Source of the DNA: Chitinivibrionia bacterium
Lineage (GTDB): Bacteria > Fibrobacterota > Chitinivibrionia > Chitinivibrionales > Chitinivibrionaceae
Direction: 5' to 3'
Assembly (NCBI GenBank): GCA_009779925.1
Contig: WRAZ01000014.1
Coordinates: forward strand, 1 to 44,710
DNA length: 44,710 nt
Under the pieces are notes generated by a model that saw only the letters and a program-made list of their open reading frames with translations, was not told the DNA's origin and did not search any database. The stretch's first letter is position 1; every line of letters begins with the position of its first letter. Shown here one piece after another: positions 1 through 44,710 of this stretch. The position numbers were made by a program, and so were the translations under genes.

Positions 1-1
1 C

Positions 2-145
2 GACAGAGCGTTTTTCTTTGACAATACCATAACGGACGTAAAAAGCGAATATTCATTTTTTGCGGAGAAAACCGATAATAATTTATACATAAAAGACGGC
101 GCAAATGTCCCTTGGTGGTTTGGGAAGTATTTGTTGGAGAGGTAA
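2..145 (+). CDS. 3' end of an unidentified gene (possible zeta-toxin-like P-loop kinase)
   Basis: An open frame enters from the left edge and ends at TAA 143-145, giving 47 residues that end in PWWFGKYLLER. The segment DRAFFFDNT recalls the 'DNS/DNT' strand found near the C-terminus of zeta-toxin/UNAG-kinase-like P-loop proteins (COG4185). That is a weak resemblance only, because the Walker A and catalytic parts lie outside the window. The stop lies 42 bases before the next start on the same strand, so the two genes could be co-transcribed. Confidence 0.5.
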   Translation, partial: DRAFFFDNTITDVKSEYSFFAEKTDNNLYIKDGANVPWWFGKYLLER

Positions 146-187
146 AATACGTTCCGCATGTATTTTTAGGAAAAAAAGGAGGCAAAT

Positions 188-1237
188 ATGAAAATGACAA
201 GAAGAGATTTTATCGTCAGGGGCGGTATTGCCGCCGCGGGAGCTACGGCGGCGCTGGGACTTGGACTAACACATAATTTATTTGCAAAAAATCCTGATAG
301 CGGCGAAGATGGAGCAACCCAAAACAAAAGAGACAAGCAGTTTTTAAGATATATCGATTTGGAACGCAGTGGTGAACTTAAACGTCGCGAAGAAGCGTTG
401 TGGGATTTATATTCGCCTTGCAAACTCTGTCCGCGTATGTGCGGGGCTCGTCGCGCCGAAGGTCGGGGAGGCGCGTGTACTGTCGCGGGTAATTTTAAGG
501 TTTCCTCGTTTGGTCCCGATTTTGGCAATGAACAACCTATTCGCGGAACGCGAGGGTCGGGCTCTATTTTCTTTTCGAACTGTAATCTGCTCTGCGTTTT
601 TTGCCAAAACTGGCAAATTAACCACCGCGGCGACGGGCAAAATACCACGCACGAAGAAATCGCAAAAATGCTGTTGGATATGCAAGCTATGGGCTGTCAT
701 AATGTCAGTTTTATTACTCCAACGCATTTGGTGCCTCATCTTATAAAAGGATTACGGCTTGCTGTTGCAGGCGGGCTGACTGTGCCGCTGTGCTACAACT
801 GCGGCGGATATGAGTCGCTTGAGGTGATTAAATTGCTTGACGGAATTGTCGATATTTACCAGCCTGATTTTAAGTTTATGAACTCCGCTGTTGCCGCGCG
901 TTTCACACACGGAGCGCCGAATTACGCCGAACACGCCGCCGCCGCCATAAAAGAAATGCACAGACAAGTAGGTACATTGCAAATCGAAAACGGTCTTGCC
1001 TACCGCGGGACAGTGGTGCGCCATTTGGTTTTACCCGAAAACGTAGGCGGTACCGACAAAATTATTCGTTGGATTGCCGACGAACTCGGCACCGATACGC
1101 ACGTTAATATTATGGGACAGTATTGGCCCGCGTTCAGAGCGAGCGAGTTTCCGCCGCTTGACAGAAGATTAACTCCTGAAGAATACGCCCAAGCGATGTA
1201 TTGGGCAAGGGACGCGGGTTTGCATAATTTTCACTGA
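188..1237 (+). CDS. Tat-signal radical SAM protein (PflA/PflX-like, COG1313 type)
   Basis: This is a 349-residue radical SAM protein related to pyruvate formate-lyase activating enzymes. The N-terminus has a twin-arginine motif (TRRDFI, residues 4-9) followed by an Ala/Gly-rich hydrophobic stretch, so it looks like a Tat export signal. Residues 78-97 hold a Cys cluster (C78, C81, C85, C97). The radical SAM CxxxCxxC is C132-C136-C139, followed by the aromatic QNWQ. This two-cluster layout is typical of COG1313 proteins, whose substrate is unknown. The start is supported by AGGAGG about 6 bases upstream. A Tat signal on a radical SAM enzyme is odd, since these enzymes normally need cytosolic reductants; the leader might be retained as an anchor. 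Confidence 0.85.
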   Translation: MKMTRRDFIVRGGIAAAGATAALGLGLTHNLFAKNPDSGEDGATQNKRDKQFLRYIDLERSGELKRREEALWDLYSPCKLCPRMCGARRAEGRGGACTVAGNFKVSSFGPDFGNEQPIRGTRGSGSIFFSNCNLLCVFCQNWQINHRGDGQNTTHEEIAKMLLDMQAMGCHNVSFITPTHLVPHLIKGLRLAVAGGLTVPLCYNCGGYESLEVIKLLDGIVDIYQPDFKFMNSAVAARFTHGAPNYAEHAAAAIKEMHRQVGTLQIENGLAYRGTVVRHLVLPENVGGTDKIIRWIADELGTDTHVNIMGQYWPAFRASEFPPLDRRLTPEEYAQAMYWARDAGLHNFH

Positions 1238-1311
1238 TATAGCATTGAGATTACGGTTTTTTATAGCACATTCAATACGCCCCTGCAATAATTAAACTAC
1301 TATAATCTGGC

Positions 1312-1632
1312 TTATATCTGCTTCTCATTTTTTGCCAAAAGCGACAGTAGGGCGAAAATCGAAATCACTCCCAAAACCAAATGAAGATTGCTGAGTTTGC
1401 CTGATAAACCATCTAAAAAGTTTATTGTCTGCGCGGACATAAAGCCGACAACGAATGCGAAAATAAAGACGTAAACTATAAAACGAAAGAAAAAGTTCAT
1501 TTTCTTAGTGATGTCTTTCACCAATCTTTTAATGTAAATGCCGTAAATTGCAATTGTGGTCGCAACTATTCCGATTGCAATATACATTGAATTTGAACGG
1601 AACAGTTTTCCGAGGGCGTCTATTATTTCCAT
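1312..1632 (-). CDS. small membrane protein, function unknown
   Basis: This is a 106-residue hydrophobic protein starting at ATG 1632 (MEIIDALGK), preceded by GAGGAG at good spacing. A longer in-frame start at 1665 lies inside the upstream gene without a comparable ribosome site. Three hydrophobic stretches are visible: about residues 15-35 (YIAIGIVATTIAIYGIY), 48-70 (FFRFIVYVFIFAFVVGF) and 80-100 (LVLGVISIFALLSLLA). The start overlaps the end of the PHP phosphoesterase gene by 10 bases, so translation is probably coupled. I do not recognise a family. Confidence 0.75.
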   Translation of the reverse strand: MEIIDALGKLFRSNSMYIAIGIVATTIAIYGIYIKRLVKDITKKMNFFFRFIVYVFIFAFVVGFMSAQTINFLDGLSGKLSNLHLVLGVISIFALLSLLAKNEKQI

Positions 1633-2486
1633 AATTTCTCCTCTAATTCTTTTTTGTTTTTGCATTCTTCGCTTATCATTGCGTTTCTTTTTACGCCGCC
1701 GTGAAAATCACTGCCGATGGTGGCTGTTAAGTTTCTTTCGGCGGCTATTTTGTTCAGCAGTGCTTTTTGTTCATGGCTAAAGGACAAATAATCGGCTTCT
1801 ATTCCGTCTATGCCTGAATTGCACAGGTAATCTAATAATATGTCTAAATCTTCATTGCTTAAATATTCGGTGGTGTTATCTGTGTATGAAATAAACGGAT
1901 GTGCCAAAATCGCAATTCCTGCGAATTTGTGAATTATATCTATTGCGTTTTGCATTGTAAAATCGTAGCAACGAAGGTCTTTGAAGCCGTCTCTTTCTAA
2001 GTATTTTATGCAGTTGTTCAGATTTTCGTCGTTTTCGACGTTTTCTTTTAGATGGTTGGTAATGTCTGCAATTCGCATTCGTTTTCGGGCGTGAAGTTTT
2101 ATTTCGTCGTATTCTATATTATAGCCGAATTCGGACAGGCTTTTTACAATATCTTTGCATTTGTCTATTCTTCTTTTTCGGTGAGTAGCGAGCATTTCTA
2201 CCAATTCTGTGTTTTGATGGTCGATGTTATATCCTAAAATATGGACTTGCAAATCTTGGGGAAGTTTTTCGATTTCGCCTCTGGTTGAGCAGGTAAATTC
2301 TATAGCGGGGATTAGTTTTATGCCGTACTTTTGGCAGGCTTGCGCGGCTTCGTCTATTCCACCGACGTCGTCGTGGTCGGACAGGGCGATTATGTCCAAA
2401 TTGTTTTGATGTGCAAATTCCACAACTTCAGTCGGAGATAGTCTGCCGTCCGAAATATTTGAGTGAATATGCAAATCTACTTTCAT
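1623..2486 (-). CDS. PHP-domain phosphoesterase (YciV/RNase AM-like)
   Basis: This 287-residue protein has the metal-binding motifs of the PHP superfamily in order: HIHSNISDG (residues 6-14), SDHDDV (36-41), the Glu of AIEFT (about 62), ILAHP (about 194) and GSDFHGG near the C-terminus. The layout matches YciV-like 3',5'-nucleoside bisphosphate phosphatases / 5'-3' RNases (COG0613), which act in the cytoplasm on pAp or RNA ends; substrate assignment is by family only. ATG 2486 follows an AAGGA site. A small membrane-protein gene overlaps its 3' end. The leader holds TAGTATTTT at about 2515, the recurring promoter-like motif of this window. Confidence 0.88.
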   Translation of the reverse strand: MKVDLHIHSNISDGRLSPTEVVEFAHQNNLDIIALSDHDDVGGIDEAAQACQKYGIKLIPAIEFTCSTRGEIEKLPQDLQVHILGYNIDHQNTELVEMLATHRKRRIDKCKDIVKSLSEFGYNIEYDEIKLHARKRMRIADITNHLKENVENDENLNNCIKYLERDGFKDLRCYDFTMQNAIDIIHKFAGIAILAHPFISYTDNTTEYLSNEDLDILLDYLCNSGIDGIEADYLSFSHEQKALLNKIAAERNLTATIGSDFHGGVKRNAMISEECKNKKELEEKLWK

Positions 2487-2536
2487 TTTTAGTCCTTATT
2501 TGTTTGTTCTTTTTAAGGAAAATACTAAATGCCTAC

Positions 2537-2561
2537 AAAAAAAAGGGCGAATAAATCGCCC
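2537..2561 (-). terminator. Rho-independent terminator after the Gly-rich surface protein gene
   Basis: GGGCGA (2545-2550) and TCGCCC (2556-2561) form a 6-bp stem with an ATAAA loop. Read on the minus strand it is followed by a run of eight T. It lies about 27 bases past the stop of the gene ending at 2588, and separates the surface-protein pair from the PHP gene. Confidence 0.8.
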
Positions 2562-2587
2562 CGATAAAGAAATCTTACTGTTTTGCA

Positions 2588-3934
2588 TTATTGCGCAGGT
2601 ATGACATTATCTATTGTTGCATTGGGAGAGCGACGAATTACTCCCTCTGCGCCGCTGTGATTAGAGCCATTACCTATGTCTTGCGCGCCGCCGCCGCCGC
2701 GCACGTGTATTGTGCCGCCCGAAATGTTAATAACTCCTGCGTGTCCGCCTGTACCTGCAAAACCTCCTCCGCCTCCAATTCCAGCGCCGCCACTGCTTGT
2801 CGGACGACCGCCGACGGCTATTATAGTGCCGCCTCTGATATTGATATTTCCGCCTGTCTCTGTTCTTGCGCCGCCTATGCCTGCGCCACCCGCGTCGGCA
2901 GGACCTACTCCACCGCCGCCTGTGGCATAAATTTCTCCGTCGTTTATATTTATTGTTATATTTTCGGTAGAGACGTTAGCTGTGCTTCTTTGACCACTGC
3001 CGATTCCCGGAGATCCGGGACCGCCTATGGCTCTTACTGTTCCGCCGTTAATGTTAATGAAAAGCGGATTTGTCCACAATCTTATTGTTCCGCCGCCGCC
3101 TATACCTGCTCCGCCAAAGCTACTCTCTGTGCCGCCAATGGCTGTAATGTCGCCGCCGTTAATAGTAATTGTACCGCCTCGAACATTAGAGCCGCTTCCG
3201 ATTCCCGAGGCAAGTCCACGTCCTTCGGCAATTATTGTGCCACTGTTTATAGTGATATTTCCTGCCGTTCTTCCGCGATGACCTAGGGCTATACCTCCTT
3301 GAATGGAGAGTGGTATTCCGCCTTGATGACCGCCGATTCCAGAGGCGCTTGTTCCGCCTGTAGCCGTAAGTTTTCCGTCGCCTTGTATAACTATGCTCGT
3401 TCCTTCGGGAACGCCGAGACCCGCTGACCAGCCGGCATTTGCAGGAGGCAATACCAACTCATTTTCTCCGACAAGTGTAAGCGTGAGATGAGTACCGTCT
3501 CCGACCAACTGCATAGGAGATGCGCGGTGATAATAGGAGGGCAGTCCGAAAAACGGCGCTCCTTCGGGAAATATCGTTCCCGAAGGGTGGTCATATCTTC
3601 CTTGATAGTCAATAACGACAGCGGGACCTGTTCTGCGATTAACGGCATTCTCCAAAGTAATGTGCGCAGTACCTTCTACTTGTATTCGTATGCCGGGGTG
3701 AGCCGAAGTCCCCGTTATTCTGAGATTTGCGCCGTTGTTCACAAACAGCGTAGGTAGGTTTACACGTCCGTCGGGCGGAAAACGGCTCGGACGACTGTCA
3801 TACCAAACATCCGCGTCAAAGTTCCAATTTGTTCCTTGCAGAGGTTGCAAGGTTGTTAGATTAAACGTCTCCGTCGGCGTTTGCGCAGAAATCGTAAATG
3901 CCGCTAAGGCTATAAATAAAAATATCTTTTTCAT
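2588..3934 (-). CDS. secreted Gly-rich beta-repeat protein
   Basis: This 448-residue protein has a clear signal peptide (MKKIFLFIALAAFTISAQ). After a unique N-terminal region of about 170 residues come roughly six imperfect repeats of the form (GG)AGIGGG ... INIxGGTIxAxGG up to the C-terminus. This is the pattern of DUF4353-like / parallel-beta-helix surface proteins. The repeats suggest an extended right-handed beta structure with one strand pair per repeat. It lacks the sorting module carried by its neighbour and ends in NVIPAQ. The start has AAGGAG upstream and sits 11 bases after the stop of the preceding gene, so the two form an operon and may be exported or assembled together. The carbohydrate-binding role sometimes given to DUF4353 is not shown by sequence here. 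Confidence 0.85.
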   Translation of the reverse strand: MKKIFLFIALAAFTISAQTPTETFNLTTLQPLQGTNWNFDADVWYDSRPSRFPPDGRVNLPTLFVNNGANLRITGTSAHPGIRIQVEGTAHITLENAVNRRTGPAVVIDYQGRYDHPSGTIFPEGAPFFGLPSYYHRASPMQLVGDGTHLTLTLVGENELVLPPANAGWSAGLGVPEGTSIVIQGDGKLTATGGTSASGIGGHQGGIPLSIQGGIALGHRGRTAGNITINSGTIIAEGRGLASGIGSGSNVRGGTITINGGDITAIGGTESSFGGAGIGGGGTIRLWTNPLFININGGTVRAIGGPGSPGIGSGQRSTANVSTENITININDGEIYATGGGGVGPADAGGAGIGGARTETGGNINIRGGTIIAVGGRPTSSGGAGIGGGGGFAGTGGHAGVINISGGTIHVRGGGGAQDIGNGSNHSGAEGVIRRSPNATIDNVIPAQ

Positions 3935-3945
3935 AGTGTTTCTCC

Positions 3946-5070
3946 TTATCTTCTCACGCCGATGCGCGTGGAATATGTGAATCTTCTTCCGCTTACGCCT
4001 GTCGCTTCAACGGTAATTAAATATGTGCCGCTTGCTACAAGTCGTCCATTGTTATTTATCAAATTCCAGACCGCGGTCTGTTGAGGCGAGTGCCTCGCCT
4101 CAACAATATTAAATACTTGATTGCCCAAAGCATCGAGAATGCGAATATTTATCGTCGCGGGCTCTGGGGTAATAACCGTGATTTTTGCAATATCCGACAC
4201 TACCGCATTTTCGAGAATAATGCCGTATCTGCTATTGATTGCAGGATTGCGGTCGCGAATTGGAGATGGGTCGCAACCGTCGCAGATTTCTCCGACAATA
4301 AGACCGTCGTTTCTTCCCGCAAATACGATTTGATTTTGTCCTTTTATTTTAGAGTCCGCAATTCTGCCGCCGTTAAAATATACAAAACTTCCTGCGCTTC
4401 CTGTCGTCGAATTATCTGTTGAAATAGTTGCATCTGCCTCGGAATTTTTAATAAAGCCAAAATTCATTCCTATCAATCCGCCGCGCCAATTTCCGTTTGC
4501 TGTAATTTCTCCTTCAAAAGAACCTGCCGAAATTATGCCGTTGTTTAGACCTGCTAATCCGCCGATAACAGAACCTGTTCCCATCCCGGATGTTGCAATC
4601 TTTCCTGAGGCGGAAGAGTTTTCAATTATTCCGTTATTTGTTCCGACTAACCCTCCTAATACACCGCTGGATAAAACATCTGCATTAACGTTAATGTTCG
4701 TTATTCTTGCAAAGTCGCCTACAACTCCGAAAAAGCCGTGGTTTGGGTCCAAAGGAGATGTTCTGATAAAAATCCCATCGACAGTATGTTCGCCTCCGTT
4801 AAAATTTCCTTGAAACGGGCGCTCCGCAGTTCCGATCGGCGTCCATTGATTTGATTGACTGCCGTTAAGGTTAATGTTGGCGGCGAGCGTGATGTTTACA
4901 TTTGCAAAACCGTCTCTGCGTTCGGTGGCGTTATTGCTTCTTACTCGCCTCGAAAGCTCCGTTAAATCTGCGGCAGTTCTTAATGTAATGTCGTTTGCAG
5001 TCCAAACTGGCGCTTGCGCCCACAAACAACTGATTAAAGATATTGCCAAAATAAATATTCGTTTAAGCAT
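3946..5070 (-). CDS. secreted GLUG-like repeat protein with C-terminal sorting module
   Basis: The gene starts at ATG 5070 (AAGGAG upstream; an in-frame ATG at 5130 has no site), giving 374 residues. MLKRIFILAISLISCLWAQ is a signal peptide. Residues about 90-210 contain repeated GGLVGTNNGII / GGLAGLNNGII / GGLIGMNFGFI units, matching the GLUG motif seen in bacterial surface proteins. Residues about 295-374 form an Ig-like C-terminal module (ITVITPEPATINIRILD ... SGTYLITVEATG ... STRIGVRR) that is closely paralogous to the ends of the genes at 30927 and 44535. This resembles FlgD-Ig / T9SS type A sorting domains, so cell-surface delivery by the SprA translocon is inferred. A 12-bp-arm palindrome is translated in frame at residues 321-330. 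Confidence 0.85.
   Translation of the reverse strand: MLKRIFILAISLISCLWAQAPVWTANDITLRTAADLTELSRRVRSNNATERRDGFANVNITLAANINLNGSQSNQWTPIGTAERPFQGNFNGGEHTVDGIFIRTSPLDPNHGFFGVVGDFARITNINVNADVLSSGVLGGLVGTNNGIIENSSASGKIATSGMGTGSVIGGLAGLNNGIISAGSFEGEITANGNWRGGLIGMNFGFIKNSEADATISTDNSTTGSAGSFVYFNGGRIADSKIKGQNQIVFAGRNDGLIVGEICDGCDPSPIRDRNPAINSRYGIILENAVVSDIAKITVITPEPATINIRILDALGNQVFNIVEARHSPQQTAVWNLINNNGRLVASGTYLITVEATGVSGRRFTYSTRIGVRR
4079..4105. repeat. perfect palindrome translated inside the sorting module
   Basis: The arms TGTTGAGGCGAG (4079-4090) and CTCGCCTCAACA (4094-4105) are perfectly complementary around a TGC loop. The element is inside the coding frame and encodes about NIVEARHSPQQ, between the strand ending GNQVF and the strand starting AVWNL. 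Its position matches the palindromes of the other two sorting modules, but its sequence family is different. Confidence 0.85.
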
Positions 5071-5165
5071 AGAAAAATTCTCCTTATTATTGTTTATATA
5101 TTGGGCAAATATACTATATACCCTCAACAATATGCAAAAAAAACAAGCTTTTTGCGACTATTTTA

Positions 5166-6275
5166 TCAAAAATCGTCGTCCAAAACGTTTGAACTTCTGT
5201 CGCTTGACCCCGAAATTCCGCCCAAAACCTTTAATTCAAAGTCGCTCGGATTACTTGCAAACGACTTGGCGACATCAAAATCTACGAGTTCTTTTTTGTA
5301 AAGTTCTTCGAGAGATTGGTCGAAAGTCTGCGAACCGTAAATTTTGTTTCCTGCAGCAATCGCGTCGTTTATCATATTGAGATGGTCGGGACTTTTCAGG
5401 TATTCTTCAATTGTGGAATTATTTACCATTATCTCGCAGGCGGGAATTAAACCGCCGCCTTTTTTGGGGATAAGTCGCATAGAAACCACCGCCGCAAGAA
5501 CGCTTGCAAGCATTTGGCGAATTTGCTCGTGCTGATGGTGCGAGAAAAACGAAATTGCACGCGATACCGTTTCCACTGTGTTCATTGTGTGCAGTGTGCT
5601 TAAAACCAAATGCCCCGTGTCTGCCGCCGCAAGAGCCAAAGACATTGTTTCGGCGTCGCGGATTTCTCCCATCAAAATAACATCAGGGTCTTGACGCATT
5701 GCCGCCTTAAGAGCCTCGGTGTAAGAAATGGTATCACTTCCTACTTCGCGCTGAGCAACCGTAGCAAGTTTGTTGCGGTGCAAAAATTCTATCGGGTCTT
5801 CGATTGATATAATGTTTACTTTTTTGCTTGAATTTATTATGTCTATCATCGAAGCTAAAAGCGTGGATTTTCCCGAGCCCGTTGTTCCCGTAACCAAAAT
5901 AAGTCCTCTCGGTTCCATTGCGATTTTGCGAATGGTCTCGGGGACGTTTAGGCTGTCAAAAGGCGGAATATCTAATTTTATGTTTCTTATTGCAATGGCG
6001 GGAGTTCCGCGCTGACTATACACGTTTACACGAAAACGTCCGACCCCGGGAAGCATTACTCCTGCGTCAACTTCTCTGCGCTGTTTAAGCATATTCAACT
6101 GCTGTTCGTCTAACATTTCCGATAAAATTTTCTGCATATCGTCAAGAGTTAAATTAGGGACTTTGGCGGGAACAAGCGAGCCGTAAAGCCGAAAAAACGG
6201 CGCACATCCGACCCTCAAATGCAAGTCGGAAGCATTTTGTTTAACCATAGCGCTCAAAAGACTTTTGTAATCCAT
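5166..6275 (-). CDS. pilT: type IV pilus retraction ATPase PilT
   Basis: This 369-residue PilT/VirB11-like ATPase drives pilus depolymerisation at the inner-membrane base of type IV pili. The diagnostic motifs are all present: N-terminal SDLHLRVG, Walker A GTTGSGKS (130-137), Asp box ISIEDPIEF, Walker B DVILMGEIRD (198-207) and His box GHLVLSTLHT (221-230). The length is normal for PilT, and the downstream half (FFSHHQHEQIRQMLASVL) is PilT-like rather than PilB-like. The start has AGGTGG upstream. It is last in a probable operon behind the TPR and M24 peptidase genes, 39 bases after the latter. Twitching motility is implied, but other pilus genes lie elsewhere. Confidence 0.93.
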   Translation of the reverse strand: MDYKSLLSAMVKQNASDLHLRVGCAPFFRLYGSLVPAKVPNLTLDDMQKILSEMLDEQQLNMLKQRREVDAGVMLPGVGRFRVNVYSQRGTPAIAIRNIKLDIPPFDSLNVPETIRKIAMEPRGLILVTGTTGSGKSTLLASMIDIINSSKKVNIISIEDPIEFLHRNKLATVAQREVGSDTISYTEALKAAMRQDPDVILMGEIRDAETMSLALAAADTGHLVLSTLHTMNTVETVSRAISFFSHHQHEQIRQMLASVLAAVVSMRLIPKKGGGLIPACEIMVNNSTIEEYLKSPDHLNMINDAIAAGNKIYGSQTFDQSLEELYKKELVDFDVAKSFASNPSDFELKVLGGISGSSDRSSNVLDDDF

Positions 6276-6314
6276 AAAACTACCACCTTTCCCAAGTGTA
6301 AACTATATTTATTT

Positions 6315-7391
6315 TTATATACAACGAAAATCTTTCGTCGTATCAGTTATTATTTTGCAACCGTTATCGCCGACAATTACCGTATCTTCTATTCGGACAC
6401 CAATTTTTTCGGGAATGTAAATCCCCGGTTCTACAGTGATAACCATTCCGTTCTGTAAAACGGTTTCGTCTTTGCTGTTCAACGCAGGTCTTTCGTGAAC
6501 TCGAAGTCCGATTGAATGTCCTGTAGAATGCTTGAAATATTCTCCAAAACTCAAATCTTTAATTGTATTGCGAACTATTTTGTCAATTTCCTTTGCTTTG
6601 ATGCCCGCTTTTACATTTGCCACTCCAATATTTTGCGCTTTTGCAACGACTTCGTAAATCTTTCGATGCTCTTCTTTATTAGCGCCGAAGCAAACAGTTC
6701 TGGTCATATCCGAACAAAGTCCATTTACCGTGCAACCAAAATCGCAGAGTATAAAATCGCCGTCTTTAAGCATTCTTTCACGGCTCGGAACTCCGTGCGG
6801 AAGTGCGCAATTTTCGCCGAAAAGCACTATCGTATCAAATGCAACTTTTTCGCTTCCGTTTTGAAGAGTAATTATGTCCAAAAGTCGCGCCGCTTCAAAC
6901 TCCGATATTCCTGCGCGCAATTTGTATGTCCATTCCTGATATGATTTGTCGGCGATATTTGCCGCTTGTTTTATATGCTCTGCTTCTTTTTCGGTTTTTA
7001 CGTAAAAAACTTCGTCGATTTCACTGCCGCAAGGAATAAAATTTATGCCGTTTTTTACTGTTTTTTTGTAATATTCAAATTCACTGACCGACATATAATT
7101 ATCTTGAAAAAGCAAGTTCGCACCTATTTCTGCAAATTCAATCAATTTTTCTGCGAATTCGTTTTGCTTTGCTTCAATAAATTTCCAATCGTGGTTTTCA
7201 CAAAAAATTTCGGCGCTTGTTTTGTAGCGCGAGTCGGTAAAAAGAAATCTTTTTTTATGTGAATAAAGCAAGGCAACATTTGACGAAACAAAACCCGAAA
7301 AATAACGCACGCTGATGCTGTCCGTAATCAGAAGATAATCGGCTTTATGCTTTTTCAGCAGAAGATTTGCTTTTTCAAATCTCGTCATCAC
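6315..7391 (-). CDS. M24 family Xaa-Pro aminopeptidase
   Basis: This 358-residue cytoplasmic metallopeptidase belongs to the pita-bread family and removes N-terminal residues before proline. The five metal ligands are visible: D217 (CDFGC), D228 (CSDMTR), H292 (STGHSIG), E321 (TVEPGIY) and E335 (RIEDTV). An N-terminal creatinase-like domain spans residues 1-125. The start is GTG 7391 or the adjacent ATG 7388; AGAAGG upstream fits either, slightly better the GTG. It overlaps the 3' end of the TPR gene by 14-17 bases, showing operon structure. Confidence 0.92.
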   Translation of the reverse strand: MMTRFEKANLLLKKHKADYLLITDSISVRYFSGFVSSNVALLYSHKKRFLFTDSRYKTSAEIFCENHDWKFIEAKQNEFAEKLIEFAEIGANLLFQDNYMSVSEFEYYKKTVKNGINFIPCGSEIDEVFYVKTEKEAEHIKQAANIADKSYQEWTYKLRAGISEFEAARLLDIITLQNGSEKVAFDTIVLFGENCALPHGVPSRERMLKDGDFILCDFGCTVNGLCSDMTRTVCFGANKEEHRKIYEVVAKAQNIGVANVKAGIKAKEIDKIVRNTIKDLSFGEYFKHSTGHSIGLRVHERPALNSKDETVLQNGMVITVEPGIYIPEKIGVRIEDTVIVGDNGCKIITDTTKDFRCI

Positions 7392-9891
7392 TATGGTTTT
7401 CCTTCTTAAATTCCTCTTTTAGGCTTTCCCTGATTTCGGGTTTTATCCGCTTTCCTTTGAGCGATTTAATCGGTTTTTTTGCGGGATTCGGCACACGTCT
7501 CGGAGCAAAAGTTTTCTTTTCGACGATGACTTCTTCACCGTCTTCCAGCTTATTGATGTGCTTGTTAATTTCTTCCAGTTTTTCGGCGTAATCATCGTTG
7601 TCGGGACTTTGTGTAAGCAGTCGTTCGTATATTTGTTTTGCCAAATACGGCTGTCCTTGCTCCAAATAAATCTGTGCGAAAGTCGGCGTTAAAATATGGT
7701 CGGGTAAAAGTTGCGCCGCTTCTTTCTGCACAAGCATTTTCTCGAATGCTTCTTTTTCGCTTATCGGCTCGGCTTTTTCTTCCTCTTCGTTAAATTTTTG
7801 CTCGGCATTTTCTAAAATTTGCGGGTGTTCCGCTTCTTTATGCAATGGTGGCATCGGCGCATTTTCTTCTTCTTCTTCAAGCAAGTGTTCGTCAGCGTCG
7901 AAAATTAGCGGGGCTTCTGTTTTTTCTGCAATCGGTTCTTCTGCGACGGGGTCTGCTATATCTTCTATAAAGAAAGGCAATTCCTCATCAGTCGGTTCTT
8001 CCGCTAATGGCTCAACTACCACTTCGGGAATGTCGGTGGCGAGTTCTTTTTTGTAGTCTTCAAAGGAATTGTCGAATTTTTCGCTCAAGATTTCCTCAAA
8101 ACCTTCTTCTGCGACTTCGGAAGCGCCTGTTTTTTCTTCGATTATTAAATTTTCGTCGTCAATAAAATCGTCTTCTAAAAAAGCGCTGTCAAAAATTAAT
8201 GGCTCTGCTTCATCAAAACGCGACGGCTTGGCTTCTTCTTCGATTTTAGTTTCGTTTTCTTCTTCTGAAATTATCGGCTCGATTATCTCTATGTCGTCAA
8301 TTATCGGTTCTTCTATTGGTGCGTCGTCTCCCATAATCGCTTCGAGTTCTGCATCTTCTTTGTCTGTAAAAAGTTTTTCGACATCCTCTGCTTCTTCTAT
8401 CTCTGCAATAAAATCGTCTTGGATTTCTTCTGTTTTTTCTTCGGCATCTTTTATCTCCGATATAAATTCGTCAAAATCGGTTGTATCAATAAAGAATGAG
8501 TCTTGTTCTTCGCTTGTATCAATGATTTCTTTGACGGCTTCTTCCTGCGCCGCTTCTTCTGCAATCATTTCGTTTAAATCTGCGGTGTCAAGAACAAATG
8601 GCTCTTCCTCAAATGATTGCTCAATGTTTGTCTCGTCAAGCTTTTCTTCTATATCTGTTATTGTTTCGAGCAAATCCGCCGCGACATCTTTAATAAACGG
8701 TGTTTCGCTTATATCTTGGGTTTCAGTCTCTTCTTCTTCGTCTATATATTGACCCTGAAGTATCGCCTCTTCGACTTCCGCTTCGATGGTGTCTTCGATT
8801 TCGGGTTTTGGCTTTTCTGTGAGAAATTCTTCTTCTTCGACAATTTCTTCTTCTTCTGCTTGTGGTTCTTCCAAGCCTGCAAAAGGGTCGTCAATTTCTT
8901 TTGGAGCGTTTTCGGCTTCAGTTTGCGGAGTTTCTTCTGTTTCAGATACGATTTCGGGGATAATTTCTTCGTTTTCTGTTTGTTCTTCTTGCTTTTCTTC
9001 TACAGTTTCTTCCTCTGAAGGTAGTGGGACATTCGCTTCTTCTTTGGATAGGAACATATCTTCTATTTTGTCAAAAGTCGGCTCTTCTTCGGGCGTTTTC
9101 TCTGCGGTTGGCTCTTGTGCAACTTCTTTTGGTTTTTCTTCTGTTTTTTCCGATTGTGGCTCTTCAGGTGATATTTCCAATTCTGTGAAAGGGGCTCCGA
9201 TGTCCGCAAGAATATCGTCGATTTCTGCTTCTTTTCCGGCAAGCAACTCGTCTCTGAATAATTGTTTTATGTCGGGCTCCGGTTCTGCTTCTGCTTCCGT
9301 TTGCGTCGTTTCTACCGCTTCGACTATTTCTACCGTTTCTGTTTTGTTTGCGTCGTCTTCTTCGCCAAATATTTCAGCCAAATCTTCTTCGTTCGTTTCT
9401 TCCGGAACATCGCCTGCTGAAGCGTCTGCTTTACTTGCAAATTGTTCCCAGTTTATTTCTTCTCCCAATATTTCGCGAATGTTGAATGCACCTTCATTTC
9501 TGGTAGTGAGTTTTTTCAGAAGCGAAGATTTTGGATTGCGCCGAAGTAGTAAATCCGCTACTGTGTGCGCTTTATCGGTGTCGCCTGTTTGTTCGTAAAT
9601 ATGGGCAAGTTTTTCCGTTGCCGCCTGATGCCCCGGCTCAAATTTTAGTATAGCGACTAATTGTTCTGTCGCAAGCGTATAACTTCCCTGTTCTATAAGG
9701 CAGAGCGCCAAAATAAAACGTCCTGTGGCATAATTCGGATGTTTTCCGACGCCGTCTTTTGCAATTTCAAACGCTTCGTCGTATTTTTTTGCTACTATTA
9801 AATTGTAAGCGTATCTCGCAAACAGAAGAGAATTCGGCTGAACACCCAACACATCTTTCATATAATCCTGCGAAATAACCAACTTACCCAT
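7375..9891 (-). CDS. TPR protein with long acidic Glu-rich linker
   Basis: The start at ATG 9891 (MGKLVISQDYMK, AGGAG five bases upstream) gives 838 residues; an in-frame ATG at 9960 is unsupported. Residues 1-130 hold TPR-like helices (LLFARYAYNLIVAKKYDEA, ATGRFILALCLIEQGSY). About 560 residues of very acidic, repetitive sequence rich in EEE, EEP and AEE follow and are probably disordered. Near residue 740 a further TPR unit (FAQIYLEQGQPYLAKQIYE) precedes a basic tail (RRVPNPAKKPIKSLKGKRIK). No signal peptide or membrane segment is evident. It heads the operon with the M24 peptidase and pilT, so a scaffold role linked to pili or the envelope is possible but unproven. Confidence 0.88.
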   Translation of the reverse strand: MGKLVISQDYMKDVLGVQPNSLLFARYAYNLIVAKKYDEAFEIAKDGVGKHPNYATGRFILALCLIEQGSYTLATEQLVAILKFEPGHQAATEKLAHIYEQTGDTDKAHTVADLLLRRNPKSSLLKKLTTRNEGAFNIREILGEEINWEQFASKADASAGDVPEETNEEDLAEIFGEEDDANKTETVEIVEAVETTQTEAEAEPEPDIKQLFRDELLAGKEAEIDDILADIGAPFTELEISPEEPQSEKTEEKPKEVAQEPTAEKTPEEEPTFDKIEDMFLSKEEANVPLPSEEETVEEKQEEQTENEEIIPEIVSETEETPQTEAENAPKEIDDPFAGLEEPQAEEEEIVEEEEFLTEKPKPEIEDTIEAEVEEAILQGQYIDEEEETETQDISETPFIKDVAADLLETITDIEEKLDETNIEQSFEEEPFVLDTADLNEMIAEEAAQEEAVKEIIDTSEEQDSFFIDTTDFDEFISEIKDAEEKTEEIQDDFIAEIEEAEDVEKLFTDKEDAELEAIMGDDAPIEEPIIDDIEIIEPIISEEENETKIEEEAKPSRFDEAEPLIFDSAFLEDDFIDDENLIIEEKTGASEVAEEGFEEILSEKFDNSFEDYKKELATDIPEVVVEPLAEEPTDEELPFFIEDIADPVAEEPIAEKTEAPLIFDADEHLLEEEEENAPMPPLHKEAEHPQILENAEQKFNEEEEKAEPISEKEAFEKMLVQKEAAQLLPDHILTPTFAQIYLEQGQPYLAKQIYERLLTQSPDNDDYAEKLEEINKHINKLEDGEEVIVEKKTFAPRRVPNPAKKPIKSLKGKRIKPEIRESLKEEFKKENHSDDEI

Positions 9892-9928
9892 AGTTTCTCC
9901 TACAAAAAAACGCCTCGTAAATTCGACT

Positions 9929-9957
9929 AAAATACTTTTTTCCCAAGCCAAAAGCAA
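9929..9957 (-). promoter_or_regulatory. sigma70-like promoter of the TPR-pepP-pilT operon
   Basis: On the minus strand TTGCTT (9952-9957) is followed after 17 bases by TATTTT (9929-9934), 38 bases upstream of the ATG at 9891. Spacing and hexamers match other promoter candidates in this window, such as those of gap and the siaA-like gene. Confidence 0.55.
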
Positions 9958-10008
9958 CAAAAAACACCATTACCTGCAAAATTAGCGAAAAAAAATGTAA
10001 AAAGGCTA

Positions 10009-11394
10009 TTATCTGCTCAACAATCCTTGCCATTTATGGAACGATTTTAAGGCGAAATTGTCGGTCATTCCGCAAACGTAATCGGCGGCGAGCTGTAGTT
10101 TGTTGTAGGTTGTTTGCTTTGTGAATTTTTTGTAAATGAAACGATAATTTGTCGAAATCATCTCGTAAAATCTGTTGTGAAGCGGGTTATCGCTTTTGCC
10201 GTCAACAAGAACCACGGGTATAAGTTCGCCAAGCAAATAATTTATCGTGTTAAAGCCGATAATTTCGTTTTCGAGAATGGATTTGTCTCTGAAAATTATT
10301 TCTCCGCCTATGTTTTTAAGCGCCTTTGCGGTAGTTTGCGCGTATGAATTTTGCAGTAAATCGAAGTCGTATTCGCCTGCTGTTATTTTGTCGGAATTTT
10401 TGCAAAACTCGTCAACTACAGCTTCTATCATAAAGTTTTGGACAATAACCCGCAAATGCTGAATTGCAAGTTCGAGCCGATTTTGGTAGTCAGCGGAAAT
10501 TCCGTCGTGGAATATCGAAAATTCGTTTATTAAGTCAAGTTTTTTCTCTTCCTCGCTTATGGAAATGTCCAAAAGGCGATTTTGCAGAAATTCTACAATA
10601 ATGTTTTTGGTCAAAATGCCTTTTTTGCAAGCGTCTTCGATGTCGGCAACGCAATACGCGATGTCGTCTGCCGCCTCCAAAAGCGGGGTCAGCGGAAAAC
10701 GTCCGTTTAAATTAAATGTTTTTTGAATGTCGCGATATGCGTCTTCTTCCGAGGCGAAAAATCCATACTTTTTGCGTGAAAGCCCCTTGCCTTTTTGATT
10801 ACCTTCAAGCGACGAAAACGGATATTTTACCAAAGTTGCAAGAACGGCGTGGGTCAAATTCATCCCGTCGTGGTCTTTCACAAAATGAAGCTTGCGCAAA
10901 ACCCTAAATGTCTGCACATTCCCGTCAAAAAACAGTAAATCCTGCTTTTCCTGCGGTGATAAATCGTTTGCTACCTGTGGGTTTTTCTCAAAAAACGTCT
11001 TGAAAAACCACCGCATACTGTCCTCGCCGAAATGTCCGAAAGGCGGATTTCCCAAGTCGTGAATAAGCCCCGCGGTCGCTAAAATCGAGGGAATACAACC
11101 AATTTTTTCCTCGCTCAAATCACCCTGCTCAACAAGTCGTTTTTCGACCGAAAGTCCAATCGAACGTCCCAGCGATGATACTTCCAACGAATGCGTAAGT
11201 CGAGTGCGAACAAAATCGCCTTTATCCAACTGAAACACCTGCGTTTTGTCCTGCAAACGTCGAAACGCCGACGAAAAAATAACCCGCGTAAAGTCGTTCT
11301 CAAACGGGTTTCTGTAGTCGCTCGCGGCAATTTGCGATTCGCGAAATCGTTTCGGTATCAAAAATCTGTCAAAATTTTTTTTTGTCTTTTCCAT
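10009..11394 (-). CDS. dgt: dGTPase-like HD-domain triphosphohydrolase
   Basis: This 461-residue protein of the deoxyguanosinetriphosphate triphosphohydrolase-like family hydrolyses dNTPs to nucleoside and triphosphate. HD-domain metal ligands are visible in TRLTHSLEVSSLGR and in GLIHDLGNPPFGHFGED; later, EAADDIAYCVADIEDA is also typical. ATG 11394 (MEKTKKNFDRF) is preferred because GGAG then sits nine bases upstream, whereas the ATG at 11403 is only two bases from it. It lies 23 bases downstream of dnaA on the same strand and is probably co-transcribed, which would link dNTP pool control to initiation. Confidence 0.92.
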   Translation of the reverse strand: MEKTKKNFDRFLIPKRFRESQIAASDYRNPFENDFTRVIFSSAFRRLQDKTQVFQLDKGDFVRTRLTHSLEVSSLGRSIGLSVEKRLVEQGDLSEEKIGCIPSILATAGLIHDLGNPPFGHFGEDSMRWFFKTFFEKNPQVANDLSPQEKQDLLFFDGNVQTFRVLRKLHFVKDHDGMNLTHAVLATLVKYPFSSLEGNQKGKGLSRKKYGFFASEEDAYRDIQKTFNLNGRFPLTPLLEAADDIAYCVADIEDACKKGILTKNIIVEFLQNRLLDISISEEEKKLDLINEFSIFHDGISADYQNRLELAIQHLRVIVQNFMIEAVVDEFCKNSDKITAGEYDFDLLQNSYAQTTAKALKNIGGEIIFRDKSILENEIIGFNTINYLLGELIPVVLVDGKSDNPLHNRFYEMISTNYRFIYKKFTKQTTYNKLQLAADYVCGMTDNFALKSFHKWQGLLSR

Positions 11395-11417
11395 ATTATA
11401 CATATCTCCTTTTTCTT

Positions 11418-12797
11418 TTAATTTCTCGCTAAAATTCCAATAATCTCCTTAACCTCTACTGCAACACTCTTATCGCTCATCTTGCTTTCCACCTCTTTCA
11501 CCGAATGTAAAACAGTGGCGTGGCTTTTTCCGCCTAATTCGTTTCCGATTTGTGCAAGTGATAGCGAAGTGTAGTTTTTCAACAGATAAACCGCGACGTG
11601 TCTTGCCCACGAAATTTGCGCGACGCGGCTTTTTCCAGCGAGAGTTTCCAAGTCTATTTTGTAATACGAGCAAACAGCCGCTAAAATTGTTTTTGCCGAG
11701 TGATAACCCTTGACGGGCTCTAATCGCCGATTTTTCAGCACTTTTCTGACGGCATTGCTTGTTGTCGTTTCTCCCGAATGCGAAACCGAAGCGGCAATGT
11801 TGGCGACAATTCCCTGCAACTCGTGAATGTTTTCGCTACAATTTTCTACTATGTATTCTATTTCGTCTTCGGAAATTTTGATTTTATTTTTTTTCAGCAT
11901 ATTTTCTAAAATAGCTCTGCGTGTTTCAATGTTTTCCACGCCCAGTTTTACTGAAAGCCCCCACTGAAATCTCGAAATAAGTCGCTCCGTAATTCCGCTT
12001 AACTCCGACGGCGCGCAGTTTGCCGTAATAACAATTTGCTTGTTTTCGCGGTGAAATTTGTTGAAAATTTTGTATAATTCGAGTTGCGCTTCTTTTTTGC
12101 TCGATAATTCGTGAATGTTGTCGAAAAGTACGACTTTTGCTTTATTGAAAGCGTTTTCAAAGTCGTTGTAAGTGTCTTTTCCCAAATGCGCCGAAAAAAT
12201 TCTGTAAAATTGCGCTCCCGAAACCAGAATAACTTGGCTTTGCGGAATTGTTTTTGTGATTTCGTTTGCGATGGCGTGTAAAATGTGTGTTTTGCCGACT
12301 CCCGCTTTTCCGTATATATAGAAGGGATTGTATTGCCGCATTTGCCCGGGGGCGTTTGCAATTCCCGCGGCGCTTCCCGCGGCAAGACGGTTTTCGTAGG
12401 CGCTTATAAAATTGTCAAAAGTATAATGCTTGTTCACAGGATGCGAAAGGAATGCTTTTTTGTCTGTTTTTGGAGTATCTACCGATGGGGCTTGCGGCAA
12501 ATCCTGCTTTTTTTCACGGAAGTCGTTATCTTTTTCGCCTGCGACCGAAAAATACATATCCACAAAATTTTCGTCTATGCTTTTGGCGATTTTGCAGAGT
12601 TTTTGTTTGTATCTGGCGTTTATAATTTGCGGCGCAAAGTTGTTCGCTGTTTCCAAACAGAGCGTTCCGTCGTCGTATTTTATGGGTTTTAGCGGCTTAA
12701 GTCGATTTTCGATGACCGTTTCTTGAAATTCTTTTTTCTCTGTCGCCTGCGTTATAATTCCGTCCCAAAGCGTTTTTGCACTGATTTTTTTCGCCAT
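11418..12797 (-). CDS. dnaA: chromosomal replication initiator DnaA
   Basis: The start at ATG 12797 (MAKKISAKTLW) gives 459 residues; the in-frame ATG at 12839 lacks support. Domain I spans residues 1-90, a short linker runs to about 120, and the AAA+ domain has Walker A GKAGVGKT (163-170), Walker B VVLFDN (223-227) and the arginine-finger segment ERLISRFQWGL (271-281). Domain IV has a helix-turn-helix ending in the signature GGKSHATVLHS (422-432). Two deviations stand out: the usual Walker B DD is DN (N227), and the base-contacting RDH of the signature is KSH. It binds origin DnaA boxes and opens DNA with ATP. Neighbours rpmH-rnpA-yidC form the classical dnaA-type region. Confidence 0.95.
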   Translation of the reverse strand: MAKKISAKTLWDGIITQATEKKEFQETVIENRLKPLKPIKYDDGTLCLETANNFAPQIINARYKQKLCKIAKSIDENFVDMYFSVAGEKDNDFREKKQDLPQAPSVDTPKTDKKAFLSHPVNKHYTFDNFISAYENRLAAGSAAGIANAPGQMRQYNPFYIYGKAGVGKTHILHAIANEITKTIPQSQVILVSGAQFYRIFSAHLGKDTYNDFENAFNKAKVVLFDNIHELSSKKEAQLELYKIFNKFHRENKQIVITANCAPSELSGITERLISRFQWGLSVKLGVENIETRRAILENMLKKNKIKISEDEIEYIVENCSENIHELQGIVANIAASVSHSGETTTSNAVRKVLKNRRLEPVKGYHSAKTILAAVCSYYKIDLETLAGKSRVAQISWARHVAVYLLKNYTSLSLAQIGNELGGKSHATVLHSVKEVESKMSDKSVAVEVKEIIGILARN

Positions 12798-12931
12798 ATT
12801 TATAAAAAACCTTTCTTTAGTTTTACAAAAAAATAACAAATATTACAAGTTGTATTGATTTTTGCTATTGGAAAATACTATATTCCACTGCAAATTATGG
12901 GTTGAAAATTAAATTTCGAGGAGATATAGAG
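12798..12931. other. dnaA-rpmH divergent intergenic region
   Basis: This AT-rich spacer separates divergent dnaA and rpmH. It holds an rpmH promoter candidate and TATAGTATTTT on the minus strand upstream of dnaA. I see no TTATCCACA-type DnaA boxes or iteron cluster, so there is no evidence that oriC lies here. Confidence 0.5.
12855..12884 (+). promoter_or_regulatory. promoter of the rpmH-rnpA-yidD-yidC-nadC operon
   Basis: TTGATT (12855-12860), an 18-base spacer and TATATT (12879-12884) lie 47 bases before the rpmH ATG. Because the region is AT-rich the match is suggestive only. Confidence 0.5.
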
Positions 12932-13075
12932 ATGAAAAGAACCTATCAGCCGTCCAAAAGGAAGAGAGCTAACACTCACGGTTTTCGCGCAAGAATGGCT
13001 ACTAAAGCGGGAAGAGACGTCCTTAAAAGAAGACGGGCAAAAGGTAGAAAAAACTTGACTACGGTCAATGTTTAA
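12932..13075 (+). CDS. rpmH: 50S ribosomal protein L34
   Basis: The 47-residue product [18 protein letters not shown] ... [10 protein letters not shown] is unmistakably bL34, a very basic protein of the large ribosomal subunit. It has the standard MKRTYQPS start, the central THGFRARM segment and a Lys/Arg-rich tail. GAGGAG lies about eight bases upstream of the ATG. The stop is six bases before the rnpA start, the usual arrangement. Confidence 0.97.
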
Positions 13076-13081
13076 GGCTTA

Positions 13082-13465
13082 ATGAGGAACTGCTATAAAA
13101 AAGCGTTTCGCCTGAAAAAACAGAAAGAAATCGCAAGTCTTGTGCGTAATGCGCAACGAAATGATTGCGGTTTTTTTGTTGTTGTGTATGAAAAGAATGG
13201 CTTGGCGCAAGACAGGTTTAATGTTTTGGTGTCAAGAAGAAACGGTGGTGCGGTTGAGAGAGTCCGCATAAAAAGGATTTACAGAGAAGCATACATCAAC
13301 ACGCCTGTTGTGAGCGATGGAAGCTTCTACGATATTTTGGTGCGACCTGCCGTAAGCAAACAGCACGAATTCGGAGAAATCCTGAAACTTTACGGGAAAT
13401 GGCGCAATGAGACGATTAAAAACGATTGTGGCAAATTCGCTTTACTTTCTGATACAGTTTGTTAA
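13082..13465 (+). CDS. rnpA: ribonuclease P protein component
   Basis: This 127-residue protein subunit of RNase P assists the catalytic RNA in tRNA 5' maturation. The family signature is present in the variant form VSRRNGGAVERVRIKRIYREAY (about residues 50-72; usually VSRKxGxAVxRNxxKRxxRE). The N-terminal basic RLKKQKEIASLVRN is typical. It sits directly behind rpmH, and its last 59 bases overlap yidD in another frame, a common compaction at this locus. The C-terminal tail FALLSDTVC lies in that overlap. Confidence 0.92.
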   Translation: MRNCYKKAFRLKKQKEIASLVRNAQRNDCGFFVVVYEKNGLAQDRFNVLVSRRNGGAVERVRIKRIYREAYINTPVVSDGSFYDILVRPAVSKQHEFGEILKLYGKWRNETIKNDCGKFALLSDTVC

Positions 13466-13664
13466 ACAAATTTTTGGTATGCCGAGCGGAACTTGTCGGC
13501 ACATCCCGACTTGTTCGCAATTCGCGCGCGAAGCTATTATCGAACTTCCGTTGCATTTGGCGGTATTGCGAATTTTGGGGCGGCTTTTGCGTTGCAATCC
13601 ACTTGGAACTTATGGATTTGACCCTGTAATCAAAACAGAAAAAATTTATTCAAAGGAAAAATAA
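13407..13664 (+). CDS. yidD: membrane protein insertion efficiency factor YidD
   Basis: This 85-residue YidD homologue carries the family hallmark cysteines and motif C(R)HIPTCSQFAREAI (residues 30-43), then RLLRCNPLGTYGFDPV. It is a small amphipathic protein at the inner membrane that aids YidC-dependent insertion. The start overlaps rnpA by 59 bases, and its stop is immediately followed by the yidC ATG. Confidence 0.93.
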   Translation: MRRLKTIVANSLYFLIQFVKQIFGMPSGTCRHIPTCSQFAREAIIELPLHLAVLRILGRLLRCNPLGTYGFDPVIKTEKIYSKEK

Positions 13665-15458
13665 ATGAAAAAAGAAACACTGCTTGGCTTTGCCATACTT
13701 ATCGCGGGATTTTGGTTTTTTAATTCTCCGCATTACTATCGACTAATCGGACAACCCTTTCCGTTTGACGCACAAACACAGCAAGCGGAGGCGCAACAAA
13801 CGCAACAAAACCTGATTGACGAACTTCGTGCGCAGGCGGATATTGTTGTAAGGCAAGAGCAAGAACGCGCTCTTTTATATATAAGCGAAAGTTCGGACGA
13901 TGAATACGCAGACAGCGTTGAAGTTATAGCGCCGCCGAGGCAAATAATCCTTGAAAACAATGTTCTGCGATTGACAATCGACGAAATCGGAGCGAGAATA
14001 ACCTCTGCGCAAGCATTAGACTTTACTTACGGAAGAGGGCATAAAAGAGAGGGCGAAACAGTCGAAATTATTTCTGACACAAATATCGGAATTATGACTA
14101 CCGCAATAGGTCCCAACGACTTATCGCGAACAAGATTTTTCTTTGATGAAGAAGAGTCAAACGAAAGCAGGGCGATTTTTACGTCGCTCCTCAATGGTGA
14201 AACGGTGCGTAAAGTTTTTGAGTTAAACGAGAATTCCCACCTTGTAAATTTCAGAAAGCAGTCGGATTTGCTTGCTCAGCAGGCAAGTTTTGTGGCGCTT
14301 AAGGGCGGTGTTGCCGAAAGCGAAAGCGACGACGATCGTTCGCCGCCGTTTAGCGAAAGATACATAACAATAGCCTCGGATGGCAACAAAATAGAACGCC
14401 TTACGGTCGGAAGAGCGGAAACGCGCGAAAGGTCGGGGCTTTTTGATTGGGTTGCGCTCAATTCAAAATATTTTATGTTTGCGCTGATACCGCACGACAG
14501 AGTAAATCGCGACTTAACTATTTCGTCATTTGTCATAAACGAGCGTGCAAAAGTCGAGGGAATAAACATAAATTATGCGTTTGAATTCGGCAAAAATCCT
14601 CCTCGCGGCGCAAATCTCAGAGACGACAACTATGTCGAATACACAGTGTTTATAGGACCTTCTCGCCATTCTTATTTAACGGAAGCGGGTGTGGGCTTGG
14701 AAAGAACGCTTTTTAGAGGCTACGGTTGGTTTTTCCGCGCAGACTTGTGGTTTCCGCCCTTATGTGAAGGGGTTTTGTGGTTTTTGAACTTCTTCGGAAA
14801 ACTTGTCGGAGACTATGGTATTTCAATCCTTTTATTGACGCTTTTGCTTAAAATCGTGACATTCCCGCTTTCGCAGGCTAGCATAAATTCTATGGCGGCA
14901 ATGCAGGTATTGCAACCAAAAATCCAAGATATTCAGAAAAAATATAAGGATAACAAGCAGCTTCAACAGCAAAAAATTCTTGAATTATATCAGAGCGAGG
15001 GCATAAATCCGTTGGCAAGTTTGGGCGGTTGCATTCCGTTGCTTGTCCAAATGCCGATAATGATTGCGCTCTTTATTGTTTTGCGCAAGGCGGTGGAACT
15101 TCGCGGTGAAACGACGTTCTTTTTGCCGTGGGTACACGATTTATCGTCGGCGGAAGTACTTTTCAGGCTGCCGTTTACAATTCCGTTCTATGGCGATAAC
15201 TTCGCAATTTTACCGATTGCTATGGCAGGGCTTATGTTTGTGCAAAACAAAATGACGATAAAAGACCCCAACCAAATCGCTATGGTTTATCTGATGCCTG
15301 TAATAATGCTTGTGATGTTTAACAACTTCCCTGCAGGTCTTACGCTTTACTTCGGTTTCTCAAGCTTGTTGCAGATAATTCAGCAAAAGTTTTTCGTAAA
15401 AAAGCCTGTTGTGTCGCAAGCAGTGGTAGTTGATACCACAAAAGGTAAGAAAAAATGA
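13665..15458 (+). CDS. yidC: membrane protein insertase YidC/Oxa1
   Basis: This 597-residue inner-membrane insertase works alone or with SecYEG. An N-terminal anchor (LLGFAILIAGFWFF) is followed by a periplasmic domain of about 310 residues with a Gln-rich start (QTQQAEAQQTQQN). The conserved transmembrane core (about 370-575) contains YGISILLLTLLLKI, the cytoplasmic hairpin MAAMQVLQPKIQDIQKKYKD, and GGCIPLLVQMPIMIALF. The long periplasmic domain is typical of Gram-negative YidC. The C-terminus is short and basic (TTKGKKK). nadC starts within its stop codon (ATGA overlap). Confidence 0.96.
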   Translation: MKKETLLGFAILIAGFWFFNSPHYYRLIGQPFPFDAQTQQAEAQQTQQNLIDELRAQADIVVRQEQERALLYISESSDDEYADSVEVIAPPRQIILENNVLRLTIDEIGARITSAQALDFTYGRGHKREGETVEIISDTNIGIMTTAIGPNDLSRTRFFFDEEESNESRAIFTSLLNGETVRKVFELNENSHLVNFRKQSDLLAQQASFVALKGGVAESESDDDRSPPFSERYITIASDGNKIERLTVGRAETRERSGLFDWVALNSKYFMFALIPHDRVNRDLTISSFVINERAKVEGININYAFEFGKNPPRGANLRDDNYVEYTVFIGPSRHSYLTEAGVGLERTLFRGYGWFFRADLWFPPLCEGVLWFLNFFGKLVGDYGISILLLTLLLKIVTFPLSQASINSMAAMQVLQPKIQDIQKKYKDNKQLQQQKILELYQSEGINPLASLGGCIPLLVQMPIMIALFIVLRKAVELRGETTFFLPWVHDLSSAEVLFRLPFTIPFYGDNFAILPIAMAGLMFVQNKMTIKDPNQIAMVYLMPVIMLVMFNNFPAGLTLYFGFSSLLQIIQQKFFVKKPVVSQAVVVDTTKGKKK

Positions 15459-16303
15459 GCAAGCAAATCCGAAATCTTCTCCTGACAGCGTTTGAAGAAG
15501 ATTTCGGCGCCGACGGCGATATTACGACCAACGCAATTTTTAACGAAGACAAAAAAGTTTGCGCGCAAATAAAATCCAAAGAAAACGGTATTCTTTCGGG
15601 CGCAAAATTCATAGCGCCCGCCTTTGAAGCATTAGACGAAAACTGTAAAGTACGCGTTCTTAAAACAGACGGCGACAAACTTGAAGCCGGAACGGTAATC
15701 GCCGAAATAGACGGCGGAATAAGAGGAATTCTTGCGGGGGAGCGCACTGTTCTTAATTTATTGCAAAGATTTTCGGGAATTGCAACCGCGACAAATAAAC
15801 TAGTGCAAAAAATCGCCCACACAAACGCCAAAATTCTTGATACGCGAAAAACAACCGCGGGGCTTCGCGCTTTTGAAAAGGAGGCGGTTGTTCACGGCGG
15901 CGGGGTAAATCATCGTTTCGGGCTTTTTGATATGATACTTATTAAAGACACGCACGTGTTTGCGGCAGGCGGTCCCGACCTTGCAGTAAAAAAAGTGCAA
16001 GAAAAATACGCAAAATCTTTACGAACGCCGAAAATTGAAGTGGAAGTGCAAAGTTTGCAGGAATTCAAAAAAGCGCTCTCGGTAAATCCAAACAGAATTA
16101 TGCTTGATAATATGTCGCTTTTCGATATGAAAACTGCCGTAGAACAAAGAAATAAACTTTCGTCGCTTTGCAAAATTGAGGCGAGCGGCAATGTAAATGA
16201 AGACACAATATCACAAATAGCTGAAACCGGTGTGGACTTTATATCGGTCGGAGCCATCACACATTCGGTAAAATCACTTGACATACACTTGAAAATAGTG
16301 TGA
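15455..16303 (+). CDS. nadC: quinolinate phosphoribosyltransferase (nicotinate-nucleotide pyrophosphorylase)
   Basis: This 282-residue enzyme converts quinolinate and PRPP to nicotinate mononucleotide, CO2 and PPi in de novo NAD synthesis. The family motif DTRKTTAGLRAFEKEAV (about 128-144) continues into HGGGVNHRFGLFDMILIKDTH, and ASGNVNEDTI and GVDFISVGAITHS lie near the C-terminus. Length is normal. The four-base overlap with yidC shows translational coupling. Its place at the end of the ribosome/insertase operon is less usual than the jag or mnmE genes often found there. Confidence 0.95.
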   Translation: MSKQIRNLLLTAFEEDFGADGDITTNAIFNEDKKVCAQIKSKENGILSGAKFIAPAFEALDENCKVRVLKTDGDKLEAGTVIAEIDGGIRGILAGERTVLNLLQRFSGIATATNKLVQKIAHTNAKILDTRKTTAGLRAFEKEAVVHGGGVNHRFGLFDMILIKDTHVFAAGGPDLAVKKVQEKYAKSLRTPKIEVEVQSLQEFKKALSVNPNRIMLDNMSLFDMKTAVEQRNKLSSLCKIEASGNVNEDTISQIAETGVDFISVGAITHSVKSLDIHLKIV

Positions 16304-16471
16304 TGTTTAAGGAAAATTCTTGTAAAATATGTGAAAATATGCCAAAAATGCAAGAAAAAACAAAAAAATGATGCTTTTGTGCTTTTTTTGTAGTATTTAC
16401 GTATGAGCATATATTATATTAAACCTGTGTTTTTAATAAAAATTTTAATTTTTGTGTTTAGGGGGTATCCT

Positions 16472-16705
16472 GTGGCTAAATTATTTCTTGCATTGATTTT
16501 TTCAGCAGCATTTTTGTTGGTCGCCTGTGGCGGCAAAAACAACCAAACGGCAATGCCGGCAGATGGTGTAGAGGTTGTAGAAGTAGTACTTATTGAAGAA
16601 GCGGTTGACGATGAAGTTGACTACGCTGTAGAAGAGTACGAAGCAGAGCTTGCGGAAGCAGAAGAAATCGAAGTTGAAGCTGCTTACGAAGCTACTGAAG
16701 AGTAA
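16472..16705 (+). CDS. tiny acidic lipoprotein, copy 1
   Basis: GTG 16472 (GGGGGT five bases upstream) starts a 77-residue lipoprotein. The hydrophobic leader AKLFLALIFSAAFLLVAC ends in a good lipobox (LVAC). The mature chain CGGKNNQTAMPAD... is extremely acidic, with repeated VEVVEVV, EEA and EAEE, and has one basic residue (the Lys of GGK). An ATG 69 bases upstream is in frame but has no ribosome site and would spoil the signal peptide. It is paralogous to the next gene. I do not recognise a family. An acidic, probably unstructured tether at the membrane is all that can be inferred. Confidence 0.78.
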   Translation: MAKLFLALIFSAAFLLVACGGKNNQTAMPADGVEVVEVVLIEEAVDDEVDYAVEEYEAELAEAEEIEVEAAYEATEE

Positions 16706-16714
16706 GTGAATTTG

Positions 16715-16747
16715 CGCCGGAAAAAATCTTTTCGGCGTATTTTGTTT
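16715..16747 (+). terminator. terminator after lipoprotein copy 1
   Basis: CGCCG(G)AAAA pairs with TTTTCGGCG (16715-16737) and is followed by TATTTTGTTTT. It lies about 10 bases after the stop of the first lipoprotein, so readthrough to the second copy may be partial. Confidence 0.65.
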
Positions 16748-16802
16748 TAGATTTGAAACGAAATTGGGTTTAATGTTTAATTTTTTTTTAAGGGGTATTA
16801 TT

Positions 16803-16991
16803 ATGAAAAAATTCTTAGTTGTGCTTATAGCGGCGTTGTTTGCGCTTATTGCTTTTGCTTGCAGAGGAAATGACAACCAAGCAGCACCTGCAGTTGTGGA
16901 AACAATTGAGGTCGTTGAAGTTGTTGAATACGACGCAGACGGCGAAGAAGAAATCGTTGAAGAAAACGCATACGAAGCAGATGCAGAATAA
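16803..16991 (+). CDS. tiny acidic lipoprotein, copy 2
   Basis: ATG 16803 (AGGGGT upstream) gives 62 residues: leader KKFLVVLIAALFALIAFAC with a lipobox-like FAC, then CRGNDNQAAPAVVETIEVVEVVEYDADGEE. The start of the mature chain (C-x-G-x-[ND]-NQ), the VEVVEVV run and the acidic tail match copy 1, so this is a tandem duplication that has since diverged. The Phe at the -2 position of the lipobox is not optimal. The conserved AAGGGGTAT-type ribosome site in both copies suggests comparable, probably strong expression. Function unknown. Confidence 0.75.
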   Translation: MKKFLVVLIAALFALIAFACRGNDNQAAPAVVETIEVVEVVEYDADGEEEIVEENAYEADAE

Positions 16992-17010
16992 TTTTTCAGC
17001 GTAGCGAAAA

Positions 17011-17050
17011 TATAAAATGGGAAGGAAGAAATTCTTTCCCTTTTATATTT
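17011..17050 (+). terminator. probable terminator after lipoprotein copy 2
   Basis: TATAAAA-T-GGGAA (17011-17023) pairs with TTTCCCTTTTATA (17035-17047) with one bulge. The stem is AT-rich and the T-run is broken, so this is a moderate call based mostly on position. Confidence 0.45.
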
Positions 17051-17064
17051 ATACTTTATATGGC

Positions 17065-17157
17065 AATTTAATTTGTTGCAGGCGTATTGAATGCGCTCTG
17101 AGAAACCGTAATCTCGTGGAGTAGAGCGTATGCGATGCGCCTGCAACAAATTAAATT
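17065..17157. repeat. 93-bp imperfect inverted-repeat element
   Basis: Perfect 20-bp outer arms (17065-17084 and 17138-17157) contain TGTTGCAGGCG / CGCCTGCAACA. Inside them the two halves remain imperfectly complementary (ATGCGCTCT near 17091 and AGAGCGTAT near 17124). It lies between convergent genes. A second element with the same TGTTGCAGGCG-type ends occurs at 43719-43780, suggesting a small palindromic element family. Confidence 0.75.
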
Positions 17158-17168
17158 AGCTGTCTTTC

Positions 17169-18077
17169 TTATTTTTGGCACAATTCTTGAAATTCGCACA
17201 GACGGCAAAAATTAGGTCTTTGGCATTTCTCGAAAATTTCTGTTGCCTGCGGTAAGTTTTCTTCTACATTCGAGCAATATGCCTGCATTTCTTTTGTTTC
17301 TTTCGCTACGATTTCGGCAAAATCATCAAGTTCTTTGTCGCATACGGTTAATTTAAGTTCGTCATAAGCACCGTTTACATAAACGGCTTTTGGGAGAATA
17401 TCGCTTGCTTTTAGTTGCTCCGACAAAGTTTTTGCCGCTACCGCATAGCCTAAAAGTTGTTTTTTATGTCTCGCTTCGTCTTTTTGCCCTGTTTTCCAAT
17501 CTACAATGTGAATTTTATCGTCTTTTATGAAAATGAAGTCCATTTTGCAATATGCTTTAAGTCCTCCGATTTTTGTTTCGCCGAAGTATTTTTTACCGTT
17601 CATTTTACTGCCTGCTTCAACGAGCCAAAGTTTTCTTTCGTTTGTGTCTATTGATTTTATCCATTCAAAAGTCGGCGAATTCAGAAAAATTTCGACGCAC
17701 GACTTTATTTTCGCGCAGATTTGAGCGAAATCAACCTCTGCGGTACCGTAATATTTCTCAAAAAACACCTTTTGTGAAAGTTTGTTAAGGCATAAATTGT
17801 CAATAAAAGCGAAAAGTTTTTCTTTATTTATCGGCGCGTTGCTTTCTTGCATTCGCTCTAAAAAGACTTCCATAATGTCGTGATAAAGATTTCCGACTTC
17901 AAGCGGAACGGATGTAAGATTTTTCAAATTCTTGATTTTGTATTCCAAATTGCCGAAGGATTTAGGATAATACGAGTACAAATACTTGCGTTTGCACGAA
18001 CAAAAAAGGTCGTAGCGTGAATTTGACCAACCCAAGATTTTAGTGAACGGGTAATCGGCAAAGCGTAAATTTATCAT
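17169..18077 (-). CDS. PD-(D/E)XK nuclease with Fe-S cluster (RecB/AddB/Cas4-like)
   Basis: This 302-residue protein has RecB-family nuclease motifs: SNSRYDLFCSCKRKYLY at residues 18-34, H66 (GNLYHDIME), D180 (CKMDFIF), D193-x-K195 (IVDWKTGQ) and Q207. The four cysteines expected for an AddB/Cas4-type 4Fe-4S cluster are visible as C28 (or C26) and C291-x2-C294-x5-C300. There is no helicase domain, so it is a stand-alone PDDEXK_1 nuclease. No cas genes or CRISPR array accompany it. It overlaps the stop of the upstream M16 protease gene by four bases. A DNA-repair exonuclease role is inferred from the family. Confidence 0.87.
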   Translation of the reverse strand: MINLRFADYPFTKILGWSNSRYDLFCSCKRKYLYSYYPKSFGNLEYKIKNLKNLTSVPLEVGNLYHDIMEVFLERMQESNAPINKEKLFAFIDNLCLNKLSQKVFFEKYYGTAEVDFAQICAKIKSCVEIFLNSPTFEWIKSIDTNERKLWLVEAGSKMNGKKYFGETKIGGLKAYCKMDFIFIKDDKIHIVDWKTGQKDEARHKKQLLGYAVAAKTLSEQLKASDILPKAVYVNGAYDELKLTVCDKELDDFAEIVAKETKEMQAYCSNVEENLPQATEIFEKCQRPNFCRLCEFQELCQK

Positions 18078-21007
18078 AGTTTATCCTTTTTGAAAGTCAA
18101 TCCTTCTTTTTTCGCCAAATTTATCGCGTCTTTACTTCCCAAGACGGTTTTTTGCGCGTTCTTTGCGCTCTCGATTATTATGTCAATGTTGTGCTTAATG
18201 CTGTTTTCATCGGCATTCAAAATCGCTTCTCTTATTTTTTGTTCGTCTTCGTTGGTGTATTCGCAAAGGTGGTCGAATAGCTCATTTCTCGTTTTTACGG
18301 CAGGGCTTTTCGGCGCGTCTGCACCGCCTATTACAGACGGAATGGCGCGGTCTATTATTTCTTGTGAAATCGGATTTTGCGATAGTGATTTTGCAAAATT
18401 ATCAAATGTTTTTGAAATATTCGGGTCTCTGAAAGAGCCGAAAGCAAATATCCCCGCGACTTGATTAAAGCTACAAAATCCGCCGTATGCTCCGCCTTCC
18501 ACGCGAATTTTATCCCACAGATACCCCTTTGCCAAAATTTGTGAAAGCAGTTTAACTTCGCCTACAAACTTGTGTTCGCAGTTTTGGAGTTCAAACGCTT
18601 TTGCCGCATAATTTACCGAAGACGGAATTTCGAGTGCGTATATTTCGGAAATTTGTTTTATCTGTAAATTTTGAGGTGTCAATTCGATTTTTTTCTCAAA
18701 AGAAGGAATTTTCACGACAAATTCTTCCAGTTGACCGACAAATCCGTTTTCATTGCAAGATGTTGAAATAGTCAGCCCTTGCGAATTTATGAGAATAGAG
18801 TGAATTTCTTGCAGTTTTGCTAAAATTTCTTTCTCTTTATTACGCAGATTTTTCAAAAATTTGTAAAGTCCGATACCGTCAATTCTGTGTTTTATTGCAT
18901 TGGCAGTTGAAAAGCGCGCCGCCGCGTTCATAATCGCGTGAGTATGCCCGTGTTGAATTATGTCCTCAAAAATACCGTTTTTGGTTTCGTTTATTACGTT
19001 TTTTATTAGTTTTGTGTCGCTGAAATCCGCCTCAAAAAGCGTTCTTGACAGGCAATTTAAGGTTTGCGGTATGTTTTTTTCGAGCGTTTTTACTCCAAAA
19101 GAGTTTTGGATGACAACGGGAGCGTTTCTGTTGTAAGAAGCCGAAATTATCGGGTCAGACCAAAATCCGCCCGAATGCAATTTCCACTGCTTTGCCGTTT
19201 CGGCGGCAGATAAACCGCCTGCGCCGCAACGTCCTAAATAGTCGGTGTAAAGCGGAAAATATTCAAGAAGATGGTTCGGAATTACCGAAAAATCGAAGGA
19301 CAAATTTAAGTAGAAAACCCCGCCTGTAAAAATGGGCGAATGCAACCATTTTACTGCACCTATTTGGCTTTTTTCAGTCGGGATAATTTCGCCTTTTGTC
19401 GGAATATCGCTTTTTTTCAATAGCGGAATGCACGACAATTCTTGAGATGTATGCTCTCTTTGTTGATAATCGTTAAGTTCTTTTGTGAATTTGGCAAATG
19501 ATTGTAAATCGGTTTTTGTGAAATCCGCCGACAATTTTTTTGCCTGCTCGCGAGATAATTTTCCGAGATTATCTCCCATTTTTGCGCTTGCCTCTGTGAT
19601 TAACAGCAGTTCGTTTTTATTTTTCAACGTTAATTCTTCGAGTAAGTTTTCGAGGTAGCGCGGTTTTTCGGTGATGTTTTTGCGGAGTTGCGCAAACTGC
19701 TCTTCAAACTGCAAAAATCGGACGGGGTCGCAGTCGTAAATCCAAAATTTGTAAATTCTTGTGGCGAAACTCAGCGGATACGAGGCGTCGCCGCCGATTT
19801 CTCGTATCTTGAATTCCATTTGTCTTAAGATGCCTTCGATTGCTTCTTTGTCAAAGCCGTTCTCTGCTTCTTTTTTTATTGTGCTCTTAATTAAATCCAC
19901 AATTTTTTCGGCGTTTTTCGGCTTGGTTTTTTTTAGTCCCACAACAAATGAAACAGCATAAAGTTCGGTTTCTATACCCGATAAATCGTCAATGTCTTCG
20001 CCTAAATCGCTGTCTAAAAGCGCTTTTTTGAGCGGTGCATTTTCGCCCGAAAGCAGATAACTCGACAAAACTTTCAACTCCAATGTGTTTGCTTCATTTT
20101 TTTGTTTTTCGCGCCAAATCCAAGATAAAAGCACCGTGGCTGTGCCGTTGTCTTCCTTTGAGGAGGGCGCCGAAATATGAATTTTTTGTGGTTTTTCAAA
20201 GTTTTTTTGCGGCAAAATCTGCGAATTAACTTTTAATTCGTCAAAATTTTTCAGATAGTTATCGTTTAGTCGTTCAAGAGACTCTTTAGAATTTATATTT
20301 CCGTAAAGCACAATAAAACTGTTGCTCGGGTGATAATATTTTTGGTGAAAGTTCTTAAAGTTTTCGTAAGTCAGTTCGGGAATATGCTTTGGGTCGCCGC
20401 CCGATTCAAAAAAATATGTTGTATCCGGAAAAAGTCCCGAATATAAATTTTTTCCGACGAAACTGTTGAAATCTGAAAACACGCCTTTCATTTCGTTATA
20501 CACAATTCCTTTTATTGAGACATCGCTTTTGTCGGCGTTTTCGTTTTCCACGTCAAAATGCCAACCTTCCTGTGCAAAGGTATATTCGCTTAAAACAGGA
20601 TTAAAAACAGCGTCGCAATAAACGTCGGTCAAATTGAAAAAATCGGCGGGGACTTGTGATGAAACGGGATAAATAGTGCGGTCGGGATAGGTCATTGCGT
20701 TCAAAAAAGTGTACATTGAACTTTTGAGAAGTTCCTTAAACGGGTCTTTCAGCGGGTATTTCTTTGAGCCTGCCAAGACTGCGTGTTCCAAAATATGAGG
20801 TACTCCCGTATGGTCAAAAACGGGTGTGCGAAATCCAATCGAAAAAAGGTTGTTTTTGTCGTCGTTATACCAATGAACGCATTTCGCCTTTGTTTTTTGA
20901 TGTTCAAAAATGTATGCTACGCTGTTTCTTTCTTTGATTTCGCGGACTTCGTTGCACAAAAAACCGCCGACAACGTCGCCTTCTTTGATGTCTTGAAAAT
21001 TTGCCAA
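18074..21007 (-). CDS. M16C (presequence-protease type) zinc metalloprotease
   Basis: This 977-residue insulinase-family protease has the inverted zinc motif HILEH (H71, E74, H75) followed by the family segment AGSKKYPLKDPFKELLKSSM and FLNAMTYPDRTIYPVSSQ. The distal acidic region is IVYNEMKGVFSD. Length and motif order match PreP/Hyp-type M16C enzymes, in which four homologous domains form a closed chamber degrading short peptides. The C-terminal partner domain is recognisable in RVEGGAYGGFCSFNQ. No signal peptide is seen, so it is probably cytoplasmic. The leader carries TTTACT-N16-TAGTAT (21049-21076, minus strand). The nuclease gene is coupled downstream. Confidence 0.93.
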   Translation of the reverse strand: MANFQDIKEGDVVGGFLCNEVREIKERNSVAYIFEHQKTKAKCVHWYNDDKNNLFSIGFRTPVFDHTGVPHILEHAVLAGSKKYPLKDPFKELLKSSMYTFLNAMTYPDRTIYPVSSQVPADFFNLTDVYCDAVFNPVLSEYTFAQEGWHFDVENENADKSDVSIKGIVYNEMKGVFSDFNSFVGKNLYSGLFPDTTYFFESGGDPKHIPELTYENFKNFHQKYYHPSNSFIVLYGNINSKESLERLNDNYLKNFDELKVNSQILPQKNFEKPQKIHISAPSSKEDNGTATVLLSWIWREKQKNEANTLELKVLSSYLLSGENAPLKKALLDSDLGEDIDDLSGIETELYAVSFVVGLKKTKPKNAEKIVDLIKSTIKKEAENGFDKEAIEGILRQMEFKIREIGGDASYPLSFATRIYKFWIYDCDPVRFLQFEEQFAQLRKNITEKPRYLENLLEELTLKNKNELLLITEASAKMGDNLGKLSREQAKKLSADFTKTDLQSFAKFTKELNDYQQREHTSQELSCIPLLKKSDIPTKGEIIPTEKSQIGAVKWLHSPIFTGGVFYLNLSFDFSVIPNHLLEYFPLYTDYLGRCGAGGLSAAETAKQWKLHSGGFWSDPIISASYNRNAPVVIQNSFGVKTLEKNIPQTLNCLSRTLFEADFSDTKLIKNVINETKNGIFEDIIQHGHTHAIMNAAARFSTANAIKHRIDGIGLYKFLKNLRNKEKEILAKLQEIHSILINSQGLTISTSCNENGFVGQLEEFVVKIPSFEKKIELTPQNLQIKQISEIYALEIPSSVNYAAKAFELQNCEHKFVGEVKLLSQILAKGYLWDKIRVEGGAYGGFCSFNQVAGIFAFGSFRDPNISKTFDNFAKSLSQNPISQEIIDRAIPSVIGGADAPKSPAVKTRNELFDHLCEYTNEDEQKIREAILNADENSIKHNIDIIIESAKNAQKTVLGSKDAINLAKKEGLTFKKDKL

Positions 21008-21113
21008 AATCTAAATCCTCTCTTTTGTTTGATATGTTTTGAGGGAAAATACTATTTTGGCGCAACCGAAAGTAAAAACAGCAGTGTTTTGGGGTAAAAA
21101 AATCTGCCGTTTT

Positions 21114-24100
21114 TTAGAACGAAATCGTCACTTCCATTCCGAAGTTGGTGTTGTGGCTTAAGTTTTCGCTCCTGCCTCTTATGTTGCGGACTAAATTGTA
21201 GAACACCCGTGCGTCCACGTTTCTTGTCAGGCGGTATGTCATTTGCGGGCTTATGCTGACGGATATATCGTCGTATCTTTGGTCTTCGCCTGTTCTTTGT
21301 TGGAGGATGGGGTTGTCGTGCGAGACTTTGGTGTATCTTATTGAGAGCGAATAATCCATATCGCCGTTAATTTCTATGATTTGGTCTCTGAAAATTCGCA
21401 TTGTCCGACCTCTTCGCCCCGGGACGTGATAACTTGCATTCCAAGTGTTTTGCGTGGTTTTTCTTTCGGTCAGCTGGGTTAGCTCTCTTGACCATAAATT
21501 ATCGTTGTTGGACTCGCGGGTATGTGTTGTATCGAAGCCCAAATCGAGTTGGTAAGTAAAGCCGAGACCTATTCTTCTGAGGCGGAGGTTTGTCCTCAAA
21601 AGCGGCGTAAATCCCCAAGCTATGGTACTGTTTTCTTCTAATCTGACGTCTTTAACGCCCGATATTCTTTCGGTTCTTCTGAATGAATATCCCCAATCGA
21701 CGCGGAAAGTCGAGAAGTTTTGATTTACCACTTCCAATTGTTCAAATGCCGAACTGCTTAGTCCGAAGCGAAGATCCGGGTATGTTATGGTTGTATCGAA
21801 GCGTTCGGGTATCGGGGTAATGTTATATTCTCTTCTCCAGCCGAGAGAAATTGTATTTACCGAAATTTCTACGGGTTGCGGTATCCTCATTGCGGTCGAA
21901 ACCGTGTAATTTTGCGAGGTTCTTCGGGTGTCGGCGGCGTTTCCTTGCGTTGCGTTTTCGTCCCACCAATCGTTTCTGTTTTGCACTCCGCCGAACGCTC
22001 CCGCGTCATCCATATTTCCTGTGATAAAATCGCCCAAAGAACGGTTGAAAACACCAAACGAATAAAGCATAAATCTGCCTGTGTGGCGGTCAAGCCTGTG
22101 GTCGAGGTATTCCATATCGAGGCGATGATTTGTCAGGTTCATAGAAGCGCCGTAATTAAAGTTTACGCTTTCAAAACCGAAAGTTTCAAAGCCGCTTGCT
22201 ATGCTTGACATTGCATTTGAAAATCCTTCGCGCTCTCTTGCTCGTCGAGAAATATCTTCAAAAAGACGTCTCGTAAAAAGTTGAGTATTTACGGTAAAGC
22301 CGCTTGTAATGTTTGTGCGCATAAAAGTAGAGTCATTGTCAAATTCCATATTTTGTACGTAATTTCCCGTAGAATTGGACGAAATTCTGAGCCAGCGAGT
22401 TATTTCGGGCGTAAGTGAAAGTTGAATACCTTGGTCTCGTCCGTGTTCGCTGAAAAGTACGTTGTAAGGACCAAATTCTCTATCCAAGCTTAAAACCGCT
22501 TCTCGCGCAAAGTTTGAAACGCCGCTGTTGTCCCAGTCTCGGATAAATCTGTCGAAATTTCTGTTTATGCCGATATTGTAGTTTATGGACACAAACGGAT
22601 GTATCGGTCTGTGCGTTATGTTCAAACTATGTCGCATTCTCACTTCTTCGGTTGGGCGGGTGCTTATTACATATAAGCCTGCATCCGTCGTATCCATAAC
22701 GTCTCGTATTGAGGAATATCTTTCGTGCCAATTGTATTCCACGTCGAACAAGCGAAATACAACGCGTTCGGGAAGCAGGTTGAAAGACATATTTTTTATG
22801 TTTCTCGAAAGCGTCGAGCTTGTATTTTGGGAGAACGGCTGCCACGAAAGCACTTGCATAACCTCTTGTGAAGGCGAAAAATCGTAGGTCACATCCATAG
22901 CGTGGCGTTGGCTTGTAATTATTTCGGCGTGAAATCTGTCGTCAAAGTCGGGTCGGCGAATAAGTTCTCTTTCGTCTTCGGGCATACGTCCCATTCTTGC
23001 TAAAGAGTCTCTGAAAGTCATACTGTAATTTACGTCTATTCTGTCGGCGGTAAGACGAGTGCCCACTCTTTCGGAACGCCTGCTTTTTCTGAAGCCTGTG
23101 AATGCGGTTCTGCTTCTTCCGCGCATTTCGTATTCTTCGGATAAAGTGGTGTTGCCTCTTTCGGAACTGCCTGTAATAAATCGCGCAAAATCGCCTCCCA
23201 TATCACGCAGATTGTCTGCCTCGCCACGCTCGTTTCGCAGGCTTATATCGGAGTTGGGACGAATTTCCGGACGTTCGATTGTCGCTCTTATTTCACCGCC
23301 CAAAGGTATGTGTAAGCCGTGCCTGTCGGGAAAAAATCTGTCTAATCGTATGTCGCCGCTCGCTCCCGAACTTAATTGTGTGCGGCTGTCGGAAAGTATG
23401 TCATCGTTCATCATTCTGAAACCCGCGTCCTGATACCTGAAATCGAATGAATTACTTATAAAATCCGACCACCTGAAACGCATTGACGCGCGCGCCGCCC
23501 ATCCCGACCTTTCGCTTATACCTGTCGCTCGAAAGCCGTTTATCCGTATATCGTAGCTTTTTACACTTCCCGAACTGTTTTGGACACCGAAGGCAATCCA
23601 CGTAATGTTTGAAAGATTGGGCGGAATTCTGGTTTCGGTAAAAACCCTTATATAGTTGCCGTTGATTTCTTTTGTAGTATCTATGCCTACGTGCCTTTCG
23701 CCGCGCCTGTTAAACCACGCAAGTTTAAGGTCGGTAAAATCGTCCAGTTCTATTGAAAATCCCGGTCCCCAATCTTGCGTCAGCCGTCGGGTTCTGAATT
23801 CGTAAAAAGTCAAAGAATCGGTTCCGAGGCGCAGAATAAACCAACTACTGCTGTCGGCGGTGGCATTGATATTGTTTATACTTCCCAGACTGTCCATAGC
23901 CCAAAATCTTATTGCTCTATAATTGGATAAATTCATCGCTTGCGACGCCTCAAATCTTCTGTTTACAAAAACGCTTCTGGGAGTTGGGCTTTGAGCAGGC
24001 AAATCTTTGATTTCGAGACGAAGCGTGTAATCCACCGCCTGCTCGCCGTTAATTGTGTCGCGGTTTTTCCCTGACGGCACCGTGTAGCCGATGTGTGTGC

Positions 24101-27100
24101 GGCTGTCGAGAATACTTGCCGATATAAGCCCCGTGGTTTTTCCTGTACCGCCTTGCACCGAGTCGTAAACTTGCTCTTGCCACAGATTGCCGACAAACTG
24201 AATGCCTTCAAATTCCAAAGAATCCGCTTGTGCGTTTACATTTGTAGCCATTTCCGTCCAGAGCATTCTAACGTGTCTTATGGAACGCCAACCGACGTTT
24301 TCTAGCCAAAAACCTGCCGCGGGTTCTTGATAGTTTTCTGAGCCCCAGTTTGTACGAACGCTGTCGGGGACAAATCCTATGGGAAGACGAATGCGCACCC
24401 AACCGTCGTTGTTGGGATTTACGCCAAAACCTGCAAAAAACGGCGAGCTTTCAATATCTTCCAAGTTAATAATGTATCTGAAAAAAGCGCTGTCCGCTCT
24501 TCTCCAGCCGTTGTTGCCGATGTCTTCGCTGTCCACTCGGTCGTTGCCTTGCGTTCCGTTTACAAATCTTCGGTTTTGATGATTATTGTGGTCATAAATT
24601 CGCCAGTTATCTCTGCCGGGGTCGTGTCTCCAACCGCCTAAAACATGGTCGCGACTGTCATCTAAACGCGTGTCGCCGTATATCAATCTTTCCCAAACGG
24701 GCGCGTTTGTACCGTTTAGTCTCGGAAAACGCCAAAATTCCGAATGGTCGGGCAATCTGTCTAATCCGAGGTCGTTTTCGGCGCTGATGTCGCTTTGTTG
24801 GGATTCAAAATCCAAAATTCCGTTCGGCAGACCGCCGTCAAGCGAAATATCTGTCGATACTATACCGAAGTCTATGTTAAGCCTTCCTCTTCCTCTTGGG
24901 TTTGCAGTTCTGTCGAGCCTTAGCCAAAACTCAAAATATCGGTCTTCGCTTCTGTTCCAAAGATGTGAAGACAACGGATAAGTTATGCCTGCAAACGGAC
25001 TGATTAACGACCTTCCCGTAAGCGTACTGTCTTCAGAAATACCTCTGAGCAAATCAGGATTTTGCGGAAACGGCTCTACTACAAGTCGCATAGTGCTTAT
25101 TCTTTCGTCGTGCACTCGGTTGCCCCAAGATGTTGTAAAATCAGGCGGATAAATCTCATTACGTCCTGCTCTGTTGTCGCCTGTAGCAGGCAAATACCAA
25201 TATTGATGCCATACGGGAGGGGTTCGCCATATATTGCGCGTATCGTCTTCGTTGCAACTCTGCACCCTTACATCGCACCCGTTTATTGTGTCTGCGCGCA
25301 TAGCGTTATCGGGCGCGGCTCTGAACCAATTCAGATGTGAAAGGGAAAGCGAAACAGTACGGGCGGCGGTTGAAAAATTGTCTATAAACGCCTCGCCTCC
25401 GCCTCCTGCGGCGCTCGTTGCCCGAGAATGCGCTACTTCTATGTTAAAAGTCGCCGAACTTTGCGCCTCTCGTTCAATGAGCGGGATTAAGTTTATAAGC
25501 GAAGTCATCCAAAGCGGTGTAAAATCCAAGTTTAGATTGGAAGCGAACAAAAAGCGATTATATGGCTCCGTGCCTACTCGCGGCATCATTCTTTTTGCGT
25601 CCATCAATTGCCACATCAAAGTTGTGCTTAAAAACGAATTTCGACCGAGCCCGGGGAAATTAAGGATTGTATTAACTCCGATAAATACCTTTCTGTCGAG
25701 CAAAAACAGCGATTCTCTCTGATAACTCACCTCTAAAATGTCGGCGGCGAGAGCCCGCGGCGAAATCAAAACAACCTCTCCGAAACTGTAATCTATAGAG
25801 TAATCGATATGCCGTTGCAAAGTGTCGCCTGCCTGCGTCCAAATCCGCTCCGAATTTTCTACAACGCCGAAATCCAAGTGAAATCTTTCGCTTCTCCGTT
25901 TGCTTTCGGTGACTATTCTGAAATGTGCGGGCGGAGGATTTGTTCTGTTAAAATCATCGTAAATCTCGAAATTTACGTTCGGCACTTCATTTCTGTATAG
26001 TGAGGGGTTGGTGAAAACCCAGTTGGGGTTCAGCGAAGCGTCGCCTCTCGTGTCAAACGGCGGAATAAACATAAAGCCGTTTTCCAAGTCGAAAATACGC
26101 TGATTGTCTGTTTTCAGAATTCCTCTGTCGTCCGCAAGCCCCAAAATATCGGTAAAAAATCGTATGCTGTCGTTTTGTTCGTGCAATTCTCCGCCTACAC
26201 TGCGAAAAATTTGCAATCTGAAATCTTCCCGACTGCTTTGTCCGATGTTATAGACGTTTCTCATCATTAAACGACCTCTGTCGAACAGCACGTGGTTAGT
26301 GTCGATTATTGCCTCGCGCGGCTTGAGCGTCCAGAAGTTGCTTGCAGGACTGGTTATTGTGTCGCCCTGCGGACTTACGGTTTGGACTGTCGTGTAGTTT
26401 TGCCTGCCTTTGGGCGGAATTCGCGGGTCGCCGGAATCCCAAATAATACCTATAATATCGTGGTCGCTGATATGAGTTAAAAACTGGATAACCCCGGGGC
26501 GGTCTCTATGTATTATATAGTCGCCGTCTCTGCCGTCGTTGCTTTGTCGCAAACGTCTGAACGTGTGTACTTCTTCGGGGTCGTTTCCGTCAAGAAAACC
26601 GAAATGAGGCTCGTCGGGCAGACTGGAGACTCGTCTGAAAACGTGGACATTTTCGGCAATAACCGTCGGAAGGTTTGGGACTGCCGACGGATTGTTTGCG
26701 TGCGCCCAAAACAGCGAGTCCAAAAAGAAGAACCGATTTCTGATATATCCGCCTTCAAAAATACTGTCGGTTCGCGGGTCGCCGCTTCTTATTGAGCGCC
26801 GCTGGTGTTCAACGTTTTCAATACTTGCTATGGTTGTGATATCGAGCGGACCAAACCTTGAACGAATTCTTATCCCGAACAGGTTGTCGTTGCTACCCGA
26901 AGAAAATCCCGCAAGTCCGTGTCCCGGCATCTGAAAGCTCGTTCTGCCGATTTCAACTTCCTGAATAATATCGTCTTCGAGTTCTCCCGGGTATGACTCG
27001 CGATAGTGAATTCTGACTTGCGAAAGCTGGTCGCGCGCCTGCTCAAAAAAATCGTAGCCGTGCTGTTCGTCGCCACGCAGGTTAATTTCTAAGGTTAAAA

Positions 27101-27701
27101 GCCTGCCTACCGTTCCTCTTATGTTAAAATTACTCGTCGGTTTAAATTCGGGAGTGGGGCGGTGCTTTTCGGGGTGCTGGCGCGTTCCCGATATGTTTCT
27201 TTGAGCACCTATCAGCAATCTTTGAGTTCCTGTTATGGCAAGTTTCGGCGGCTCTTGTCCCATAATTCTTGTAGCCCAGCGCGGTAAATTGGCAGGGACG
27301 GCAAAAGCAAGTCCCGAGCCGTCTGTTGTTCCTCTTGTTGCACGCGCGGCGCGCCCTCTTTCGCGAACAATTTCGTTCCATAAGGATTGGCGTGCGTGGT
27401 TTTCAATGTCGCGGAAAAAATCCTCCATTTCGGCATAATGAAAAGACCAAATCGACATACCTGTAAGTTCGTCAATTCTTGTAAAAGTGACCTGTCGGCT
27501 TTCAAAATCTATTATAAGTGTGTCGCGCATCATTCGCGGTCGGTTGTTGTCGAGTATGTCCGCGTGAAACTCCAAAAGTGGAGAGCCGCTGTATAAATCG
27601 TCAAAAGGATTTCTGAAACTTCCGCTTCCGAAGCCCGATTGCGCCGCCGCCACAGAGACGAACGACATTAAAATCATAAACGACAAAAATATTTTAAGCA
27701 A
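21114..27701 (-). CDS. sprA: SprA/Sov outer-membrane translocon of the type 9 secretion system
   Basis: This 2195-residue protein starts with a signal peptide (MLKIFLSFMILMSFVSVAAAQ). The N-terminal region (PLLEFHADILDNNRP, DTLIIDFESRQVTF), the later FGPLDITTIASIEN, VDYSIDYSFGEVVLISPRAL-like segment and the long beta-strand-rich body agree with cell-surface protein SprA, called Sov in Porphyromonas. SprA is a giant beta-barrel through which T9SS substrates cross the outer membrane. The chain ends in FGMEVTISF, a terminal Phe typical of BAM-inserted barrels. It is slightly shorter than most Bacteroidota SprA proteins. No frameshift is seen. Secreted proteins with related C-terminal modules in this window are plausible cargo. 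No other T9SS core gene (porK/L/M/N, porV) is present here. Confidence 0.9.
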   Translation of the reverse strand: MLKIFLSFMILMSFVSVAAAQSGFGSGSFRNPFDDLYSGSPLLEFHADILDNNRPRMMRDTLIIDFESRQVTFTRIDELTGMSIWSFHYAEMEDFFRDIENHARQSLWNEIVRERGRAARATRGTTDGSGLAFAVPANLPRWATRIMGQEPPKLAITGTQRLLIGAQRNISGTRQHPEKHRPTPEFKPTSNFNIRGTVGRLLTLEINLRGDEQHGYDFFEQARDQLSQVRIHYRESYPGELEDDIIQEVEIGRTSFQMPGHGLAGFSSGSNDNLFGIRIRSRFGPLDITTIASIENVEHQRRSIRSGDPRTDSIFEGGYIRNRFFFLDSLFWAHANNPSAVPNLPTVIAENVHVFRRVSSLPDEPHFGFLDGNDPEEVHTFRRLRQSNDGRDGDYIIHRDRPGVIQFLTHISDHDIIGIIWDSGDPRIPPKGRQNYTTVQTVSPQGDTITSPASNFWTLKPREAIIDTNHVLFDRGRLMMRNVYNIGQSSREDFRLQIFRSVGGELHEQNDSIRFFTDILGLADDRGILKTDNQRIFDLENGFMFIPPFDTRGDASLNPNWVFTNPSLYRNEVPNVNFEIYDDFNRTNPPPAHFRIVTESKRRSERFHLDFGVVENSERIWTQAGDTLQRHIDYSIDYSFGEVVLISPRALAADILEVSYQRESLFLLDRKVFIGVNTILNFPGLGRNSFLSTTLMWQLMDAKRMMPRVGTEPYNRFLFASNLNLDFTPLWMTSLINLIPLIEREAQSSATFNIEVAHSRATSAAGGGGEAFIDNFSTAARTVSLSLSHLNWFRAAPDNAMRADTINGCDVRVQSCNEDDTRNIWRTPPVWHQYWYLPATGDNRAGRNEIYPPDFTTSWGNRVHDERISTMRLVVEPFPQNPDLLRGISEDSTLTGRSLISPFAGITYPLSSHLWNRSEDRYFEFWLRLDRTANPRGRGRLNIDFGIVSTDISLDGGLPNGILDFESQQSDISAENDLGLDRLPDHSEFWRFPRLNGTNAPVWERLIYGDTRLDDSRDHVLGGWRHDPGRDNWRIYDHNNHQNRRFVNGTQGNDRVDSEDIGNNGWRRADSAFFRYIINLEDIESSPFFAGFGVNPNNDGWVRIRLPIGFVPDSVRTNWGSENYQEPAAGFWLENVGWRSIRHVRMLWTEMATNVNAQADSLEFEGIQFVGNLWQEQVYDSVQGGTGKTTGLISASILDSRTHIGYTVPSGKNRDTINGEQAVDYTLRLEIKDLPAQSPTPRSVFVNRRFEASQAMNLSNYRAIRFWAMDSLGSINNINATADSSSWFILRLGTDSLTFYEFRTRRLTQDWGPGFSIELDDFTDLKLAWFNRRGERHVGIDTTKEINGNYIRVFTETRIPPNLSNITWIAFGVQNSSGSVKSYDIRINGFRATGISERSGWAARASMRFRWSDFISNSFDFRYQDAGFRMMNDDILSDSRTQLSSGASGDIRLDRFFPDRHGLHIPLGGEIRATIERPEIRPNSDISLRNERGEADNLRDMGGDFARFITGSSERGNTTLSEEYEMRGRSRTAFTGFRKSRRSERVGTRLTADRIDVNYSMTFRDSLARMGRMPEDERELIRRPDFDDRFHAEIITSQRHAMDVTYDFSPSQEVMQVLSWQPFSQNTSSTLSRNIKNMSFNLLPERVVFRLFDVEYNWHERYSSIRDVMDTTDAGLYVISTRPTEEVRMRHSLNITHRPIHPFVSINYNIGINRNFDRFIRDWDNSGVSNFAREAVLSLDREFGPYNVLFSEHGRDQGIQLSLTPEITRWLRISSNSTGNYVQNMEFDNDSTFMRTNITSGFTVNTQLFTRRLFEDISRRAREREGFSNAMSSIASGFETFGFESVNFNYGASMNLTNHRLDMEYLDHRLDRHTGRFMLYSFGVFNRSLGDFITGNMDDAGAFGGVQNRNDWWDENATQGNAADTRRTSQNYTVSTAMRIPQPVEISVNTISLGWRREYNITPIPERFDTTITYPDLRFGLSSSAFEQLEVVNQNFSTFRVDWGYSFRRTERISGVKDVRLEENSTIAWGFTPLLRTNLRLRRIGLGFTYQLDLGFDTTHTRESNNDNLWSRELTQLTERKTTQNTWNASYHVPGRRGRTMRIFRDQIIEINGDMDYSLSIRYTKVSHDNPILQQRTGEDQRYDDISVSISPQMTYRLTRNVDARVFYNLVRNIRGRSENLSHNTNFGMEVTISF

Positions 27702-27736
27702 ACTTTCGTTCCTTATTTACGCAATAAATTCGTGAG

Positions 27737-27766
27737 AAAATAATATGTTCACTGAACTTGCCGCAA
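27737..27766 (-). promoter_or_regulatory. promoter candidate for sprA
   Basis: On the minus strand TTGCGG (27761-27766), an 18-base spacer and TATTTT (27737-27742) lie 35 bases before the sprA ATG. The same hexamer pattern precedes other genes here. Confidence 0.45.
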
Positions 27767-27886
27767 GTAAAAGCGGTTTAATCGGTGAATTTTAGGAAAA
27801 AAGGCAATTGAACGCTCTTTCTGCTGCCTTTTCATTTGAGCATAAATTATTTTATCTCGGAAAAATTAGAAAATTCAGAGGATAAA

Positions 27887-29134
27887 ATGGCAAAATATTT
27901 ATTGTCGACAATTTTTGTTTTTGTAGTATTTGCCTTTGCGCAAGAATTGTCATTGGAAGAAGAATTACGACTTTTAGGCGGGGATATATTCTTTATCGCC
28001 GACCCTCAGCAACAAGACGAAGAGGCGTTAAACGACACCGATACGACAACCGCATTACTCGAAACAGAAGGCGAACAAAACGGCGAATTACAGGCAAATG
28101 AAGGCGACGACGGCGGTATGCAGGCATATCGCGGTTCACGAGGACCGGGCGGTCCGGGTTTCACAGGATTTTCTCCGATGCAAGGCGGGCGCGGCGGCGG
28201 TGGCGGCGGCGATACGGACACGACTGATACGCCGAGAGTTTCGGTTTTTGATACGGCAATCGTTATGTCGGAGCGTTCCATTGACTTTGCGCGCAATGTA
28301 GCGGAGTATCGTAATCCGCAAAGAGCGCTTCTCTTCTCGCTTTTAGTTCCCGGGCTCGGGCAGGTGTATAACAGAGATTTTGTTCGCGCGGGAATTTACG
28401 CCGCCGCAGAAGTAGGATTTATAATCGGCGCGGTTTATTTTCGCAGAGATTCGCGAAGATTACGAAACGAAGCGCACAGACACGCCGACAGATATTTTGA
28501 CAGCGAGCGTTTGAGGCAATTTTATACGGAAATCGGAATAATAGCTCAAGGAAATCACGACGATTTTCCTCAAATTCCCAATGATACCATAACAATCGGT
28601 CAGCGAATTTTCGGACCGATAATTACCACCAACGACCCGACTGTTGCTGTTAATACATTTATGCAAATGGTGCAAGACGACTATTACGGCAACGATTTTG
28701 GAGCGGGAAGCAATTTTGGCGTTCGCGGTTGGAATGACGTAAATCCGCAAGATTACGGTCAGGTTAGTTTTAGTCCGGACGGGAGTTTTAACCTTATCAG
28801 TACGGGTGGTTTGTTTATATCTTGGGATGGCGGAAGTTTTTTCGGCACGTCGCAAAATCAACAGGTTTTTCACTCTATTATGGATGACAGCAGAAGACAG
28901 CATAATCGCAGTCAGGTTTTTGTCGTCGGAATTTTCGTAAATCACATTGCCGCGGCGACGGACGCATTTATTTCGGCGATTATTCATAACCGTCGTCTGC
29001 TTCGCGAAGAAAAAGGCGAGGAGCCGACAAGGGCGCAAGAAATAATAAGCAGAATGTCGATAGAATCAAATATGTTCAGAGACGACATAACAGGCGACTT
29101 TACTTCAAGAATGAGTTTAGTATGGCGGTTTTGA
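27887..29134 (+). CDS. envelope protein with DUF5683-like hydrophobic core
   Basis: ATG 27887 (AGAGGA upstream) gives 415 residues; an upstream in-frame ATG at 27836 has no site. A signal peptide (MAKYLLSTIFVFVVFAFAQE) is followed by an acidic segment and a Gly-rich linker (GGRGGGGGGD). Near residue 145 the segment RALLFSLLVPGLGQVYNRDF leads into a second hydrophobic stretch (VGFIIGAVYFRR). This LLVPGLGQxYN pattern is shared by DUF5683-type proteins of unknown function. It is divergent from sprA and coupled to the next gene, which repeats the motif, so a role in the envelope or the secretion system is possible but not demonstrated. Confidence 0.8.
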   Translation: MAKYLLSTIFVFVVFAFAQELSLEEELRLLGGDIFFIADPQQQDEEALNDTDTTTALLETEGEQNGELQANEGDDGGMQAYRGSRGPGGPGFTGFSPMQGGRGGGGGGDTDTTDTPRVSVFDTAIVMSERSIDFARNVAEYRNPQRALLFSLLVPGLGQVYNRDFVRAGIYAAAEVGFIIGAVYFRRDSRRLRNEAHRHADRYFDSERLRQFYTEIGIIAQGNHDDFPQIPNDTITIGQRIFGPIITTNDPTVAVNTFMQMVQDDYYGNDFGAGSNFGVRGWNDVNPQDYGQVSFSPDGSFNLISTGGLFISWDGGSFFGTSQNQQVFHSIMDDSRRQHNRSQVFVVGIFVNHIAAATDAFISAIIHNRRLLREEKGEEPTRAQEIISRMSIESNMFRDDITGDFTSRMSLVWRF

Positions 29135-29844
29135 AAAAAAAAAGCACAGCGACTGTCTTTGTCGCAATCTTGTTATTCTGCATTCCCGCTTTAAGTGGCG
29201 GGTCATCTGCTTCGCAGGAAATATTACTTGATTTACAGAATATTCAGAGAGTACAGCAGGAAAATCGCGGTAAGCCAGATTGGGCGGCGAGCGGGCTAAA
29301 CCTTCTTGTCCCCGGAGCGGGTTATCTTTATTTAGGCGAAAAAAACACAGCCGCCGCGTTTTTTACTACAGACCTCGTTATTTTCGGAAGTTTTCTTTTT
29401 ACGCGCCTTACTTCTACACGCCGCTATGAAGCGTCTATCGGATTTGCAAGAATTTATGCGCATACACAAAGCCGCTTGCCTTACGACCACGCATATTGGA
29501 GTTATTTAAGCAACAGAAATTTTATGAACATTAACGAATTAAATTGGGCGTTTCAAAACAACCGAGAATTTGACCGTCAATTTATAGAACCAAGCGAATT
29601 TTACAGTTGGGACAGTCCCGAAGCCCGCGACCGCTACGCAGAAATGCGCCGCGAAGCAGGAAATTGGCGCACAGCCTCAACCCTAATGCTCGGCACCCTC
29701 GCGCTAAACCGTTTAGTCTCTTTTGTCTCCGCCAGAGTAGCCACCAGAAGATACAACGACAGAATGTTCTCCGCTCCGCTACTTGCCCCGACGGCGGATT
29801 TGGAGAATAAATCGGTCGGTGTTGTGGTGGTATGGGGGCGGTAA
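29122..29844 (+). CDS. second DUF5683-like envelope protein
   Basis: This 240-residue protein has an N-terminal signal sequence (ATVFVAILLFCIPALSGG), then NLLVPGAGYLYLGEKN and a hydrophobic stretch (TTDLVIFGSFLFT). The motif corresponds to LLVPGLGQVYNRD in the preceding gene, so the two are distant relatives sharing a membrane core. Its ATG lies 13 bases inside the upstream gene and has no good ribosome site, so expression probably depends on translational coupling. Function unknown. Confidence 0.78.
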   Translation: MAVLKKKSTATVFVAILLFCIPALSGGSSASQEILLDLQNIQRVQQENRGKPDWAASGLNLLVPGAGYLYLGEKNTAAAFFTTDLVIFGSFLFTRLTSTRRYEASIGFARIYAHTQSRLPYDHAYWSYLSNRNFMNINELNWAFQNNREFDRQFIEPSEFYSWDSPEARDRYAEMRREAGNWRTASTLMLGTLALNRLVSFVSARVATRRYNDRMFSAPLLAPTADLENKSVGVVVVWGR

Positions 29845-29861
29845 TTTCGTTTAAAATATGT

Positions 29862-29887
29862 AAAAATGGTAGTCGTGTATCATTTTT
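29862..29887. terminator. bidirectional terminator between convergent genes
   Basis: AAAAATGGTA pairs with TATCATTTTT around a short loop, with A and T runs on both sides. It lies between the DUF5683-like gene (plus) and the DUF3791 gene (minus), overlapping the latter's stop. Confidence 0.5.
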
Positions 29888-30110
29888 GCATAAAATACGT
29901 TTTTGAGCTCAAATATTCGTCAAAGTCGTATATTAAATATTCGGTTCCTTGCGAATGCAAAACATCATAAAATTCCTCGATGTAATCAAGTAATCCGCTT
30001 GTTTGAAACAGAGAAAGCGCCTCTTTTCCCGTAATATTTTTTGCCGCGCGATATTCTTCGATTGCAAATATCACAAACTGCATTACTTCGTTTGACTCGT
30101 TTTTACACAT
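29880..30110 (-). CDS. DUF3791-type small protein
   Basis: ATG 30110 starts a 76-residue acidic protein, MCKNESNEVMQFVIFAIEEY ... ALSLFQTSGLLDYIEEFYDVLHSQG, matching DUF3791. Proteins of this family are commonly encoded beside DUF3990 genes. The start overlaps the stop of the preceding gene by eight bases. It is third in a compact three-gene module. An antitoxin-like or accessory role is inferred from context only. Confidence 0.75.
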   Translation of the reverse strand: MCKNESNEVMQFVIFAIEEYRAAKNITGKEALSLFQTSGLLDYIEEFYDVLHSQGTEYLIYDFDEYLSSKTYFMQK

Positions 30111-30348
30111 CGGGATAATCAACCTTTCCTGTCGCTTTTTCCTGCATAAGCAAGTCAAACAACAAAATCTCGGAATAGTGCCAAATTTTTGTACTCTCGT
30201 CTTCGAGTGTTGCAAAAACTTGCGAATTATATATGAATGCCAACGCTTCTCGAAATTTAAGTCCCGTTTCACGCATAAACAGTTTCACAAGACCATTTAG
30301 TTTTGTGTACATTATTATTGAATATTTGGGTAGTTGTTTATTTTTCAT
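30103..30348 (-). CDS. DUF3791-like small partner protein
   Basis: ATG 30348 gives 81 residues (MKNKQLPKYSIIMYTKLNGL ... KFREALAFIYNSQVFATLED). The helical pattern, with REALAFIYNSQ matching KEALSLFQTSG of the next gene, suggests it is a distant relative of DUF3791. GGGCGG lies upstream. Its start overlaps the ART-like gene's stop as ATGA, indicating coupled translation. It could be an antitoxin or specificity subunit; no catalytic motif is visible. Confidence 0.72.
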   Translation of the reverse strand: MKNKQLPKYSIIMYTKLNGLVKLFMRETGLKFREALAFIYNSQVFATLEDESTKIWHYSEILLFDLLMQEKATGKVDYPDV

Positions 30349-30827
30349 ATAATTTCCGCCCTGCAAAATTTCAAGAATTCGATAGATTTGTCTGTGCAAA
30401 ACGTCCATTGGTCAAACAAATTTCTAACCTTTAACCGCCTTAACGTTTCACTTTTGGTGTAAGTGCCGTTCAAATAGAGATTTATTACGTTATACACGGT
30501 ATCGTTTGCAACTGCGCCGATTACCAAATCATACTTTTTGCCTATATATGTATTCGTTCTGTTTTGAGCGACAAAATCAAGCCATTTTTCATCGGCTTTT
30601 TCAAATTTTATGTAAGAACATTTTGAGAAAATTTCTTTTTCGTCCATTTCGTAAGTCGATACTGTTCGTTGCCCTTCTTTTTTTCTTTGGACAACATTTT
30701 CGGTAAATCGTAGTGCTTGGTCGTAGTTGCTTGTAGTATAAAAACCGTTTCCGAAATCCAATCCGCGAATTCCGATTATTATTTCAGGTTTTTTAACAGC
30801 AACATTACTTCCGTGGTATAAAAGCAT
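30345..30827 (-). CDS. DUF3990 ADP-ribosyltransferase-like protein
   Basis: This 160-residue protein begins MLLYHGSNVAVKKPEI and continues GLDFGNGFYTTSNYDQALRFTE, the classic opening of DUF3990. That family is placed in the ADP-ribosyltransferase fold by published comparative analyses. The LYHGS His (H5) and the GFYTT segment correspond to the first two NAD-binding elements. The C-terminal half contains YDLVIGAVANDTVYNVINLY. AGAGGTG precedes the ATG. It is the first gene of a module with two DUF3791-type proteins, an arrangement known from many bacteria and probably toxin-antitoxin-like. The NAD-dependent activity is a family inference. Confidence 0.82.
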   Translation of the reverse strand: MLLYHGSNVAVKKPEIIIGIRGLDFGNGFYTTSNYDQALRFTENVVQRKKEGQRTVSTYEMDEKEIFSKCSYIKFEKADEKWLDFVAQNRTNTYIGKKYDLVIGAVANDTVYNVINLYLNGTYTKSETLRRLKVRNLFDQWTFCTDKSIEFLKFCRAEII

Positions 30828-30870
30828 AAATCACCTCTTTCGTATCTATTAAAAATAATATTTGGCAAAA

Positions 30871-30900
30871 CAAAAAGGGCGAAGAATTTATCCTCGCCCT
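30871..30900 (-). terminator. terminator after the CotH surface protein gene
   Basis: AGGGCGA (30876-30882) pairs with TCGCCCT (30894-30900). On the minus strand the stem is followed by TTTTTGTTTT. It lies just beyond the stop at 30927 and before the DUF3990 gene. Confidence 0.75.
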
Positions 30901-30926
30901 AATTAAATAAAACACTGAATGTTTTT

Positions 30927-33900
30927 CTATCGATTCACTCCGATCCTTGTGGAATAAGTAAATCTCCTTCCGCTTACCCCCGTCGCCTCAACCACAATCA
31001 GATACGTCCCGTTGGCGACAAATCTGCCTGATTGGTTGGTTAAATTCCAGACGATTGCGTTTTGTAGGGGCGGGGTCTGCCCGCCCAAATCGCCGTTCGT
31101 TCTGTTTTCATGGCGGGCAAACCCCGCCCCTACGACGGTTTCCGCAAACACCACATTCCCCAAATTGTCCAAAATCGACAAATTCACCGTTGCCGCCTCG
31201 GGAGTTATTACGAAAATTTCCGCAAAATTACTCGACACTGGGTTTTCTTCAACAAAAATTCCGAATTGGTTATTTTGTTGCTCTCTGTCGCGAATTGAGT
31301 TCGGAAGACAATCGCCTTCGCTTAACATAGGAATTACAAAATCACTCTCCGCCTTTTTTGCACCGCAGACAGAACACTCATAATGCCCTGCGCCTGCTCG
31401 CTCGCAATTTGCCTCGAGGGTTGTTTTTCGGACAAAATCGTGCTCGCAGATTATCGACCACGGCAAATTAAGCGGCTCGGAATGGGTTTCACCACTCCAC
31501 CTGCGGTTTATTGGGTCAACCAAACTTACTATTGCCGTAAAATTCCCGATAGCCGTTTTTTCGGTGTCGCCGCCCAAGGTGTAAAGTTCGGTGTTTACTG
31601 GGGTTAACGCTACTGTTTTCGGGTCGCTATCATAGATAAATTGATTTGCAACAAGAGCGGGTTTGGCTACCGACGCTTTATTCACAACAAAACTCAACGA
31701 AACATTTACCGAAAACTCTTTTCCTTGATTTTCTCCGCTTAAAACAAGTACATCGGTGTGGTTGTTTGCCGAAAGCGAGTTTTTGGGGCGAACGCTGATT
31801 GTGGCGAAATAGCCGTTTCCTGTTTGGCTTGGGGTGGTGGCGAGGGTGGTGGTGATTTCAAATGCCGAATTGTCGCCGTTTTGGAAAGTTGCGGTTAAAT
31901 CTTTCATTTCGCCGTAGGCAACGAATGTGAAAGTTTGCGCGGCGATGTCGGAATAATTGTTCCAAGCTACTGTGCCGAAGTTTCGGCTGGCGGGAAAAGC
32001 GTCTATTCTGTTGTAAGTTTCGTCAAGAAAGGCAAATCTCTCTGTAAAATACAGTCGCATTCTAGGTATTTCATTAGAATATCTATTAATCCTGTTGTAG
32101 CGTATGTCATCTTGTTCCGCACTTCTTGCGACTTCGATCGCCATAGAATCGATAAATTTGCTCATATCCTCTTGAATCCATTCTCTGTTTTCATTCCAAA
32201 TTTCTTTATATCTTGCACGAAATACAGGGTCTTGTAAAAATCTGTTAAAAAAAGGATAATTGGGATATGGCAATCTGTTTGCCGCCAAAGAATTTGGAAG
32301 TCCATTAAAGAAAGAACCAAAACTAAGGTCAAAATCCCAAAGAGGTCCTGCCTTTATTAGCGAACTATAGTTATTTTTGTGAATAAATATACTACCGGGA
32401 TTCTCTCTGGAATCGTAAGTTTGCACATTAAAATCAGCGTTATTGGCGAATACTTGCACTAAGAAATATTTTATCCACGAATCTATATCAACTAAATCAC
32501 GGTAGCCATTTTCTGGAAAATTGTCTGAAGCCATTAAATCCGTTAATTGATTCCAATCGTTTCTTACAAAATTATCTACTGAATTCGGTATTACGCCTGT
32601 AGGAAAATCGGGAGATTTTATCAAAACGGGAAGATTGTAATTACTTGTTCTGAATCCTGCATCGCCTGTGGGGCTGGTGTCAAATCTAAAATCCAATTCT
32701 ACAAACCAACCTCCGTTTTGTGTATCAATTAATGGTCTTCCCCGAACACCATCTCTTCCGTAAGGGTTTGCTTGTCTATGTTCGGTAAACAGATAACTTC
32801 CTGCATACGTACCGTTTAAGAAAAGTTCCGTATGATTAAAAGAAGGTGTGCACTCTAAACCTAATCTATAACCCATTTCAAACGCAAAAGAAGTTCTTAT
32901 CAAAGATGCATCAAACCAATTTGCCAACAACACCCAGTTTCTTGCCTCCGGAAGCCCAAAAGGAGATTGTCGTTCATTGTCTCTAAATCTCATACGATAC
33001 GGATTTTTATTGTTGCCGCTTTGCCAAGTAGAATTTCCCCGTCCTCTAATCTGTTGATTGCTTATTGCGGCAATATCGTTTGCAGGGTCGTTGGGGTCGC
33101 TTAAAGAAAATCGCATAGTAGTCCATATATTGGCGGAACTGTGATGTATTGCCGCGCCGTTGTGTGTATCTATGCGAATAACGGGCAAACCTGTTGCTTG
33201 CGGGGAGGCAAATCGGACGGTGTATTCAAAATCGCCGACTTGGTAAATTACAGGGTGGCGAAAATCGTGCGGCGTAATTCCGCTGACTTGCGGTTGTCCG
33301 TTTACAAATATTGTTCCGTGTGGGTTGTCGGTAGTGAAGATAGGAGCAATATTGGTGATATTCGGGATCCATCGTTGGGTTGTTATAGTTATAGTGTGAG
33401 CGTAATTGTCGATTTCGACGTTGTTGTTGAGGTCTAAATGTCCGTATTCGTTCCAGCCGAGCGCTTCAAAGGAAATTCTGAAATCCGTAATCATTGTGGG
33501 AATATCCATTGGCGGGAACGGGTTCCATTCGCCGTGGGCGAGGTTTTTGGGGCGAATGATGCTTAATTGGCTTGCATTAAAATCCCCATAGCGCGTTTCG
33601 GCAAAATCGGTAAAGTTATTTGTGCTTACGTCAAAAGAAACGCGCCTTACTCCCGCCGAACCCGAGTTTCGCGGTGGAGCCACTATATAAGCGTTAAGCA
33701 AGTCCGAATTCGCATTTCTTGAACCGAGGAGGTCTATAAGCCCGTCGTCTTTTTCGCCGTCCGTAAATGGATTTTGCACGGTTAATTCGGTCTTTCCGCG
33801 AAATAATGCTATTCTGAGCGCGCGGTTATTCAATATGAAACTCGGATTATTTATGTCGCCCGAATTGTCTTGTATTTGGAGAGGCATTGCCGCGTTCGAG

Positions 33901-34955
33901 TGATTTCTCGCTCCTAAAATAAGAAAAGATGTTTGAGCGGGTATTGTTCCGCTTAAAGGAATTGCGCTCCAAGCGCCTGTTCCCTCGGCATAAAAAAGCG
34001 TTATGTCGTCCAAATCGATTTCGTCGTCGGAGGCGTTAAAAAGTTCCACAAACGAATGAGTTGCCGCTCTGTCGTTGTTGCTCGTCGCTCCCGTTCCGAA
34101 TGCTTGGAAAATAAGCAGTTTCCCCGCAAGTTCGTCGCGTTCGATGAGCGGTATCGGGTCTGGATCCGGGGCTTGCGGAAATGGTTCCCAAGCGCCGTCT
34201 GATGTGCTTCTCGGTCTGTGTGATTGTAATCGCTCGTCGGTCATACCTTGCGCAAGTCGAAAATCAACCCTTTCAAAGTCGATACTGTTATCATCGGTAT
34301 CTGTAAGAGAGCGGCGGCGAGCAGTTGCTTGTTGCGAAATTACGATTGCAGGCGATGCTTCATAAGCATCGACAGCATCTCCGGGTGCAGTGTTTATAAC
34401 TCCAAGTAAATCAACAAAATCTTCGGCAGTTTCTCCGTTGCCCATATCAAATGGATTAGCGACAGTCAAATAGTTTTGATTAGCCATAAGCGCTACTTTG
34501 AAACTGCGATTACTTAAAGCGTGAAGAACAGTTGCAGGAACAGCATTGTCCGCTTCGGTGTCTTCAAATGCAAATCTTTGGTTTATTGTGTTGCTCACTT
34601 TGTTGAAGACAACAAGATACGAATGATTGGGCTGGATAGTTCCGCTTAAGTCAATTTTGACCCATTCTCCGCCTGCATCTCGATATTGCGTCCAACTGTT
34701 ATTGCTGGTACGTCCGTTGGCTACGTGCAGAGAAAAACCATCTAAGTCGATTTCCTCGCCTGTATTGTTGTATAACTCTACAAAACTGCGCCCGATAGCG
34801 CCGTCGCTTCCTGCTGCACCTGCCTGAAAAATAAGCAACCGCCCCGCAAATTCGCTCGCGGCTCCCGCCACTGTCCCATTAGCCCATACTCCACCGACGA
34901 TAAACACTATCGCCGCCAAGATTTTAATTTGTTTACCCAACAAAAGCAACCTCAC
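30927..34955 (-). CDS. giant surface protein: lamin-tail domains, CotH kinase domain, sorting module
   Basis: This is a 1342-residue secreted protein. A signal sequence (IKILAAIVFIVGGVWA) is followed by two lamin-tail domains (about residues 30-160 and 275-430; LLIFQAGAAG / SFVELYNNTGEEIDLDGFSL). A CotH-type kinase domain spans about 590-875 (QIRGRGNSTWQ, NWVLLANWFDASLIRTSF, AGPLWDFDLSFG). A beta-rich region with a CEHDF ... YECSVCGAKKAESDF segment (about 1168) precedes the Ig-like sorting module (1248-1342, ending STRIGVNR). CotH-domain proteins can phosphorylate proteins; the substrate here is unknown. The furthest start is GTG 34955, but GAGG then overlaps the first codons, so TTG 34943 or 34940 may be the real start. 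A REP-like palindrome is translated at residues 1274-1297. Confidence 0.87.
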   Translation of the reverse strand: MRLLLLGKQIKILAAIVFIVGGVWANGTVAGAASEFAGRLLIFQAGAAGSDGAIGRSFVELYNNTGEEIDLDGFSLHVANGRTSNNSWTQYRDAGGEWVKIDLSGTIQPNHSYLVVFNKVSNTINQRFAFEDTEADNAVPATVLHALSNRSFKVALMANQNYLTVANPFDMGNGETAEDFVDLLGVINTAPGDAVDAYEASPAIVISQQATARRRSLTDTDDNSIDFERVDFRLAQGMTDERLQSHRPRSTSDGAWEPFPQAPDPDPIPLIERDELAGKLLIFQAFGTGATSNNDRAATHSFVELFNASDDEIDLDDITLFYAEGTGAWSAIPLSGTIPAQTSFLILGARNHSNAAMPLQIQDNSGDINNPSFILNNRALRIALFRGKTELTVQNPFTDGEKDDGLIDLLGSRNANSDLLNAYIVAPPRNSGSAGVRRVSFDVSTNNFTDFAETRYGDFNASQLSIIRPKNLAHGEWNPFPPMDIPTMITDFRISFEALGWNEYGHLDLNNNVEIDNYAHTITITTQRWIPNITNIAPIFTTDNPHGTIFVNGQPQVSGITPHDFRHPVIYQVGDFEYTVRFASPQATGLPVIRIDTHNGAAIHHSSANIWTTMRFSLSDPNDPANDIAAISNQQIRGRGNSTWQSGNNKNPYRMRFRDNERQSPFGLPEARNWVLLANWFDASLIRTSFAFEMGYRLGLECTPSFNHTELFLNGTYAGSYLFTEHRQANPYGRDGVRGRPLIDTQNGGWFVELDFRFDTSPTGDAGFRTSNYNLPVLIKSPDFPTGVIPNSVDNFVRNDWNQLTDLMASDNFPENGYRDLVDIDSWIKYFLVQVFANNADFNVQTYDSRENPGSIFIHKNNYSSLIKAGPLWDFDLSFGSFFNGLPNSLAANRLPYPNYPFFNRFLQDPVFRARYKEIWNENREWIQEDMSKFIDSMAIEVARSAEQDDIRYNRINRYSNEIPRMRLYFTERFAFLDETYNRIDAFPASRNFGTVAWNNYSDIAAQTFTFVAYGEMKDLTATFQNGDNSAFEITTTLATTPSQTGNGYFATISVRPKNSLSANNHTDVLVLSGENQGKEFSVNVSLSFVVNKASVAKPALVANQFIYDSDPKTVALTPVNTELYTLGGDTEKTAIGNFTAIVSLVDPINRRWSGETHSEPLNLPWSIICEHDFVRKTTLEANCERAGAGHYECSVCGAKKAESDFVIPMLSEGDCLPNSIRDREQQNNQFGIFVEENPVSSNFAEIFVITPEAATVNLSILDNLGNVVFAETVVGAGFARHENRTNGDLGGQTPPLQNAIVWNLTNQSGRFVANGTYLIVVEATGVSGRRFTYSTRIGVNR
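31064..31133. repeat. REP-like palindrome translated within the sorting module
   Basis: The 22-base arms 31064-31085 and 31112-31133 (outer part GTAGGGGCGGGGT) are complementary with a single mismatch and enclose a 26-base loop. The element stays in frame with the host gene and encodes a segment beginning VVGAGFARHENRTNG. The same GTAGGGGCGGG arm occurs at 44683 in another paralogue at the same protein position. Confidence 0.88.
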
Positions 34956-35290
34956 ACAAAAAAGTAATACAGAAACAGCAAAAGGCTGTTCTGCCGAAAA
35001 TTCTTATTTTCGCCAAAAAATGTGAATTAAGTTATCGCTTCTTTAATACAATAGCGGTAAAGCAGCACGAACACCACTAGGACAGAACAACCTAATTAAA
35101 AGCGTTCTGTGGTGTTGTAGCACCGCACGAAATGTATAAAGAACAGCAATAAATAAGGATAAAATCCTTACTAATCACATTTTTTGGCAGTGGTAATATA
35201 ATTTATGCTTGCGGCTAAGTGGGAGAAAAATTTTTGTTTTGTGGAAATTTGTGAAGAAACGTTGGTTTCTGAGCTGAAAGCTAAAAAATG
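34956..35290. other. 335-base non-coding region with strong secondary structure
   Basis: No convincing gene is visible. On the minus strand, just before the CotH start, CAGAACAGC / GCTGTTTCTG (34970-34993) forms a leader hairpin. A larger branched inverted repeat lies at 35054-35126: outer GCGGT/ACCGC, middle AACACC/GGTGTT, inner ACAGAAC/GTTCTGT. A short hairpin AAGGAT-AAA-ATCCTT is at 35155-35169. The region probably holds the 5' untranslated leader of the CotH gene; any regulatory role is inference. Confidence 0.55.
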
Positions 35291-35584
35291 TTAAGCGTTA
35301 ATTTTACCTTTATACAATTGCTCAACAGGGAAAACCAAATCCCAGTTTTGACCCCAAACGATATTTCCGCTCTCTATTTTGAATTTTTTGAAATTATTTT
35401 CGTCCAAATAAGAGCGAATAGTTGGATGTAATGATTTTTTCAAAAAACTGCCGAAATTTACTTTTCTTTTCACTCCGTCGTTAAAAGTAAGTAAAACAGA
35501 ATAAGCGCCTATAAAATCGGCTTGTTTAATTTTTGGTAAAACAAAAGATTTGTTGTTTTTGTTGTATTCAACTGTTATTTTCAT
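35291..35584 (-). CDS. DUF2442 protein
   Basis: This 97-residue protein has the DUF2442 pattern: FIGAYSVLLTFNDGVKRKVNF followed by NIVWGQNWDLVFPVEQLY. DUF2442 is a small fold usually encoded next to DUF4160, as here. The ATG overlaps the stop of the DUF4160 gene by four bases. The pair is widespread and behaves phylogenetically like an accessory toxin-antitoxin-type module, but its function is not established. Confidence 0.85.
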   Translation of the reverse strand: MKITVEYNKNNKSFVLPKIKQADFIGAYSVLLTFNDGVKRKVNFGSFLKKSLHPTIRSYLDENNFKKFKIESGNIVWGQNWDLVFPVEQLYKGKINA

Positions 35585-35883
35585 AAATGCTTTTCTATCC
35601 TTTCGAAAGGAACGTCCTTATGATAAACAAAGAAGTCCACCCATTTGGCAACAATTTGCGGCGAATAATTTTTAAGAAAGTCCTTAAAATCTTTCAGCTT
35701 TGCGCCTTTGAGCGGTTTCATACCTCTTACTTCTTTTATTTTTATTTCAGTTATCTCACCGTTTATTATGTAAAATTCCGCTTTACTTTCAAACTCTCCA
35801 TATCTGCCGTGGCAGTGGATTGGTTGATGTTCGCTCGAATAAAAATACAGCACTATTCCCAAGTATTCAAATATGTTAGGCAT
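35581..35883 (-). CDS. DUF4160 protein
   Basis: This 100-residue protein matches DUF4160: MPNIFEYLGIVLYFYSSEH, then QPIHCHGRYGEFESKAEFYIINGEI. The conserved HxPxHxH-like cluster (EHQPIHCHG) is visible and might bind metal. It is first in a two-gene operon with DUF2442 (ATGA overlap). A palindromic AATATAGTATATTT lies about 30 bases upstream and probably includes the promoter. Function unknown. Confidence 0.85.
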   Translation of the reverse strand: MPNIFEYLGIVLYFYSSEHQPIHCHGRYGEFESKAEFYIINGEITEIKIKEVRGMKPLKGAKLKDFKDFLKNYSPQIVAKWVDFFVYHKDVPFERIEKHL

Positions 35884-35978
35884 AACTTTTTCTCTCTTTC
35901 TGTATAAATATACTATATTGCTATAGTGTGCGGTACGTTTTTTTTGAAAAATATGAAAAATAAGCGTTAATCAAAACA

Positions 35979-36010
35979 AAAAAAAGCCGAAGTTTCCTTC
36001 GGCTTTTTTT
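35979..36010. terminator. bidirectional terminator between gap and the DUF4160 module
   Basis: GCCGAAG (35986-35992), loop TTTC and CTTCGGC (35997-36003) form a perfect 7-bp stem, with A-run and T-run flanks on both sides. It serves gap on the minus strand. Confidence 0.88.
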
Positions 36011-36029
36011 ATCTTAGTAGGCTTGTTGC

Positions 36030-37127
<1,098 letters not shown>

Positions 37128-37198
37128 CTATCACATATTTTGCAGTCGGAGTTTGTAATTTTATTCACAAGCGAGAGTGTTTTTTTACGCCGCTTTGC

Positions 37199-37579
37199 TT
37201 ATTTTACCTTAATATAAAACTCCAGATTTTCCATTTCTTCCTGAAAATCTTCGCCGCACTCAATCAGCATATCGTCGTCTTCGTTTGCGACAAGCCAGTT
37301 TACGACTACTTTTTTGCCGGGCGCGCTCTCGTCCATAAGCCGCATTATGTTGTAAAGCATTTTGGTCGTTGAGCTGTTGAAATATTCCAACGCGCAGTCA
37401 AATGTTAAATTTGCAAAACCCGACGAAAGATAATTTTTGAGCCATTCGTTTATCTCTTTAAAGAAACCGATTGTGTCTTCGAGATAACTTTCGCCTTCAA
37501 TACGAACGTAGCCGTTTTCTTCGTCTATTAAAACATACGGCGTTGTTTTGGTTTTTTCCCGTTCCAATTTATAAGCCAT
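37199..37579 (-). CDS. siaC: SiaC-family regulatory phosphoprotein (DUF1987)
   Basis: ATG 37579 (AGGAGG upstream) gives 126 residues. The segment SYLEDTIGFFKEINEWLKNYL and FDCALEYFNSSTTKMLYNIM are characteristic of SiaC/DUF1987. The YFNSSTTK stretch corresponds to the region of the phosphorylatable Thr in Pseudomonas SiaC. In that system SiaC is phosphorylated by SiaB and dephosphorylated by SiaA, and the unphosphorylated form activates the diguanylate cyclase SiaD. Its ATG lies one base after the siaB stop, so expression is coupled. Confidence 0.88.
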   Translation of the reverse strand: MAYKLEREKTKTTPYVLIDEENGYVRIEGESYLEDTIGFFKEINEWLKNYLSSGFANLTFDCALEYFNSSTTKMLYNIMRLMDESAPGKKVVVNWLVANEDDDMLIECGEDFQEEMENLEFYIKVK

Positions 37580-37580
37580 A

Positions 37581-38159
37581 CTATTTCTCCTCCTGTTTAG
37601 ATAATGAAACTTCCACATACATCGTGAAATAAGTCAAACCGTCGTTTGCTTGTTCAAATTTGTATTCTATAGGCGCGGACGCCCGTCTTGCAATCACTAT
37701 AAGTCCCAAGCCCGCGCCTTTGCTGTCGGGATTGTCGTTTTCGCTTTGCACCATTTCTTTTTGGTACTGCCTGAGCTCTTTTTTGTTCAAGGTGTTCAGG
37801 TAGTCTATTTTATTTTTCAGATACTCCGTTTTTTCGCTTCTGACGGCGTTTCGGGTCTGGATAAAACACATATCGTCTTTTTGTCCGAGCACAAGCATAC
37901 CCATAGGCACGTTTATGAGTTCTTTGTTCGTTTGATATTGCCCCTTTTCAGCCGAATACATCAGCATATTGGTTATCTGCTCCACAAATACCGAGAAAAT
38001 GGATTTCGCCGTGTTTCCGCTTAAATTGTCGTGCGATAAATTGACTTTTACCATTTCGGCAATCCCTTTTATGCCGTCTTCCCACATCGGACCACTGTAA
38101 ATGATGCTGATGTTAAGGTCGTTTATCATTCTGGCATATTCGTTCATATTTAATACCAT
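37581..38159 (-). CDS. siaB: SiaB-family protein kinase
   Basis: This 192-residue protein matches SiaB/DUF6272. The N-terminal helix NLSGNTAKSIFSVFVEQITNML contains the GHKL-like ExxxNxL pattern, and GAGLGLIVIARRASAPIEY (about 148-166) is the nucleotide-lid-like segment. It is predicted to phosphorylate SiaC. GGAGG lies just upstream of ATG 38159; ATG 38147 is an alternative. It sits 15 bases after the SiaA-like phosphatase gene in the same operon. Confidence 0.87.
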   Translation of the reverse strand: MVLNMNEYARMINDLNISIIYSGPMWEDGIKGIAEMVKVNLSHDNLSGNTAKSIFSVFVEQITNMLMYSAEKGQYQTNKELINVPMGMLVLGQKDDMCFIQTRNAVRSEKTEYLKNKIDYLNTLNKKELRQYQKEMVQSENDNPDSKGAGLGLIVIARRASAPIEYKFEQANDGLTYFTMYVEVSLSKQEEK

Positions 38160-38174
38160 TATACCTCCGCCTCT

Positions 38175-40367
38175 TTATTCATTGTCGTCCTCCTCCGTTT
38201 TTGGTTTAAACGTAATTAGTTGCACGTCGTCTCGTTGCGCTTCTTCGCCGCGGTGTTCTTCAAATGCGTTCCATATTTTATCGGATATAACCGTCAGCTT
38301 TTCGTCGTGATTTTCGAGAATAATCTGCTCAAGCGTTTTATAGCCGAACTGTTTTGCCTGCTTGTCGCCGATTTGGTCGAACAATCCGTCGGTGGCTATA
38401 TAGAATTTGTTATTCGGATTTGCAGGAATAGATACGACTTCCACCTCGTCTTTGCTTTTTAATTTACCCTCGCCGATAAAAATCGCCTGCCCTTTGTGTC
38501 GGATAACTTTTTCTCCGTCGCATACAAACAAGTTGGTATTTCCCGCCGACATTTTAATGCCGCCGTCTTTTGCGATAAACAATACCGCAAGGTCGCAACC
38601 GTCGTTTATTTCCATATCGTTGTTGTTTACGTTAAGCACGGTTGAAAGCCGCTTGTCGAGTTTGTAAAGAATTTCGGCGGTGTCGTTGTGTCTTTCTTCG
38701 GTAATTACCATTTCAAATACGCTTACGACCAGCATTGTAAGCAACGCGCCCGGCGTTCCGTGTCCCGTACAGTCGCATACGCAAAGAATGGTGCCGCAGT
38801 CAAAGTTCGCAATCCAGTAAATATCTCCGCCTACAATATCGCGCGGTTTCCATATAACCGAATAATCCGCAAAGGCTTTGTGGAACATTCCCATTTTCGG
38901 TATAAGATTTTTTTGAATTCTGCTCGCGTAGTTTATGCTTTGCATAATCGTTTCTTTTACGGCTTCGGCGCGGTTTTTTGCAAGCTCCGACTCATACATC
39001 AACTGTCTCGATTCGATAATTTCGGTTATGTCAACCGAGTGCTGCAGGTGAACGGTTCTTCCGTCTATCCATTTAATATAGCGGTCGGTGTTGCGGTATA
39101 TGCGTTTGGTCAGAGGGCTGTTTTCTTCCCAGACTACGGTTTTTGTCGGGTCTTTGTCAAGTTCGTGGCAGGGGCAGAAAGGACATATATCATCCAAGCC
39201 TTTTTGGAAAATTTTATAGCAAATCAAATCTTTTACGTCGTCCTTAACGCCGTAATTCTCTTTCATTAAATCGTTAATAAACAGGATTTCGCCCGTATCG
39301 GGAACGGTGGCGTATATCATAGCGTCAATGCTGTTTAATACGGAACTCAGCAAACGGTCTTTTTGCTTAAGAGTTTCTATCAGCGCTCCGAAACGCCTTT
39401 CAATAATTACGGAAACAATACCTGCGATTATAAGACAAATTATAAGCGCCGCAAGCATTATCAACAATCCGTTAAGAATAAACGCCTCTATTTTCCGGTC
39501 GTATTCTTCGACGTAATTACCTACAAAAACCACTCCCGCAACTTCTTCTTTTTCGTCGTATAACGGGAAATATTTGGCGAGCATATCTCTGCCGAAAAGC
39601 AAACGCCTGTTAACATACGTTTCTCCCGACAATACGATTTCGCTTACGTGCGGCGACAATTTTGTGCCGATTAAAGGGCTTCCGTCTTCAAAATACATAG
39701 TGGACGAAATGTTTATGTCGTCGCGGAAAAATGTTATTTCGCAACCCGTAAGCGCTCTCAGACGTTGCACCAATTCGGGATTATCCAAGCGAAAACCCAT
39801 TGTGACCGCGCCGATTATTTCATTATCGTTGTCCATTATGGGTATGCCCGCCGAAATTCCCAAAGGTATGGTCGGCGACTTAATTATGCGCGCTTCCGTT
39901 TTTCCTTCAAAAGTCAGGCGTACGTGAGACAAGTAAGAGAGATTGTCGCCGTAGCGCTCCAAGGCGTGCGTTCTTGCTATAACGTTGCCTTCCGCGTCAA
40001 GTATGGTGGTGTAATCAATCTGCGCCACGGATTTTAATTCGTTCGCTATCCTTAAAACGCCTGCGCGGTCATTGTTTAGGATTGCCGTTTTCAGGTCTTC
40101 CGTGTTTTTTATTGCAAGTACGGCTACGTGCGCCTGAGTTCTCAGCGTTTTCAGTTCGTATCTTACGACGTTTTCCGCAACGTTGTTTTTTTCGATTACC
40201 GCGCTGTTTATCTCATTTTTAAACATTGCAATAGACGAAATAAGAACGACAACGCTACCTAAGGTCGTCAATAAAATCATCGGCAAAAAGATTGTCTTTT
40301 TGAAGTTTGTGTTTATATCAGCTTGTTGCCCGCGCGAAGCGCTTGCAATTTTTAGATTTTTTTTCAT
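38175..40367 (-). CDS. siaA: SiaA-like membrane sensor with Cache, PAS-like and PP2C/SpoIIE phosphatase domains
   Basis: This 730-residue protein has an N-terminal membrane helix (FLPMILLTTLGSVVVLISSIAMF) and an extracytoplasmic Cache-type sensor (about 55-275). A second helix (ILNGLLIMLAALIICLIIAGIVSVII) and a PAS-like domain with a Cys cluster (ICPFCPCHEL) follow. The C-terminal PP2C domain has metal-binding Asp motifs GGDIYW, CDCTGHGTPGAL and ATDGLFDQ. By analogy to SiaA it dephosphorylates SiaC in response to an external signal. It is longer than Pseudomonas SiaA because of the PAS-like insert. A TTGACA/TATTTT promoter precedes it. The gene symbol is by module analogy. Confidence 0.85.
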   Translation of the reverse strand: MKKNLKIASASRGQQADINTNFKKTIFLPMILLTTLGSVVVLISSIAMFKNEINSAVIEKNNVAENVVRYELKTLRTQAHVAVLAIKNTEDLKTAILNNDRAGVLRIANELKSVAQIDYTTILDAEGNVIARTHALERYGDNLSYLSHVRLTFEGKTEARIIKSPTIPLGISAGIPIMDNDNEIIGAVTMGFRLDNPELVQRLRALTGCEITFFRDDINISSTMYFEDGSPLIGTKLSPHVSEIVLSGETYVNRRLLFGRDMLAKYFPLYDEKEEVAGVVFVGNYVEEYDRKIEAFILNGLLIMLAALIICLIIAGIVSVIIERRFGALIETLKQKDRLLSSVLNSIDAMIYATVPDTGEILFINDLMKENYGVKDDVKDLICYKIFQKGLDDICPFCPCHELDKDPTKTVVWEENSPLTKRIYRNTDRYIKWIDGRTVHLQHSVDITEIIESRQLMYESELAKNRAEAVKETIMQSINYASRIQKNLIPKMGMFHKAFADYSVIWKPRDIVGGDIYWIANFDCGTILCVCDCTGHGTPGALLTMLVVSVFEMVITEERHNDTAEILYKLDKRLSTVLNVNNNDMEINDGCDLAVLFIAKDGGIKMSAGNTNLFVCDGEKVIRHKGQAIFIGEGKLKSKDEVEVVSIPANPNNKFYIATDGLFDQIGDKQAKQFGYKTLEQIILENHDEKLTVISDKIWNAFEEHRGEEAQRDDVQLITFKPKTEEDDNE

Positions 40368-40450
40368 ACTGCTCCAACCTTAACCATTTTCAAAAAATTT
40401 TGATAGCGGTCATCAATAATTCACGGTCTAGCCCATAGACCTCAGAGGAA

Positions 40451-40479
40451 AAAATACATTATGCCGCGGCGCGTGTCAA
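40451..40479 (-). promoter_or_regulatory. promoter of the siaABC-like operon
   Basis: On the minus strand TTGACA (40474-40479), a 17-base spacer and TATTTT (40451-40456) lie about 84 bases upstream of the siaA-like ATG. The TATTTT is preceded by GGCATAATG, similar to the 20-base repeat at 42415 and 42872. Confidence 0.65.
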
Positions 40480-40522
40480 TAAAAAAAGCATTTCTTGTAA
40501 AATTTGTAGATTGAGGTTTTAC

Positions 40523-41446
40523 TTAGTTTAATTCCACAGGCATAGGAAATTTTACTTTTTCTTCGACGGCGTGCGTTTCTTCGACCGAGCATATCGGGAA
40601 TTTTTCGCTGATATTTTTCACCAGCTCCTGCACAAGATATTCGGGCGCCGAAGCTCCCGACGTAATTCCGACGTTTTTACAACCGTCAAACCAAGACAAA
40701 TCTATGTTTTGCGGCTCGTCTATCAAATAGGATTTTATCCCGACCGCCTCGCCCAATTCCTTTAAACGGTTGGAATTTGAAGAATTTGTGCTTCCGACCA
40801 CCAAAAGCAAATCGATTTTCCCGACAAGCTGTTCTATAGCCATTTGTCTGTTTGTGGTGGCATAACACAAGTCGCCTTTTGACGGACCCGAAATATTTGT
40901 AAATCTGCTTTTCAGCTCCTTAATTATGCTTTCCGACTCCATTCTGCTGAGCGTTGTTTGGGTGATATAAGCAAGCTTTTCGCCTTTGTCGAACGGAAGA
41001 AGCGCAACGTCTTCGGACTTTGTTATCAGATAAATTTCTTCTTCGATTTGCCCCAAATGCCCTTCGACTTCGGGGTGTCCTTTGTGTCCGATAAGTATAA
41101 TTTTTGCGCCGTCGCGAGAGTATTTTCTTATATTGTAATGCACTTTTTCCACAAGCGGGCAGGTCGCGTCCAAAATAGTGAGTTTTTTGTTTTTCGCCTC
41201 GCTGTATGCGCTCATTGCCGCTCCGTGCGCCGAAAAAATTATTACCGCCCCGTCCGGAACATCGCCGACTTCTTTCACGAAAACCGCCCCCAAATCCCGC
41301 AAAGAATTCACAACCGCTTTGTTGTGCACGATTTCGTTTTTCACATAAACGGGCGCGCCGTATTTTTCTATCGTCTTCTCCACGATGTTAATCGCCCTGT
41401 CCACTCCCGCGCAAAATCCTCGAGGATTAGCTAAAATGATTTTCAT
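40523..41446 (-). CDS. ispH: 4-hydroxy-3-methylbut-2-enyl diphosphate reductase
   Basis: The start at ATG 41446 (MKIILANPRGFCAGVDRA, GGAG upstream) gives 307 residues. IspH is the last enzyme of the MEP isoprenoid pathway and makes IPP and DMAPP using an Fe-S cluster. The three cluster cysteines are visible in GFCAG (C12), DATCPLV and GDLCYATTNRQ. VGSTNSSNSNRLKE and ITSGASAPE are family signatures. Its start overlaps the upstream radical SAM gene's stop by four bases. Confidence 0.96.
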   Translation of the reverse strand: MKIILANPRGFCAGVDRAINIVEKTIEKYGAPVYVKNEIVHNKAVVNSLRDLGAVFVKEVGDVPDGAVIIFSAHGAAMSAYSEAKNKKLTILDATCPLVEKVHYNIRKYSRDGAKIILIGHKGHPEVEGHLGQIEEEIYLITKSEDVALLPFDKGEKLAYITQTTLSRMESESIIKELKSRFTNISGPSKGDLCYATTNRQMAIEQLVGKIDLLLVVGSTNSSNSNRLKELGEAVGIKSYLIDEPQNIDLSWFDGCKNVGITSGASAPEYLVQELVKNISEKFPICSVEETHAVEEKVKFPMPVELN

Positions 41447-42252
41447 AAATTTTCTCCGATAAATTTCCCCGTCGCCGCTCGACCCTCCGCCCTTTGCGCG
41501 CAAAAATTCCGCGAAATAATTTCGACCGCATTCGGAAGCATTGCCGCCTGAATTTCAAGCAAACGCTCGCTCGAAGCAGGTTTTACCCAATCGCAAGTTC
41601 CGTGCCTGTCCAATGAATTAAGCTGAATTTTCGTCGGTTTTATTTCGCCGAAATAGTTTTTAAGCGCGGCAATTTCGTCGTCGCTGTCGTTAATTCCCGA
41701 AATTACAAAATATTCTACCCACATTATTCCTTTATATATACGCGCAAATTCGCGCAACCCATCCAAAACAAAATCCACGCAGACATTTTTTGCAGGACGG
41801 TTGATTTTTCGGAAACTTTCCTCAAAAAACGCGTCCACCGACGGCAAAACAAAGTCGGCGGGTAAAATTTCGTCGCGAATGCTTTTATCGACAAGCGAAA
41901 CCGAATTAGTCAAAACGGCGATTTTAAATTGCGGATAATTCTTTTTTATATGCGAAATTATTTTCCCGCCCCCGCTGTTAAGTAGCGGCTCTCCGCTTCC
42001 GCCCAAGGTTATGACGTCAATATGCGGCGGATTGTTGCGCAAAAAAACGTCCAATTCGTCGATAATTTTGTCAGCCGAAATATATTCGCGCCGCTCGTTT
42101 GTTAGCGTGGTAGTTTTCCCGCATTCGCAATAAACGCAGTCGAGCGAACAGATTTTTGACGGGAGTAAGTCGAGCCCCAAAGAACTTCCCAATCGCCGAG
42201 ATTGTATAGGTCCGAAAATTACCGAGTGTTTGTTTTGCATAGTTTTTTCCAT
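41443..42252 (-). CDS. radical SAM protein (COG0731-like)
   Basis: This 269-residue radical SAM enzyme has CxxxCxxC at C35-C39-C42 (KICSLDCVYCECG), GGSGEPLLN as the glycine-rich SAM-binding segment, and KIQLNSLDRHGTCDWV near the C-terminus. The opening FGPIQSRRLGSSLGLDLLP is characteristic of the COG0731 group, which is related to wyosine-synthesis enzymes; the substrate is unknown for most bacterial members. Start choice lies between ATG 42252 and ATG 42240; neither has a strong ribosome site. It is coupled to ispH by an ATGA overlap. Confidence 0.88.
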   Translation of the reverse strand: MEKTMQNKHSVIFGPIQSRRLGSSLGLDLLPSKICSLDCVYCECGKTTTLTNERREYISADKIIDELDVFLRNNPPHIDVITLGGSGEPLLNSGGGKIISHIKKNYPQFKIAVLTNSVSLVDKSIRDEILPADFVLPSVDAFFEESFRKINRPAKNVCVDFVLDGLREFARIYKGIMWVEYFVISGINDSDDEIAALKNYFGEIKPTKIQLNSLDRHGTCDWVKPASSERLLEIQAAMLPNAVEIISRNFCAQRAEGRAATGKFIGENL

Positions 42253-42254
42253 AG

Positions 42255-42380
42255 TTATGATATTCGTGTTATAATACCGTCAATTCTTTCGAGCATATAT
42301 TCGGCAAAAAGGGTTTCGAGTTTTTGCTTTTTTACTTCGATTTCTTCGTAAAGTTGTTCGGGCGTTAAATCGGCGTTCAC
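42255..42380 (-). CDS. small 41-residue protein, unknown
   Basis: GTG 42380, with GGAG eight bases upstream, opens a 41-codon frame encoding VNADLTPEQLYEEIEVKKQK and ending ERIDGIITRIS. Composition is charged and helical, unlike a random frame. It lies between the radical SAM gene and the two small accessory genes upstream, on the same strand. It may be a real small protein or the end of a decayed gene; no family is recognised. Confidence 0.45.
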   Translation of the reverse strand: MNADLTPEQLYEEIEVKKQKLETLFAEYMLERIDGIITRIS

Positions 42381-42414
42381 GCGGCATTCTCCTTTTTTGG
42401 GGTTTCTGGTTTGA

Positions 42415-42434
42415 AAAATACGTTATGCCAAAAC
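42415..42434. repeat. 20-bp direct repeat, copy 1
   Basis: AAAATACGTTATGCCAAAAC is identical to 42872-42891. The two copies flank the pair of small genes between them. On the minus strand the sequence contains TATTTT preceded by GGCATAACG, similar to the promoter at 40451. Confidence 0.85.
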
Positions 42435-42653
42435 TGCTTGTTGCTGCGTTGTTGCTCCATATACAGGTCTGCTTTCCGCTACCATCATTTGTTCAATAGG
42501 GCGGGACGACAGATATGTTGCCTTGTTTGTTTTACGTTCTGCAATACATTTCTTGACAAAAGCAGAGTCTTCGGCTGTCCATTTGTAATTCTGGTCGCCT
42601 GCAAAGCCAATGTCGTCAAGAGCGTAGTAATTGTACTTTTCGTGCTTGCTCAT
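42423..42653 (-). CDS. small accessory protein, unknown
   Basis: This 76-residue protein starts MSKHEKYNYYALDDIGFAGD and ends TTQQQAVLA. It is hydrophilic with no membrane segment. Its start is three bases after the stop of the preceding small gene, so the two are coupled. Its stop codon lies inside the 20-bp direct repeat. I do not recognise a family; the compact two-gene layout resembles toxin-antitoxin-like accessory pairs, but nothing catalytic is visible. Confidence 0.6.
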   Translation of the reverse strand: MSKHEKYNYYALDDIGFAGDQNYKWTAEDSAFVKKCIAERKTNKATYLSSRPIEQMMVAESRPVYGATTQQQAVLA

Positions 42654-42656
42654 AAT

Positions 42657-42923
42657 TTATTCCTCCCTTGGAAAATAATTATTTACCAATATCGCTGCCT
42701 TGTCTTCAAATATCGCCATTCTTTGCCTACCCAAATAAACTGCTCCAAGCGTTTCAAAACTTTCGCCTGTTTTTGCACATTCAATAGATTGGGTTATTTT
42801 GTCAATTTCAAAGTCAAGTTCCAATTTACCCTCTGGCAATAATTTTTCTGCATAATTTATGCGTTTTTTACAAAATACGTTATGCCAAAACAAAAAACAA
42901 AAAAAACAACGATTTCTCCCCAC
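42657..42923 (-). CDS. small accessory protein with uncertain start, possibly 5'-decayed
   Basis: The frame encodes KLLPEGKLELDFEIDKITQS and then ECAKTGESFETLG before ending NNYFPREE. The upstream 60 bases (FCFLFWHNVFCKKR) cover the 20-bp direct repeat and look like read-through of a promoter region rather than protein. Within the plausible part no ATG is in frame; TTG codons near 42837 and 42825 (AGAGGG before the latter) are possible starts. A lost start codon or a truncated gene is possible. Family not recognised. Confidence 0.5.
   Translation of the reverse strand: MGRNRCFFCFLFWHNVFCKKRINYAEKLLPEGKLELDFEIDKITQSIECAKTGESFETLGAVYLGRQRMAIFEDKAAILVNNYFPREE
42872..42891. repeat. 20-bp direct repeat, copy 2
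   Basis: This is identical to 42415-42434, 457 bases apart. It lies upstream of the small gene pair, at the position expected for its promoter. Confidence 0.85.
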
Positions 42924-43226
42924 TATACAGCGACAATAAATTATATTTCCGATGTCAGAAATACAGAATTGCAGGAATTGTTCCTGCTTTTCGTAAAATT
43001 ATATCTCAATAGGTTTATTGAGAGAGCACGAGAACACCTTTGCGGTTGTTCTGTCTCGTGCTCTCTCACATTTTCTCTTTTTGATATAATGTTATGGAAG
43101 TAATTCTGTGTTTCTGACAAAACAATGAATTTGGCAGAACAGCCGTCGCTGCTTTGTCTTTTATTGGCAATTCGAGCGCGGTGCTCTTTTGCATAATTTA
43201 TTAACTATTTTCAAAGGAGTTCTTTT
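42924..43226. other. 303-base non-coding region with two strong hairpins
   Basis: No gene is visible. GCAGGAA-TTG-TTCCTGC (42971-42987) is a perfect 7-bp hairpin followed by TTTT. TGAGAGAGCACGAGA (43019-43033) pairs perfectly with 43054-43068 around a 20-base loop, followed by a T-rich tract. Between 43069 and 43226 lie the leader of the Pro-rich protein gene and a small GAGC/GCTC hairpin near 43170. Confidence 0.6.
43019..43076 (+). ncRNA. candidate structured RNA or strong terminator
   Basis: The 15-bp perfect stem and the T-rich tail (CATTTTCTCTTTTT) look like the 3' end of a transcript, yet no plus-strand gene lies upstream within several kilobases. A small RNA from about 42940 to 43076 would explain this. 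No promoter is convincing, so this is a tentative call. Confidence 0.3.
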
Positions 43227-43523
43227 ATGAGAACAAAGTTTTTAGTTGTTGTTGGCGTGCTTGTATTGGCAAGCGTTAGTTTTACATTTGCAAGAGGCGT
43301 GCGTTTGACGCCTCCAAAAGTTGAAGCGCCAACATTGGAAGCGCCAAAACTAGACACGCCGACATTGACAGTTGAAGCGCCAACATTAACTGCGCCCGAG
43401 CTGACAGCACCGACGTTGGAAGTTCCGGAAATTCCGGAAATACCAACATTGGAAACTCCTGCATTACCCTCTGCACCTGAAGTGCCGTCGTTGCCGGAAA
43501 GAAGGCTGCCAAGTCGCCGCTAA
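43227..43523 (+). CDS. secreted Pro-rich repeat protein
   Basis: This 98-residue protein has a signal peptide (MRTKFLVVVGVLVLASVSFTFA) and a mature chain built of short repeats around (V/L)EAPTL, TAPEL, EVPEIPE, ending in the basic PERRLPSRR. The repeat unit is about five residues with Pro every four to five positions, so an extended, non-globular rod is expected. AAAGGAG precedes the ATG and a terminator follows, so it is monocistronic. The C-terminal Arg-rich end is reminiscent of, but much shorter than, a sorting signal. No family recognised. Confidence 0.75.
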   Translation: MRTKFLVVVGVLVLASVSFTFARGVRLTPPKVEAPTLEAPKLDTPTLTVEAPTLTAPELTAPTLEVPEIPEIPTLETPALPSAPEVPSLPERRLPSRR

Positions 43524-43568
43524 CAACACGTCGCACTGTTTGCGAAATAAATAAAGAACATTACCAAT

Positions 43569-43606
43569 AGGCAGAACAGTTTTTCCACTGTCTCTGCCTT
43601 TTTTTA
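43569..43606 (+). terminator. terminator after the Pro-rich protein gene
   Basis: AGGCAGA-ACAGT pairs with ACTGT-C-TCTGCCT around TTTTCC (43569-43599), followed by TTTTTTT. It lies about 45 bases after the stop at 43523. Confidence 0.82.
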
Positions 43607-43718
43607 TTTCTAATAATAAATTTATCGCAAAACAAAAACAGGTAAATTTTCAGCTATTCTTTATTTTTAAGTGGCGTTGGGTAAACACAAGTGATTTTTC
43701 GCCGTGAACGCGTTCGCG

Positions 43719-43780
43719 GTTGCAGGCGTGCAGAGCAAGGCTACGCAAATTCTCTTGTTAAATTTCTTTTGCCTGCAACA
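43719..43780. repeat. inverted-repeat element overlapping the brnA 3' end
   Basis: GTTGCAGGC (43719-43727) and GCCTGCAAC (43771-43779) bound a 62-base element whose ends match those of the element at 17065-17157. On the minus strand its right half encodes the final VAGKRNLTREFA and stop of the BrnA-like protein. Confidence 0.6.
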
Positions 43781-43950
43781 CAATCCGACAAATACAAATT
43801 TATGAGGTTGCCGTATGACATACCCATATTTGCCGCATGATTTTTGAAATATTCTATCGTATCCGTATCAACCTTGATATTCACGGATTTTCGCAATTTG
43901 CGAGCATACGGATTTGACATTGCCGCAGAAAAATCGTATTCACTTCTCAT
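43741..43950 (-). CDS. brnA: BrnA-like antitoxin
   Basis: This 69-residue ribbon-helix-helix type antitoxin has the typical sequence EYDFSAAMSNPYARKLRKSV, then VDTDTIEYFKNHAANMGMSY and NLINLYLSDC. BrnA neutralises BrnT and represses the operon. It overlaps the brnT stop by four bases. The last 12 residues come from the inverted-repeat element, so the original C-terminus may have been replaced. Confidence 0.85.
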   Translation of the reverse strand: MRSEYDFSAAMSNPYARKLRKSVNIKVDTDTIEYFKNHAANMGMSYGNLINLYLSDCVAGKRNLTREFA

Positions 43951-44237
43951 TTTTTACCTCCATATTGTTTCTTTTCGTTAGTGGTCGCTTTTCTTGCCGA
44001 GATTATGCGGACAAGTTCATCGTTTTCTCTATAAGAATGACAAACAATTAACATTTTCAGTACTTTACTCAGCCCCAAAAGAATAAAACGGTCTTCTTCT
44101 GTTGAGTGGTCGGGATCGTATATCAATTTTGCGTTTGGGTCATAAAACACCGTTTCTGCCTCTTTGAAAGAAATGCCGTGCGAAGCAATGTTTTTCTGGT
44201 TTTTGTTTTCGTCCCACGCGAATCTTATTTTGTCCAT
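43947..44237 (-). CDS. brnT: BrnT-like toxin
   Basis: This 96-residue BrnT-family protein (RelE-like RNase fold) starts MDKIRFAWDENKNQKNIASHGISF, with KEAETVFYDPNAKLIYDPDH and RIISARKATTNEKKQY. These are the family motifs, including the C-terminal ISARKA(T)xxE. BrnT cleaves RNA to halt translation. The TAGTATTTT motif about 40 bases upstream is the probable promoter. Confidence 0.92.
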   Translation of the reverse strand: MDKIRFAWDENKNQKNIASHGISFKEAETVFYDPNAKLIYDPDHSTEEDRFILLGLSKVLKMLIVCHSYRENDELVRIISARKATTNEKKQYGGKK

Positions 44238-44313
44238 AAAATTTTTTAACCTGGCAAAGTTTATCGTTATTATATAAAATACTATTTTGCTCGCAATAAG
44301 ATGACAGAAAAAC

Positions 44314-44332
44314 GGTTTTTAATAGAAAAACC
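44314..44332 (-). terminator. terminator after the 34-residue gene
   Basis: GGTTTTT-AATAG-AAAAACC is a perfect 7-bp hairpin. On the minus strand it is followed by GTTTTT, eight bases past the stop of the small gene at 44340. Confidence 0.55.
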
Positions 44333-44339
44333 TGCTTTT

Positions 44340-44444
44340 TTACTTTCCAGCTTCTCTGCGAACTTGTTTTTTCTGTCGTACAAATAGTATTTTTTCTGCA
44401 AAAACACTTAAAATATTAAGATTTTGTTCCTTAAATCTTGTCAT
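44340..44444 (-). CDS. 34-residue basic small protein
   Basis: ATG 44444 with a strong AAAGGAGGG site opens a frame for MTRFKEQNLNILSVFAEKIL ending in KKQVRREAGK. The strong ribosome site and following terminator support real translation. It lies upstream of brnT on the same strand. The composition (amphipathic helix, basic C-terminus) gives no function. Confidence 0.55.
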   Translation of the reverse strand: MTRFKEQNLNILSVFAEKILFVRQKKQVRREAGK

Positions 44445-44480
44445 AAGCCCTCCTTTTTCTTTTTAAAATAATATTTGCCG

Positions 44481-44508
44481 CAATAAAAAAGGGTGCACTT
44501 CTGCACCC
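44481..44508 (-). terminator. terminator after the right-edge surface protein gene
   Basis: GGGTGCA (44491-44497), loop CTTC and TGCACCC (44502-44508) form a perfect stem followed on the minus strand by TTTTTTATTG. It lies 27 bases after the stop at 44535. Confidence 0.85.
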
Positions 44509-44534
44509 TCTGTTAAAAAAACAAACTGGAAATT

Positions 44535-44710
44535 TTACCTGCTCACGCCAATTCTCGCCGAATACGTAAATCTTCGACCGCTGATACCTGTTGCTTCGAC
44601 GATAATCAGATATGTACCGTTGGCGACGTATCTGCCCGTGTTGTTGGTCAAATCCCAGATAATCGCGTTATCGGCGGCGTTTGTAGGGGCGGGTTTGAAA
44701 CCCGCCCCTA
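44535..44710 (-). CDS. 3' end of another surface protein with sorting module (partial)
   Basis: The frame is open from the window edge to TAA 44535-44537 and encodes GAGFKPAPTNAADNAIIWDL, then NGTYLIIVEATGISGRRFTY and ends SARIGVSR. It is a paralogue of the C-terminal modules at 3946 and 30927, so it is most likely the end of a large secreted protein. The first visible residues (GAGFKPAPT) are encoded by the GTAGGGGCGGG palindrome. Confidence 0.88.
   Translation of the reverse strand, partial: GAGFKPAPTNAADNAIIWDLTNNTGRYVANGTYLIIVEATGISGRRFTYSARIGVSR
44683..44710. repeat. REP-like palindrome at the window edge
   Basis: GTAGGGGCGGGTTT (44683-44696) and AAACCCGCCCCTA (44698-44710) are perfectly complementary around one base. 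The last base pair falls outside the window. It is the same family as the repeat at 31064-31133 and is likewise translated. Confidence 0.88.

Follow-up and report, generated by a model that had tools for sequence, protein, structure and literature searches.

Palindromic DNA elements of many types are concentrated at one loop of a C-terminal sorting domain in a Chitinivibrionia bacterium

How do DNA palindromes come to be translated in frame at one fixed position of a sorting domain? The question is raised by a contig of 44,710 nucleotides (hereafter the window; contig C14 of genome G000, a 2.50-Mb draft in 88 contigs, 97.6% complete), in which three sorting modules each contain a palindrome (Table 1). 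The first-pass annotation had described these modules as paralogous, with the palindrome at one fixed loop, and all three palindromes were recovered. In the CotH gene it had reported a 70-base element with 22-base arms and one mismatch, which is found as described (arms at 31064-31085 and 31112-31133, 26-nt spacing). This 70-mer proceeds from GTAG through GGGCGGG(GTTTG)CCCGCCC and a spacer to an inverted copy, and its first GTAG pairs with the CTAC at the far end. As read from the sequence, the minus-strand gene runs through the element in frame (...GNVVFAETVVGAGFARHENRTNGDLGGQTPPLQNAIVWNL...), and the element lies between two strands of the C-terminal sorting domain. The RNA hairpin predicted for the 70-mer reaches -54 kcal/mol (z = -8.5). 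In the GLUG-motif gene, GTTGAGGCGAGGCACTCGCCTCAAC is found in the same loop, and the palindrome is unrelated to the 70-mer. The right-edge gene, for which a shorter loop of the same palindrome family had been proposed, indeed has a single GTAGGGGCGGG-containing palindrome (28 of 29 bp) at this position. An Rfam search of the window returned no match. A separate long inverted repeat (35-nt arms, 89%) surrounds the start of a minus-strand ORF at 17065-17157.

Table 1. Positions of palindromes, sorting domains and associated genes in the window
Feature	Position	Strand	Remarks
70-bp palindromic element (REP plus inverted REP, BIME-like)	31064..31133	-	read VGAGFARHENRTNGDLGGQTPPL; orientation relative to gene
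Secreted LTD-CotH protein, 1342 aa, domain carrier	30927..34955	-	
C-terminal sorting domain of CotH protein (FlgD-Ig / T9SS CTD-like)	30930..31250	-	ends in RIGVNR
Second palindrome type (TGTTGAGGCGAG...CTCGCCTCAACA, 12-bp stem)	4079..4105	-	read VEARHSPQQ
Sorting domain of GLUG-motif protein (gene 3946-5130)	3949..4212	-	
Single short REP-like palindrome, GTAGGGGCGGGTTTCAAACCCGCCCCTAC, cut by contig end	44683..44710	-	read GAGFKPAPT
Partial sorting domain of right-edge gene	44538..44710	-	
SprA-like translocon of type IX secretion system	21114..27701	-	SprA_N E = 2.9e-16, above cut-off

A domain search of the genome identified ~57 clear copies of the sorting domain, and profile pairing of the two domain halves yielded 51 fully readable loops. 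A palindrome is present in 40 of the 51, the opposite of a situation in which most paralogues would lack one. Palindromic loops are 12-31 residues long, and element-free loops mostly 3-12, with two of 20. Stems of at least 8 bp occur in 0.2-7% of random genome segments of 36-90 nt, whereas most loops have stems of 8-25 bp; the loop palindromes are thus not due to chance. The GTAGGGGCGGG motif occurs 100 times in the genome and its reversed control not at all. By simple ORF calls, the 68 elements with a GTAGGGGCGGG core divide into 25 in sorting loops, ~20 in other long ORFs and ~20 outside ORFs. Sorting loops total ~3.5 kb, so that 0.09 elements would be expected where 25 are observed; the copies are not independent, and the robust measure is how many mutually unrelated stem types are found at this single loop. 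With 25 of 68 elements in 0.14% of the genome, palindromes are concentrated at the loop far above the genome-wide rate, as had been anticipated. The original observation is confirmed, and the phenomenon is larger than first described.

Among the matches listed, which omit the last few contig-edge domains, strong hairpins in sorting genes are confined to this loop, a single second site and the region past the stop, two AT-rich stems being the exceptions. The second site is the turn preceding GGRRF in locus L047. L047 and L080 have a GTAGAGACGC-type palindrome in this second turn, likewise exposed (VETQCLASPSGG), for which only these two copies were seen, and L080 carries a long insert there. 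One GTAGGGGCGGG match (C26:8814) adjoins a sorting domain but sits past its stop. Palindromes of a GTAGAGACAAGGC/GTAGAGACGCG family are located 24-60 nt past the stop of many sorting genes (L034, L037, L039, L040, L058, L071, L073 and L074), several followed by a T run; judged by sequence, these dispersed palindromes look as if they were terminators.

The loops contain ~10 stem types, starting at offsets of 0, 2, 6, 12, 14, 19, 20 or 38 nt. The GGGCGGG REP core appears as the 70-mer, as a short form read VRAG(F/L)KPAPT and as a short form in another frame (AYGRVSNPPLQNA); further stems are of the GTATTGC, GACCG, AGACC, GCAAAT, GCAGGTTTAT, GAGACAAGGC, GAGGCGAG and CGACAGGCTCA types, together with a nested GGAGACAGGGTCTCC. 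The proposal that different palindrome families enter the loop is borne out. At least five stem types (the REP core, F, G, H and K) are also dispersed repeats elsewhere. Dispersal was surveyed in a 400-kb sample plus the window, complemented by pattern searches of the genome. Most copies of the GTARGGGC type begin at a single offset, 12. Another motif, GTACGGGCGGG, is found in sorting loops in 9 of 11 cases, compared with 25 of 68 for GTAGGGGCGGG, again with copies that are not independent. Read in frame 1 of the element, GTAG or GTAA gives a stop. GTAC stands in its place in 6/6 frame-1 loops (offsets 14 and 20) and is missing from 20/21 A/B-type loops, which are read in frame 0; this substitution is stop avoidance. 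An identical nested 24-bp insert is present in two different frames in L067 and L074, and decayed copies are seen in L043 and, in another genus (g6), in L365, L367 and L368. The element itself is widespread: its exact 29-mer was recovered from at least 120 stretches spanning many phyla, and 19 of 98 lay within long ORFs.

In-frame palindromic inserts are also seen in an HrpA-like helicase, TruA, MnmE, an ABC-F protein and an ABC transporter linker (L023, L028, L029, L019 and L026). At two further loci (L014, G000:C3 ~102 kb; L015, G000:C49 ~9.5 kb), a palindrome-encoded peptide forms the C-terminus of an HRDC protein. Its gene is followed by a reverse transcriptase ORF (RVT_1 in L014) that has a variable-repeat-like GSWNNNASNCRVAIRNNDNPSNRWNNNGFRV tail, and both loci are probable diversity-generating retroelements. 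On C3, a sorting-domain gene ends ~3 kb from L014.

We next consider the domain that accommodates the elements. In an AlphaFold2 model built with 36 homologues, it is a C-terminal beta-sandwich that ends at the stop, with pLDDT mostly above 90. The element peptide is placed between strands 33-42 and 66-68, where pLDDT falls to 49-56, and the loop is thus predicted to be disordered on a well-ordered sandwich. The best fold matches, to FlgD, C5a peptidase, PorZ and PorU, are weak (E ~5e-3 for PorU and PorZ). The domain resembles type IX secretion system C-terminal domains (TIGR04183 / PF18962 / PF13585; PorU, PorZ) in being an Ig-like beta-sandwich at the C-terminus of secreted proteins, in its weak profile and fold matches and in the presence of the SprA translocon in the genome. 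It differs from them in that its TIGR04183 and PF18962 scores are below the curated cut-offs and that, among Pfam models, FlgD_ig fits the region best. Despite these scores, the C-terminal sandwich, the weak fold matches and the SprA_N gene together support a type IX-like sorting role.

Element-free loops in a relative had been named as a point to look for, and they are found in the same-genus genome G001. There, GTAGGGGCGGG has no occurrence, and the loops of closely related sorting domains are palindrome-free and mostly 4-12 residues long (SGEGKNA, ETNGKSGEV, EKADRNGAQ). The nearest LTD-CotH homologue in G001 (contig C212, 44% identical) also ends in a domain with a palindrome-free loop. The zero count and the palindrome-free loops indicate that the elements arrived, or at least spread, after the species split. 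Divergent paralogues within G000 are likewise free of elements.

In genus g6, which belongs to another family of the order, a different sorting-domain subfamily is present (DASGNVVN[loop]GTWDLTD...VGVR), and palindromes are found in the corresponding loop. These include GTAGGGGCGGGTTTTAAACCCGCCCTTAC in G024, a GTAGGGGCGACC(GTCC)CCGGTCGCCC-type palindrome in at least five domains of G019 and GTAGGGGCGTTGCGCGCAGCGCCCC in G007 (loops L364, L365, L381, L414, L415, L418, L422 and L430 across the three genomes). Decayed relics also occur, the reading frames are partly other than in G000, the loop DNA looks unrelated and element-free loops are mostly 15-19 residues. The g6 matches listed number ~125; long loops were fetched by preference, so the palindromic share, on the order of a tenth, is biased. 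Because palindromes occupy the same loop of another family in other reading frames, the capture is convergent: it took place independently at the same loop in two bacterial families.

The 70-mer allowed us to ask how copies spread among paralogues. The genome holds 12 copies with 96-99% identity, all 12 in the same loop of sorting-domain genes and all pointing the same way, even though the opposite orientation would also give an open frame. Ten copies with both flanks share 98% pairwise identity, whereas flanking third codon positions share 56-58%; the element is thus much younger than the domain copies. In palindromic domains, similarity computed from odd and even codons is correlated (r 0.53-0.57), while that of adjacent 50-nt segments is not (r ~0.07). 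Loss of fine-grain similarity over ~50 nt implies that the domains are mosaic, as short-tract gene conversion would make them; some segment decoupling is also seen in G001. The 70-mer has probably spread between paralogues by gene conversion after domain duplication, a route that we infer from identity contrasts and mosaicism, with correlations computed on short sequences. Independent random insertion of every copy was rejected for the 70-mer (12/12 in the same orientation, chance 0.0005, both orientations being open). Exchange also fits the single orientation and the nested insert shared by L067 and L074 in two frames better than many fresh insertions would. The earlier suggestion of repeated entry hence stands in part: several unrelated stem types did reach one loop, but much of the copy number reflects exchange among paralogues rather than separate insertions.

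A special role of the palindrome as a recombination breakpoint, hinted at by a first Mantel test, was dismissed when segments within each half proved equally decoupled, which makes domain-wide mosaicism the safer reading. Linkage between the N- and C-terminal halves across the loop is r = 0.24 in G000 (39 domains) and r = 0.61 in G001 (13 domains), and this higher coherence in G001 is suggestive at these sample sizes. Three orphan downstream halves (L061, L069 and L080) begin at or in a palindrome and are fused to unrelated sequence, which shows that rearrangements can end at the palindrome.

A RAYT/Y1 transposase, which the first-pass annotation had suggested searching for, was not detected: PF01797 has no match in the 97.6%-complete genome, although the gene could be lost or lie in the missing part. 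We accordingly rejected this enzyme as the mover. No consistent target-site duplication was seen in the element flanks inspected.

Our preferred explanation, to which we assign a probability of roughly 0.7, is that the disordered inter-strand loop is a permissive landing site and that captured elements were then multiplied by duplication and ectopic gene conversion. Dispersed REP/MITE-like palindromes move or are exchanged, as their copies show, and some have come to rest in the loop with their frame open, at least 10 stem types having entered it in this lineage. The loop would tolerate them because it is predicted to be disordered and outside the sandwich. The ~57 domains would exchange loops through duplication and short-tract ectopic gene conversion. 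An element would be translated as a floppy loop of 12-31 residues and would be kept because the downstream strands and the C-terminus remain in frame, presumably at no cost to export. This explanation draws on the observed position, diversity and open frame of the elements, their recency relative to domain duplication, the element-free G001 loops and the convergent capture. Tolerance by itself accounts for most of the data; the constant orientation of the 70-mer and the offset of 12 exceed what plain random tolerance would give and need conversion or a target preference. A single ancestral insertion, followed by vertical domain duplication only and divergence of the palindromes, could explain why several types have offset 12 and a GTARGGGC start in common and why type A shows a weak tendency to go with similar downstream halves (p = 0.005). 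It is nevertheless very unlikely, since the stem types are not related to one another and have counterparts among repeats dispersed elsewhere, offsets and frames vary, the 98% identical 70-mers sit between flanks whose third positions are close to saturated, G001 and divergent paralogues in G000 have no elements, and another family shows the same pattern with other elements.

Insertion could instead be directed, with the mobilising machinery recognising the sequence or structure of the loop DNA, as might be suspected from the constant offset and orientation of many copies, the convergent matches in the other family and the restriction of near-identical 70-mers to these loops. Other stem types use other offsets, however, cores in HrpA, TruA, MnmE, ABC proteins and intergenic DNA reveal no common target, g6 loop DNA looks unrelated and a Y1/RAYT enzyme is missing, and we regard this alternative as highly improbable. 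Palindromes might also be actively maintained for a selected function, diversifying the exposed loop or acting as DNA or RNA hairpins (recombination hot spots that shuffle sorting domains, or mRNA structures). The extreme occupancy of the loop, the strong hairpins, the mosaic domains, the weaker linkage between halves in G000 than in G001 and the three orphan halves broken at the palindrome are all compatible with selection. Yet the same-genus species does without palindromes, the peptides that they encode are generic translations of the elements and also turn up in unrelated enzymes, copies decay in both G000 and g6, and the G000/G001 contrast comprises only 39 and 13 domains, so that we consider selection unlikely. 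Equally doubtful is the idea that mobile DNA drives the diversification and shuffling of the surface-sorting signal, with hairpins at the loop raising ectopic exchange among sorting domains, swapping loop peptides and halves and thereby altering the sorting, anchoring or recognition of exported proteins; a diversified surface signal had been raised as a possibility in the first-pass annotation. False joining of contigs by repeats would fit the contigs that end at an element (C78, C4 and the window edge), but ~40 in-frame loops have unique flanks on both sides within long ORFs and other assemblies show the same pattern, leaving an assembly artefact with a negligible chance. A permissive loop with subsequent exchange among paralogues thus remains our reading.

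We compared the elements to known systems. Di Nocera et al. 2013 described GTAG REPs, including intragenic ones, as lying mostly between genes and, within genes, as variably placed in unrelated proteins; their GTAG tag is unpaired, RAYT is the proposed mover, and they are widespread over phyla (PMC3733652). Our elements resemble these REPs and BIMEs as multi-copy palindromes of ~20-40 bp that start with GTAG, occur singly and as inverted pairs and are in some cases in frame. They differ in that GTAG pairs with the terminal CTAC in the commonest copies, in that they are not mainly extragenic and in that their copies accumulate at a single loop of a single domain family, in a genome where no RAYT was found. 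With MITEs they have in common that they are non-autonomous and multi-copy with terminal inverted repeats; no clear target duplication was seen in the flanks inspected, and no parent IS was identified in a transposase survey covering Y1. Rickettsia palindromic elements, which that paper also cites, are the classic precedent for in-frame, translated palindromes in many genes, and they decorate unrelated proteins; we know of no fixed structural site for them in a paralogous family. The likeness is one of behaviour, an element inside genes that is open in the gene's frame, and the host here is of another phylum. The literature that we searched on intragenic REPs, Rickettsia palindromic elements and type IX C-terminal domains contained no pile-up of mobile palindromes at a sorting-domain loop, in agreement with the initial remark that no description is known for sorting domains. 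In-frame insertion of such elements is known; the concentration of many types at one sorting-domain loop, in two families, appears to be new.

These findings show that mobile DNA has been captured again and again, and tolerated, at a single position within one protein family. Selfish palindromes that build protein sequence here amount to a countable natural experiment, with ~57 domain copies, ~10 types and several frames; relatives that lack the elements are at hand, and a second family replicates the result. To judge from the sequences, the loop appears to tolerate 12-31 foreign residues and is thus a candidate position at which to insert sequences to be displayed on proteins exported by the type IX system.
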